Shown here: positions 1-64,000 of the stretch, one piece after another
How positions within the stretch are numbered: position 1 is the first letter of the stretch
Layout: each line of letters starts with the position of its first letter
DNA from: Fragilariopsis cylindrus CCMP1102
Lineage: Eukaryota > Bacillariophyta > Bacillariophyceae > Bacillariales > Bacillariaceae
Length of the DNA: 64,000 bases
Assembly: GCA_900095095.1 (NCBI GenBank)
Contig: FMBT01000301.1
Location: 310,001 to 374,000, forward strand
Direction of reading: 5' to 3'
Program-made: the position numbers and the translations under genes
Notes under the pieces: generated by a model
The model's database searches: none
Seen by the model: the letters and a program-made list of their open reading frames with translations, nothing else
Told to the model about the DNA's origin: nothing

Positions 1-540
1 GGGCTGGGTGCACTAGCATCCACATGATATACTAGAACATTATGCTTGCCTCCTACAACTTTTTTGTTCCTGTGGTTGCAGAATGATATTCATTTTGCTG
101 TTGTGGTAGGCACACAAACAACAAGATTTTTGGTCAGAAATGAACCATAAAATATCTCATTTGAAAGTGTTACAGAGGACAAGACCTTCTAGGTCGGGTG
201 CACTAGCATCAACATGGTATACTAGAACATTGTGGTTGCCTCCTACCACTTTTTTGTTTCTGTGGTTGCAGAATAAATTACAGTCCACTGTTGTGGAAGG
301 CACACTGATGAAGGCACACGTTGTTCATTTCTGATTGAAAATCATTCTGTTTGTGTGCCTTCCACAACAGTGGATTGTAATTTATTCTGCAACCACAGAA
401 ACAGAAAACTGGTAGGAGGCAACTGCAATGTTCTAGTATACTAGAAGGATGTTAGTGTACCCAACCCTTGTAACACATGTTTCCTTGGTACTGCAGATAT
501 GCCTAATTACATTCCTTACCACCGTAGCCATACTCAATAA
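1..540. repeat. Units of a ~190-bp dispersed repeat in inverted arrangement
   Basis: Two head-to-tail units (about 1-195 and 196-306) read on the minus strand relative to the arrays at 17809-18700 and 61961-62530. They are followed by a unit in the opposite direction (from 353). Bases 196-306 and 353-462 are near-perfect inverted copies of about 110 bp with a 46-bp spacer, so the region can fold into a long hairpin. Each unit carries the landmarks GCCTCCTAC, TGTGGTTGCAGAAT and GTTGTGGAAGGCACAC. No credible coding frame is seen. The left boundary is cut by the window edge. Confidence 0.8.
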
Positions 541-790
541 AAAGTTACGGACTGTCAAATATGCCCACTTTTAAAACGAAGTTTTAGGGCGTTTTTATCT
601 GTTGGCGTCCAGACCGGTCATCGGGCGAAGTGGTGGTACTGTACTCTACTAGTGATTTTCAGTATTCCTTTCTTGTTCGGGGGATGTTGCTGTGACTAAA
701 GGGGATAGAGGCTTTATTTTGAACTGCGAACAAAACCTCGTCGTAGCACGACCTTTAAAGGAGGACCCTAATACAGTACGACCTACAGCA

Positions 791-824
<34 letters not shown>

Positions 825-1750
825 TGAGAGTTAGCATGAACTGATTGAACACATACAATCAATAGATTCGGCAACCTAGAAATCCTAATTATAAGCGCTC
901 ATTCTTGTTTCTTACACAAGACAGAACGAAAGTACGACGATTTTTTGTGGAGAATAATAACGATCGTTTATTTCTTTTTTAATTATTACTACTTTTACTT
1001 ATCGGTCGTGTCCGTTGGACGGGTCCTTCCATCAAAAAAATTGTATATGCTATATTGTCGTATCCTCATATCTCATTGATGAATTTCGTATCGTAAAGTG
1101 GAACCTCGTTCGCAAATACTTTCTTAACAGAATCAAAGGATAGACGACGTATTTAAGATAGATATACAAAAACTAAGAACGACGTAACATTCGCAGCAGA
1201 ATAAATCCACGTGATGGGGATAATCTTATTTGCTGATGCTGTTATCCTCGGTTCTTCCTTTGCTTATGACGGGTACTTGGTTTCATTCGATAGATTAGTT
1301 CAATGTTAGGCGACAACCAAATTGCCTCGGTAGACACGGAGCAGAGAGCTATAGGTGCTGCCGTTAGCAGAGCAATACAATGCACCACAATATTCTCGTC
1401 GCAAACAGATAGAGAGCGAGAGATTGATTCGGAGTATAATTGAGGATGCGTATGTATGATACATAGCATATCAGGATTAAGTCGCATTTACTTATTGCAT
1501 CATTCAAATCGACATCTGAAGTAAATTGGCAGGGAAAGGTAGCAGATCATCGATGAAGTTAAGGAAAGAGAGAGAGGGAGGGGAGGGGGGGGGGGGGGGT
1601 AAGTTAGGGGATGGAAGTTTTCGTTCAGTACGATTTGGGCAGCGTAAAGATAAAAAAATGGTTGCAGAAACAAATACAGTATAGATCGACTCACCTTTTA
1701 TTTAATCATATCATTGTATAGACATAGAAATCTTTCTCGTGTGTGTTAAC
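541..1750. other. Intergenic and 3' flank, no gene seen
   Basis: No supported gene. It holds an AT dinucleotide tract (about 791-824), a GA-rich stretch running into a run of 15 G (1585-1599), and presumably the 3' UTR of the minus-strand gene ending at 1751. Confidence 0.5.
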
Positions 1751-4700
1751 TTAGTTTGATGATGGACCACCACTGCCACTTCCACCACCATATCCTCCTC
1801 CAGATGACGGATTATTCGAACGGTAATTATACTGATTGGGTGACGACGGTGACGGACCAGTTGCTGCCGTAGACGACGATACATTAGGTGGTGCATGGCT
1901 CCTTAAAGGTTGTTGCTGTAATAATGCCGCTAGTAAAAATTCTTGTTGTTGTTGATTTGTTCCTGCTGCTCCTGTTGTTGTTGAATTGTTATTAGTATTC
2001 ATGCTACTCAAATTGCTGTTCATCTCGTTCATACTAGCCATACTGTTATTTGCATTACTATTACTACTATTACTAATGCTGCTGCTTCTATTCATAGCAG
2101 CAGCAAGTGGATTCATTAAAAGTTGTTGTCGTTGCTGTTGTGTTAGATTTTGTTGTTGTTGGTGCTGCTGTTGCTGTTGGTTTTGTTGCTGATGCTGTTG
2201 GGGATTTTGCTGTTGTTGTTGTGCAGCAAGCAAAGACTTTGCACCCAAAAGAAGCGCTTGTGTGATATCGTTACTACCGCTGCCGTTGCCATTGCCATCA
2301 CTACTGCTGTCAGCAGTTCCTCCAACCCTATTCCCTGTTGAAGATGTATTCGCATTCGTTTGAGAATTCGAATTCCTATTAGCAGCTGCCGCTGATACAA
2401 ATGGATGGTTGGCGTTGTTAGTATTACTTGCACCACCACCACCACTCATGGAAGAATTGTTACCAGTAATACTAGTAGATCCTGACGATGGTACTGAAGA
2501 TTGATGCTGATCCTGCTGCTGCTGCTGCTGCTGTTGATGATGTTGTTGTTGCTGGTGGTACAACGACGACTGACCTTGGCCTGCCTGCTGATTTTGTTGT
2601 TGTTGTTGCTGCTGTTGATGTTGCTGTTGCTGTTGTTGACGAGCTAGAAGCTGCGCCATTTGATGTTGAGATTGAGATCTCTGTTGCTGTTGCTGTTCAA
2701 GCAGTGCAGATGATTCTCCTTGTTGAGAAGCTGATGATCGAGGATGAGATTGACCCGATTGTTGATTATGTTGTTGTTGTTGTTGCAATAATTGTTGTAA
2801 CTGTTGCGCTTGTTGTTGTCCTTGTTGAGATTGTGGTGGTGCTTGACTATGCTGTTGTTGTTGTAACAATTGTTGTAGCTGTTGTGCTTGTGCTATTTGT
2901 TGTTGTGATTGGGGTTGCAATTGTTGTTGATGCTGTTGCTGAACAAGATGTTGGATCTGTTGCTGTTGCAATAAAAGATGAATTTGTTGTTGCAATTGTT
3001 GTTGTTGTTGTTGAGGTTGAAGAGGAGTCGTTCCCATCCCTGATGCTCCTCCTGTTCCACTTCCTCCACGTTGTCCTTGTAATAATTGCAATAGTTGTTG
3101 ATGTTGTAGGGCTTGTTGAGAAGAATTTTGTTGTTGCCATTGTGTTGCTGCTTGAAGCTGTTGTAACTGCAATGTCATCATCATCGCTTGTGCTTGTGCT
3201 TGTTGTTGTGGTTGGCTATAATTTGGATTATTCCTATTCGTATTATTCGCTTGTTGTTGTAGACCTGCCAATGAACCATCAGTAGGATTCTGATGTGTAT
3301 ACTGCATTGCTGCAGCAACAGCATTTGATATTGATGATGATGATGTATCCATAGCTGCTGCTGCTGATGATGGTGACTGCATCATAAGTCCTGATAGATT
3401 TGTAAGATCAGTAAGAAGAGGATTCATTGTTGATAAAGCTGATCCTGCCGTATCATGATGTTGAGAAGAAGCTTGTACGCCAGTAGTAGTACCGGTCGTC
3501 GCGTTATTCGCAACCTCGTCTGTTGGAGGTGATGGTGGTCCTTTACGTTTGGACTTCCCTCCACCACGACCACCTCTTTCACCATTTTTTCGTGCAGAAG
3601 ATCGTTGTCTATTACTATCACCACCACCACCACCACCTGAAAGACCACTTAATTCTATACCATGTGTGGTTCTCATTGTACGATTTTTTGTTTCAGATCG
3701 TGGCCTACCCCGTAATGCATGACTAATCTTTTCAATAGCAACTTCTGTAGTAACTTCCACCCAGTATTCCCGTGAACCCTCATCTACTGCTATCGACGAG
3801 GATGATACTGCTGCTGATACTGCTGATGGTACTACAGCAGAAGAGGACGACGCAGTAGTACTAGCAGTAGTAGTACTATGATCTTGTTTATCAGCTCTTT
3901 TTAGAAATCTTCCACCTCCCCGTGCTTTTAATGCGGCAGCAGCACCATTTTGATCTTCCCCTGATGATGATAATGATGATATCTTCTTGGAGGATGACGA
4001 TGTTGATGATGATGCAGAACCATTCGTTCCAGCAGCTCCATTCGTAGTACTACTAGTTCCTCCATTCGTAGTACTATTGGTTCCATTCTTACTAGATCCA
4101 TTCGTATTTCCTGCAGTTCCAGTTGTCCCAACCCCACTACCAGCACTAGCACCACCATCAGCACCAGAAGGTGCAGGTGCAGATCCAACAGCAGCAGTAG
4201 CAGCAGCAACAGCTTGATCTTGTTGTGCTTGCGCATGTGCCTCCTGCTGCTGTTGCTGTTTTTGTTGTTGTTTTTGTTGTTGCGATTGTTGTTGTTGTGG
4301 TGGTGGTGGTGGTACGTCCCTTCCTTCGTCTCCACCATTACCTTCTGCAACTGAAATGACTTGTACTGTTCCTGTTCCTCGATGTACTTCATCTAAGACA
4401 GTTTTAGCAATACCAGCTTTATCTTCCTTTCGTGAATTCCCATATACTAGTCTAATACGATTGACTATTCGATGAAATCGTAAATTACCTGGATGATTTT
4501 GCAATGGTCTACCCCGTCCAAATAAGACATCATTGGGACGGGGACGATAAATTTTGACACCAGTAGAATCCGACGAGGAGGATTCAGATATATTTGTGGT
4601 GGTGGTTACAGCATTATCATTATTATTACTGTTATTATCATTATTAACATTGTTGTTGTTGTTATTCGGCAGTCGTCCCATTACTATCCCAATTGCCTCA

Positions 4701-5104
4701 TCGTTCATATTATTAGCTCGTGCTTGTGCTTGTGCTTGTGCCTGTGCTTGTGCTTCGTTGTTGTTAGCGGCAGCAGGATTACTATTACTATCAGCTAAAG
4801 CATCAGCGTAAGCAGCAGAAGCGGCAGCGTTGTGATCCATATCTCCAGCGGCGGCAGCAATGTTCATATTGTTTGCGTCTAGCTGCTCCTGATAAAGATC
4901 ATTTCCAGTTGTTTGACGTCTAGCGGTAGCTGCAGGATTATTATTATCAGTATCAGCTAAAGCAACGTTAGCAGCAGCAGCAACAGCGTTGTGATGATCC
5001 ATATTTCCGGGCGCGGCGGCAGCAGCAATGATGTTCATATTGTTTGCATCTAACTGCTCCTGATATAAATCACGTCTGACTTTGTCGCTGTTACTATTCT
5101 TCAT
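1751..5104 (-). CDS. DUF6824-domain protein, extremely poly-Q rich (1117 aa)
   Basis: Single reading frame starting at an ATG at 5104. Residues 12-68 and 69-125 are a near-tandem 57-residue duplication (each starts D-L-Y-Q-E-Q-L-D-A-N-N-M-N). A DUF6824 domain starts at about 183 with PNDVLFGRG and continues through NHPGN and GIAKTVLDEVH to about 241. It resumes only at about 393 (GGGRFLKR) and again at about 447 (WVEVTTEVAIEKISHAL), so two low-complexity inserts of roughly 150 and 47 residues split the domain. From about 600 on the protein is mostly poly-Q, poly-S, poly-N and G. DUF6824 is a diatom-expanded family often suspected to be regulatory; its biochemical role is unknown. No signal peptide or membrane segment is seen, and a nuclear or cytosolic regulator is plausible. 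The inserts keep frame and lack clear splice sites, so they are probably translated. Plus-strand frames rich in Leu and Val across this region are only shadows of the CAG/CAA repeats. Confidence 0.85.
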   Translation of the reverse strand: MKNSNSDKVRRDLYQEQLDANNMNIIAAAAAPGNMDHHNAVAAAANVALADTDNNNPAATARRQTTGNDLYQEQLDANNMNIAAAAGDMDHNAAASAAYADALADSNSNPAAANNNEAQAQAQAQAQARANNMNDEAIGIVMGRLPNNNNNNVNNDNNSNNNDNAVTTTTNISESSSSDSTGVKIYRPRPNDVLFGRGRPLQNHPGNLRFHRIVNRIRLVYGNSRKEDKAGIAKTVLDEVHRGTGTVQVISVAEGNGGDEGRDVPPPPPQQQQSQQQKQQQKQQQQQEAHAQAQQDQAVAAATAAVGSAPAPSGADGGASAGSGVGTTGTAGNTNGSSKNGTNSTTNGGTSSTTNGAAGTNGSASSSTSSSSKKISSLSSSGEDQNGAAAALKARGGGRFLKRADKQDHSTTTASTTASSSSAVVPSAVSAAVSSSSIAVDEGSREYWVEVTTEVAIEKISHALRGRPRSETKNRTMRTTHGIELSGLSGGGGGGDSNRQRSSARKNGERGGRGGGKSKRKGPPSPPTDEVANNATTGTTTGVQASSQHHDTAGSALSTMNPLLTDLTNLSGLMMQSPSSAAAAMDTSSSSISNAVAAAMQYTHQNPTDGSLAGLQQQANNTNRNNPNYSQPQQQAQAQAMMMTLQLQQLQAATQWQQQNSSQQALQHQQLLQLLQGQRGGSGTGGASGMGTTPLQPQQQQQQLQQQIHLLLQQQQIQHLVQQQHQQQLQPQSQQQIAQAQQLQQLLQQQQHSQAPPQSQQGQQQAQQLQQLLQQQQQHNQQSGQSHPRSSASQQGESSALLEQQQQQRSQSQHQMAQLLARQQQQQQHQQQQQQQQNQQAGQGQSSLYHQQQQHHQQQQQQQQDQHQSSVPSSGSTSITGNNSSMSGGGGASNTNNANHPFVSAAAANRNSNSQTNANTSSTGNRVGGTADSSSDGNGNGSGSNDITQALLLGAKSLLAAQQQQQNPQQHQQQNQQQQQHQQQQNLTQQQRQQLLMNPLAAAMNRSSSISNSSNSNANNSMASMNEMNSNLSSMNTNNNSTTTGAAGTNQQQQEFLLAALLQQQPLRSHAPPNVSSSTAATGPSPSSPNQYNYRSNNPSSGGGYGGGSGSGGPSSN

Positions 5105-5162
5105 TTTATTTTGTCGTCAATATGATTTTTAAGTTTTGTGATGATGTGATGACAGCACAATT

Positions 5163-5175
5163 CTTATATAAAGAT
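5163..5175 (-). promoter_or_regulatory. Possible TATA box of the DUF6824 gene
   Basis: The minus strand reads CTTTATATAAG about 60-70 bases upstream of the ATG at 5104. Spacing and sequence fit a TATA element, but the transcription start is not known. Confidence 0.35.
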
Positions 5176-6340
5176 AAGATCACGGGTGATTAGATTCTAT
5201 TCGTTATGCGATATCGTTCTTATTGCGGATAGTTGTGTACTATATGTGTGTGGGTGTATGTGGGTGTCTTTGTGAATGAAGTGTGAAAGTGATTTTTTTA
5301 CTATTCTCATTTATCTTCCTTTGATAAGAGTGTATCTACCGTATAAAAGAAACAGCATAGGCAACCTTTTGCAACTAACAATACGTAGCTAAGCTAAGCA
5401 GGCTGTTACAGTTGAAGATGTAATGTTAGCAAATAAGTAACAATTTCTACACATAACCAAAGCGAAAAAGCGTTGTTGGGAGTCGCACTCTACTGCTAAC
5501 TACCGGTAGAGAGGTCGTTGATTTGTTATTATTGAATGGTATATAATCAACGAGAACGCTGTTGTGACCGCATCCAACAAAACAGGTGTACGGTATGTGC
5601 AATTACAATGTTCAAGATGAAATGCTGCCTTATGAGTCGCGCGCTGTGACGAAGATACATAAATATGTAGTCGCATTGCCAAAGAAGAGTACCATAAATT
5701 TGTGAGCAAACAAAGATGATGTCATCTTAATTACTTATGTCAATAGAGTACGTTGGTCGCAGATAGCAATGTTGTTAAGTATTCGTCAATGATGTCATAA
5801 ACTTGAGGGCAGTCTGGTGTTAAGTCTTCGAATCGTCATTGCATGGGAGTAATAATTGATTGGTTCAATTTCAATGACGTGTTTTTTTGTCGACGCTAAA
5901 AGAAGAATTCATGAGTCAAGAAGAATCCTCTGTGTGAGTTCTAATTGGTTCCCAACTCTAAAGTTCTGTAATTTCGACGCGAACTTACTATTGGTGCATT
6001 TTTCTTTCGCGTCAATGACTTGATTTGATCGTAGACATCACAAAATTCGTTATCTATTCGCGTCAACACGAACACGTCCGCATGGAGAATTTAGACAGCT
6101 GAATATCCGTTGATGTTATGCATGCGTCACATATTTAGTATATCGGCATGCGCCACATCAAATTAGACAATGCCGGATCCGCACACTTAGATTCATCGGA
6201 TGTAGATACTGTATCGGATGGGTTATCGATATGGCTGGCCTGACCCGTAAATAATGAGTCAATATTGACAAAAATCCGGATGTTCAGCAAGAAGCAGAAC
6301 TGATACTTCGGACTTCCTCTATATAAATTTTTGCTTTAAC
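5176..6340. other. Intergenic, no gene seen
   Basis: No frame with convincing composition or a recognisable motif on either strand. Part is probably promoter of the minus-strand DUF6824 gene. Confidence 0.45.
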
Positions 6341-6349
6341 TGACTGAAC

Positions 6350-6452
6350 TAACCCGTTGCAAGTGCACATCCTTTCTCCTACATAATAAAACGACCCGTT
6401 GCGCGTGCACATCGCGTTTCACATACTAAAAAGAACCGTTGCACGTTAAGCA
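6350..6452. repeat. Three ~40-bp tandem units
   Basis: The phrase CCGTTGC followed by a GTGCAC-like word occurs three times at steps of about 40 bases (6354, 6394, 6433). The third copy is shorter. No coding sense is apparent. Confidence 0.6.
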
Positions 6453-7674
6453 ACCATCGGGTCGTCTCGGATAGACTTGTCTTCAACATACGCTCTACTG
6501 TAGTCGTAATACTTCTTGTCAACGCACAATCTCTTCAAAAAATTTAAGAAGCAAACACGAGCCGTGCATCGCACACCTGCTGCATGAAACGCTGTTAGTT
6601 TCAAAATACAGTACAAGTAATACATTATTTCTTCATAAAACAAACTCTTCTCAGAACATCGAATTCGAATCGAATGAATCGAATCGAATCCGAATACAGT
6701 AGCACCTTTCCCACAAAAAAGCACCATGCTTCCTCCGTGCAACCGTAAACGCGCAGTGGTCAATCGATGGAAAAATTAAGAGGCGCTAAAGCACGCTAAA
6801 ACCTTAAAATATTAAGATCTACTCACAAAATAGAGGGTAAAGGTCACAAGTTTCCCTCATCCTCCTTGCACATTTCGTCGTTGAACGCGTGAATTACGTC
6901 CAAAATTTTCAAGCGATAGACCCCTGCGCGTTTATAGTTGCACGGAGGAAGTACAGTAGTAAATTTGTATGACGTATCTCTGCACTTTCATGTTGTGATG
7001 GGAGGATGTCAGAACAAAAAAAGAGAATGAAAGTTGGTGAAGTCAAAATGGGCGTCGTCATATAGAAGTATATAATCCAAACACGCACAAAAAACCTTTT
7101 ATTTAGGATGGGTGTATCTCGGCAAAGACAACCGAACACTAAAATCATTATTTGTTGTTGTTGTGTCGCAACTACCCTGTCGGGTTTTTACCTGTCGTGT
7201 GTTGGAAAGATGATAAAAAATGTTGTGGAGATTGTGGTGGTGACGATTCTTCCGTCGTTGTGTTGTGCTGTTGATAGTAGAAGCAGCTGCTGCTCCCTGG
7301 TGGAGATTCCTTCAACGACGAACAGAACTGTCACTGATGTTGCCATTGCCGTTGCCGTTCACGACCACAGGTACTTCTTCTTGATCTGCTGGTTCCTTTC
7401 TCTCCTTCTGACAACGACGACGATCTTTCATCTTATATTCGCCTTCACCCTCTTTGAACAGATCTTGTATTATATGAAACGTATTTCGAAGGGTAGAATA
7501 AGCAGTCTCTCTCTCTCTCTCGTACAGTATGTCGTTAACTTCCTTCTTCTCGATTTTTTCCACCGACGATTGATTTCTAGTCGAACAAGGATAAGTTGTT
7601 AATATATGCACAAACAACAAGGAAGGGAAGTAGGTAAGAAAGTAAGTCATTAAATACAGGCGCGTCATATAGCA

Positions 7675-7722
<48 letters not shown>

Positions 7723-8140
7723 ATCGAATCCTTCGTCACCGTCTCTTACTTTTTTTGACGTTTTGGACTTGCTTTTTCTGATTTTCGACAGTTGTTTCGG
7801 CGGTGGTTCCTTACTTCACTGACAATCCCTAATCGGTAAATTTTTTAATACAATACAATACAATTCGATAGATGGGGTGCCATAGTTGCTTGCAGCTTAG
7901 AATTAAAAATTTCAGTTCATGCCTAATAGCGACAGCTAGCTGCTTCCTTCTACTCAACGACAATCCTAAATCCTTAATCGGTGAATAAATGCATATAAAA
8001 TAGATGGGGTGCCGCAATGATGGATGTGCTGCAGTTTAGAATCAATAGATCTCATGCCTCGTTGCGGTGGCGGCCTTCCTTACTCAACAGGTTGGGGTGC
8101 CGAAATATGCACTGCATTTTAGAATCAACAAACTGTAATA
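6453..8140. other. Gene-poor stretch with possible unplaced minus-strand exons
   Basis: No gene can be placed with confidence. On the minus strand the interval about 7180-7668 has two adjacent frames with diatom-like low-complexity composition (a lysine/glutamate-rich segment ending in an N-G-N-G-N run, then a Ser/Pro/Gln-rich segment ending at a donor-like CAG/GTAAAA near 7190). They may be exons of one unresolved gene. A (CT)n tract lies at 7679-7719. At 7868-8130 the phrase GGGGTGCC followed by a TTAGAAT word recurs three times as degraded tandem copies. Confidence 0.25.
7679..7719. repeat. (CT)n microsatellite
   Basis: Uninterrupted TC/CT dinucleotides for 41 bases, in non-coding sequence. 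Confidence 0.95.
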
Positions 8141-9532
8141 ATGATAACTCTCTTAAATATTATACGTATACAAGACAAGAAGAAAAGTTGTAAGTAAAAT
8201 CGAATCAATCGTCACAAGTCGTTCTCGATTTTTGGGGGGTCGTGAAACATTACAGACCACACACACACACACACTCAGCAAATCCAACAAAAGTTTTGGT
8301 GCTGGATTTTCCTCTCAATTGTTTTGCCTTACCATAATAATACACATCCTAACAACCTGTTTCTCATATTCTACTTATAATTTGATTCAATTAGATTCAA
8401 ATCCAATTTTATGATTGCTTCGCATGCATCCTATCATGATCTTTAGAAAAGGTGGGCAGGTAGGTAGGCAGGAAGACAACTATGAGTGAGTGAGTTGATG
8501 AGTGAGTGAGTGAATATGCTCCTCCTTGTCGTTCTTGTTTTACTTTATTCCATTGAATCGTTCGTGTATCACAGTCTACCTCGTTCTTGCTTTTGGGGGG
8601 GTCTTGAAACAACACTTGCTAATCTACTAGCTTGCTTACTTACTCACATACTGCAGCAACAAATCCTTGCAGAATATTTCGATTGATTGATTCACTCTAG
8701 TAATCGATCGAATCGAATTGAATTCTATCATTCGCATCATCATGTGATGATGATCTTCTTCTTCCCCGCCACTACACACGCTGCCAAAATGCTGAAAGGG
8801 AGGGAAGGAAGATAAAAATGAGTAAGTGATATATGATGGAGTTGTAATAGTTGTTTGCTGAAACGATGATATAATGTGTTTTTATTACTCTGTATGGCGT
8901 GCGACTTCAATTATTGCCTTCTTATATGAATTGCACGCTCTTACGTCGTTTGTTAACCTTTTTCCATCGCTTCTCTATTCTGATTGTTTACAGAAATCTA
9001 ATGCTACTGTTGGACTGTTAGAACAAGCAATGGCTGCAGCTAGTCGGGTGTTAGCTTGCTTATTTCTGTCGCATGTGTGAAGATCTTGAGTGTGATAGAT
9101 CAACAGATATACTGTAGGCATGATTGAATCTAATTTAATTGTCAGGCAATTAACTTACCGTAAGTTTTGCACGTGCGTCATACAGTATGTGGTAGTAACA
9201 ATCATTTGGGAGAAGATGTATGGGGATGATTCAATTCCTACTACAACTATGCGTTTTGTTTGTCAATCATACTGTACCATATATCGTAACTACCTAGTTA
9301 ATTCGCTGACCATATTGTAACGGTATGTTTGTTGCAGTTCCTCTCGCTCAATGCAATGAGGCTCAGAATCAATGATGGGGACATCGTGTGGAACGTTCTT
9401 TGATTTGAAGAATGACGTCACCATAAAAATTCTTTTGAAGCATAGCATAATCTGGTTTTGATAAGAAAAATGAGAGAAGAATATTATAACGACGCGATAC
9501 CATATATGACATTTCATTTTTTTTTGCTTTGC
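8141..9532. other. Intergenic, no gene seen
   Basis: No supported gene. The phrase GGGGGGTCNTGAAACA occurs twice (about 8234 and 8594), which suggests an old local duplication. Short GAGT-type repeats occur near 8484-8513. Confidence 0.4.
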
Positions 9533-9665
9533 AGCAATCAGTGTACAGATAATATTATGCCGACAACTGACTAATTACGTAATTACAAAGTACTTTTTTA
9601 ATGTGCAGCAATCAGTGTACAGATAATATTATGCCGACAACTGACTACTTACGTATTACGAAGTA
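9533..9665. repeat. 73-bp direct tandem duplication
   Basis: The block starting GCAGCAATCAGTGTACAGAT at 9533 is repeated at 9606 with very few differences over about 60 bases, a 73-base step. It is non-coding. Confidence 0.9.
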
Positions 9666-10240
9666 GCGTGGCTGTCATGCGACGTACGATAATCGTACTT
9701 TTACGCACTTGTGTTGGACTTTGTGTATTGAATAACACCCTTCGTTATTGTCTGTCGTCATGAAGAGACTATGAATCAATCTTCGCCTCTCTTCTTTATC
9801 GGCACACGGTATCGGCATACTGTACAGGCAGCATACATACAAATTAATTAACTGTACACTAATAGCGTACCGTGAGCTCGTACGAGGTTACTTTTTCTTG
9901 GCTGCTGTGTAACATTACCATCTTCCCTAAACACTTTGTCTATTTCTTACAGTGGGTTTTATTATATATTGTGTTGATAGGTGGTGCAGATCTACTGTAG
10001 ATACAAAAGGTTTTGAAACACAAGTAGGATTAAACTATTACTACCACTGTAGCAGTAGTAGTATAAATATCTAATTCATATCCTTCTAGACACTTGTATG
10101 GAGGTGCAGCACATCAACCTGTCTCCTTATTCAATATAGTAGACTATTAGTAATGAATGCAATTGTGTACTAGTAGATAATAGTAGTAGCGATGCAAAAT
10201 TAGCACATAATAGTTCTTTCATGTTCAAATTTAAAATTGT
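9666..10240. other. Intergenic, no gene seen
   Basis: No coding signal. AGT/TAG-rich short repeats occur around 10030-10200. Confidence 0.4.
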
Positions 10241-12350
10241 GTTCTTGACTTTGTGAAGAGGTTGTTCACATGACATGAATAAAAGGTGCATCATTCATCT
10301 CCCTGATGATATGATGTTGCAGCTAGACATGCATGTTGATGTATACATGTTATGTATCATAATGCTAAAACATTGTCACACTTTGCACCTCACAATAGAA
10401 GACTACAAAAATTATGCATGGCATCTGTGCATTAAGCCTCTTGCATTATCAGAGGGAGTGTGGTCCATTTTTTGCAGACTTGAGTGAGTTGTGTATCAGC
10501 CAAAATCTCATCAACCTTGGAGCAGTGAATGTGCATCTTATACACTCCAATAATACAATAGTTACCTGCAGAAGTCTACAAGAGTTGCAGCAACAATTTT
10601 GCTGTCCTTTTCCTCTGAATACAACCTTTACATGTGTAATAGTATTCCTCACCCACACCTCTTCTAATGTGAGAGGGCATATAAAGATCTATTTTTCTCT
10701 AGGATACATATAGCTTCATAGAGAGCTCACACTCCCTAGACCACCCTATACCCATATCATGAATCTCCTTGCATTATTCTACTGTTCATCATATGGTTGG
10801 TCTATTCTATATTCAAGCTCCTCCCGTCCAGAGCTATCATTCCTAGGAAAACACAGGTCAAAAGAGAAAAGGATAACAAAGCACACATAGTGGCACAAAA
10901 GAAAATTCTGTACTTTACATGCACCATCCGCACCACATCATCGGGCCATTTGGTCTAATGCTATATGAATGAAGGCAAATCAATACCATACACACGGAAT
11001 TGGACTACCATCCACTCTTCTCAGCTTCTGGTTTGAAGCTGTGGAAGAAAAAGAAATCTTAAGTCCATTAGCTTGCTTCCACCGAAAAGAGATGAATAAT
11101 TGGGGGGTTTAAAGGAAAAAGCATCCAACATACCAATTGATATTGGTATTGGATCCCCTTTTAATACTTTAATTTCCTCTATCGATACAACCTTCACACT
11201 CAACATTCTACAGGAATTGCACAGCAGCAGTTGTTGAATTACTGCTTCATCATACTATTTGATTGACAGGGAAAGAGATAGAACCACCAGCATGCACCAA
11301 GGAATGGATCCAGCAGTGATATACCAGCAACAATACTATTATTGTACCACCTTTTTACAGCATGCAGAAGTTTACAAGAAGTCACACAACATATAATTCA
11401 CACGCAGAGCAGCAGCTATTGCTGTTGTCCTTGTTGTTTCATCTTGATGCTGTGCCCACTTTGTTTGGTTGGTTGCACTTTGTTTGGTGGGTTGATAGGA
11501 ATAGTAGCCCACATGTGCACAATGGGCAGTTTATTACTGTACAAGCTCTTTCCATTATTTAGAAGTTTGCAAGAGGTGCTGGCGCAACAAGATCCCACAA
11601 GCTTCTACTGCTGAATCTGTTGTTGTGCATTTTGATGTGTAAACTTCTCCACATAAAAGAATTGTATAATGCTGGATCCCACAACAAATAGCAAACTAAA
11701 CAAAACGATGCATAATGCATCAAAACCAATTACCAGTCCTGCTATGAACAAGCAACATGGGTTCAACTTTTACAAATATTATCAATGAAACAGGTGGGAC
11801 TGCTAGAAAACACACTGATTTGGCTGTTATTTTCACCACCATCCTTCCTGCAAAAGTATTAAGCAACAGCATGACCTGCTAAAAAGCTCACCACTAATTT
11901 GTGCCTGCATTCCATACATACTGAAAATCTGCGCATTGTGGATGGATTGAGGTGCATGATACCAATGTTTGTCCTTCACACTGAAATGAACCAAACCAAT
12001 CAAAAAGTGTATCTGATAATTACCAAAATGATTACTCAGTCCTGCTGTGTGCAATGTGGGTTCAATCCCTGAAAATATCTCAAACACTCAGGAAGGAACT
12101 GCTCTTTCTAGTTTCTATCCATGTTTATCCTGGGCATACAAATACCTAAGTTACAACAGCCATTCTCCATAAGAACAGCAGCAGAAGAATACCCCCCCCC
12201 CCCCCCCCCCCCCCCTGTCTGGCATAAAATGGGTCAAGTAGGAGGGAGTGCACTGATAACATAGGACGTAGCTAGCTAGCATCGGAAAATACTGATCCCC
12301 ACTAGCCTCATAGGTAAATTTAACAACTATTTGAATATGATAAGTACACA
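10241..12350. repeat. Degenerate repeat-rich non-coding region
   Basis: Several diverged copies share the word AGAAGT-Y-T-R-CAAGA (about 10571, 11364, 11559), the last two 196 bases apart and the first two about four such steps apart. A second phrase, CAGTCCTGCT followed within 20-25 bases by a G-GTTCAA word, occurs at about 11731 and 12035. The region therefore looks built from old tandem or dispersed units. No protein similarity was recognised in any frame. Confidence 0.45.
12192..12215. repeat. Run of 24 C
   Basis: Uninterrupted homopolymer of 24 cytosines in non-coding sequence. The exact length may be affected by sequencing or assembly. Confidence 0.9.
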
Positions 12351-12522
12351 TAATATTTTGGTGCTTACTAAAGATTTGAACACATCACACCCTCTAAGCG
12401 TTTCTACACAAAAAGCAGCAATTCAATATGTACTATTATTAAAGAATCATGAATTATACTATTTTATTCTACTACTGTATACAAAAATAGAATACACGTC
12501 TTAAAACAAACTAAAGGCAATA

Positions 12523-14379
12523 TTACAATGATAAGAATGGTACTTGTTGAGCTGAACCCTTTACAATAACATATGTAAATTCCTGTTGTTGTTGTTGTTG
12601 TTGTTCTTCTTGCTCGTGAAGCGTAGCATTGCCGCTGCTTATTGTAGGAGCTTTGATATGATTGAGATCGCCGTCGGTCGGATCGTTTTTACTACCACCA
12701 ATACCACTACTACCATCATAAATTTTGTTGCTGCTGCTGCTGCTGCTGCTGTTGCTATCCTCTTTATTGTCGTTGTGATTGTCATTGTCATTATCGTGTT
12801 CTTCTTCTATGATCCCTGTTGACAATGTTGACAATGTTGACAATGTTGATGTCGATGACGATGTCGAATTTGGTGACGTATCTCTTGTTGCTGTTGTTAC
12901 TGTATCATCCGTATCCGTATCCGTAGAATTCGTGTTTGTATCAGTATCAGCACCAGTATCAGTATTTCTATTATCATTATTATCATTATTGTCATTAGTA
13001 AAGAAACATGAACGACATGATGGACATTCATTTTCACGTTGTTCTAATAACCATTGCATAATACATTCTTCATGGAAAACATGTGAACACTTACAAGTAC
13101 TATTATTATTGCATGGTGGTGAGCTGATCCGTGCTGATGCTGATGCTGATGCCGATGTTGATGATGCTGCTGATGATGACCACATCACGGTATCACCAAT
13201 ATCAAAATTGTCTAAACATATAGGACATACATCATCATCATCATCATCAAAATCATTATTATCATTGTAGGTGCCGTGATAAGAGCCTGTTGTTGCTGTT
13301 GCAGTCGTTGTTGCTATTGCTGCAGTCGTTGTTGCTGTTGCCGACGACGATGAAGCAGTCGTTGTTGCTGTTGCCGATGACGATAAAACTGATCGTTGTT
13401 CCATCTGTGATTCTCCAGATTTTTCAGATTCTGATTTTGATTCAGTTACTACTCCTACTATTATCTTTTTATCAGCATTATCATTAGTATTCACATTAGG
13501 TTTTGATAAGATACAACATCCTGTTATAGAACATTTTGATATAACTACCATACGATATAAATTCGAATTAATTTGTTCGACACGTTTATGGAAGGGTATA
13601 TCAATTTGTTCTTGCTTCTTTGCTTGTATCGCCCAAACACGTTCTGCCTGTCGACGTATCATTGCACCTCTATGGTATTGTGTAGATGGTACATTAGCTC
13701 TACTACATAAAACACATGCTATCATCACTACTATTACTGGACCTAGTATCATCAATATAAATACCATACCATTAGTGTTATCATCAAGATCATTGTTGTT
13801 GTTGTATCTATCACCTCCGACTGTAATATTATTTGTGAAATTGAAATTGAAATTGGTATTGCTATTGGTATTGGTAATGGTATTGGTATTGGTATTGGTA
13901 TTGGTATTGGTATTGGTATTGGTATTGCTATTGCTATTGGTATTGGTATTGGTATTGCTATTGCTATTGCTAATGCTAATGCTGTTGTTGGTATTGTTAC
14001 CAAAACCCATCAAAAAAACATCATCATCGCTCAGTGATGTTGTTGTTGTTGTTACTGTAGGGTTATTATTGTTACTGCTTTCTTCGATCATCATTATCAC
14101 GACATCGTCGTCGTCATCATGCTGCTGCTGTGACAATATTGTAGAGTCTTCCTGTTTGGTATTATTATTATTGTGTATCTTATTCTCGTCGACGGGTTGT
14201 TTGTGTTGAGCAGTATCTGCTTGCTGGTAACTCTTGCGTCGTTTGCGTACGTGTTCACTAACTATAGTAGTAACGCCTTCTTCTTTTGCAGGATGATGAT
14301 GCCGACGATCTTCTTGATGACCATAATCATCTTCATCCTTAGTAATGCGAAGTCCACGTATCATCATCCTCATCCTCAT
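12523..14379 (-). CDS. Membrane-anchored RING-H2 zinc-finger protein, probable E3 ubiquitin ligase
   Basis: The frame is open upstream to 14415 and beyond, but the first ATG is at 14379, giving about 618 residues. Numbered from 14415, a hydrophobic segment at about 216-238 (MVFILMILGPVIVVMIACVL) is the only clear transmembrane helix. A RING-H2 finger follows at about 396-466: CPIC, then C-S-H-V-F-H-E-E-C, then CPSC, giving the C-C-C-H-H-C-C-C ligand order of RING-H2. The loop between the second and third ligands is about 42 residues, longer than usual and filled with Ser/Ala. N-terminal and C-terminal parts are low complexity; an N-T-N-T hexanucleotide tract sits before the membrane helix. 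RING-H2 single-pass proteins are typically E3 ligases on endomembranes; the substrate is unknown. The sequence before the first ATG (F-F-A-A-P-H-P-Q-D-C) reads like protein, so an upstream exon is possible. Confidence 0.8.
   Translation of the reverse strand: MRMRMMIRGLRITKDEDDYGHQEDRRHHHPAKEEGVTTIVSEHVRKRRKSYQQADTAQHKQPVDENKIHNNNNTKQEDSTILSQQQHDDDDDVVIMMIEESSNNNNPTVTTTTTSLSDDDVFLMGFGNNTNNSISISNSNSNTNTNTNSNSNTNTNTNTNTNTNTNTITNTNSNTNFNFNFTNNITVGGDRYNNNNDLDDNTNGMVFILMILGPVIVVMIACVLCSRANVPSTQYHRGAMIRRQAERVWAIQAKKQEQIDIPFHKRVEQINSNLYRMVVISKCSITGCCILSKPNVNTNDNADKKIIVGVVTESKSESEKSGESQMEQRSVLSSSATATTTASSSSATATTTAAIATTTATATTGSYHGTYNDNNDFDDDDDDVCPICLDNFDIGDTVMWSSSAASSTSASASASARISSPPCNNNSTCKCSHVFHEECIMQWLLEQRENECPSCRSCFFTNDNNDNNDNRNTDTGADTDTNTNSTDTDTDDTVTTATRDTSPNSTSSSTSTLSTLSTLSTGIIEEEHDNDNDNHNDNKEDSNSSSSSSSNKIYDGSSGIGGSKNDPTDGDLNHIKAPTISSGNATLHEQEEQQQQQQQEFTYVIVKGSAQQVPFLSL
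13841..13982. repeat. In-frame hexanucleotide tract in the RING-H2 gene
   Basis: Repeated TATTGG/TGGTAT units encode an Asn-Thr/Asn-Ser run just upstream of the membrane helix. It is a coding microsatellite likely to vary in length. Confidence 0.8.
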
Positions 14380-14415
14380 ATTACAATCTTGAGGGTGAGG
14401 TGCAGCAAAGAACAA

Positions 14416-15195
14416 ATCAATATATGATAGATTGTACCGTATTGATTCTCTTCTATTCGTTGTTAGTATTCATTCGAGTTTGTTTGCTACTGTAAATGTG
14501 ACTAATAATCTAATGAAACGGCCTTTATCTTTCTTTCCAAAAGAAGTGGTGTGTTGTGTGGTGTGTGATGTGGGCGAAGTTTGAAATGCAGTTTTTTTAC
14601 ATTTCTTTTTAGCGGACGAAAAAGTACCGATACCGGTATGTCGGATGTCGCCTTCCTGTATGCTTGCCTGAACGTACTCCAGTACAGTAAGTAAGTAAGT
14701 AAGTAAGTAATTACCAGCTGCTGCTTATTACAGAGGTACAGGCAGTAGACGATTTAGGCCTACCTTTCTTTAACCCGTTTTAGTCTGATTTTTTTGGGGT
14801 GTGACCGATATGTCATAAGATACACGTGACACTGTGCGCTACTGTACAACAGTACAGGTTGTAATACGTACATGCACAGCGTTGAATTTTAAGAATTTTG
14901 TTGAATTGATATATCTTCGACAATTTTGTGAGTTTGTTTTTGTCGTCTTCGAAGCAGTAACGTTACGGTAATTAAATACATTTTTTGTCAGAAAAAAAAG
15001 ACTAAATCCAACTTTTTGATATGCCCTATCACAAAAGAACATTCCCGTAGAAGCATGCCACTCGTGAACGGAATGTGTTGAATTGATGTGCTTCATTCGA
15101 TTCATTCGATTGATTCGAAGCTGTGACAACACACAAAGCAAAATAGAAGTACAGACAATTGACAACAGTACAAGTCAAGTGTAGTACAAGTGAAT
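14416..15195. other. Divergent intergenic region
   Basis: Lies between two divergent genes (RING-H2 on minus, GNAT on plus), so it should hold both promoters. A (TAAG)n tract lies at about 14688-14710. No additional gene was recognised. Confidence 0.4.
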
Positions 15196-15787
15196 ATGAT
15201 TCCTATGACGACGATGGTGACGACGACGATGATGATAGGAATACGACGTACAGCATCAAGAAGAAGGAGGACGTATTATTCATATCTGAATCTTTCAGTA
15301 TTGTTCCTGATCTTATTGTTGAGTGCTTGTGCTCCTAAAAGTGTGCTCTCTTTATTATCATCTTCTTGTTGCTGTTGCTGTACACGTAGTGGTTATTGTT
15401 ATAATCTCAGTAAAAATAAATCAGATCTACTAATTAGACAAACAATAGGGCAACAAGAATATTTCAAGAATAGCATACTATATTCAAACAATAACAATAA
15501 TAATTATTATAATGATGATTACATAATACGTGATTGTCGATACGATGAATTATCAGAATGTGCTGATTTGATTATTGAAACATTTGATGATGAAGATGGA
15601 TTAGAAGATTTAACAAAAGAAATGCAAAATGTATACCCCCGATCGAATCATGAACGGAAATCATATCGTATGTTGGTTGCTACTATGATTACAACTGTTG
15701 ACGATGACGACGACGATGATAGTGGTGAGGAATCAAGAACCACTACTACTAGTATCGACGACAACGACAACGACAACAACAACAACA

Positions 15788-15834
<47 letters not shown>

Positions 15835-16455
15835 CAGCATATCAGCAGTAGTAGAAGCAGTAGTAGCAGTAGCCACAGACTCCGTCGACGACGACAAGAA
15901 AAACAAAAAATTGTTGGTTTCGTGGATGTGAAATTTCGTGATTATGGTGCACAACAACAACCACAACAAAGTCGTCATCCTTTTCTTGGAAATTTATGTG
16001 TTGACAAAAAGAGTCGTCGACAAGGTATCGCATATGCATTAGTACAAGCTGTACAAGACTTTGTTATAAGACGACGACAACAACAACAACAGCAAGTATT
16101 AGTATCAGTATCATCATTATCTACTTCTGATTCTGATTCTGATTTTACTACTACTGCTAAAATAACTGCTGAAAACTCCGCATTTGCTGCAGTAGTAGAA
16201 ACAACGTCAGATACAAACATTCCAAAAACTATTACTGGTAATAATCTACCTACAGCACCTACAACTAAGTTGTTTGTTCGAGTTGCTTCAACAAACGAGG
16301 CAGCTTTGCAATTGTACGAAACTAATGGATATAAACGGATTGTTGTTACCGGTAGTAGTCGTGATGATGATAAGAAGAAGAAGAAAGATGATGATGGATC
16401 ATCTATATCACCATCTACTATTATGTTACTTTTATCAAAAGAATTAAAATTATAG
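15196..16455 (+). CDS. GNAT-family N-acetyltransferase with N-terminal targeting sequence
   Basis: The reading frame opens upstream, but the first ATG is at 15196 (419 residues). The N-terminus has Arg-rich residues and then a hydrophobic stretch (YLNLSVLFLILLLSACAP) that looks like a signal peptide. The S-A-C-A-P at its end resembles the diatom plastid cleavage motif A-S-A-F-A-P, with Cys in place of the key Phe, so plastid targeting is possible but unproven. The GNAT core includes VGFVDVKF, then GNLCVDKKSRRQGIA at about 265-279, whose R-R-x-G-x-A signature is the acetyl-CoA pyrophosphate loop, and near the end a NEAALQLYETNGYKR helix-strand typical of GNATs. A run of 15 Asp preceded by Asn/Asp and followed by Ser/Arg is inserted between the first helices and the core strands, and another Ser/Thr-rich insert lies further on. 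The acetyl acceptor is unknown. Confidence 0.8.
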
Positions 16456-16639
16456 CATGATCATCTACTGTAATAAGCTAACTTGATATTCTAATTTTAT
16501 CCTACTATTTTAAAGTAGTTTTCTCTTATCATGGACATAATCTCAACCTCGTTGTTTAACTCACTTACTAATGATCCTTTACTAGAATGTAATATCAGGA
16601 TTCATTACTTTTAAGAATTCTAATTTCTCCATTTCGTTT
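16456..16639. other. 3' flank of the GNAT gene
   Basis: AT-rich spacer between the GNAT stop codon and the start of dispersed element copy A. No gene seen. Confidence 0.4.
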
Positions 16640-18902
16640 TTATTTTAAATAACACGAAAAAACTAAATCATGTCCTGTGGTACTTGCTACCTGTACCACT
16701 CCACTTTCTGGCATTCTAACCCATCCTAGCATGTATAAAGTCCCAGTCAGATGGTATAATCTGAGCTTAATATGCATAGGGTGGATACCTGGGCCGGACT
16801 TTGGGGCGCTAGGTATGCGTTCTTCACACTGGAAGGTGGTAAAGGGTGTGATGCAGCCTAGGACATGAGAAAATGGCCCATTTGGTGGGGTATGTGCCCT
16901 AGTGCTTGGAGAGCTATAGGCAGGACCATGCTGATGTGGGTGCTAAAGGGGGAACCTGTTTTGGGGCCTAAATAACCTTTTTGGGGCTTAGCACACCCTG
17001 ACACCTTCCTTACCTCCCTAGAGCCCTAAGCAATAGTTGAACCTTGTAACCAAAGGTATAATGTTGAGCTCCATATAATCTTTCAAGGTTATTAAATCTG
17101 CATTGATGGTGCATCATGGCCTTGATTACAGGCGCACTTGACACTTAGAGAAATTGTGTGTTTTAATAGAAGTGGGTTTTGACCCATGACAGCCCAAATA
17201 TATGTATGGTTACCTAAAGCAATGATATAATTCAAAACCTTTATGAGTTAGGTTGATGCCTAGCTATTTTATTTGGGACTCAGCATACCTGGTATGGGCG
17301 TGGTATCATCTCAAATATTTTTGCAACATGTACATTTTGGGCCATTTTATGTCTATTCTATTGTTCCCCGCCCCACCACACCACCAATATGGCAAATGTT
17401 CCAAGCATTGTTGGTGTATGTTGACCGTATGCATATATGGAAGGTATTTGGGTGTTCAAACCATGGTCCAATTCCATTTTTTGATGTTGAGGCAGCCTAT
17501 TTCTGAAAATGATACTTTTGGGCATGGAAATATGACATATGGCCAAAATGAAATGTTTGTGTTGTTTGTGTTCTGGAGGCAAGAATAAGGTGTATATATG
17601 AGGGATCATGACCCTTGGTTCATCCCCTATGGGTATGGGATGGATGACTGGGTGTTATTTTAGTGCACCATGCTGGTTCTAGAACCAAAACCTAAGGAGT
17701 TGTTTAATATTCCAATAATAACCAAACTCCACTGGAGAATTTGTGAGATAAAAATAATGATACCAATCAGAATTTCTTTAGTCAAGCTATGATGAACCAC
17801 CAGGGATGGTAGGAGGCAAACACAATGTTCTAGTACACTATGGGGATATTTGTGCACCCGACCCATCTGGTGTTGTCCTCTGTAACCGTTTCGAATGAGA
17901 AATTTTGCTGTTGCTCATTATTTCTGATCTATGTTGTTTGTGTGCCTGCCATAACATCGTAATGGATTTTATTCCACAACCATAAGGAGATGAAAGTAGT
18001 AGGAGGCAAACATAATGTTCTTGTACACTGTGTGAATGGAAGTGTTCTCGACCCATCTAGTATTGTTGTCTGCAATACTTTCAAATAAGATATTTTGTGT
18101 TCATTTCTGATCCAAAATCATGTTTTTTTAGTGCCTGCCATAAAAGAGAAATGCATTTTATTTCTCAACCACAGGAATAGAAAAATTGTAGGAGGCAAAC
18201 ACAATGTTCTAATACACATTTAAATGTTTGTGCATCTGAGATATCTGGTGTTGTCATCTGCAACCCTTTCAAATGAGATATTTAGTGGTTCATTTTTGAT
18301 CCAAAATCATTTTTTTTGTGCCTGCCACAAAAGAGAAATGAATTTTATTCCTCAACCACAGAAATAGAAAAGTTGTAGGAGACCAACACAATGTTCTGAT
18401 GCACTATGTGAATGTTTGTGCACCTGACTCATCAAGATTTGTCCTATGGAACCCTTTCAAATGAGATATATATTTTGTGGTTCATTTTGATCAACAATCT
18501 TGTTATTTTGTGTGTGCCTACCATAACATTGTAATTAATTTTAATCTGCAACCACATGAACAAAATAGTTGTAGGAGGCATACACAATGCTCTAGTACAC
18601 ACTAAGTGGATGCTAGTGCACCCAACCCATCCGGTATTGTCTTTTGCAACCCTTTCAAATGAGATATTTTGTTGTGTGTACACACACATTTTAAATGCCT
18701 AAAATGTGTGTTGTGTGTGAGCCTACATTGTGAGATACCAGTAGGCTTACAAGACTAAGGAATATAACAGTTCTCCATCCAATAGATCAATTGTAAACTT
18801 AATAGTTAAATTTCCAAAAAAATGACCCTTTAGGTGTATGTATTTGATGCTAAAGTTGTTATTAAATACTACACTAACAAATACTGGTAAAGCTTGGGCA
18901 TG
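16640..18902 (+). mobile_element. Dispersed non-coding element, copy A
   Basis: Shares its start (TTAAATAAC then AAAAACTAAATCATG), body and end (about 18707-18902) with copy B at about 60518-63330, in the same orientation. The first ~195 aligned bases differ at about a dozen positions by eye, so the copies are related but not recent twins. The 3' half is a tandem array of five ~190-bp units beginning with GTAGGAG at 17809, 17999, 18188, 18375 and 18571. No recognisable transposase, reverse transcriptase or other protein frame is present, and no clear terminal repeats were found, so the class is unknown; a non-autonomous element or satellite-carrying repeat fits best. Short frames inside it are not supported as genes. 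Confidence 0.75.
17809..18700 (+). repeat. Tandem array of five ~190-bp units
   Basis: Units start at 17809, 17999, 18188, 18375 and 18571 (steps 190, 189, 187, 196). Each contains GTAGGAG, an ACAATGTTCTAGTACAC-like word, a CCCTTTCAAATGAGATAT-like word and a TGTGTGCCTGCCA-like word. The same unit forms the array in copy B and the inverted pair at the left edge. Confidence 0.85.
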
Positions 18903-19281
18903 ATTTAGCTTTTATATCGAGAATTCATTTGTTTTTCAGAGTATCGGTTATGAGCCATTTTACGCACAAATCAATCTTATCTGAAAGCGATCATGACTCA
19001 CTCGACTCGACTCCTCGACTCACTCTACCATTCATTTTTCTGAATAAATGAAAAATAAAACAACAAAACAAAACAAAAAAATAAATTGCGTGGATCCGAG
19101 GTGAAACAATCATACAATTTGTATCTAGCTTCCACACAGGCAACCACGAAGTAGCACAGAGAATCACAGACACAGAAACAAATCCAGCAAGCATCGAACC
19201 AACAAAAAGCAAAGCAAAGCAAACAAAATCAAAAAATCAAATCAAAAATAAATAGAAATCAATCAATCAATCAAATCAATC
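18903..19281 (+). promoter_or_regulatory. 5' region of the UTP4-like gene
   Basis: Spacer between element A and the ATG at 19282. The last 80 bases are A-rich with repeated AATC/ATCA words, which look like a 5' UTR. No clear TATA element was identified. Confidence 0.3.
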
Positions 19282-22200
19282 ATGGTACGATCTTCTAGTA
19301 GATTACGAAGTAGTACTGGTAGTGCTGTCACGTCGACACCAAAAGCGATAGCAGCAGCAGATGCAGATGCATCTTCATCAGCAACAAAGAAAAGAGGACG
19401 TAGTCGAACACCTATTAAAAAGCAACAAGTTCAAGCTGCTGCTGATCATGAACAGCAAGAGGGATCTTCCTCGAAATCGAAAATGAAAACAACGCCATCG
19501 AGATCGAAAACGAAAAATACTACTCCTGTTAGTAAGTCAAAAGCTGCTAAGGCTGCTGCTAAAGCTAAGACACCACCTTCTAAAACTAAGAAATCTCCGA
19601 CTATCAAAAAAGTTGAAAAACGTTCTAAAAGAAGTAATCAAGATAATACTGTATTATTAACTACAACAGAAAGAAGAGTGAAAGGTGATCCTACATTTGT
19701 TGCTAAGCCTGTTCCTGTTGTTGATGATGATAATGGTTCATCATCACCATTGAAGGAAAAGAAGATCAAGAGGAAGAATATGCCTGCGTCGTCTGCTAAG
19801 AAGGTAGTAGCGGTTGTTGCTTGTACTACAGCTAGTCCTAGTTCTACTCCCAAGGGAAAGAAAAAGAAACGTTCCTCTTCCAAAAAAAAGAATCAACATA
19901 AGGTTGTTGCTGCTGCTGTTGTTAAAAAGACTCCAGTTTCAGTTCCAGTTCCAGTAACAATTTTTCCTCCTAATAGAAGAGAATCTACAAAAAGTAGTGA
20001 TACTAGTAATAAATTTAGAAAGACCAAAAAAGTTGGTGATCAATGGGTTGCTAATACAAAAAAGGCTGCTATTAATGATGACGATCCGATGATGGTATCA
20101 ACACCATCACCATCCAAGAAGAAGACGACGACAAGTAATAGTAGTAGTCATGATGATGATGAAAATGATGATGAACATTTACCAACTCCACCACCAACTA
20201 TTGAAAGTAGTACAACTAAGATGAAACGGAAACGTAAACGACGTAAATCAATGGAACCTGTATCAGAAGTACAAAAAGAAGAAGTTGCTACTTCTGGTAC
20301 TACTGGTACTACCGGTACAACTACTACTGTTTCTCCTTTAAAAAATAACAACAAGAAGAAGAAGAAAATGAAAATTGCTACTACAATCCCAGCAACAAAA
20401 ACGAATAATAACAAGAATAATAGTAATGAAAAGAAGAAGAAAAAGGGTACTACACCAACGAAGAAGACAACGAAGACAATCGATTCTTCTTCTGCTGATC
20501 ATTTTGAAAAGGACAACAACAGTAACAACAACAATAACAAATTTAAACCAACATTAGATGCACGTGTACATCGTATACGTCATATGGGATATATTCCTGG
20601 TAGTATTTCTGCTATGGCAACATCCTCATCATCCTCGTCCTCACCTGGTGAACATGTTGTTGCTGTTGCACGAACTGATGGTAGTTATGAATTAAAATCA
20701 ATTATTGATTCATCATCATCAATAGCAGTGAGTAATAATGCAGCAGCAGTAGCAGTAGCAGCACCACAACATCGATTGATTACAATTGCAGAAACACCAC
20801 CAATTACAGGAACAAAATCATCATCATTAAACGATGATAATGATAACGAATCTGACCAAGAACAATCATCACAACAATGTTATGATGCTGCTACATCTTT
20901 ATGTTGGGTAAATCCATCATCATCAACATCATCAAAGTCATCATCACCGGTATGTGTAGGATCTGGTCCTAATGGTAATTTATGGATTATTAATTTTCAC
21001 AAATCAAATCCAATACAAAGTATTGTTTCAAGTGGTGGTGGTGGTATATTTGATTTAACAACATGTGATGGTAATGGTAGTAGTAGTAGTAATAGTTTAC
21101 CATTTGTTGCAGCCGCATGTGAGGATGGGTCGGTACGGGTATGGCGAGTTAAAAGTAGTAGTAGTGGTGGTGAAAATGGAAATGAAATTTTAGATCCACC
21201 ATTAGTTACATTACCATCAGCTGGTGCACCTGTTTTATCTTTAGTTTGGAAATTAGTTCATGTACAGCAGCAGCAGTCATCATCGTCAGCAAAGAAAGGA
21301 AAATCATGTTACAAAACTGTGATCTTTGCTGCAATTGCTGATGGTACAATTCGAAAATATGGACTTGAGATTGAAAAAACTAATATCGGTATCGACGGTG
21401 ACGATAATGATGTATTCTATTCAGTTCCGAATTTACCAAAATCTATATTAAGAATGACAATTGAAAACAAAGGTCGGCGGGAACCAACCAAAGTATGGAC
21501 ATTATGCTTATTAAACGATGATAATGATAACACGTTAGTGTCGGGTAATTCATTAGGACAGATACAATTTTGGAATTCTGATACTGGCACATTAACACAA
21601 ACTGTCATCCAATCATCGAATCAAGCAGATGTACTTAAAATTATTGCAAATAAGGATGAAACAAAATTATTTGCTTCTGGTGTGGATTCAAAAATTGTTT
21701 GTCTTGAACGTAAAAAGATTATTAATAATAATAGTAATAATAATTTAAGTGCAAATAATGGAACATCATCATCAACAACGGATTCAGATGATTTAACAGC
21801 ATTGGTTACATCCCATCTTACATCGTACAGACCATGGAAGATGACGATTAGTCAACGTCCACATACACATGATGTGAAGGCGATGTCGATTGTATCATCA
21901 TCATCATCGTCGTCGTCATCGTCGAATACCACGAACGACGACGACGACGACGCTGAAATTTTATTAACAGGTGGAATTGATACAAAGATATGTTCATATT
22001 CTGTTATGGGATTTGCAACAACACAACCACAATCATGGTATCCATGGCCATGTACGAAATCATTACTTTCATCTACTACGAAAGTAACTGGTAAAACCCA
22101 TCCAAAATTATTATCAATGCAACGATATGATTCAATTGAATTGTATCAACTATCAACTTTAAAGGATTATAAACGAAAACGTACTGGTATTCAAACGCTT

Positions 22201-23935
22201 TCAGCTGAAGAATCTCATCGTGCAACTCTTGCACAACATCCTACGAGTATTCCTGTAGGAACGATTCGATTGGGTGGTGATAATGAGGATGATGATGATG
22301 ACGACGACGATGATAGTATGATGATATCTTCATCGACTTCAACACGAATGCAGGCGTCATTATTAAGTCCCGATGGTAAATTTTTAGCTGTTTCAAATGC
22401 AACATCGACGTATGTATTCCATTTGAAGCAAGCTGGAGAAAACGAGGACGGTTCTGTACGACTCGAACCAATGAAGTTACATCTTCCATCCGTGGTCCAA
22501 AATGTATCTGCTACAGTATTTCATTTTGTCGGCGATGATTTGTACGTTGGTAATTCCGATAACCGTAAGGTTCATATCGTCCGTTTGAAAACCGATGCGA
22601 CCGTTACTAAGAAGGACAAGGATTGTATGGATGTCGATGTCGACGACGATGACGATACTACTTCTTCGACAATGTTCATGCATTCCGTTTCCTTACCGGA
22701 ATCCCAACCAAATTCAAATGATGATAATAATTGGGCAATCAGTCTTCCGATTCAATCAATTCATTCTAGTGAGGATGGCAAATTCATGGTAACCATGAGT
22801 CGTACTCAAGATAATGCTATTCATATTTTTCATCGCAAGAATAAAAAGTCATTGTATGAACATTATTGGACTTTACCATCTCTTGGTAGTGCAAACGATT
22901 CACGTCCGGCTGCTATAGCTATTGTTGATGGAAACAAATTAGCTGTTGCAACGTATCAATCACATTTGTACCTATTTGATATTGAATCAAAAAGATTGAA
23001 CGAATGGAGTGAACAAAATGGTTTTCCGATTAAGGATAATAAATGGACAGATAACTCACTTTGTGGTAGAGGTTATCCACTTCGTTTGATCCCATTACAA
23101 CAACAAAAGGATCGTATTATTATGGTACGTAGTATATCTAAATTGATGAATGATGCATTAACGAACGAAAGAACGATGGAAACGCACCATGTTATTCCCC
23201 ATTATTTGAGTCATCTACTCTCTTGGGGCTTGTCAATGTTGCAACATTATAATTTGATCACCTTCTGCCCGTTCCAAGAGCACTTCTCAGCTAGGAATGG
23301 TATAGTTGGAGGTCACATCTTGTTCTTTAACTAAAATATCTTCCTTTATTTTCGCAGTATGTCCGTACCGTATCTCACAAAACATCGTCCATCCTCTTTC
23401 TCTTTCTATTACGATCTTCAACTTTTGTGGCATACTGCAGGCTTCATTCGGAACATTTTGCGTTATTGATTTAAATAAATCCATGCCACGAGACTGTCGA
23501 ATTGTCCCAAAAAGACGTAAGCGGAGGAATCGTCGTAAATACCAAGCGATTGTGCACGAAGATGACGATGAAGACGACGAGGATGATAACGAGAAGGAAC
23601 TTTGGCTGGAGCCTCGTGTCATCAAAGTAGTGGAAGACGAATATTCGCATTGTGATGCTGATGGTGATGATAATGATACCCAGATGAAACAAGTTGCCAA
23701 AAAATCATCTTCATCAGTTAAAACTACCGCAGCAAATACACAGTCTATAATACCCAATGAAGTTTCTGATGAAGAAATCACTACAAGGAATTGTACGATT
23801 GTATCACATTACAAGAATATGCTATACACTGAATTCCTTGGACCTAAGGAGATGGTTGTAGTGGAACAACCGTGGTTGGATGTCGCAGAAACATTCCCAG
23901 CAGCCTTGCAAAGAAGAATCTACGGTGCTGATTAG
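19282..23935 (+). CDS. UTP4: UTP4/Cirhin-like WD40 protein of the small-subunit processome (two exons)
   Basis: Predicted join 19282..23124 and 23441..23935, about 1445 residues; animal and yeast UTP4 are about half that. Residues 1-425 are a Lys/Ser/Thr-rich basic extension, likely nuclear or nucleolar. The WD40 part starts at about 426 with ARVHRIRHMGYIPGSI, matching the UTP4 start (V-H-R-x-R-F-x-x-Y-x-P). Other family marks are AACEDGSVRVW, PHTHDVKAMSI and LLTGGIDTKICSY. Exon 2 supplies the conserved C-terminus FLGPKEMVVVEQPWLDV followed by R-I-Y-G. UTP4 is a UtpA/t-UTP subunit that helps start pre-18S rRNA processing in the nucleolus. The first reading frame alone runs on into the intron to 23334 and would give a false C-terminus. 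Ser, Asp and Asn runs are inserted in propeller loops. Confidence 0.88.
23125..23440 (+). other. Intron of the UTP4-like gene
   Basis: 316 bases, donor GTACGT and acceptor CTGCAG, phase 0 on both sides. Joining ...RIIM to ASFGTFCVIDLNK restores a continuous UTP4-like sequence. Confidence 0.85.
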
Positions 23936-25076
23936 CCACTTGTCGTTGAGTACAATATAACCACTGCTGGTACCATTAGTCGTTTTGATTATCGGACTGG
24001 TATAATGTATCTGCGCTTCTCGAGTCGACCGTAAATCGAATTGGACAATTTAAGGTAGGTTCTGTCATAACGACAAAATACTAATAATATGCAAGATTGC
24101 AGCGATGCTAGGACCTTTCCTCCATGTCCTTGACATTTCCTTAATTGAAACTTTGCTAGAATAAATACTTTCCTCATGTTTGAGCTGATCAGGATGTTTT
24201 GTATAAGACATGTTTATAAGTCGCTTGACCGGTATAGATTGAGACTACATTTTATCTTTGTGTTATTATTGCAATATACACACGCACTAAACCCTATAAT
24301 CGTTCCCTCTTCTATTTGTTTTTATGCCCCACCAGGTAAGCTTTCTATTGACGGGCCCAAGCCAAAGCAACAGCAAAATATAGCAAGAGAAAAAGAAACA
24401 AAAACACGCACACGCGAGCAAGAATGCAGCGATGCTTCGCTTTATATTGAACCGATTCCATGCCATCTCATAACCCTTAAACAGCCGGCCAAATCTTTAG
24501 TTATTGAGTTGTGTAACTCACAGGAGGGAGACAAAACTTAGTAACATTATCTTTAAATATGCGTTTTAATAAGATGCCATGTTTTAGAACGATTTATATT
24601 CTACTAGCTATTGTAGCTGCTGCTATTGTTGATATTACACAACCATTGTATTATCTTATCAGCTACCCTACTCTTTATGTCATCATCATCGTCGTCATCG
24701 TTACCAATCAAAAATTATTTAGAAGATTCATTCAATGCCGATAGCCGTAACGTCGTAGCAGCAGTAGCAGAATCGTCTCAAATTTTGCTACTTTACTTTT
24801 TCCTCCCAGTGAGTACACTTTTTCGTTCCTTATTCTTCTTTGAGGAATAGTTATCATTGTCGCCGTCATTGTCATCATCCGTCGACACAGCGGTAACAAC
24901 AAGATCGTGGTCACTGTCCACTGAGTAAGTTTCTGCCGCTGCCGCTGTCGATGGAAAAGATGCCGATGTACTTGGTACTGATGCCGGCCCACCTTCTCGT
25001 CCTGTAGTAGTACTATTATCTTCCTCCTCTAGTGAAGATGACGGAAAGGGCGAAAAAGATTGGAGTGACGTTACCG
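23936..25076. other. Convergent intergenic region, possible unplaced 3' exon
   Basis: Lies between the 3' ends of two convergent genes. On the minus strand about 24793-25116 there is an open stretch rich in Ser, Asp and Glu, with the same style as the gene at 25077-26600 but in another frame. It may be a 3' exon of that gene, but no convincing splice pair was found. The plus-strand frame at 24176-24541 has no recognisable features. Confidence 0.3.
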
Positions 25077-26600
25077 TTAATCCACGAACATGCGATAACG
25101 CTTTATCCCTGCCCAATTATGATTTGATTGATCACCGCCGTGTTGCTTTTCTGATTCTTTTGGTGATATTGTTGACTCCGAAGCCGATTTAGTTTTTATC
25201 ATTGGTCCATTATTATTAAGCATCATATTTCTAGTACGAATCTTATTCCGTCGTACATCAATAAGCGTCGAATCATCAATTGTAGCCAATTGCTGTAATT
25301 CATCCTCCCTTTTCTCGCCAACAACAACGCCAACATTGCTATATGTTCTTTTTGCTCTGTTGATACTAGGTATTTCATTCATCGATCGAGATAATGTAGC
25401 AGATGTGCGATATAGAACATCTCTATCGGATACCAATCGAACGATACTGCTGGCAGGATCGGTATTACTAATATTTGGAGAGTACGGAGCTGAAGACATT
25501 GTGTTTCTACTGTTGCTAGATGGCGATGGCAGTGGTGGAGCTGTCGCTCCTTCACCAGCGGTAGTATTGCTATCATAATTTCTCAAAAACGACGAAGATA
25601 ACGGAAGGTTGGGATTATTGCTATTACTCTCTCCTCCAGGTGATCTAGAAGAACGTATACCGAATGAGGATTGCCGTAACGACGACGATGACGACGATCC
25701 ACCACGTGCTATTGCTGCAATTTTTGAAATATTTCGCATATGTTCATAGTATGCTGGATAGGTATTTCCTGCCGCTGGTGGTAAGTTTGGTGGAACAGTG
25801 GGTGGATGATATGGACCTGCTTGTTCTAAATCAAATAGCAGTCCTCTCAACTGTTTTCCAGGATCTGTGCGCATCGATGGTGTTGTGGTTGTTGTTCTTC
25901 TAGATTGTGATCTCCGTATTGTTGTTTGTGATGAAGATCCCGCTTGTTGTAAATCAGAAAGTAATCGTGTACGAATTGATGTAGATGATGACGCTGAAGG
26001 TATCGTCGATGATCCTAGTGTTGATGCTGCATATATTGGTTGAGACACAATTGTAGCAGTGGCAGTTGGGGAATCAGAGATAGATGATCTGGTGACATCA
26101 ACCCCCCGATCACTACCCCTATCGTCGTCGTCGTCGTCGTTCTGAGCATTACTAGCCCGAGGAATATTTCTGGACAAACCGCCAAAGAATGGAGATTCAG
26201 GTTCCGTCATTGATGTCGATGTCGAGGAAGGTGGTGTTGGCATTTTCCGTCTTGGTTGTTTCTGATTCTGTTTCAAATTATGCTGTTGCTGTTGCTGTTG
26301 TTGTTCTTGTTCTTGTTCTTGTTCTTGTTGTTGTTCTTGTTGTTGTTCTTGAGATACCATTCGCTCGTGACAGCTAACACTACCGAGAGGTTCGATGGAT
26401 TTCTTTTTTCGATGCGGCGATGCGAGACCTTGTTTGTGCGTTAGAGAAGTAGTAATATAACACCAGTCCATCATCGTCGGCATAGAATTGCTTCTACGTA
26501 TCGAGAGTTTTGGTACATCTTCAGTTAAGAGGTTGTTGTATAGAAACGGATCTGATACGGAATGGACATCGCTTGATGATGTTTTCACAATTGTGTCCAT
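25077..26600 (-). CDS. Unknown Ser/Gln-rich protein (about 507 aa)
   Basis: The open frame begins with GTG at 26621, but the first ATG is at 26600. No known domain was recognised. Visible features are an R-R-S-N-S-M-P basic/phospho-site-like motif near residue 35, a Q/E run at about 84-108, and a phrase of the form R-x-L-L-x-D-L-x-Q-A-G occurring twice (about 209 and 251) about 42 residues apart. After the second copy comes the most ordered-looking stretch: P-Y-H-P-P-T-V-P-P-N-L, then YPAYYEHMRNISKIAAIARGG. The rest is Ser/Thr/Asn-rich. No signal peptide or membrane helix is seen, so a cytosolic or nuclear phosphoprotein is plausible. The 3' end may be incomplete (see the region just downstream). 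Confidence 0.6.
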   Translation of the reverse strand: MDTIVKTSSSDVHSVSDPFLYNNLLTEDVPKLSIRRSNSMPTMMDWCYITTSLTHKQGLASPHRKKKSIEPLGSVSCHERMVSQEQQQEQQQEQEQEQEQQQQQQQHNLKQNQKQPRRKMPTPPSSTSTSMTEPESPFFGGLSRNIPRASNAQNDDDDDDRGSDRGVDVTRSSISDSPTATATIVSQPIYAASTLGSSTIPSASSSTSIRTRLLSDLQQAGSSSQTTIRRSQSRRTTTTTPSMRTDPGKQLRGLLFDLEQAGPYHPPTVPPNLPPAAGNTYPAYYEHMRNISKIAAIARGGSSSSSSLRQSSFGIRSSRSPGGESNSNNPNLPLSSSFLRNYDSNTTAGEGATAPPLPSPSSNSRNTMSSAPYSPNISNTDPASSIVRLVSDRDVLYRTSATLSRSMNEIPSINRAKRTYSNVGVVVGEKREDELQQLATIDDSTLIDVRRNKIRTRNMMLNNNGPMIKTKSASESTISPKESEKQHGGDQSNHNWAGIKRYRMFVD

Positions 26601-27171
26601 TGTATAATACGTCACTCTCACCGTTCTTCTGCTATTCTTGATATTTTGTGATTTGATTTTGTAAATGTATTGTATTGTTCTAGTTTATAGCAGACGCGAC
26701 AATAATGATAATCTCAAATTGCAAACCGTTTAATAATAGCTGTTAACTTTGAACAATCTAATTGGAAATCTTTGCTTCTGACTGTTTCTTTCTAATTCTT
26801 GCGTAAGGTACACAAACGCGGACTTTCTTATCTTGTATGTTTTGTTTTTCAATGGACGAACGATAAACACATTTGATGAGTTTTGTATGTGGCATCCCAA
26901 TATGTAAACAATCAACGTACGTGTAACCGTATTTTAATCTTATCTGCTCCGTTGTATTGTGCTTGATGAGACTCAATACCGTTTACACATATCCGTTCGT
27001 GCACAAAAATTCCAAAAAAAAAGAGTTTTTGTGACTTGAATAACTTTCTTTGGCGCTCAAAAATGCTTGCATTTTCTTTCACACATCGCATTTAAGAAGT
27101 TAAAAATTTGAATGCGCGCGAGGCATATTTGTTTATAAAGACTTATTGGAACATCTATGAAAGCACGAATA
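26601..27171. other. Intergenic region, no gene seen
   Basis: Probably contains the promoter of the minus-strand gene starting at 26600. Two short minus-strand frames here have no coding character. Confidence 0.4.
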
Positions 27172-27403
27172 GGAGGGCGACTCGGGGGAAACGAGAATTT
27201 CGTCAAGCGAAACAAGAATTTTGCGTTTTCCAAAACGCAAAAATAACACGCACTAACGCTACAAAATTACACGAAGATCTTAAGGGTTCAACGCGCTTTT
27301 TTTTGAGAATAACACGTGAATTCCTCGCGCAAATTTGCGTTTTGGAAAACGCAAAATTTTTGTTTCGCTTGACAAAATTCTCGTTTCCCCCGAACCGCCC
27401 TCC
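27172..27403. mobile_element. Foldback MITE flanked by TA
   Basis: A 232-bp element whose ends are inverted repeats of about 72 bp. The left arm starts GGAGGGCGACTCGGGGGAAA at 27172 and the reverse complement of the right end starts GGAGGGCGGTTCGGGGGAAA at 27403; the arms differ at only a few positions. It is flanked by TA (27170-27171 and 27404-27405), the target-site duplication of Tc1/mariner-type transposons. The centre is about 85 bp with no coding capacity. A non-autonomous mariner-like MITE is the best fit. Confidence 0.8.
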
Positions 27404-27808
27404 TAACAACATATATAACTTATAATCAATAAAAATATCACAAACACGAAATGAAAATTTCAAATTTCCAAAATTTCTTCTCATTCGATTTCATTATTAT
27501 CGTTAACTATAAAAAACAAACAAAATAAATTTAATAGTCAATAATGGACGTTCCATTCGTGAATGAAAGCTTTGTTGAATGTAGGGATTTGACGATGATT
27601 TTATCATAAACGATTTAACCTGTTCTTGAAACATTTGGAGAAGATTTTTCTTTCGTCAACAATGCAAACAAAATGAAGGTTTCAAATTTTTTCAAAATTC
27701 TTCTCAACTCGATTACTATTGATCGAAGGACATCTGCACTTCTCATAAAAAAGCTTTCCATCAAGAACAAATAGATAACACATAGACAAACACAAAACTA
27801 AAACTAAA
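27404..27808 (+). promoter_or_regulatory. 5' region of the arrestin-like gene
   Basis: AT-rich spacer between the MITE and the ATG at 27809, ending in an ACAAA/ACTAAA-rich leader. The phrase AAAATTTCAAATTT followed by a TTCTTCTCA word occurs twice (about 27450 and 27680). Confidence 0.3.
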
Positions 27809-28519
27809 ATGGGAAATCATACATCCACTCCAATGATGTCGTGTCATTTAGGAGAATGCGATAACAGCAAGAACACGACAAAGAATCTTTTATGTCCCGG
27901 TGACACTATCCGTGGTACGATCAAATTAACCGTCCCAGGAGTTAACGGCAACTACTTAAAAGTTCTTCGTGAATCCTTTGATGGGATATCGATCGATGTT
28001 GCAGGTGTCGAATACGTCGTGATGCCACCAACCTCAACGAAGGAGAAAGAAGAGCAACAGCAACAACAGCAATCACGACGATGGCTGAAACCCACTCATA
28101 ATGTCATTCGATTGAAAGCGTCTGTAGCTGACTTTAATGATAAAGACAAAAACTATGATTCATCTTGCGGCCAATATTATTACCCTTTCGAAATTGATTT
28201 ACCTACCAATGCTTCTTACAAAAAACACGAAAGAATTGCTATCGAAAAAGCATTATCATCATCGTCGCCATTATCGTTATCGTCAAAGAAAACGCCAATG
28301 TTGTTGCCGTTGTATTCATCAACCTCAAGTGTGTCATCATCTTCTTCTGTACCTTCTGGTATCTTACTTCGTCACAACAGCAGTAACGACGAAGTTTCGG
28401 ATGGTTGTCGTAATGATAGCACTAATGGCAACAAGGACAACAAAGATGACAATAACCTATCTTTATCATTCCGAAGAAAGACCATAAGTTTGAAGGAATT
28501 ATACCCGATGGGTATATAG
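27809..28519 (+). CDS. Arrestin-like N-lobe protein with N-myristoylation motif (236 aa)
   Basis: Starts at ATG 27809 with MGNHTST, which fits the N-myristoylation consensus (Gly2, Ser/Thr at 6). Residues about 25-135 resemble an arrestin N-terminal beta-sandwich: LLCPGDTIRGTIKLTVPG (the P-G-D/E-T-I-x-G-x-I turn), LRESFDGISIDVAGVEYVV, and the closing YYYPFEIDLP, which corresponds to the F-P-F-x-F-x-L-P strand. A Q-run and spacer interrupt the middle. After this the protein becomes Ser/Asn/Asp-rich and stops at residue 236, so only about half an arrestin fold is encoded unless a further exon was missed. Arrestin-domain proteins act as membrane-cargo or signalling adaptors; a membrane-attached adaptor is the inference here. 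Confidence 0.5.
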   Translation: MGNHTSTPMMSCHLGECDNSKNTTKNLLCPGDTIRGTIKLTVPGVNGNYLKVLRESFDGISIDVAGVEYVVMPPTSTKEKEEQQQQQQSRRWLKPTHNVIRLKASVADFNDKDKNYDSSCGQYYYPFEIDLPTNASYKKHERIAIEKALSSSSPLSLSSKKTPMLLPLYSSTSSVSSSSSVPSGILLRHNSSNDEVSDGCRNDSTNGNKDNKDDNNLSLSFRRKTISLKELYPMGI

Positions 28520-28561
28520 GATTGTCATCTATCAGTAAGCCACTTAATAATAGAGCTAGGG

Positions 28562-28634
28562 CTGGCTCCGTCGTAAGCCAGGTGTCAGACTAACGACAGA
28601 CACAGACGTTAAGTGCTATGCTCGGGGAGAGCAT
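28562..28634 (+). ncRNA. Cluster of three hairpins, possible structured 3' UTR or ncRNA
   Basis: Three back-to-back perfect stems lie just after the arrestin-like stop codon: CTGGCT/AGCCAG (28562-28581, loop 8), GTGTC/GACAC (28582-28603, loop 12) and ATGCTC/GAGCAT (28618-28634, loop 5). The segment is more GC-rich than its AT-rich surroundings. It is not a tRNA (no T-loop) and no known ribozyme core was recognised. It could be a 3' UTR structure, a small RNA or chance. Confidence 0.35.
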
Positions 28635-29446
28635 GAATTATATAGACTAAATTTTGTATGCTAGCTAGCCTGATATTATCAAGTAAAGAAGTATTTACCT
28701 GTATAGATAATTATAGTAATGAGTGTTAATAATAATGTTTAATTTATAAATTGTTTGAAGGTTTGATATCTTCAAAGCTACTTCATCACAGAAAACAATT
28801 AAATAGCTGAGATTTAACCCCATCTATTTGTAACAACAGCAGCACGCCATCTCTTATTTTCTTCCTATTGTGCCGTTCATTGCATGCTGTTGTTTCGTAA
28901 TAGCTGGTGTACGGTATAACAAATCACCGCCGACGTTGACATAGCTCTCCTTCCTTAATCCCTTGCGGATTGTCGTTCACTAGTCATCAGTAGTATAATT
29001 AACTATTCTACCAAAAGAATGGAAGTAGTCGAAACGATCATTTAAACCCTACAAAAAGACCATCGTCGACGACTATCGGTGTTCTCAATGTATATGCTCT
29101 ATTATTGCTCTTGTTTTGATGCGATGTTAAAACAGATCTCATTCCTCGCGCTGTAGCGATAAACGCACGATAGAAATCCGCGCAACAAAATCGAACCGTG
29201 GTTCGACCCACTTCTGCAATTAAACTGTATTTATTGCAGTACTATAGCACTGCATATAATATGCATGGATCAAACGTTAAGATTTTGATTTATTATAGAA
29301 CATCATATTTATATTATATGCTCTATTTTATCTTTGAATATTGTGAAATCAATCACATAATATCTAATAGTACACGTCCTAAGGAGTAAAGTAGAGTTCA
29401 ATGTAGGCCAAATAAATTTCGCTACGCACTACTGTACTCGTAGTAT
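28635..29446. other. Convergent intergenic region, no gene seen
   Basis: Lies between the ends of the arrestin-like gene and the giant minus-strand gene. No coding or RNA gene could be supported. Confidence 0.4.
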
Positions 29447-32400
29447 TTATTGATCGGGATTTCCTTCCATTTGATGAAGGAAATCGTATGTAGATTTGAA
29501 TCTTGGTGGTGGCTTTCTAGAAGAAGATCCAGCTGATGCTACTACCGAATGTGATGATAGTTGTGTTCGTTGCGGTGATATAGGGGACGTAATCGATGAA
29601 GAATCTTCCATTGAACGGGATGCCATAATTGGCGTCGGTGACGGTGACTGTGTTAGGGAAGAAGATCGAGGATAGAACATTTCGTCGTCGTCGTCGTCGT
29701 CGTCTTCGTCATTAGATCTTCCCCATGATGATAGAGATTGTCGAAAATTTTGACATGCTGCTTGAGGTCTATTAGTAATACCAGCAGCCGAAGCAGCAGT
29801 AGCGTTTCTCGTCAATAGACTGTTCGTAGCGACAAGCTCACAAGCAGCATCGATAGTGCTACTTCTTTCACTAATTACGTCTGTTATGGCTGAGGCTACG
29901 GGCGTTCGTACTGATATCTCATCATCTTCTTCTTCCTCTTCTTCATTAGGAATTTCATCAATCGTATCTTCAGAAGAACTAAGATGGATACCACTCACCC
30001 CCTTGCTTATAGCAGATAACGATCTCGTCGTAAAGATACTACTTCTGGCAGGAGAATCACGGAACGATACACTTCCTCGAGAAGAAAACGACGAATCCAT
30101 TGGTGTAGTCATGAACGACGTCCTTCCCGTTCTTGAACTGATCGTGTCGGCACTCAGAGCCAACGACTCGGTAAGATGAGAATATCGACTGTTCTTGGAT
30201 TTGTCTTGACTCCAGGCCAATGATAGTGCAGGGACATCCTTATCGTCAACATATTTCGTTGCCTGTATGAAGTTTTTCTTGTACTGCCCAGATGCTTGAA
30301 AATAAAAAACTGCAACTAATATTAGAAAGGACCCCAGTGTGATCAGTAGCGAGCTGGGTAACGAAGCTTGAATTCTATTACATTGCGCCTCTGTCGGTTC
30401 GGCGATTCCTATGGAGGTCAAAATATCAAAAATACCTGTCAGTATACAGCAATAGAGATGAATAGAGTATGAAACAATCGATCCAAGCTGCCATACTCCG
30501 ATACAGACAGAAATGAAATATATCTCCATATGTTTCCATTTGTATAGACGAAAGTATGACGGTAATCCACACCCTTCGTGTCCAAAGGTAGGCTTAGTCT
30601 CGTCGTCGTCACCATCGTTGGCGAGAGTATCCTGTCGTTCTTTTCGTTCTCGAATCTTTTGCTGTATAAATTGATATGCCTTGATGACAAACGTAAGAGA
30701 TACTGAAACACCGGCAGCGAATAAGAGCAAACCGAGACCGATGTAATCTGCTTTAGTAACACAAACAAATCGTGCCTTAAACAGTATCCCACTAATTACT
30801 AAAAACACTCCATACTCGGAAACAGCCTCTTCGTATGTATTCTCTGATTCGATAGCTATTCCACCAATGGATGAAATATCAAAAGCAATGGCAGGAGCAA
30901 ATACGCACCCAATAATAAATACAGTCGCAATAGTAATCGCAGCAAGGATGCCGCCCAAATGACCCCACCTGTAAACCTTCCATGAAGACATCCTGAGAAT
31001 CGATAGATTTGTTGGTATCTCCGAAAATGAGTCTACTACAGAACCAGAACGTGGTGAATCATTTAAGAAACCATTCTCAAAGGTATTCATAATGTCACCA
31101 TCCGTGATGCGAATCGAAGGTGGATCGATATCAAAGGAACAACTTCCTCCTAATAGTTGATCGTCAACCACTTGTGATATACTAATATCACCCTCTACAC
31201 TCTTACGAATTTCGGTAGCCTTGGTAACAGCAGTATCGTGATATTCTAAGAGAAATTGGGAGCTAACTCGAGACATACGTTGAGCAACGATAATACAATA
31301 ACATCCAAATTTTGGTACAATAATTGCCTTGAGTGCATAGTATACCCCGTCACTATCGATAGATTCATCTGGTCCTCCTATAAATACCAAAAGTACTGCA
31401 AATCCAAGGATCATAGTGAAGATATCAATAATACTAAGCCTTGCTAGGGCGTCAATCCAAAGAAGGGTCGTACCTCTACGCTTGACTCCGAGGTATTTCG
31501 GAGGAACCATCCAAATTACCAAAGACAGCAAAAGCTTTACATATGGCCATATTCCCGCAAAGATCCAGATTAAAATTACCATCTCGGCGCCACCATTGTC
31601 AAACGTAGTTTTGGTAGATTCAATAAATCGCTGTGCAAAGAAAACGAATGGTACATGAAGAAGTGAGCGACTGAGACAAATATTTGAAAAAAAATAACAA
31701 ACACAACTGAGGTCAGGAACTTACAAACTCAAGAAAGTTCTTTATGGTGAAACTCTGCCCAGCAAGTGTTACGTCAAGATTAATAACAGACAGTAACCCC
31801 AAATGACCTCCGAGGTACAATCCCATGTTCACAATAAGTAAGAATGGAACTCCCCATCGTATCGACTTGGGGATACATGGTGAGGCGAAAAGTGAGCTAG
31901 TATTCTCATCGAGCCATTCTTCCATCGACTGCTGTTTGTCTCGTTGGCAGTCGAGGAAAAAGCGCCCCTCGTTCGTAAGTGAATGCGTCCACTTTTTGTT
32001 TCGACGGGCGACTATTATTTTACCAAGTATTCCAATCAAAATAAGACAACCAGCGATAACAGAATTTGCAACGTTGAAATATTTTGGATTCTTCTTTTGC
32101 TCGGACGAAACAAGGCTAAATGCAGCGTCTGTCAACAAGATTGAATTTGTAAAGTCCGATGAATCATATTCACGATCATATTCACTAAGATGAGGACATC
32201 GTTTCTTTGATTCATTTACCATATCATTTAGAAACGTTCGCGCGAATCCAGAGTCCATAAGACCACTTGTCTGTTCTTTTATTGCAGCCGTTAAATCTTG
32301 TGGTTCGTAGAGAGATAGTAGCAGCTTATCAAAATCGGGACTGGTGCATGACGTACAGGCAATGTCCATATCGAAATCTCCTGTAGAATAACTTTGATCC

Positions 32401-35400
32401 AGCAGTTGAACTCCATCAAATACATCGCCCTCATCGGATATTGGCAAAATCGTTGCAGCCCAGCAATTCAAGTTCGTGAAATCTTCGATTGGGAAATTTG
32501 ATATAGAATTTTCCAGAACTTTAATCAGAACTTCGGCTTGGACCGTTACGTCCTCAATCAAGAACGAAACATCAATCTCGTTTCGTATCTTCATTTCGTC
32601 TCCGTCATCTAAAGAAAGTGTGAGTGTTGCTTGGAATTGTAGAGGTTTCGAATCGACACCGAACGACAGTTTGTTATCTAAGATATGAGCTTCACCGTCG
32701 ACTGGTCGGAATAGATGAAGTGGATCACCGACACTATTGAGATTCTGAATGAGAATATCTGAAACTTGAATCCCAAAATCGGCACGAAGACCGGCAATCT
32801 GAATTACAGATTGGGTGTCAAGAGCCGTCCCAGTAACTTTGATCGTTCCGGAACTATTTGATTGCTTTATGGTGAGAGTTTCGAGCAAATCATTCATCAC
32901 AGGACGCTTCGATGCTCCCGTCTGCATCACCTCCTTATCAAGTATGCCGTACAACACACGGAATAGATTTCCGTACGCAGAGGTATCAACACCGCCACCG
33001 TCGACACCACCATCACCACTGCCACCAAGAAGTTTTTTGGAATCATCATCTTCCGATTGCAATAATAATTCATGAAAATCAATAACACCATCGTTTGCAA
33101 ATTCTGGAGGGGATTTGCATCTTGCAGTCATTGATTGTAGAATACTTGGTACCAACGTATTAAAAACTTCTCGAATGGTTGAGCCGGTCATCAATGGGAT
33201 GGCTTGCAAGATTTCATTTTGATATTCATCGTGAAGTGAATTAAGGATTTCACTTAATGCTGATTGTCGTTCTATAGAAAAAAACGATGATGAGCCTTTC
33301 TCTCCAACAACCGGACGTTCAATTTGTTCGATATTCAAATCCAATTTGGAAATTTCAAATTCTTGTAGACCTATCATCATACAATTTATAACTTTTGAAA
33401 TATCAAAGAGTGATCCAATTTTTAGTTGACCTATTGATGTTGTATTAATAGCAATCTTTGTATCAACGTCTAATGATATACCGTTCGCCTTGTATACCAA
33501 TTCGATAACTTGTGGATGGTCCATTATAATATTCGAAGCACCACCACCACCACCACCACTACCGTCCATTGTATTAGTAATATTACAATCCAAAGCAATG
33601 ACCAAATCATTCAATTTTAAACTTGTACTCATTGTATACGGATCTACCACAACAAATGGATCAATTGATGTGATAGTATCTAAACCAGTAATTCGTACTT
33701 TAACAACAGACATAGTGATACCAAGCATCGTGTATTTCATATCTTCAATATCTATTTCTAAAATACCATCATCGTCTAAGATATATTCACGTAGAAGAAT
33801 ATTTACTCTTGACGTTGTTGTCATGTTGTTGTTGTTGTTGTTGTTGCTATTAGTAGTATTAATGGATGACGACAAAAATTTTCTTGTCACTAAAACATCG
33901 TCGTTGGACGTCGGCGTCAACTCCTCATCATCTGTTGTAATAATAACGGTAGTAGGAAGGACTTCGATTTGCCTCGAAAGATATTCACGAAATTCATCAA
34001 ATGCAATATCTATCCAAGATAATCCAAATTGTTTATTAAGATTGGTAAAATCAATTATACCTTCTTGTTTTTCTTCAGGAAATATACTACTACTAGTCGT
34101 ATCACTTGGTAGGGATTGTTGTTGCTGTCTATGTCTATTATTATTATCAGGTGATGATAATAAAAGATGATTCCTTGCTAAAACAATAATTGATGATTGT
34201 AAACCAATAATACCTAATGCTAGAATAGTTTCCAATGAAATACTTGACATCATATCACCAGAAGAAAATAGATTATTTGGCATCAATAATGCTAGTAGTG
34301 ATGGAACATCTTCTTCTTCTGAAGCAACATCATTGTATACATCAGAATGTGGACAATACTTTGGCGATTCTTTTATTAATTCATCAAATGATGAATTATT
34401 CCACAATGATAGAATTAAATCTTCAATTAGAATAATAATTGATGTACGGAATGATGATACGAATAATGATCCAGTATTACTATTATTATTATTATTCTTA
34501 TCGTCGTCGTTTTTTACAAGATGATTCAATACTTCTGATATAGAATCACATCCAGGACTGTTACTTGATGATAACATACTATCAGTATTGATACAAGTCG
34601 AATCTAAAAAGAATGTTGATAATGAAAACGCAAGAGAAGTAATTACCATTTTCTTGTTTTTCATGTTGTCATTGCTGTCACCGTTGTTGTCACTATTGTC
34701 ATTGTTGTCATCATCCCTATCATCAAGTGCAGACAACCAACAATAGGGATTCATTAGATCCTTTAATGGGAATTCTAATACAGATTTTTCTTTTGTATTC
34801 ATTAATATATCCATAGATATACCAGTGGATGGTATTGATAGACTAAAATCAATTTCATTCTTCATTCGAAATGGTCGTGGATACTTGGTAGTGTCATTGT
34901 CACTAATATCATCAATATTCAGAAACACTCTCACCGTTATATTCAGGTATCGATCACGTCCACCTTCAGCTGCAGTTGTTGTTGTTGTTGTTACATTATT
35001 TTTAGCAACAACACTTGCACTTGTACTACTTTTACTACTGCTATCGAAAGCGATACGATTACTCAATATATTTCCTCCTTGGGATGATGTTGGTTGTAAT
35101 AATTCTATTGGACCTGTAATAGTATTTAAATTTGAAATTGTTATTTTTGATACACGTAAATCAATTGTGTCGTATAATAGTGATGACAATGATGATTGGT
35201 CTTGGTCTTGGTCCATATATATATCCTGTTGTTGTTGTTGTTGTTGTTGTTGTTTCATATTATCCTGTTGATATTCCCAGACATCATTAAATAGTATTGT
35301 ATTTTCAATCCCAGATTGTTGTTTGGTGATGGATGGTATATATTGGGAATTCAATTCATTATCAACATTACTTAGTAGCTCATTATTTATATATGGAACA

Positions 35401-37597
35401 ATAATTCTGGAGAGTAAATCACCATAGACTGCAGTTCCTGATCCACCTAATTGCATTGATGCCTCTGGAGATAAAAATAAATCACGATAATCAATAAAAA
35501 TAGTATCATTTTTGTTTTCAGTTGTTGTTGTTGTCCACGGATCAACACATGTTCGACCATTACCACTAACACTAACACCACTAACACCACTACTAACATT
35601 ATCATTAGTATCATTAGTATCAAATTTCAATAAGACATATTCTTGTAATAATTTTTGACTTAATTGTGGACGTAATTCATTTTGGATATAGATGGGTGCT
35701 ATATCTAATAAGATCTGTTCATACAAAAGAAATGATAACTCTAAACTATCACCAATCAGTTCATCCAAACCAGTCGATACAAGACCCTGAATAGAGGGTG
35801 TACTAATATCTGTAGCATCCACATTGAGTGAAATAAGATCTAATTCTATTATAGTGGATAAGAAACAATTAATGGCATCCGAACTCGATTTGAGTAAGGA
35901 ACCAATTCGTATCTCATTTTCTAATGAGGTACGATTGATTGCTGTTAGTAACGATGCGCCTGTATATTTGCAATATCGGGAAGATAAGTAAATTTCCGTG
36001 AGAGGTGGAGAGAAAGAACTTTTAGTCGGCGTATAATGGTGGAAGTCGCGTAAAGTCAAATACATAATTAATATGGCATAGCGCTTGCTATGAAGCGTGC
36101 GCGGGAGGGTTTCTTACCTGCTGTTAATTCATTCACACTTAGTACCAGTTTTACTTGTTCTTGAATAATAATGGGTGGTTGTTGAGACGTGGCTGTAGCA
36201 CTTGTTATTGTTGTTGTTGTTGCTGTACTACTACTAGTACTCAAAATTGAATCTTGATGTGAGGATGGTCGTACAGTAACAGTCATATCAATCTCTAATG
36301 CTAAATAGTCCCATGCTAAATTTGTTTCTAATGTATAATTACCAACAATATTCGCATTATTGAAGGGACTACTAAATTTGGTGATGGTATCCAATCCTAA
36401 TAATTTCACACGATCTAATACTAGGACAGTATTGGTAATTAAATCTTCTTCATGAAACAATATACCATTATTATTTGGAAAATTATTATCTGTTAGTATT
36501 AATGATCTATCGTCTGTGTCTAATACAAAATCACGCAACCAACTATTGATTTGAAGTTCACTACCTTCTTTTGAATTATTATTATTTATCACTATTGGAA
36601 TTATTTCATTTGATTTATCAACACCCTTTTGAATAATTCCATTCATCCATCGTCCTACTGTGGTTGTATCTTGTTCACGTAAATTCAATAATGATAATAA
36701 TCCGATATTGGTATTGGCATTATTTGAATTTGTATTGGTATTAGCCGCAGTAGCAGTAGCAGTAGCAGTAGCAGCAGTATCAAGTAGTAACTGACTAACA
36801 AACTCTGTTTCATATTGGACGATTATTGCAGCTGCATTTTTCGGTTCATCATTATCTGATGATGGTTTATTATTCAAATATGGATCTAGAATATCATTTG
36901 TAATATATTGTAAAAATTCTGTTCCATCCTGTTCGAACATAGTTTGAATAGTGGTACATATATTATTGGAGGCTAACTCTTCTATCGATGTACGTAATAC
37001 ACCTTCTATGGCATCTAATATCCATCCAATAACACCACCATTGGAAAAATCAATATCCAGTATTTGTAGTGTTGGAGTACAGTCCTGCATTACAATATTG
37101 GATGGTCGACTTGAGCTATCTGAACTAATACTTGCTTTAGTTGTTATATAATTCTGTCCACTATATATATATACATCACCATAATTTGTCATACCTAATA
37201 CACCACGATATTTATATTCGGCATTACATATAAAGTCTAATTTGTTTATATTTAATTCTATTTGTACACCTTGATTTGAATCTTGATTATTAGGACTTTG
37301 ACGACTTGATGTTAATGATATATCATTAATTGACATTTGCATACATATAATATTATATAAATCAATGGAATATCCATTGGATTTCATGGTTGGTAAATCA
37401 GGTAATTTGACATTCACATTTTTTAATATTTCATTTACTTCTACAAAAGAATCATTATTATTTGATGTTTTTCTTTGAGCTTGAGCTTGAGCTTGAGCAT
37501 CAGCGAAAAGAGACGACAGTTGAAGTAAAAGTAGAAGTAATAATAATACTTGAAAAAGACGACGAGAAATCAAATGAAAACCTGCTGGCATCGTCAT
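29447..37597 (-). CDS. Giant TULIP (BPI/LBP-like) plus PqiA/LetA-like membrane protein, three exons, about 2632 aa
   Basis: Predicted join on the minus strand: 37597..36118, 35959..31725, 31630..29447; junction phases 1 and 0 agree. Residues 1-35 are a signal peptide. About 40-290 resembles the N-lobe of BPI/LBP, with Cys173 and Cys214 spaced like the BPI disulfide. Two long repeats follow (about 395-1090 and 1245-1815) with paired landmarks such as G-L-D-T-I-T, I-G-S-L then I-N-C, N-L-N, R/K-N-E-I-D, N-x-x-C-W and C-P-H. A helix at about 1789-1813 is followed by basic residues. Then comes a PqiA-like module: a helix at about 1860-1885, a short loop, FAGIWPYVKLLLSLVIW (compare F-S-x-x-x-P-L-L-K-L-L), KRRG, and LDALARLS-like ALARLSIIDIFTMILG (compare G-R-W-S-M-L-D-V-F). 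A second multi-helix set spans about 2128-2350; a Ser-rich tail ends the protein. A lipid-transfer role at a membrane is inferred. Not an annotated family to my knowledge; the TULIP call is by pattern only. Confidence 0.8.
31631..31724 (-). other. Intron 2 of the giant gene
   Basis: 94 bases, donor GTAAGT after TTTCTTGAGTTT and acceptor TTTGCACAG before CGATTTATTGAA. Phase 0. It joins the last loop before the PqiA-like helix to that helix. Confidence 0.88.
35960..36117 (-). other. Intron 1 of the giant gene
   Basis: 158 bases, donor CAG/GTAAGA and acceptor TATACAG/GC. Phase 1 on both sides, recreating a Gly codon. Without removing it each neighbouring frame ends within about 60 bases. Confidence 0.85.
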
Positions 37598-38521
37598 CTG
37601 TTGGAAGTTTTTCTTTTATTTTCGTTTGTATATAACAGGCTATTAGGTTATATATATATATATATATATAAATATATATATTCTTTTCTTGACTAGAGTT
37701 TAGTTCGGCAGCAGTGTCAGAAGAGAGAGAGAGAGAGAGCGAGAGCGAGAGCGAAGGCAAGGGAATAGAATAGAACTTGATATTTGATTTCAATTTGCTC
37801 TCTCCTTTCTTCTTTCAATTTGCTCCTATGCGATTGATTTTGTGTTGTGCCAAAATCCCTTTAGATTATTGTATGATATGGTATTGTATGGTATCGTACT
37901 CCAGCTACAACAGCAGCCTACACTACAGTTATTTCGCTTTTCGCTTTGTAAAATAATACCAAAAGAAGAAGGAGCTGAACCACGAATCAATCAATAGAGT
38001 TGTTCCGTGTGTGCGTGCTTTATCGATCCAGATTGTGAGCATGTGGTTCCGAATGGCAGTACTACCGTGTACTGGTTAGCTCATAACTAACTTCACAGCA
38101 TAATATAGTACACAGTAGTACAGTCGTAGAAAGAAAAAAAAAACGATTGAAAAGCAAAAAACAAAAAAGGCTTCTTAAACTTCATATCTTTTATATTTAT
38201 TTACAAGATCTTTTGTTTTGACACGACTAAATTAATAGAGAAAGCGGACGGAATAAATGGAAAGTACATACGCTGTTCGTTATTTATTTTTGTACACTAG
38301 TAAAATAGAATTATTTAAAGTGAGGAATGCAACAACGACAACTACAACTACAACTATACAACGACGAATAATACGAGCTAGCTGCAACGGTATAATATGC
38401 ATACGTATGTATATAACCATTTGGTTCGTAGAATAAGCAATTAATAGAAGAAGAAGAAGAAGCAGAAGAAGCAGAAGTAGAGGAAGAGGAAGAAAAAGGA
38501 AATAGTACGGTAGACACGATT
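37598..38521. promoter_or_regulatory. Divergent intergenic region of the giant gene and the sulfotransferase gene
   Basis: Both neighbours point away, so both promoters should lie here. It holds a TA tract (about 37650-37681) and a GA-rich tract (about 37721-37755) close to the giant gene, and AGAAGA repeats (38448-38490) just before the sulfotransferase ATG. No other gene was seen. Confidence 0.4.
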
Positions 38522-40861
38522 ATGACACAACTACCACTTATTAGAGGTAATAGTAATAGAGCGACAACTACAACGACAACGACGACGACGACAACTAATA
38601 ATGATAATACGACAACTTATAATGCACCACGACGACAAAGACATAGACAACGACAAAGACATCGTGTAATACTCGTCATTATTACTAAAATTGTTTTATT
38701 GATGATTCTTTTTGTACTTGTAATTTTTCCATTTATTTACATTGGTAATTCTAATAGTGTTGTTGATAGTAACGAAGTAGCAGTAGCAGTTGCATCATCA
38801 ACTGCAGCTATTATTATCGGGATAAATAATAAAACAACAACAAGAACAAGAACCGTCTCGTCGGCTTCTACTTCTACTTCTTCTTCTATCGTTGTCGTCA
38901 ATAACACGAACACGACCAGCACCAACAATAAAAGTACTATTCACAATACACAACAACAGCAGCAACAGCAGCTGCGTAATATTAAAGATAATAATAAGAC
39001 AGAAGTTGAAGTAGAGGAACAAGAAGAACAACAAGACCATCAACGTCAAAATAATGAACGTCCCTATTTTATATTACATATTGGACCACAAAAGACCGCC
39101 ACTACATCCATCCAATGTGGATTAGAATTATATTCCAAAGAATTATCGATACTCGATAATTATTTTTTTTTAGGTGGCGGGTGTGGATGGGATCCACAAA
39201 CCGAACGTAGAAAAAGTAGTAGTAGTACAACTACAACTACAAATACAAGAATGCCAAATGGTGAAATATCGTATTTAAGAAGACTAATAATAAATTATAT
39301 CAATACTCCAAATCCAAATCCAACAACAACTGAAAATGAAAATGAAAATGAAAATGAAAATGAAAAGGAATATAATGAATTTCATTCTCGATTACAATAT
39401 CATTTACAACATAATCATAATGTGATAGTATCCAGTGAATTATTTGCATCTCAATTAAATGTACAAAATAATAATAGGATGATATGGAATGGACTAGACA
39501 AACTTTTGAAGGGATATAGACCCATCATTGTGATTGGTTATCGTCATTTACAGGATTGGATACCATCGAATTATTATCAAAAATTTGTTGGTAATTTCCA
39601 ACATTTTATATCACTACCCAACTATATTTCCAATTATTTAAACGAATGGAAGGAATTACAACATGAATACTATTTTTATGAGCAGCAGAAGCAGCAGAAG
39701 AAGCAGCAGGAGAAAGGTCATCGAAATAAACTACCTACTCTAAATATAGATGGTATAAATGTGGAACTGAACACAATGAATAATGACAACAGCAACGGCA
39801 GCAACAATGACAATGACAACGACAATGACAGCAATAATGAGATTAATAATGTGGAAAGTAGTGGATTGAATTCACAATCTCATATCACATTATGGTTGTA
39901 TCAAAAATGGTTATCTCATTTTGATTCGAAATCGATACGTATATTTGATATGCATCAAGATGGATATTTAGGAATACAAAATTTAAATAGTAGTAGGACT
40001 AGTCAAAGTCGTGACAGCAGCAGTAGTAGTAGTAGTAGTAGTAGTAGTAATCAAAGCAATAATAACAACAACAGCAACCATGATTTAGCAACATCATTTA
40101 TTTGTCAAATGATACCAAGAGCATATAACACATGTCAAATGCTGCAACAAAAACAGCAGCAACAACAATATCAACCAATCGATGGTGCTATCAGCGGTAA
40201 CGACAATATCAACAACAACAGCAACAGCAATAGCAACAGTAGCAATAACAATAGCAATATCAATAGCAATATCAATAGCAAAACAACTACTCGCAAACAT
40301 TTAGAATTGTCAATGAAGAAATTACAAAAGAAGAAACAACCGGGAAGTAATGGTGGTGACAATGACAATGAGCAATTATTATTAAGACAATCGACAGATT
40401 TATATCCACAACGTATTATGGAATTATTAGTCAAAGATGGAGATATCGACTCGAATTATTTTCATAAAATGAAACGTCAAAAATATGTTCAACAAATACG
40501 GAATATATTAATAAATCATACTGTTATACCCTACAAAAAAATCAACAGTAGTATCGGAGTTGGTGATCAAAATCAAAATCAAAATTATTACTTTGATTGT
40601 ATTTCATCCCAACTGGAAGAACAATTATTGAATACATCCTTATATTTTATGGAACGTATCTATAATACAACAACAACAACAACAACAAATAATAAAGATA
40701 ATGATCCTAATAATAATATGATAGAATGGAATACTATACGGAATAAACATTATAATTTATTTCAAAAAAATATTCAAAATGGTAAATATTGTGATATTAA
40801 TCCAAAAAGGATATTAAATACTAATAGCATAAAATCACAAATAATAAAATTATTTCTATAA
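38522..40861 (+). CDS. Type II membrane sulfotransferase-like protein (779 aa)
   Basis: Starts at ATG 38522 with a Thr/Asn/Arg-rich cytosolic tail. One transmembrane helix follows at about 49-75 (VILVIITKIVLLMILFVLVI), then a Thr/Ser/Asn stem, the layout of Golgi type II enzymes. At about 188 is HIGPQKTATTSIQ, which matches the P-loop-like 5'-phosphosulfate-binding motif of sulfotransferases that use PAPS. At about 340 YRHLQDWIPSNYYQ fits the 3'-phosphate-binding segment (R ... S). Large Asn, Ser, Gln and Glu runs separate the conserved blocks. The acceptor is probably a glycan in the secretory pathway, relevant to sulfated diatom polysaccharides, but this is inference. AT-rich codon use at the 3' end is similar to its neighbours. 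Confidence 0.72.
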   Translation: MTQLPLIRGNSNRATTTTTTTTTTTNNDNTTTYNAPRRQRHRQRQRHRVILVIITKIVLLMILFVLVIFPFIYIGNSNSVVDSNEVAVAVASSTAAIIIGINNKTTTRTRTVSSASTSTSSSIVVVNNTNTTSTNNKSTIHNTQQQQQQQLRNIKDNNKTEVEVEEQEEQQDHQRQNNERPYFILHIGPQKTATTSIQCGLELYSKELSILDNYFFLGGGCGWDPQTERRKSSSSTTTTTNTRMPNGEISYLRRLIINYINTPNPNPTTTENENENENENEKEYNEFHSRLQYHLQHNHNVIVSSELFASQLNVQNNNRMIWNGLDKLLKGYRPIIVIGYRHLQDWIPSNYYQKFVGNFQHFISLPNYISNYLNEWKELQHEYYFYEQQKQQKKQQEKGHRNKLPTLNIDGINVELNTMNNDNSNGSNNDNDNDNDSNNEINNVESSGLNSQSHITLWLYQKWLSHFDSKSIRIFDMHQDGYLGIQNLNSSRTSQSRDSSSSSSSSSSSNQSNNNNNSNHDLATSFICQMIPRAYNTCQMLQQKQQQQQYQPIDGAISGNDNINNNSNSNSNSSNNNSNINSNINSKTTTRKHLELSMKKLQKKKQPGSNGGDNDNEQLLLRQSTDLYPQRIMELLVKDGDIDSNYFHKMKRQKYVQQIRNILINHTVIPYKKINSSIGVGDQNQNQNYYFDCISSQLEEQLLNTSLYFMERIYNTTTTTTTNNKDNDPNNNMIEWNTIRNKHYNLFQKNIQNGKYCDINPKRILNTNSIKSQIIKLFL

Positions 40862-41002
40862 AAATATCATAGAATTAACTGTAACTTAATAACTACTGTA
40901 CTTAACAATATAACAATAATAAATAGGCTATACTCTATCATTCGTTAAGCTCTTTCCTCTATTTTTCGATGGATTCGTATTACTCCTCTATCACCATTAT
41001 TC
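40862..41002. other. Short spacer
   Basis: AT-rich spacer between the sulfotransferase stop and the gag-like fossil. Confidence 0.4.
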
Positions 41003-41748
41003 TTAGCCATCAACATCGTAGTCGTACGTATGTTCTGAGTATGCAGATGCATCGGATTCATATCCTTCCGATTCAATCATGTAAACGCCTAGGTCAACAT
41101 TCTTCTTCGCACCTTGCTTTGGGACTTGCTGTTTGATATTAAGAATACGTTTCTTGATATCATAAGGTTCACGGGACCATACCATACGCAATTCTCTTGA
41201 TAGTTCACCATAAAGTGGCTGAGGTATTTCAACAGAATCTGGATCTCTTACACGAGGAGGGCCATTATTGCGTCTTCGTTGTTGTTGAAAGGTACTATAG
41301 ACTTGCAATGCGTTTACGGCATCTGCTCTCATAGGTTCATTCGAAACAGACATATGAGCTAGGAACCCATCAAGTACACAGTCATCGTCATCACCAATAA
41401 CATCGTCGTTGGCCGCTTGAATGGTGTAGCAAGATCGTGAGTTCTAGATTGATGCATAAGGAATCTTAGGTATTCCGTATATGTTACCACTGTAGTTATA
41501 CACTGTGCTCTCTTTACTTCTGTAACGGTAATCCAACTGTTGAGAAGTGCAGTGTCATACATGATAAATCTTTGAAGGAGCGTCTTTTTGAATGAATCGT
41601 CCAAATGTTTATCGGCTATCTGGTCATAACGATTGGTTAATTCTTGGAATGATATCAAAAATCCATGTCTTGTAGGGAAATCAGTAGTCTTTAAGGACAA
41701 TAACTTGTTCATTAAAGTTATTGTACCTATCTGTGCTAAATCCGACAT
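41003..41748 (-). mobile_element. Fossil of a Ty1/copia-like gag region
   Basis: The minus strand carries two adjacent open stretches whose sequence style (helical, with Phe/Tyr/Leu spacing, then a Pro-rich segment followed by P-L-Y-x-E-L-S-x-E-L) recalls the Gag proteins of copia-like retrotransposons common in diatoms. It is broken (at least one break), no pol region or LTRs were seen around it, and it should be read as an old degraded fragment. A decayed host gene is the alternative. Age cannot be given. Confidence 0.5.
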
Positions 41749-42226
41749 TGTTTGATGTTCTCACTTCGCAAACAATCGTGAAGCAGGATTCTTATAGTCT
41801 TACTCTTCGGACTGTAAGATTCTATTATGACTGTTAGGGTTGCTACTCATTTTCCTTGAAAGACTGCTGTGGTTGTTCTACCAGGCTACTCACCCTTCTA
41901 TAATATGGACCTACCTTACGGATGGTGGTTATTCTTTCTGTAGGTATCTCTATTCGTATTTCTATTGCAATATAACGGTTGTTCAAACGCAAAAGGGTAT
42001 TATTAACACACTTGTTTATTTAGTTTATGGTTATTACAATTAATCAACAATAAAAGAGAGAGAGAGATAGTTCATTTCTCGTAATCAGGTCTCTTCTTGT
42101 ATTTTGGTATTGCGGTAAACGGTAACTCTGTAACTTTGAATACAACTTTATTCGTAACATCACTTCGCCTTCTCTTATTCGTGCTTCGACTTCAACTCCT
42201 CTTGTGACGTTTCGAAATTCGACTCT
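41749..42226. other. Intergenic region, no gene seen
   Basis: No supported coding frame. It may include the rest of the 3' part of the small gene at 42227-42616 if that gene has a second exon. Confidence 0.35.
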
Positions 42227-42616
42227 CTATGTATTATACCAATAATTACATTTTTCTTTTTTGGACATTGAATGATGTGATAATGTTTTTCGGACTGTTA
42301 CCTTATTAAAAAATCGTACTCGTAGTTGTTGCTGTTTTTCCTGTGAGGACTGCTGCTGTAACGACTCCTGTGACAACTCTGACGACTGTGACGACTGTAA
42401 TGATAATAACGCTGGTGGTGGTGATGGTAATAGTGATAAATCATCATTATTCATATTAGGACTAATATCAGCAGAAATCATACTTGTAGGAGAATCAGTA
42501 GAGGATGCTGACAATCGTTTATTATTCATAGCGCTAGCGGTGGCTGGTGTAGGTGAATAAAAAGTAGTAAATAAATTATTATTATTATTATTATTATTGC
42601 TACTCATCCTCTCCAT
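42227..42616 (-). CDS. Small diatom-type hypothetical protein, possibly exon 1 only (129 aa)
   Basis: Starts at ATG 42616. The N-terminus has an Asn run and Ser/Pro/Gln-rich sequence. The last 30 residues (LRVRFFNKVTVRKTLSHHSM then S-K-K-E-K-C-N-Y-W-Y-N-T) match a motif I know from many diatom proteins: V-x-F-x-x-x-V-x-V-R-x-T-L ... E ... W-Y. In those proteins the W-Y is followed by more sequence, whereas here a stop comes two codons later. A GTATAA donor-like word overlaps the W-Y codons, so a further exon downstream is possible but no acceptor could be fixed. Function unknown. Confidence 0.55.
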   Translation of the reverse strand: MERMSSNNNNNNNNLFTTFYSPTPATASAMNNKRLSASSTDSPTSMISADISPNMNNDDLSLLPSPPPALLSLQSSQSSELSQESLQQQSSQEKQQQLRVRFFNKVTVRKTLSHHSMSKKEKCNYWYNT

Positions 42617-43390
42617 AATAGCAGCAGGCAGCTGTTGTAGCAGTTGTATTAGTAATAACAGTTATATATAGTTCGTTCTATCAGAGAGGAGAAAAGGAGG
42701 ATGATGATATTATATCGACGAAGATTATTCTATGCGAATGAAGAAGGGTGGTTCTTCATTATAAAATTTATGATATTTGTTTTGTGAATCTCTGATTGAA
42801 TGAGTGGAAGATAGCGAGTAATCATCAACATGCGAAGAAAAAGTTTAACCGTACTAGTATTAATATCTAAAATCCGACACCTTATTTGTATATTGATCTG
42901 ATTAGTACCAATGGATTTTCAAGGTAGTCGACGGTAAATCAATTATGACTTTTCTTATGAAAGCTTATTGGGCTTTACTGCTTAAAGGAAATAATAAATT
43001 TTATGTTCGAAATCACATCAGAACAAGGAATTCAAGATGTCATTCATGTCGCCGCCCGTCGACTCGCTTAATATTTAATTTCGCCGTACAATTTACACGT
43101 ATTTTTTATATTGATAATCTTCCGTACAATTCTTCCTTTTTATTGATGTCGTTGTACGTATTTGTCTTGTCTTGCCTTGTCTTGCCTTATTGTCTTGTCT
43201 TGTCTTGACTGATTGATTGTCGTGCATCAATAAAAGCCTTTTTTTGACATCACTTTTGTTTGTTATATAAAGTGTGCGTATTCGGTATTTTTCCCGAATT
43301 GTGTTTACAGTACTATTTATTTACCTATTTATTACCTATTATTATTCTTTATTACACACCACAATTCAGGTTTTGTCACGAATGCTTTAT
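42617..43390. other. Intergenic region, no gene seen
   Basis: Contains a (CTTGT)n-like minisatellite at about 43161-43208. It includes the promoter side of the small minus-strand gene and the 3' flank of the SET-domain gene. Confidence 0.4.
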
Positions 43391-45769
43391 TTACACAATA
43401 CCACAAGGATTATCCCGAATAATATAGTCTTCTTCGTTAACATTACTGATGGTATTTCCTTTTGTTTCCAATAACAGACTTTGTTTCCATCGTTTTGCGT
43501 GTTTACAGAGAATTGATAATGCTTCTAATTCGCCAAGTAATACAAAACCAAGTTCGTTATTACCGTTTCCGCTTTGTTGAGGATGCTGTTGCAATAATAA
43601 TGTACGACGTAAATCAACTTCGACGGCCATAGCAAGTCGTTCTAATATATGCCATGTACGATATTCTAATGCTTTTGTTGTATGTTCATCTGTCGAAACA
43701 GGAAATAGTAAGTGAATAGGATTATTACCTCCATAATCTGTAGTTATGACCTGCATTAAATGTTGTATTGCTTGTCCATTATAGTCACGATGAGTTGTTG
43801 CTAACATTCTACACAATGATAATGCATCTACTATACCATCATCTAAGTATTCTGGGATTATTGCATTTTCTATACTAGTTGGTGTTGTTGTTGTTGGTAC
43901 AGATGCAAACCAACTTTCTAGACTGTTGGATATTTTTTTCAATGCATTCAATTTCATTTGTTGAAATTCGATACGTAATTGATATTGTTGTTGTTGTTGT
44001 TGCTGTTGGCCATCGTCATTCTCACTACTATGAGTACAACTTTCATAACCATCTTCAAATGCAAGATATTTATGTAATAGTTGACTGGTACTCTTGTCGT
44101 CATAGTCGTCCTCAGTAATAAAGAAGTCAACTTCATGAAGTTGATGATATGGTGCCAGTAATGTTGCTACTCTACGACCAGTAGATCGTTCTTTATTGAC
44201 AAAACCATATTGGGCATATATCCATGAATCGGACAAGGAAGAACCATAGGAATCATAAAGTTTTGTACCACCAGGTTGTGTGTGTATAATATCTTGTGAT
44301 GCATATGCAACGAATGATGATGATGATGACCCATCTCCTGCGGCAGCGGTGGCGGTGGATTCCTGATGGCGCTCCAACGATTGCCAACCAACATTTGGAT
44401 TTGAATGATGATCAAATGAATCAAGTAATGGTACCATACAACTTAGCAGCATTGATGAATTACGTAGATTCTCATAGAATAAAGTACGTCTATTATATGA
44501 AGTAGTAGAACTACTTGTAGGACTACTTGATTGACTATTACGACCATACGGTATATCATTAATATATGGACGATATAATTCCAATTCCTCATCACTTATA
44601 ACATGATAAGGAATTGGTCCACTACTTGCAAAACCACGTGTATTGACAATAAGACGTGCTGTTATATAATCTTCCCATGCAATACGATTTGCAAATAATG
44701 ATGCTGCAGATACAGTCGTCCCACTACTAGTGTCTGAGGATGATGATGCTTCATACAATGCTTTATATTCTGATATAAAATGTTGTAACCATCCTTTCGT
44801 TAAATGTTCTGTAAGAGATACTGTGTTTGTTGTTGTTTTTGATTTGGATAATGATAATATTGGATGAAAACTAACAAAATCTTGATACGTCGGCAGATGT
44901 TTCAGATATGCACGATGAAAACGTTCTATTTCTGGAGATACTAACCTTGACAATTTGATGTTGTTACTATTATTATGATTATGATTATAATTATTATCAT
45001 TTCTATTATTATTAACTCTATCTAATTCAAATGCTATATATACAGCTAAATATGCTTTAGGTGGTAATGCTTGTTTCGATAATATAGTGTTAGTATCATG
45101 TCTTGGATTTTGTTTGATTAAATTCAATACACGTATATCACGTAATGCATCAATTGTTGTTATCTGTACTGTAGATGGAATTTCTAATAGTCTCATTCCT
45201 GCTTGAATCATCTCCACACTTTGTTGGCTACTACCTTGACTTCTTTGACTTCTCCTTTGACTTTTAGTTCGAATACTACGATCATTATCATGTATTTCAA
45301 AGAATTTTGTATCACAATAAATACCCAATTTATTCGTTCCTTTATTATTATTACATCCGATTCGAAATAATTCTGATAATGAAGTACGTCTAGTAGTAGT
45401 TGTATTTTTGCTGTTATTTTCATTACTGTCCAACGAGGAAAAAGGAAGGAAATGTGTCTGTTGTTGCTGTTGTTGTTGTTGCTGTTTCCAAATAACACTC
45501 ACAAGAACAACAACTGCATTCAAGAAGAAAAATAGAATTAATTGCTGCTGCTTGCGGTTCCTTATGCTGCTGCTAATGATCATTTCCAGAAAAATGTCAT
45601 TTTCATAATCGACGTCGACAACATCATTATCTGTGCTGATTATTATATCCTTGGCCTTTAATCCGCATTTATTATTGGCACGTCCGCCTCCTCGTCCTCC
45701 CCCACTACCGGGTCTTGTTTTCTTCTTCTTCTTGTTGTTGTTGTTGTTGTTGTTTACTGATGATGACAT
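43391..45769 (-). CDS. SET-domain protein, Rubisco-LSMT/SETD3-like class, membrane-anchored (792 aa)
   Basis: Starts at ATG 45769. After a basic Asn/Lys/Gly-rich N-terminus there is a hydrophobic helix at about 76-95 (LILFFFLNAVVVLVSVIW), so the protein may be anchored in a membrane or carry a signal anchor. The SET signature is at about 446-460, MVPLLDSFDHHSNPN, equivalent to the D-x-x-N-H-x-x-x-P-N motif, followed by FVAYASQDI, a G-T-K-L-Y-D-S-Y-G strand and QYGFVNKE at about 519, which correspond to the conserved S-Y-G and Y-G-F-x elements. The helical C-terminal half (from about 590) fits the substrate-binding domain of the LSMT/SETD3 class of protein lysine or histidine methyltransferases. 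The canonical Asn-His pair is Asp-His-His here, so activity should not be assumed. Insertions of Ser, Thr and Gln runs are frequent. Confidence 0.75.
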   Translation of the reverse strand: MSSSVNNNNNNNKKKKKTRPGSGGGRGGGRANNKCGLKAKDIIISTDNDVVDVDYENDIFLEMIISSSIRNRKQQQLILFFFLNAVVVLVSVIWKQQQQQQQQQTHFLPFSSLDSNENNSKNTTTTRRTSLSELFRIGCNNNKGTNKLGIYCDTKFFEIHDNDRSIRTKSQRRSQRSQGSSQQSVEMIQAGMRLLEIPSTVQITTIDALRDIRVLNLIKQNPRHDTNTILSKQALPPKAYLAVYIAFELDRVNNNRNDNNYNHNHNNSNNIKLSRLVSPEIERFHRAYLKHLPTYQDFVSFHPILSLSKSKTTTNTVSLTEHLTKGWLQHFISEYKALYEASSSSDTSSGTTVSAASLFANRIAWEDYITARLIVNTRGFASSGPIPYHVISDEELELYRPYINDIPYGRNSQSSSPTSSSTTSYNRRTLFYENLRNSSMLLSCMVPLLDSFDHHSNPNVGWQSLERHQESTATAAAGDGSSSSSFVAYASQDIIHTQPGGTKLYDSYGSSLSDSWIYAQYGFVNKERSTGRRVATLLAPYHQLHEVDFFITEDDYDDKSTSQLLHKYLAFEDGYESCTHSSENDDGQQQQQQQQYQLRIEFQQMKLNALKKISNSLESWFASVPTTTTPTSIENAIIPEYLDDGIVDALSLCRMLATTHRDYNGQAIQHLMQVITTDYGGNNPIHLLFPVSTDEHTTKALEYRTWHILERLAMAVEVDLRRTLLLQQHPQQSGNGNNELGFVLLGELEALSILCKHAKRWKQSLLLETKGNTISNVNEEDYIIRDNPCGIV

Positions 45770-46475
45770 GGTGTCGTATCGGTCGATAGTAAATTCAAAT
45801 CAAAGGAAAAGGATGACGATGGTATCAAAATTATTGAATGTATTATTTATTTTATTCATTATGTGTAGCTCTGTTCAATCTAAAAAAGTAATAATCTACT
45901 ACAGTACACATCATTATTGAATTACTCATCATCGCGCCGCTATTATTTTATTTTTGAAAATCGCATTGTTTCGTAGCACGTGGTAACAATGTGAAGAGGA
46001 ACGTGCTGATTTACCACTGTATGTTACTTAATGTACTTTGGTGGTAGGCAGGATCAAGATCTGCGCGAATCTTTGAGACCCCAATTAGGGCGATAACAGT
46101 AATTAACGCGCTAACTCCAAAATAATCAAAGATTGGCATTTTTGCGCGTTAGTGACTTGTTAGCTAGCTAACAACTCACTAACAACTCACTAACAACTCG
46201 CTAACAGTCGTCATAATGGCATTAGAAGCTAGGTACGTTCGGTCGACATGTTAATAGAACCAGAAGTAGGAATATATTTGGTAGGGTTCGATTGGGGGAG
46301 AGTGAATGCTTTCACGACGTACCCATCCTCTCCCTCTTCTTTGCAACGTAAATCATTATCTTCATTACAAAAACAATGTTCTTCATTGAGGGTATTTCCA
46401 CATATAAGAGAATATTAGTAAATTCATCACAGGAACAACCGTGATGTTGCTGTTCTGTTTTTGTTCTATTCTGTT
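45770..46475. other. Intergenic region with short tandem repeats
   Basis: No gene seen. A palindrome GTTAGCTAGCTAAC (about 46158-46171) runs into three tandem copies of a 12-mer (AACAACTCACTA, about 46167-46207). This may be the remnant of a small inverted-repeat element. Confidence 0.45.
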
Positions 46476-48250
46476 TCAATATAATGCATATGGGTTCCAA
46501 TTATGTTTTGATTTTGCTTCCAGATACTTTGCTGTTTGTTGATGAAATGGAACATTCAAATTATTACCATTAATAATATCAATACTAGATGAACTAATAG
46601 TAGTCCTACTACTTGAAGCAGAAGAAGACTTATCATTATTATTATTACCAAGTTGTTTTTTGTTTGGTGGTGGTGGAGGTCCAACAAAATCGAATGCTAT
46701 ATAATGAATCATATCTATTTGTGTTAATGCATCAATTAATGATGTATACCATTGACCTTGCCAATGTAATAATGTACAATCTTTTTGTATTGCGGTACGT
46801 TGATTTTTTGTTAACATAGTTGTTGTTTCATTTGTCTTATATAAATTCATACCACAATATGCTTTATTTGTTGAATCTTCTAAATGGATTCTATTTCTAT
46901 ACCATGGTTTTTCATTCGCAGTAAAATGTATAAAATCACTATATGGTGAATTCTTCCTGCTTTTTTTACTCCTAAAAACATCTTCTAAATCATATTCATA
47001 TTTTTTAATTATTTTATTACAATTCCCACCTTCCTCATTGGTGTTGCTGTCATAGTAGTCATCATAATAGTCATATTGTTCTACTATATCATTAATAATT
47101 ATAGATGATTCATTTCCCTTTATATATTTTACATAATGATATAATAACCCTTGATCAGTGTGACTACCATAAAAGTCCCATTTGGTATTCAAACCACCCC
47201 CATCACTACCAGTAACTTTTTTCCATACATCTGGATATTGTATGGTATGTCCCCAACCTCTGTTGATATCCCAATAGGGATACGATCGATTAGAATAATT
47301 ATATTTTTGAACATCTATTATTAATTTTGTTAGAAGTAAATAATCAGAATGATTGGGTGTTAAGACAAATATACCACCACTCGCTGGAACAGACATATGA
47401 GCAATAATTAAATTTTGTTTCCATCCGTTAAATGGAATTTTGTTGTCGCTGCTTTCGTCCTCTTCTTCATCAGCGTAATTATTATCATCGTTATCATCAT
47501 CATCGTCATCATTACTGCCAGATTGTGTTGTTGATGATTGTGTTGTTGTTGACTGGACCGGCAATTCAAATAAATAATTTAAATTACAGGTTGGATATAT
47601 ATCAGAATCTAAATACATAACTTTTTCATATTGGATCCAATTTAATATTCGAAATTTTTCAAACATTAATCCATAGAAACAATCTAAATCAGGTTCATCT
47701 ATACGTAACATTGGTATATATTGGAGTTGTATATTCATTCGTTGTAATACTAATGTTTCTTTTGTCGATAATTTTTGATTACTAGATTTAGTATTAGTAG
47801 ATGTTGGTTTCATTTGTATCATTACTATAAAATCAGCATCTTTATCGGAATCAAATTTTTGTAATTGATATACAGCACTTATAATTGAATATAATCCACC
47901 ACGATGATACGTAGGATTACTACTACCTTGTGGTCGTGTTTGTGAGCTATTATTATTATTATTTAAGTCGTCATTGTCATCATCATCCCCATCGTATCGA
48001 ACAACACCACCAAGTAAAAATGCATATGCAAATCGTTTCTTCTTCTTATTATTATTACTATTATTATGCGTCGTCGTTTCATCTATTGTCTCGTCTAATG
48101 ATTGGTATTGGACATGCTGTTGACGCTTTGCTGTTGCATCAGTAACTTCTGTTGCTGCCGAAGTAATAGATGACGACGAATTTGATCTTGTTTTTGTTTT
48201 TGTTTGTGTTTGTGTTGTCATCCTCGTTGTCATCCTCGTTGTTGGTGCCA

Positions 48251-48281
<31 letters not shown>

Positions 48282-48638
48282 ATCGTTATTATAATATAGC
48301 GTGACTGCTGTTATATTCAATGCACTAATAAGAACCAAAAATAATATTCCTGCTGTAGTAAATGACATCCTCCTTTGTTTCTTATTATTATTAGATGGAG
48401 GAGGAAGAAAATTATGATCATGATGATTATTACGAGGACTGTGATGACGACGACGACGAAGTAGACGACTACTATTACGATGTCGATTTAGAATGACAAC
48501 ACTACAGGAACACAATAACGACGTCCACCACGATGAAGAATCATCACATCTTTCTTCCCTATTATTATCTGGAATATCATTATCATTATCGTCGTTATTA
48601 TTGTGGAAGTTGTTACCCCGTTGACTTATTGGAATCAT
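46476..48638 (-). CDS. GT8 (glycogenin-like) glycosyltransferase, type II membrane protein (720 aa)
   Basis: Starts at ATG 48638. A basic, Asn-rich cytosolic tail is followed by one helix at about 95-116 (AGILFLVLISALNITAVTLYY), consistent with Golgi anchoring. The catalytic domain starts at about 205 with RFAYAFLLGG and includes YRGGLYSIISAVYQL. The D-x-D motif YLDSDIYP at about 341-348 binds metal and sugar nucleotide. Further blocks are ASGGIFVLTP, SHTDQGLLYHY at about 490 and HFTANEKPWY, the H-F-x-x-x-x-K-P-W motif of GT8 enzymes. Low-complexity inserts (Asn, Asp, Thr, Ser) separate the blocks. The donor and acceptor sugars are not predictable. It is divergent from the SCCPDH-like gene at 49250 and tail-to-head with the SET gene. 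Confidence 0.82.
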
Positions 48639-49249
48639 TACTATTATTCTTATCTATCGTCGATTCGTTTTGTCGTTTTTGTTTAGTCGTTATTGTTGTT
48701 GTTTGTTGTTCCATTTTCTTTCTTCACTTTTATTACTATATTCAATGGGTCAAAATAGAAGATCCGTGGTTGTATTCTCTGGGCCTTTTTTTTGTTTTTG
48801 TTTTTGTTTGAACGACCATCATTACGAGCGTGAAAGAAGTGTGATTGAGATTTATTTCCGACTGAAAATGCGAAAATTCATCGAATCAAATAATGAATTG
48901 AATCGAATGAGTCAGTCGAGTTAATCAATTCATTCACTGATCCAGTCTTTTTTTATTGTTGTCGTGGCTGAAAAGCAACAATATAAAGAACCGAGATCTT
49001 TATACACTCTCTATTTTAGATTTTCGTTCGAAGTTTTCCGCTTGTAACACACACCTCACGATTGAATCAATCATTGATGATGATGCTTGTTTGAGGTAGC
49101 ACGTACACAATACACTGTACGCATACGTAGAGACAAAGCAATCGTTCATTAAAGCTGGTAAGAAAGATCTTGATCCTTCCTATAACTAAACTAAACGACG
49201 CGACCTTTCTCTTTATTTAGGTGCATTAACTAAGTGACAAATTGAAGGT
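48639..49249. promoter_or_regulatory. Divergent intergenic region
   Basis: 611 bases between the GT8 and SCCPDH-like start codons, expected to hold both promoters. TTTTGTTTTTG-rich near the GT8 gene. No TATA element was clear. Confidence 0.35.
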
Positions 49250-51322
49250 ATGCGACAACAACAACAACAAAAGCAACAGATTACGCGAATACTTCTTTTG
49301 TTAATTCTAGTTGCTCTACTATCGTCGTTAGATTCAATTTCTTGTTTCTCTACTACTATTACACATACCGCACTACTACGACGATCATCGGTATTTGCTT
49401 CTACTCTAGTGGACGGTGGACGACAGTTATTACAGCAGCAGCAGCAGCAGCAGCAGCAGCGATCATCATCTATTTACGACAGTCGTAGTAGTAGTACAGC
49501 AAAGATGATGTCTTCACGTACCGAAAATGAAAATGTGAATACTAACGATGAGAAATTGAAATCAAAATTAAAATTTCATGAAATAGTAGAACGTGATCAA
49601 AAAGTAATTCCAATTGTATCATTCTCATCATTAGCATTAAAATTATTCGTGGTGGTACCAATATGGGTAACAGTTGTAGTACCGTTAACTATCACATATC
49701 AAATTGGTAAAGCAATCGTGGAACGAATTGATTCATTACGGATCAAGAAAGGAGACGACAATCCTGATGCCGTCGTCACATCCACCACCACCGAAAACAA
49801 AAAAGAAGAAGAACCATTATTGATTGTCGATCCAAAATATATTATACCAAGAAAAGAACGTAAATATGATGTGGTTATGTTAGGTGCCACAGGATTTACT
49901 GGTGGTTTAGCGGTACGTCATTTAGCGAAGACATATTATTACAATAATAATGATGGAAACAATGGAAACAATAACAAAGTAGGTAGTAGTACTATTAAAT
50001 GGGCAATAGCTGGACGATCGGAAGTCAAATTAAAACAAGTATTAGAAAAGTTAGCAATGGAATTAAATATACCAAATCTGGTCAATGATATTGATATTAT
50101 TATATGTGATACATCGGATGACAATCAATCCACATTAAAAGAATTAGTCTATAATACAAAAAGTATTGCCACTACGGTTGGTCCATTTTCAATATATGGT
50201 GAAAATGTGATCAAGTATTGTGTCCATTATGGAACACATTATACGGATATCACCGGTGAAACATCCTTTGTTAAATTAATGAAATCCAAATATCAACATA
50301 TAGCACAACACACTGGTGCACGGATCCTGAATTTTTGTGGTAATGATTGTGTACCATGGGATATCTCCTACAACTTATTAGCAGATGAATTTAATAAAAG
50401 TGGTGCTTCCTTTGGTGATAATGAAAGTTTAGAAAAATTGGAATTTATTAATGAATTTTCATCGAGTGCATCCGGTGGTACATTAAAAACAATGTGTATG
50501 GGTATTGATGGACGGTTAGCAAAACCATTACCAAAAGATGAGACTATATTACGACGGAATGGTGATATCGACCATGATCCACCAATGGAAAACAAAATAT
50601 CATTTGGTATTGAATCTGGTGTTCCAAAACCATGGAAAATGACTTCTGATAATAATAGTAATAATAATAATAATGCGAATAATAAAATTATTACTGCGCC
50701 ATTTGTTATGTCAGGTGTCAATTATGAAGCAATTAGTTGGTCCCATGCATTACGGAAAGATCCAATTTGTAGTTATAAAGAACAATTAGTACAACCAGAT
50801 TTAAAAACAGCATTAGATGGCGTATTGGGTTTAACTATTTTTTTCACGTCATTAATGAATCCAATCACTGGTAAACTATTAGAAAAATTTGTTATCACAA
50901 AACCAGGTGATGGACCAACAATGGAGGATATGACAAATAAATATTTTTTAGCTGTAACCGGTACAGCCTATGGCAGTAAAGGAACAATACTACAATCATT
51001 ATTATATTATAATAAAGATCCTGGTTATTTAGAAACAGCAAGAATGGTTATAGAATGCTCATTATGTTTAGCAACATCATTTGTAGATAATGACGATGAT
51101 AACGACGATGATAACGACGATGATAACGATAAAACTAAAACTCAAATTACTGGTGGTGGGTTTTATTCACCAGGATTTGCATTACGAAAAGTATTATTAA
51201 AAAGATTAGTTGATACAGGTTGTTATTATGAATTACGAGTTATACAGGAAGCAGAAGTAGAAGCAGCAGCAGCAGCAGAAAAAGAAACAGCAGAGTTAGC
51301 ATCATCATCAGGATCATCATAA
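49250..51322 (+). CDS. Saccharopine-dehydrogenase-like oxidoreductase (SCCPDH family) with N-terminal targeting extension (690 aa)
   Basis: Starts at ATG 49250. Residues about 12-32 are a signal-peptide-like stretch (ITRILLLLILVALLSSLDSI) followed by SCFSTT, where the Phe after Cys could be a plastid-type cleavage site, and a Ser/Arg/Gln-rich transit-like segment. A second hydrophobic segment lies at about 120-150. The Rossmann fold begins at about 208: YDVVMLGATGFTGG, then WAIAGRSEVKLKQVL, TVGPFSIYGENVIKYCVHYG, TDITGETSFV at about 335 and ILNFCGNDCVPWDI. These are the defining blocks of the SCCPDH family, distantly related to lysine-pathway saccharopine dehydrogenase; the substrate is not known. 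The core is about 480 residues, slightly longer than the usual ~430, with Asn and Asp runs in loops. The Ala/Glu tail is low complexity. Confidence 0.85.
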   Translation: MRQQQQQKQQITRILLLLILVALLSSLDSISCFSTTITHTALLRRSSVFASTLVDGGRQLLQQQQQQQQQRSSSIYDSRSSSTAKMMSSRTENENVNTNDEKLKSKLKFHEIVERDQKVIPIVSFSSLALKLFVVVPIWVTVVVPLTITYQIGKAIVERIDSLRIKKGDDNPDAVVTSTTTENKKEEEPLLIVDPKYIIPRKERKYDVVMLGATGFTGGLAVRHLAKTYYYNNNDGNNGNNNKVGSSTIKWAIAGRSEVKLKQVLEKLAMELNIPNLVNDIDIIICDTSDDNQSTLKELVYNTKSIATTVGPFSIYGENVIKYCVHYGTHYTDITGETSFVKLMKSKYQHIAQHTGARILNFCGNDCVPWDISYNLLADEFNKSGASFGDNESLEKLEFINEFSSSASGGTLKTMCMGIDGRLAKPLPKDETILRRNGDIDHDPPMENKISFGIESGVPKPWKMTSDNNSNNNNNANNKIITAPFVMSGVNYEAISWSHALRKDPICSYKEQLVQPDLKTALDGVLGLTIFFTSLMNPITGKLLEKFVITKPGDGPTMEDMTNKYFLAVTGTAYGSKGTILQSLLYYNKDPGYLETARMVIECSLCLATSFVDNDDDNDDDNDDDNDKTKTQITGGGFYSPGFALRKVLLKRLVDTGCYYELRVIQEAEVEAAAAAEKETAELASSSGSS

Positions 51323-52615
51323 TTATCAGCATCATCATAGGCATTTGACTGACGTCGTACAATGTACACTGTGCAGCAGTAAGCAGCAGCAGCAAAAGTA
51401 AAAGACAATTATAAATATAAATATAAACACTACAATTGTACTCATATAGTTTTATTCTTTATTCAAAGGTGTTCAGCATGGCATGTTCAAACTTCTGTTC
51501 GCTTCGCAAAAGCAAACGTCTTAATTACTACGGCAGCTACGTTATCCCTGCTTAATAGAAGTGAACCGCGTTCGCGTATGCGTGTAAATGGACGTATATG
51601 GCGTGAACGAACTTTAGACGACTAAGTTTCGGTCAATACTAGGACCTAAAACAAACTTGATAAATAGAAAGTGTTCTAAATTGAATGAGGAAATGGATTA
51701 TGTCATTGACTTGGGGTCTAAGACCTAATTTTGGATGAGTTAGGGTTAGGGTCGTATTAGTGCTAATTATCAAAAATTTCGTAAAATTCTGCGCGAAAAA
51801 AAAAAACAAATCTTATCCCTTGAACAATTTAAAAAGCATGTTTTAGTTGTCAGATCCACCTAAATCAATGAAATAATAATGTCTTTCTATTTGTCTTTAG
51901 AAGAGGGTCAGGTTTTTTTATCTATTTTTTTTTGATTCAAGACGCCCAATGGCATCATGGTATTGTGATTGATGGATGAGGATCCGATTTACACGCACCT
52001 CTTTTTTAATCGCAGTTTGCTAAGTGAAGAATACATCATATCTTTGGATTCAAGTGATCTAGGAGGACTTAGTAAAATAAACAATAGTCCAAATTTGTAT
52101 AAGGAAAAATAATATGCTATCACTTTTGTCTTGAAACGAGATTTCCGATTTTCGCAGCCCCCTCAAAAACCTCCATTTACACGCGGCGTATGCGTGTATT
52201 TCCTATTAAGGGCTGTACTTCTTCACCTGCAACGAACGCCGTGAGGAGCAAGTGAAGAAGTCCCATCGTACAGTAGTAGTAGCGCTTTATTCTCATGGTG
52301 ACTCGTCGCGGAGCAATTAAATATTGCATTGTCGATGTATCAAAAAGCAGGTCGTGCGTGTGCGACTTGAAAATATCTCTCAAAAGAGGGCATATACAAA
52401 TATATAGTTTTAGATATTAACGTATGTCAAGATAGTCCTAAACCATCAATAGGTTGAAGAGTTGTTTTAATTGAATCTAATAATGCATGCATGAATCGTA
52501 GGTGGCGCATATTACAACATAAAAGCTTCATTACGAAGGAACGAAAGAAATACCAATTTTAATTGTTACTGTAAATGAAACAATCACAATAATAATAACA
52601 GAAACTAAATACTCA
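51323..52615. other. Intergenic region, no gene seen
   Basis: No supported gene on either strand. It contains two tandem TTAGGG words (about 51739-51750) and several A or T runs. The last part should hold the promoter of the gene at 52616. Confidence 0.4.
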
Positions 52616-54693
52616 ATGATGACGCCGACGCCGATGCCGACGCCGACGCCGATGCCATACGGCGAAGATTTACTGACAAAAGAACTAAGTCAACTAAGTT
52701 TTAAGGATCGAAATGATTATCAAGGTAAGTACAGTTAATTTAAAATTGTCGTGTCGTATCGTGTCATATGTTGTGTCGTGTTGTGTCGTTCAGGTGTCGT
52801 GTCCTCGTGATGAAGATAATTCCTCTTCGATTTCGATTCATTCGAGCTCGTTCTTATTCTTACAGTACACTTTCGGTGTGGCTGGCTACTGCTATTCTGG
52901 GTGTTGGGGCTACTGCTCTAACATTTATCGTTTATCGTTAATCGTTTATCTTATTTTCTTTTTTAATTCTCCCACACAACACAAAACAAAACAAAGATGA
53001 AATACATTCTGTCAAATGTTTAGCAACGGATGAAACACCTGATTTAATTCAAAAATCAATCGATGAATTACAAATTGAAATTGATACAAAAATTCCAGAA
53101 TATCAAAAGGTTGCCTACTTACAAAGTCAACGTACCGTAGAAGGACGTTCATTTGTGAATTCCAAAAAATTTCGACTGCGTTTTTTAAGATTTGAATTAT
53201 TTGATATACACAAAACTGCCATCCGGATGTTATCATGGTTAGATAAAGCATTAGAGTTATTTGGTTCGGTGGCATTAGAAAGACCAATCAATATATCCAC
53301 AGATTTTTCACCACATGAATTAAAAATATTCCGGAAAGGTTATCTCCAATTATTATCGGTTCGAGCCACTGGTACCGGTCGACGGATTGTTTGTGCCCTA
53401 CCCTACGATGAAGAATACTATACATCCAAACAAGTTATATTTAAAATTTTCATGTATATATGTTGGGTGATAGGGAATGACATTGATACACAACGGAAAG
53501 GATTTATCTTTATAATCATGTTTGATTCCTCATTTTATCAAATTCCACATATATTGGGTGCAGGTGTATTAGTTCCATCCACTCAATGGTTACCTGCTGT
53601 CCGAATCAGTGCGATGCATATCTGCACGCCGGATACACCCTTTTTTCGACTCAGAAGAAGCTTTCTAACAATGGCAATTGGATCACATAATCGTGCAAGA
53701 TTAAAGTTACATATTGGTACATCCATTGAATTACGTTATATCATACAAGTATATGGTATACCAATAGAATTTATACCAATTACATATACTGGAAAGATAA
53801 AATTATTATATGTAAGACAATGGTTAAGAATACGTAATATGATCGAAAATCAGGATGAACTAAGGCACAAGATGATGGCTCCAGAATTAAATTCTAATAC
53901 CAGTACCATTATTAATACCAATACAATTGATACCAATACTATTAGTAGTAATGATGATAGTATTGTTATTGTAGAAGCACCATATTTGAATGATATTCTA
54001 TTTAAGATGGGTGTTTCATTGACAAATCATCCTGGTAATAACACATTACGGAATTTAATTGATTCTAAAGTGAAACAATTACATGAAAGTTATAGTGATA
54101 ATCCATCACAGCAACAATTTCCAAAGAAGGACATAAAAAAGACATTATTATTCGAAATAATGGACGAAATTGTACATAAGTATGGTGGTCGTTTTCTTTA
54201 CTGGCATCAAGATAAAACTATGTCCGACGTGTGGTGGGTGTTAATGCAACCCAATGGCAATAATGGCAATGACAAGAAATTAATTTTGCAAAAAATTGAA
54301 CATTTATTTCGTAAATCATATCTAGTGCAACAACAACAACATCAAAAAAGAATAAAAACAAAACATACTATGAAACAGCAACAGCAACAGCAGTTACAAT
54401 CAATACAAAAAACTAATACAACAGCTGCTACAGATATCAACAGTAATTGCAACATTAGTAATGATCGTAGGATTATTAATGACCCACCTGTCGCTGCTAC
54501 TACTTCTACTACTACTGTAAATCAAAATGGTGGAACATTTTTATTCCATTCTCTTGATGGTAAAAATAGCACCAACTGCGGCAACGGAAACAACAATGAT
54601 AATAATACAATAATGGCAATCACTTCGTCGTCGCCATCAAGATCATCGTCATCATCAGAATGCTTTGGTATGAATTTTTTTTCAAGTGGTTAA
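52616..54693 (+). CDS. CRAL-TRIO-like plus DUF6824 protein (two exons, 601 aa)
   Basis: Predicted join 52616..52724 and 52997..54693 with matching phase 1. Exon 1 encodes a Met/Thr/Pro leader and LTKELSQLSFKDRNDYQ, and exon 2 continues with DEIHSVK, a helix conserved at the start of many diatom proteins. Residues about 90-310 (KFRLRFLRFELFDIHKTAIR, LQLLSVRATGTGRRIVCALP, KGFIFIIMFD) resemble the CRAL-TRIO-like lipid-binding domain seen in diatom families. A DUF6824 domain follows at about 365-470: NDILFKMG, TNHPGNNTLRN, KKTLLFEIMDEI, GGRFLYWH and WWVLM. The usual G-R-G after L-F is K-M-G here, so this copy is divergent. The tail is Gln/Asn/Ser-rich. Taking only the long second frame would begin at a non-ATG codon at 53155 and lose the N-terminus. 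Confidence 0.82.
52725..52996 (+). other. Intron of the CRAL-TRIO/DUF6824 gene
   Basis: 272 bases, donor CAAG/GTAAGT and acceptor ACAAAG, phase 1. It contains a GTGTC/GTCGT-rich stretch. Confidence 0.82.
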
Positions 54694-56082
54694 TATAAAA
54701 TATACCTACAGTATTGTTACAGCACGTACTTATAATGCAAGGAGATGTGGGTTTTAAAGACAGATTGAATGCATCGAATCGTCATTATCTACAGCTCCGG
54801 ACAACCTTATCATAGTATGGATAGTGAATCTATTAGTATTAGTGTACTCATAGCAGTAGCGATAGTAGCAGTAGATAAAATAATCATAGTCGATTTTTCG
54901 ATAAACAGTGTGCAGAAACATTATTTGTAGCAGGAACTCTGTATCTAGCTAGGTTAATGTGTGTATGCATGGCAAGTATTATAACGTATAAGCCATCTTA
55001 TAAATCATTGTTCGGCGTTTATTGGGTGATAGTACTGTACGTTTCAAATTCAAAGAACCCAAACAGGTTCAAAATCATCTTTTTCTTCATCAGAGTCGTT
55101 TGCGCTAGGTTTTTTGTCGGTTTTCTTCGTTGTCCTTTGTTGCACCAATGATCATCTTGTTATTCGCTTTACTATCCACCGGTTCTATTTTAGCTCGTAG
55201 CTAACATTCTGTGCTTTTTGAATTAACTCTTTTCTTAAGTCGCTGCACATTTCAGGCCAAACCACATTCACCATCTAATTCTTCATTATTGATGCAGCAT
55301 CAACCTTATGAATCTTGCGCTTGATCTGATCGCTTCTTTCTCATTATCATCCAATTTTAAGGTACATCTATCCACCAACATTGTTTGCGTGTGTTACCTT
55401 CAATCGCTTCCATCGACGGATGATAATTGCTTGTTGGAACCACCGACAGATGTTCTTGGTATTCGACGATGATGCTACTACATGCGATGCCGATGATTGC
55501 TTGTTGGAACCACCAACGGATGATTGTTTGGCAAGGTATAAAGTATGCTGGTCATCATTCCAGTTTTGGTTGCTCATTCTGTTGTTTGCTGTCATTGTTG
55601 TTGTCAATATTGTTTATGAGAAAGTAATAGGGATATATTGGTATTCTGTTCTGTATGTATTCGTTCATTCGATGGAAATTTATTTTGTGAGCTTGATAAG
55701 CTATTCTTGTGAAAACAATCCGATTGATAGTTTTCGTCTCAATCGTGATTAAAAAAAGGACAGGCAGGATTTCAATGGTCTAACGCTATGTAAAGAAATC
55801 TACTTCTTACATAAGACTGATTTTTGAAAAATAGGACAATTGAAATGGCGCGTCTAAGAAATTTGTTACCTTGTACGACGTATGGCGGATCAATTGTTTC
55901 CACGCCACGAGATAAACTCATGATTTTTCAAGTACAAAATGTATAACAGAATGAAGGAAGAATCAATCAATCTACTCACAATAATATAGCTAACAAACAA
56001 ACCAAACAATAGAAAAGAAAAGCAAAGAAAAGAAAACACGAAACAATAAACTTTATATAGAGAAAAAAAGGATAAAGTTAAT
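54694..56082. other. Intergenic region with a 70-bp duplicated block
   Basis: No firm gene. The phrase TTGCTTGTTGGAACCACC occurs at 55426 and again at 55498 with a shared ACGGATG/ACAGATG continuation, a direct duplication of about 72 bp. On the minus strand about 55030-55330 some codon-like stretches with stops could be a decayed gene; this is weak. The last 100 bases are A-rich leader of the next gene. Confidence 0.35.
56050..56061 (+). promoter_or_regulatory. Possible TATA box
   Basis: CTTTATATAG lies about 25-30 bases before the ATG at 56083. If it is a TATA element the transcript leader would be almost absent, so the real start codon could lie further in. Confidence 0.25.
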
Positions 56083-56989
56083 ATGGCTCTCGCAAATACT
56101 GACGTCGCAATGTCTGGCATTAGAAATCAAATGTATAGGAAAAATATCAAGAAATTCGAGCTTGAATTCGATGACGATTATGATATACTTGGATGTGCTG
56201 ATGTGAGGTATAAAGTTACTCGTTGGGCCCGTGTAGCTGGTCGACCAATGATGACACAAAGGATGCGATCTGCTGGAACAAAAGGTATGAATAATGAATA
56301 CCGTGTCCTCATGGCGGTACGGAATAACAAATCTGGAACAGTTAACTTTATCATGATGAAACGACCTCAATCTGATGGTGAAATTGTAAACATGACAAAC
56401 CCTCTGAAGAACTTTTCACTAGAGACGATTACGAAAACGACGAATTTAAAGGTCGGAATCAAACAGCCGCACAATAAAAAGAATAGAAATGAAACTGAGA
56501 CAGAGACAAAGAAGACTACTGAAGAGTACGATTACGAATCAATTTCTAAATGGAGTGGTGATGAAGAAGAAGTAGAAGAAGAAGAAGAAGAAGAAGTTGA
56601 TGAGATGGCTATGACTGGTCTGAATATGTTCACTCTTGAAAACACTGACGTTCAGCTACTACAGCCGTTCAAGACAATATACCAAATCCAGATTCTTGAT
56701 ACTTCGGACGATACGATTAGTGGGGGCTGGGACGGAAAGATTATTAAAGATATTTTGATAGACTTGAAGAATGGTATGGGAGCCAAGCCATGCAGTGCCG
56801 TAGAAGAGTTAAGGGTCCATTAGATAATCTAAGAAACAAATTTCCTCCCCTAAGTCTGTATTTCCTTAGCCTTCTCCATCTACGGTGCCAGCTGCTACGG
56901 TTGTGGTGGTCGAAGAAGAACAAGACGACAATGAAATTCCTGTAGCTAAGGTAGTCTCATCGAACGAAGAGAAATACCATGTAGAATAG
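56083..56989 (+). CDS. Unknown acidic protein, probably two exons (about 277 aa)
   Basis: The first frame starts at ATG 56083 and would stop at 56823. Just downstream, 56870-56989 reads in a new frame as PSPSTVPAATVVVVEEEQ, then D-D-N-E-I-P-V-A-K-V-V-S-S and a stop, which looks coding. A 70-base intron 56800..56869 (donor GTAGAA, acceptor with pyrimidine tract TTTCCTTAG, phase 0) joins them well. A second option, 56774..56891 with phase 1, also keeps frame. No known domain was recognised. The N-terminal half has a plausible small fold (LEFDDDYDILGCADVRYKVT, RVLMAVRNNKSGTVNFIMMK); a Glu run lies at about 160-178. No signal peptide or membrane helix. The exon-2 P-V-A motif is shared with the next two genes. 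Confidence 0.6.
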
Positions 56990-57269
56990 TAGCAGAACTA
57001 ACGTAACTACCTAAAGTAGCAATCTTTCACCTACAGTATATATCTATAATTACTACACGTATATGTGTGTATCTGTATCTGTATAGAATCCAACCAATAA
57101 CATTCATTTTTCTAAAAGCAACAGTAGCAACAACTACTACTACGTACAATAGCAGCACCAACATCCTAAATGTAACTACTCTTATTTTTTGTAGAGTATT
57201 AAAATATTTCAACTATCTTTATATCATTGAACTACTACATATTGATTACACCTCTTTCTTTTCTTGAAT

Positions 57270-58379
57270 CTAATAATCTTCTTCTTCTTGTTGTTGTTTC
57301 TTCTTTTTCTTCTTCTTCTTTTTCTTGGACGACGACGAGACTGCCGTAGCTGTAGCAACGGCGACAGGAATATTATCATTATCTTCTTCATCCCCTGCAA
57401 CGGCCGCAACTGCAACTGCTACTGCGCCAGGAGGATCAAAGTTTTGATTCTCCTCATCGTCTACATCTTCTTTTGCAGCAGGAGGAGGCAGAGGAGGTGA
57501 TGATTCATACATTGGTTGTAGTGGTTGTTGCTGTTGTGGTGGTGGTGCTTGCTGATTGTATCCAACAGGCCACATTTGATATAATGCTGAACATTGTACC
57601 TCATCTGTATTCACAAAATACACACCTTCAAATATATGTGTATCACCTAATTTATCTAATCGTAATGTAACTTCATGACCAATATCTGTTACTTGATTAC
57701 CTTGTCCATAATATTTTTTGATTATACTACATTTATTACCAACTGATTTTCCACTTAATGTGTAGGGACCAACCATATCAGCACCTTTTCCAGTAATTGT
57801 ATGAAACATTGTTGGACTATAATCATCATCATCAGCATTGTCAGTTTCTAGAAATTGTTCTTGGAAATAAATTTCAAATGGTTGGACTGGCATACGTGTA
57901 CCTTTTTGATCATATATACCTGTATATAATCCTGAATAGAATGGTAATTCGAAATTCTTTTCACCATCTTCTCCACCGTCTTCACCACCGTTATCATTTT
58001 TTTCAAAAAAATCTTGTTCTGGTGGTGCAGGCTGTCCTGAACTAAACTTCTTCCTATAGTAAAGAAATGCACCAACACAGCCGGCAATAACAATTATTGC
58101 TAATACAACTTTCCCAGCTGTTGTTTTAAAGAAACCAGATTGCTCGGCAGCAGTTAATATAGCAACACCAGCAATTGCTGCACCTGCACCAGATCCTGAT
58201 GATGAACTACTCTCACCCTCGCCGTATGAACCAGCTTGTAATAATCTACTAATAGTAATACTGCTTTCTTCGTTACTTTTTGCACTGACGATTACTGCTA
58301 CGCTCGAAAGCAGTAGAAATGACAATACTCCTCGATATAACATCGTGCTGTTGTTGTCTTTGTTGCTGTAATATTTCAT
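57270..58379 (-). CDS. Single-pass membrane protein with a beta-rich domain (369 aa)
   Basis: Starts at ATG 58379, with a second ATG 12 codons later giving a better signal peptide (MLYRGVLSFLLLSSVAVIVS). After a Ser/Gly-rich segment there is one transmembrane helix at about 88-107 (KVVLAIIVIAGCVGAFLYY) followed by R-K-K, which suggests the N-terminus is outside. Residues about 148-275 form a beta-rich domain: SGLYTGIYDQKG, FEIYFQE, TGKGADMVGPYTLSGK, KKYYG and EVTLRLDKLGDTHIFEGVYF, ending in MWPVG. The G-x-G-x-D-x-x-G-x-Y-x-x-x-G-x pattern is shared by several protist proteins, but I do not know a function. The tail is Pro/Gln-rich, then Glu/Asp with GAVAVAVAAVAG and NIPVAVATATAVS, then a Lys run. 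It is divergent from the gene at 58983. Confidence 0.72.
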   Translation of the reverse strand: MKYYSNKDNNSTMLYRGVLSFLLLSSVAVIVSAKSNEESSITISRLLQAGSYGEGESSSSSGSGAGAAIAGVAILTAAEQSGFFKTTAGKVVLAIIVIAGCVGAFLYYRKKFSSGQPAPPEQDFFEKNDNGGEDGGEDGEKNFELPFYSGLYTGIYDQKGTRMPVQPFEIYFQEQFLETDNADDDDYSPTMFHTITGKGADMVGPYTLSGKSVGNKCSIIKKYYGQGNQVTDIGHEVTLRLDKLGDTHIFEGVYFVNTDEVQCSALYQMWPVGYNQQAPPPQQQQPLQPMYESSPPLPPPAAKEDVDDEENQNFDPPGAVAVAVAAVAGDEEDNDNIPVAVATATAVSSSSKKKKKKKKKKQQQEEEDY

Positions 58380-58851
58380 GAATTGTTAATTTATGTTGAT
58401 CTTCTTTTTTAATGAGAGAAGATAATGTGCTGCATTCGTAGTTGTCAGTTGTATTTCGATTCTACATACAAGAGGTGATGTGAAGTTACTAGTTACGAAA
58501 GCGAAACCTCCAAAATAACTTTCTTTAGATTCACTCCTTCTTTTTTCGTCGAATCGATGGAACACAGCAGGTGGCTGAGAATAGTATTCTTTCAGCGAGC
58601 GTAACCGTGCTAGTATGTAAAAAAAAACTCCGTAATTTTTTTTTAATTAGGCGAGTTAGAAGAAAGCACAAGCAAAGTACAAAAATTGATACCTCATAAA
58701 GTATCGCAAACGCTAATCGGTCATCAAAACGGTTGATTTACGGACTGAAATAGTTATGTTTCGCTCACAACAACCGATCTTTTGCACACAAACACAAACG
58801 CAACAGCGTAGCAAGCCCAGTTTTGTGTACAACAACAAAGAACACACATCA

Positions 58852-58942
<91 letters not shown>

Positions 58943-58982
58943 ACAGACAGACTATAAATAAGAAGATCGAGATAGATAAACC
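58380..58982. promoter_or_regulatory. Shared divergent promoter region with (AC)n tract
   Basis: 603 bases between two divergent start codons. An uninterrupted (AC)n tract of 85 bases (58853-58937) ends about 45 bases before the ATG at 58983 and so probably lies in the leader or core promoter of that gene. The antisense frames that appear across the tract are artefacts of the repeat. Confidence 0.55.
58853..58937. repeat. (AC)n microsatellite, 85 bp
   Basis: Pure AC dinucleotides; length polymorphism is very likely. It forms Z-DNA-prone sequence just upstream of a start codon. Confidence 0.97.
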
Positions 58983-59776
58983 ATGACGAAGAAAGAAGAA
59001 GACGATGATACCCCCGTAGCAGTTGCATATGCTGTTGCCGTTCCTGCTAATGATTACAGAGACAAAGACGATAGCGACGATAGCGACGATGGTCCATCTT
59101 CGTCTGACGAGAGTAGTTCTGATAATGAAAAACAACTTGAACATGAAAATGAACGTGATCAAACAACAGGTGAGAAAATTAAAGATACAGTTACCGACAA
59201 AAAGTTTCTACAAGGTGCTGGTGTGGGATTTATAGCTGGTGCTTTTACAGGCGCTGGAATAACACATTATGTTGATAAGAAAAAAGAAAAAAAGGAAGCA
59301 AAGAAACGTGCAACCGATGAACGTCGTCGACGCAAACAGGAAGAAAAACATAGGAATGAACAATTAGAGAAACAAAGAAAGGAATTAGAAGAAAAACATA
59401 AGGCCAATGATAAATATCAAAACGAAAATATTAAAAAACAAAAGGATCGTAGACGTCGTGAAGCAGCTGCTGCTGCAAGAATTGGTATGCCAGCAGTGTC
59501 ATCACCAATGGCAATTAATGCTATGGCATTTCCACAAGGTGGTGGTCCACCACCACCATACTATGGAAGAGCACAACCTCCACCAAACTATGGGCAACAA
59601 CAACCTCAATACGGAGGTCCTCCTCAACAGGGTTATCCTCAACAGGCCTATCCGCCACAACAAGGTTATCCACCTCAGGCCTATCCGCCACAACAAGGTT
59701 ATCCTCCTCAACAAGGATACCCTCCTCAACAGGGGTATCCAGGTCAGGCAGCACCGAACCGTCACATCAGTAAAAA

Positions 59777-59807
<31 letters not shown>

Positions 59808-59873
59808 AAAAGAGAGAGGAGAAGGAGGAGCAGTAGCAGTAGTAGCAGCAGCAGTAGCAGTAGCGATTATTAG
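58983..59873 (+). CDS. Glycine-zipper, charged-helix and YPPQQG-repeat protein (296 aa)
   Basis: Starts at ATG 58983. The N-terminus is acidic and contains [14 protein letters not shown] at about 10-23, similar to the C-terminal motif of the divergent neighbour. Residues 76-97 are a glycine-zipper-like hydrophobic segment ([16 protein letters not shown]) that may insert in a membrane. About 98-165 is a highly charged helix or coiled coil ([20 protein letters not shown]). From about 205 to 256 the units G-Y-P-P-Q-Q and A-Y-P-P-Q repeat, a pattern known from rhodopsin tails, annexin-like and other PYPQ-rich condensate or scaffold proteins. The C-terminus alternates Lys/Arg/Glu and ends in Ser-Asp. 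No enzyme domain was recognised; a membrane-associated scaffold is plausible. Confidence 0.7.
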
Positions 59874-60119
59874 CGAGACATGCTCGCTGAATATCCTCGT
59901 CGATGATGATGATAATGTGGAATTGAATTGGACCGATCTATCAGGATTGACATGACACGACAGGCAATGTTAGTTGGATTACCCAAGAACCTTTAAAGAG
60001 TGGAAGCAAATCGTCTAGCGAGTAGTAGAGTTTTTATGTACAGTATTATAATATACTAATTTATCATTAGTACCACAAAGGTAACATAATATTAGTTGCT
60101 TTGTTATACATACTACGAA
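59874..60119. other. 3' flank
   Basis: No gene seen. Confidence 0.4.
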
Positions 60120-60440
60120 AAATGATGAAATACTGCACCCATAGTAAACTCACGGGCTAATCGTGATGTACCTCTTGTACTAGGACGTGATTCACCATCA
60201 CCAACTCGTGCATACCTTGAATTAGATACAGGCATGCCTCGTCACCAGAATCTTCCATATCCTCTGAATCACTACCAGATCCTGAACCACTTACAGATCC
60301 ATCGGATCCACTTCCTCCTAATCCTGATAATTTGTTATCATCATTATCGTCATAATCATCTTCGCCATCGTCCTTCTTTGAATTGGCTGCAATCGTATCA
60401 GCTAGTGGTGTTGGGTACTCAAACCCATGCTATTTACTAG
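60120..60440 (-). pseudogene. Remnant of a host gene 3' end, next to element B
   Basis: The minus strand reads as diatom-like protein in two frames. From about 60437 to 60233 it is acidic, Gly/Ser-rich and ends in S-E-D-M-E-D-S-G-D-E-A. From about 60233 to 60121 another frame gives MPVSNSRYARVGDGESRPST, then R-G-T-S-R-L-A-R-E-F-T-M-G-A-V-F-H-H-F-S and a stop. The frames do not agree without a shift or a missed splice, and the 5' side meets stops before the start of the dispersed element at about 60518. The simplest reading is the tail of a host gene cut off or decayed at its 5' side. It could also be the last exon of a gene lying beyond element B. Confidence 0.4.
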
Positions 60441-60517
60441 TAGTATCTTCTGCTTCTACTTCTGCTTCTCCACTTTAATTTCTAGTCAAAGGACAGACTT
60501 ATACCTATTTAGTTTTC

Positions 60518-63330
60518 ATCTTAAATAACGCGGAAAAACTAAATCATGTACTGTGGTACTTGCTACCAGTACCACTCCACTTTCTGGCATTCTAACCCAT
60601 ACTAGCATGTACAAAGTCCCAATCAGATGGTATAATCTGAGCTTAATATGCATAGGGCCGATACCTGGACAGGACTTTGGGGCGCTAGGTATGTGTTCTT
60701 CACACTTGAAAGTGGTAAAGGGTGTGATGCAGCCTAGGATAAGGTAGGACAAGGGAAAATGGCCCATTGGGGGGGGGGGGGGGGTATGTGACCTAGTACA
60801 CACTCAAAGGTATGAAGTATCCCAAAGTAAGCTCATGAGGTTGACCATATACACCAAAGGCAATATAAACTTGGTGAGCTATGGGCAGGACCATGCTAAT
60901 GTGGGCGCTAAAGGGAGAAACCCTGTTTTGGGTCTAAATGACCCTTTTGGGGGCTTAGCACACCCTGACACCTTCCTAACCTCCCTACAGCCCTGAGCAA
61001 TAGTTGGACCTTGTACCTATAGGTATAGTGTTGAGCTCCATATAATCTTTCAAAGTTATTAGGTATGTATTGATGGTGCATCACGGCCTTGATTACACGC
61101 GCACTTGGGACTTGGAGAAATTGTGTGTTTTAATAGCAGTGGGTTTTGACCAGTGATAACCCAAATATATGTATGGTTACCTAAAGCAATGATATAATCC
61201 AAAAGTTTTATGAGTTAGGTTGATGTCTAGCTATTTCATTTGGGACTCAGCATGGTATGGGCGCGGTAACATCTCAATTTGTCGTTGCAATGTGTGTATT
61301 TTGGGCTATTTTATGTCAATTCTATTGTTCCCCACCCCACCACACCACCAATATGGCAAATGTTCCAAGTATTGTTAGTGTATTTTGATCATACACAAAT
61401 ATGGAAGGTATCTGGGTGGTGTTGAAACCATGACTCAGCATATCTCGTGTGCATTTTGGATATTTTATGTCTATTGTTCCCCGCCCCACTACACCACCAA
61501 TATGGCAAATGTTCCAAGCATTGTTGGTGTATTTTGACCATATGCATATATGGAAGGTATCTGGGTGCTCAAACCATGGTCCAATTCCTTTTTTTGATGT
61601 TGTGGCAGCCTATTTCTGAATAATACTTTTGGGTATGGAAATATGACATGTTGGCCAAAATGCAATGTTTGTGTTCTGGAGGCAAGAAGAAGGTAAATAT
61701 GAGGGATCATGACCCTTGGTTCATCCCATATGGGTATAAGATGGATGACTGGGTGGTATTTTTGTGCACCTTGCTGGTTCTGGAACCTAAGGAGAAGTTA
61801 TTCATCTTATTATTGACCTAAGGAGAAGTTATTCATCTTCTATCTTATTATTCAAAGTTGTTTAATATTCCAATAACCCAACTCCACTGGATAATTTGTG
61901 AGATAAAAATGATACCAATCAGAATTACTTTAGTCAAGTGATGATAAACCACCAGGGATGGTAGGAGGGAAACACATTCAGTCTGTCTAGTGTTTCATAC
62001 CAACCTACACCTGGATCTCTTGTTCACCTAGTTGTTTTTGTGCCTACCACAACAGCAAAATCAAGTTTACTCTTCAACCACAGGACCAAAAAAGTGGTAG
62101 GAGGGTAACACAAGGTTCTCATACACTATGTGAAGGCTACTGCACCCAACCAAAAGAAAGTTCTTCTTTGGAACCATTCCGAATAAGAGATTTTGTGGTG
62201 CATTTTGCTCAAAAATATGACTATTTGCGTGCCTACCTCCAACAGCGACATCAACTTTTCTCTTCAACCGCAGGACAAAAAGTGGTAGGAGGGTAAGACA
62301 AGGTTCTCATACACTATGTGGAGGCTACTGCACCCAACCAAAAGAGTGTTCTCCTTTGGAACTATTTTGAATGAGAGATTTCTTGGTAAATTTTGCTCAA
62401 AATATGGTTATCTGTGTGCCTGCCTCCCACACCAAAATCAAGTTTACTCTGCAACCACAGGAACAAAAAAGTGGTAGGAGGGTTAGGTAAGGTCCTCATA
62501 CACTATTACTTGTGAATAGAAACCATCATCATCCCAACCCACCATTATTTTGGATGTAATTGCAGTTTACCCCTGTTTTCAGAAATATCTTATTAAAATG
62601 CAGTCAAGGACCGTACTTAAAATAATCACTGTGGGCTGATTTATGCTCCAAAGCAAAGTTTGACAGCTATTTCCACACAAATACTCATATAGTTACCTAA
62701 CCCACCTAAGGCCGGAACCATTGGGGCCTCTGGTTCATATGATACATCTCGTGCAAAATTATTTTAAGTGGATTTTAGCTAAAATAGGGTATTTATTGGT
62801 TTTTGTTCCGTGATGAAGAAACTAAACCCCTGGATGTACCCACTGTCTTGCATACGTATAAATATTAAGCATATAATGGGTTCCATGATTTTATTTTCCG
62901 GAAAAAGTTGTTGTAGCAAAAATAATAGCCGCATCAAATTAACTAGTAAGATGGTGCGTTAGAGGCTGGTCAGCGTACAGGTATGTGAACATGAACTGAA
63001 AGAGTGCCTTCCATATATTTAAGACCGATATTTGTTACACACATGGTAAGGTAGAGGAACTCTCCCTGACTAAAAAGAAGCATTTTCCTGGAAGTTCTAC
63101 CCTGCTTTGTGCCCAGAACAAGATATCTCATAAAAAGCTGATGTGTGCTGTGTGTGAGTCTACATTGTGAGATACCAGTAGGCTAACAAGACTAAGGAAT
63201 ATAACATTATTCCATCCAATAGTTCAATTGTAAACTTCATACTTTGATTTTCCTAAAAAATGACTTTTTAGGTGTATATACTTGATGCTAAAGTTTTTAT
63301 TATATACTACACTGAGAAATAGTAGTAAAG
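60518..63330 (+). mobile_element. Dispersed non-coding element, copy B
   Basis: Second copy of the element at about 16640-18902, same orientation. Start, body and the last ~190 bases (about 63143-63330) align with copy A. Compared with A it has an extra ~150-bp tandem duplication (the phrase ACCACCAATATGGCAAATGT occurs at about 61344 and 61492), a short duplicated ACCTAAGGAGAAGTTATTCA (about 61790 and 61817), a 16-G run (60769-60784) and about 600 bp of unrelated sequence before the 3' end (about 62530-63140). The ~190-bp units start at 61961, 62097, 62285 and 62474. No protein-coding capacity was recognised, so the class is unknown. Confidence 0.75.
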
Positions 63331-63795
63331 TTTTTTTTTGGGGGGGGGGGGTACGAATTTTATTACCCCAAATTGCATTTTTAATTTGGGGGCCCCCGAT
63401 ATTGCTAATTTGGGGATATTTAATTATAACCAGTTACACTTTTTTGGATTTAAAAACAGTTAATTAAAAATAGTATTTTTAACGAAAACCCCCAAATTTA
63501 AAAGTTAAAGTGTGTTGCCTGTATCTTCCTTTATTGCATATTAACAGCATTTGAGATGCTCGTGCCAGCTTTAATATTTATAAAAGGACTTTTGTCATCG
63601 TCATGTCATGTCAAGTCAGAAAAGAACACTAAAAAAAGATCCACAATTTATCATTCTTCAATGCAGATGCATAGAAGAACAAAACTACAGTATTACAATT
63701 GAAAAGATCACAATAAATAATATCCCAGATCAATTCAAATCAAATCAAATCAAATCAAATCAACTTTAAGAGGCAGTTATTACAACGATCTGAAG
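63331..63795. promoter_or_regulatory. Upstream region of the right-edge gene
   Basis: Begins with T9-G12 (63331-63351) and a short AT-rich stretch. The last 60 bases contain (AAATC)n (about 63737-63763), probably in the 5' leader of the gene at 63796. Confidence 0.4.
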
Positions 63796-64000
63796 ATGAT
63801 GACGAATGAACAGAATCAACAACTTGTTGTGTCTTTAACAGACTCATCATCGATATCATCATCATCAAAGGAGAATAATAATGTCGTCACTCCAGCGAGA
63901 GTAGGTGGAAAAGCATCCAGTTTAGCGAAATTGTTTGCAATTGATGGATTAGGTGCATCTGTAGTCCCTAAAGCCTACGCATTAACAGTTGATTTTTTTC
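63796..64000 (+). CDS. Start of a PEP synthase / pyruvate phosphate dikinase-like gene (partial)
   Basis: ATG at 63796 opens a frame that continues to the window edge (68 residues). After a Ser/Asn-rich leader, the sequence ARVGGKASSLAKLF followed by V-V-P-K-A-Y-A-L-T-V-D-F-F matches the N-terminal nucleotide-binding domain of PEP synthase and pyruvate phosphate dikinase (V-G-G-K-x-A-x-L-x-x-L ... V-P-x-G-F-x-x-T). These enzymes make PEP from pyruvate. No obvious organelle-targeting sequence is present in the visible part. Whether this is PEP synthase, PPDK or a glucan-water-dikinase relative cannot be decided from the fragment. Confidence 0.65.
   Translation, partial: MMTNEQNQQLVVSLTDSSSISSSSKENNNVVTPARVGGKASSLAKLFAIDGLGASVVPKAYALTVDFF

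What the first reader, a model, noticed from the sequence alone, without database searches (positions are those of the whole stretch)
29447..37597. A single-polypeptide TULIP plus PqiA/LetA fusion: candidate eukaryotic lipid-transfer machine
Seen: three long minus-strand frames join through two clean, phase-matched GT-AG introns into about 2632 residues. They start with a signal peptide and a BPI/LBP-like lobe (Cys173 and Cys214, spacing like the BPI disulfide) and end with a membrane module carrying WPYVKLLL and ARLSIIDIF, which fit the PqiA/LetA signature. Known: bacterial LetA/PqiA pass lipids to periplasmic MCE tunnels; TULIP domains carry lipids. Inference: the positive-inside pattern (A-R-R-N-K-K after the 1789-1813 helix, K-R-R-G after the PqiA helix) puts the lipid-binding part and the LetA-type loop on the same exoplasmic side, so the TULIP part may replace the MCE tunnel.
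Basis: partly seen in the sequence, partly recalled or inferred. Interest (0 to 1): 0.87.

Follow-up and report, generated by a model that had tools for sequence, protein, structure and literature searches.

The report
Diatom TULIP–LetA lipid-transfer fusion protein
A diatom gene encodes one very long protein that joins a chain of TULIP-like (lipid-carrier type) domains to a bacterial-type (LetA/PqiA) membrane module; such fusions were briefly noted in 2017, but this version has a doubled TULIP-like block and its two membrane halves carry their signature in the opposite order to the bacterial proteins examined.

Summary
The gene (minus strand, exons 37597-36118, 35959-31725, 31630-29447) reads 2632 aa without a stop, and paralogues support both splice junctions. 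Exon 1 carries a BPI/LBP/CETP domain above Pfam's cut-off, with Cys173/Cys214 on BPI residues 135/175. Exon 3 is below the PqiA cut-off, but its close paralogue scores 55.2 bits, and the family profile's only PDB match (E 0.04) is E. coli LetA. The genome is a diatom's (27 silicon-transporter matches). Four loci share lobes and LetA module; a fifth pair has LetA after a long unmatched N-terminus; one gene is LetA-like without lobes. No MCE (PF02470) match was found. The architecture is not new: Wong & Levine 2017 (PMC5507252) describe protist and amoebal CETP/BPI proteins with a C-terminal PqiA domain. New here: (1) the B-C block is doubled in two genes, giving a predicted five-lobe chain; (2) the K/S/D signature found in domain 2 of 12 of 12 bacterial proteins examined sits in domain 1 of 6 of 6 diatom genes. 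Domain swap or separate duplication is unresolved. TULIP folds of B and C, and all function, are inferred; both AlphaFold models failed.

The parts
36118..37597 (-). exon 1 (ATG at 37597; residues 1-493 and one base of codon 494)
   Evidence: open frame, GT donor at 36117
37490..37597 (-). predicted signal peptide, residues 1-36 (by eye; cleavage site not computed)
   Evidence: hydropathy peak 2.36 at residues 14-32
36563..37438 (-). lobe A, BPI/LBP/CETP N-terminal type (about residues 54-345)
   Evidence: PF01273 34.3 bits at 36932-37357; profile finds BPI and LBP in PDB; LBP/BPIFA1 by phmmer
35960..36117 (-). intron 1, 158 nt
   Evidence: CAG|GTAAGA..ACAG; junction aligned to paralogues
35619..36559 (-). 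lobe B (about residues 347-607, spans intron 1)
   Evidence: conserved in paralogues; self-alignment with lobe B'
31725..35959 (-). exon 2
   Evidence: 1411 full codons open
34347..35507 (-). lobe C (about residues 645-1031)
   Evidence: paralogue alignment; hhalign B against C E 5.3e-4, probability 31%
34179..34235 (-). inter-module hydrophobic segment, residues 1069-1087; likely relic of a duplicated membrane anchor
   Evidence: KD 1.97 here, 1.69 in C60, against 2.47-2.99 for the retained anchors
33120..33812 (-). lobe B' (about residues 1210-1440), second copy
   Evidence: self-BLAST of residues 349-905 against 1211-1664, E 3.1e-12
32190..33086 (-). lobe C' (about residues 1452-1750), second copy
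   Evidence: as above; conserved CW, CxxC and CPH-type cysteines in five rows
32007..32063 (-). TM0, anchor between the lobes and the LetA module (residues 1793-1811), followed by ARRNKK
   Evidence: KD 2.47
31631..31724 (-). intron 2, 94 nt
   Evidence: GTAAGT..CACAG; gap-free alignment over the junction
31238..31874 (-). LetA/PqiA domain 1 (about residues 1856-2036, spans intron 2), carries WPYVK and SIID
   Evidence: paralogues over the PF04403 cut-off; family domain 1 against bacterial domain 2 hhalign 1.1e-12
29447..31630 (-). exon 3 including stop codon
   Evidence: open frame, 727 aa
30278..30970 (-). LetA/PqiA domain 2 (about residues 2126-2356), degenerate in this copy
   Evidence: sub-threshold PF04403 stretch; family domain 2 against bacterial domain 1 hhalign 6.4e-8
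29450..30277 (-). predicted cytosolic low-complexity tail, residues 2357-2632
   Evidence: acidic and Ser-rich by eye

Best explanation
This is a secretory-pathway lipid-transfer protein of a diatom. Shown by sequence: a BPI-family lobe, a further block (B-C) present twice and conserved in paralogues, and a LetA/PqiA-family membrane module with two domains. Predicted: a signal peptide, one anchor helix and eight module helices. Inferred: the five lobes form an exoplasmic (luminal or extracellular) chain of TULIP tubes that shields lipid acyl chains. The LetA module takes lipid from, or puts it into, the membrane in which it sits, through the domain carrying the K/S/D signature (domain 1 here). 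Lipid then passes along or with the TULIP chain to an acceptor on the same side, as MCE tunnels are thought to do for bacterial LetA and PqiA. No ATPase was recognised in the polypeptide, so direction would be set by a gradient or a partner. Doubling the B-C block would lengthen the reach. Membrane, lipid and direction are unknown.
For: PF01273 34.3 bits in exon 1; PDB matches of the lobe A profile are two BPI entries (E 0.006) and LBP (0.011), with an unrelated allergen below them (0.082); all six PDB matches of exon 1 up to E 10 are LBP (0.005) or BPIFA1 (0.3-0.89). PF04403 55.2 bits with two stretches in paralogue C68; the only PDB match of the family profile up to E 10 is E. coli LetA/YebS 9n8w, E 0.04, two stretches. 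Collinear paralogues. K+R on predicted cytosolic against exoplasmic flanks: window 28 to 8, C68 20 to 3, C60 27 to 9, C674 18 to 3, helices placed by hand. No PF02470 (MCE) match in the assembly, while 4 of 14 control genomes ring. Bacterial letA/pqiA stand next to letB/pqiB in E. coli and next to pqiB or a MlaD-family gene in 6 of the 10 plasmid loci fetched (of the other four, three stretches have no annotated gene and one shows only the PqiA gene).
Against: Lobes B and C match no TULIP structure or Pfam TULIP family; PF02886, the BPI C-terminal lobe, is not found (nothing rang in the controls either). Both AlphaFold models are unusable (pLDDT 42.7 and 29.2). The PDB match to LetA is weak by itself (E 0.04). 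The window copy is divergent: PqiA below cut-off, proline lost in domain 2. Helix 7 of the module peaks at only 1.58 in hydropathy while two predicted exoplasmic loops peak at 1.86 and 1.88, so the helix count is not secure. The segment at 1069-1087 is hydrophobic enough (1.97) to span a membrane, which would put B'-C' on the other side. No expression or functional data.
Confidence: 0.6

Rival explanations
1. Lipid uptake or sensing at the cell surface: the BPI-type chain captures environmental or bacterial lipids (BPI and LBP bind lipopolysaccharide, PMC5507252) and the LetA module imports them, as a scavenging or recognition receptor; the long predicted cytosolic tail would signal.
For: Lobe A finds BPI and LBP; a 276-residue Ser-rich, acidic tail.
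Against: BPI-family lobes bind many lipids; LPS-binding residues were not tested; location unknown.
Confidence: 0.2
2. Tethering or structural role: the LetA module is degenerate and serves only as a membrane anchor for an exoplasmic lipid-binding chain.
For: The window copy lost the domain 2 proline and has L for W in domain 1; PqiA score below cut-off.
Against: K, S and D of domain 1 are kept in 6 of 6 diatom genes, the window's included, and one gene (C265) has the LetA module without lobes in the frames examined, so the module has a role of its own.
Confidence: 0.15
3. Wrong gene model: two or three neighbouring genes joined by chance.
For: No transcript evidence; several alternative in-frame splice pairs exist for intron 1.
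Against: C60 aligns to window residues 399-1972 in one tblastn alignment (4e-109), C68 joins lobes and first LetA helix in one exon, and both junctions align to paralogues.
Confidence: 0.04

Closest known systems
CETP/BPI proteins with a C-terminal PqiA domain in protists and amoebae (Wong & Levine 2017, PMC5507252; passages and section 6 read)
   Same: BPI-family lobes followed by a C-terminal PqiA membrane domain (9-12 transmembrane domains); same idea that both parts may handle the same lipid.
   Different: The section read gives no duplication of the lobes, no diatom, no gene counts and nothing on the order of the LetA halves. Here the B-C block is doubled (two genes) and the signature sits in domain 1.
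E. coli LetA (YebS; PDB 9n8w) and PqiA
   Same: Two related domains; P-x-x-K and S-x-x-D in one domain, P and W with D or E in the other.
   Different: No CxxC motif in the membrane part of the four diatom genes tested; signature domain is first, not second; fused to BPI-type lobes instead of standing beside an MCE gene.
BPI / LBP / CETP family
   Same: Lobe A matches PF01273 over the cut-off with Cys173/Cys214 on BPI 135/175.
   Different: Most members are secreted proteins of 350-500 aa (PMC5507252); here about five lobes, membrane-anchored, and PF02886 not detected.
MCE tunnels LetB / PqiB
   Same: Would play the same role: a hydrophobic conduit served by a LetA-type protein (inference).
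   Different: No Pfam MCE match in this protein and none found in the assembly.

Membership tests
BPI/LBP/CETP family (TULIP), lobe A | match to PF01273 above the curated cut-off | tested here: met
   34.3 bits, cut-off 28.8; the only match listed in the genome
BPI/LBP/CETP family (TULIP), lobe A | disulfide cysteine pair of the N-terminal lobe | tested here: met
   Cys173 and Cys214 align with BPI residues 135 and 175; that these form the BPI disulfide is recalled
BPI/LBP/CETP family (TULIP), lobes B, C, B', C' | PF02886 or any TULIP match by sequence | tested here: not met
   no match; not decisive, since these searches are by sequence and PF02886 rang in no control
BPI/LBP/CETP family (TULIP), lobes B, C, B', C' | tubular TULIP fold | tested here: inconclusive
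   AlphaFold model of B'-C' unusable, pLDDT 29.2
PqiA/LetA family | match to PF04403 above the cut-off | tested here: inconclusive
   window protein 14.9 against 23.8 bits; paralogue C68 55.2 bits, two stretches; window exon 3 against C68 E 9.9e-28
PqiA/LetA family | two domains of four helices each (recalled for the bacterial proteins) | tested here: inconclusive
   helices placed by hand from paralogue alignment; in the window protein 7 of 8 peak above 1.6 and helix 7 at 1.58, but two loops peak at 1.86 and 1.88
PqiA/LetA family | K and S..D signature in one domain | tested here: met
   all three residues in 6 of 6 diatom domain 1 and 12 of 12 bacterial domain 2; K in 0 of 12 bacterial domain 1 (5 have R) and 0 of 6 diatom domain 2
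PqiA/LetA family | CxxC zinc-ribbon motifs of bacterial members | tested here: not met
   no CxxC in the membrane part of 4 of 4 genes tested; C265 and C613 not tested
PqiA/LetA family | partner MCE protein | tested here: not met
   PF02470 0 matches, 4 of 14 controls ring; introns, divergence or missing contigs could hide one
PqiA/LetA family | lipid transport activity | not testable with these tools
   no assay

The most novel reading that the evidence does not exclude
Diatoms run an MCE-free LetA system in which one polypeptide holds both the lipid translocator and a five-tube TULIP conduit, and the translocator descends from a LetA whose two domains were joined in the reverse order (or arose by a separate duplication that reached the same division of labour in mirror image).
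Probability: 0.3. Interest if true: 0.75.

Novelty: new variant of a known kind. Interest (0 to 1): 0.55.

Why it matters
LetA/PqiA proteins are thought to serve MCE tunnels. A eukaryotic lineage in which the same kind of module is fused to a quite different lipid conduit, with no MCE gene found, is a natural test of whether LetA can work with any hydrophobic tube and of which residues carry the lipid step. The K, S and D residues, which sit in one domain in bacteria and in the other here, are directly testable candidates for that step.

Tried and rejected
AlphaFold of exon 3 alone (pLDDT 42.7) and of B'-C' with its own internal copy as the only second row (29.2): unusable, so no fold search was run. 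Related loci: viral contigs with the LetA and the B-C profiles and genome contigs twice gave no confirmed relative. Profiles of B-C and of B and C superposed gave no TULIP match. PF02886 gave nothing here or in the controls, so it says nothing. Rfam found nothing in the window at its gathering scores.

A simple collinear import of a bacterial LetA is disfavoured (7.1 log units, p-AU 0.042), but that test is marginal and was framed after seeing the motif. The swap itself is not shown: with the window's rows left out, a separate duplication is the best tree (support 85/95, not starred) and the swap is 0.47 log units worse. One NCBIfam result runs against the swap: in C68 the best stretch to TIGR00155 puts diatom domain 1 on positions 95-165, the first half; C265 goes to 282-362, the second half. 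Against a recent separate duplication: diatom domains 1 and 2 hardly recognise each other (hhalign 0.0045), less than each recognises its crosswise bacterial counterpart. Considered and rejected: that 1069-1087 is a true extra transmembrane helix (its C60 counterpart is weaker, 1.69, and the charge pattern of the rest would be inverted); this is a judgement, not a proof.

Species: five tries at the 18S rRNA family got no usable answer; 'diatom' rests on silicon transporters and on recalled knowledge of that family and of DUF6824.
Full report
WHAT IS THERE. The minus-strand gene at 37597-29447 has three exons and two GT-AG introns and reads 2632 residues without a stop. The details in the finding that I checked (coordinates, cysteines, motifs, basic stretches) are correct. 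The gene lies in a eukaryotic assembly of 67.9 Mb in 818 contigs. That it is a diatom follows from 27 matches (stretches, not genes) to the silicon-transporter family, best E 1.1e-226, together with recalled knowledge of where that family occurs.

THE FAMILY. Exon searches of the same genome found paralogues on C674, C68, C60, C275, C613 and C192. C60 and C275 are identical over 9,665 bases and count as one gene. By BLAST, the window gene, C60, C68 and C674 share both lobes and LetA module. C613 and C192, 93% alike over most of the long frame, share only the LetA part with the others by BLAST; their N-terminal part of about 1200 residues has at most a sub-threshold PF01273 hit (12.4 bits in C192) and enters the lobe alignment only by forced alignment. 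They differ at 86 synonymous and 70 non-synonymous single-base codons, which suggests purifying selection, though no formal test was made. C265 has a two-domain PqiA gene with no lobes in the frames examined. Lobe A is over the Pfam cut-off only in the window gene; C68 shares it with C60 (9.3e-20) and with the window (2.5e-4); it was not recognised in C674.

GENE MODEL. C60 aligns to window residues 399-1972 in one tblastn alignment (E 4e-109). C68 runs from lobe A to the first LetA helix in one exon of 973 codons. At intron 1 the joined sequence (NELTAG/ASLLTAINRTS) aligns without a gap to C68, both C60 copies and the window's own second copy; C674 and C613 have one extra residue just after it. 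At intron 2 (KNFLEF/RFIESTKTTF) there is no gap against C68 and C60.

N-TERMINAL PART. Lobe A matches PF01273 at 34.3 bits (cut-off 28.8). A three-row profile finds BPI (E 0.006) and LBP (0.011) first in the PDB, then an unrelated plant allergen (0.082). Exon 1 alone finds LBP (0.005) and five BPIFA1 sequences (0.3-0.89), nothing else up to E 10. Cys173 and Cys214 fall on BPI residues 135 and 175. After lobe A come lobes B and C, and in the window gene and in C60 a second copy B'-C': self-comparison gives E 3.1e-12 for the window gene and 2.0e-54 for C60. C68 has the block once. B and C resemble each other weakly (hhalign E 5e-4, probability 31%; A against B or C shows nothing of note), so a chain of five similar lobes is likely but not shown. 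No sequence search places B or C in a known fold and the AlphaFold model failed. The first copy ends in a hydrophobic stretch (1069-1087) at the place where the second copy has its membrane anchor; it is weaker than the anchor in both genes (1.97 against 2.47, and 1.69 against 2.99), as expected of a duplicated anchor that has decayed.

MEMBRANE PART. The window's PqiA score is 14.9 bits, below the cut-off, but C68 reaches 55.2 bits in two stretches and C265 42 bits, and window exon 3 matches C674 at 2.6e-36 and C68 at 9.9e-28. A four-row profile has one PDB match up to E 10, E. coli LetA (9n8w, E 0.04, two stretches). Profile comparison of six diatom rows with E. coli LetA and PqiA gives 1.9e-6, while lobes A, B and C against the same target give 0.98, 0.74 and 0.47. 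With helices placed by hand, K+R on cytosolic against exoplasmic flanks is 28 to 8 in the window protein, 20 to 3 in C68, 27 to 9 in C60 and 18 to 3 in C674. The helix count in the window protein is not secure: helix 7 peaks at 1.58, and two presumed loops at 1.86 and 1.88. No CxxC is present in the membrane part of these four genes.

ORDER OF THE LETA DOMAINS. In 12 of 12 bacterial proteins examined (E. coli LetA and PqiA, and 10 from plasmids picked by me from 60 hits listed out of 99 records), domain 2 has K in helix 2 and S and D in helix 3. Domain 1 has no K at that place in 12 of 12 (5 have R), S in 3 and D in 3 of 12, E in 9. In the six diatom genes domain 1 has K, S and D in 6 of 6; domain 2 has K in 0, S in 2 and E in 6 of 6. 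Profile scores cross over: diatom 1 with bacterial 2, 1.1e-12, with bacterial 1, 8.6e-7; diatom 2 with bacterial 1, 6.4e-8, with bacterial 2, 3e-6 (each is for one comparison). A tree makes each of the four groups one side of a branch, bacterial domain 1 with weak support (52/95). With the long-branched window rows left out, the simple collinear arrangement is 7.1 log units worse (p-AU 0.042), the swap 0.47 worse (p-AU 0.47), and a separate duplication is the best tree, support 85/95, not starred. Diatom domains 1 and 2 hardly recognise each other (0.0045), which fits a recent separate duplication poorly. So the diatom module is probably not a straight import of a two-domain bacterial LetA, but swap and separate duplication cannot be told apart here. 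The best NCBIfam stretch of C68 speaks for collinearity and that of C265 against it. In three alphaproteobacterial records the two domains are separate, overlapping genes, so joining them in either order is easy to picture.

MECHANISM. The parts fit an exoplasmic lipid carrier chain served by the membrane module. PF02470 (MCE) has no match in the assembly although 4 of 14 control genomes ring; introns, divergence or missing contigs could hide one. Membrane, lipid and direction are not known. C60's presequence has a Phe just after a possible cleavage site (sequence), which by recalled rules could mean the plastid; the window protein lacks this.

PRIOR WORK. Wong & Levine 2017 (PMC5507252; [quoted passage not shown] That covers the central idea of the finding. 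Ten searches of the held library, of which I saw the listings, showed no other paper on the fusion and none on LetA-domain order in eukaryotes; most subscription papers are not held, so this does not show absence. The paper on the LetA structure was not seen; only its PDB entry appeared.

VERDICT. A real gene with an intact frame, of a known but seemingly little-studied kind, in a variant form: doubled lobe block, transporter signature in the opposite domain, no MCE found.

Noticed in passing
31238-31874 and 30278-30970; paralogues L032, L033, L034, L036, L038: Order of the LetA halves: K/S/D in domain 1 in 6 of 6 diatom genes, in domain 2 in 12 of 12 bacterial proteins examined.
   Followed up: yes
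L038 (G000:C265:644000-653500): A LetA/PqiA two-domain gene without lobes in the frames examined; the best single PF04403 match in the genome search (41.7 bits).
   Followed up: partly
L036 and L037 (C613 and C192): Near-identical pair with a long N-terminal part of about 1200 residues before a LetA domain; that part has no BLAST match to the other paralogues.
   Followed up: partly
L034 and L035 (C60 and C275): Two contigs identical over 9,665 bases around the C60 gene: an assembly duplicate or identical haplotype.
   Followed up: no
L034, N-terminus of the C60 protein: Presequence TNSQA-FGS followed by a Thr-rich stretch with Arg; Phe after a possible cleavage site recalls diatom plastid targeting signals (recalled rule).
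   Followed up: no
window 1751-5104 (-) and 53155-54693 (+): Two DUF6824 (PF20710) matches in one window, one above and one just below the cut-off.
   Followed up: no
L051, L052, L055: In three alphaproteobacterial plasmids the two LetA domains are separate, overlapping genes followed by a MlaD-family gene.
   Followed up: partly
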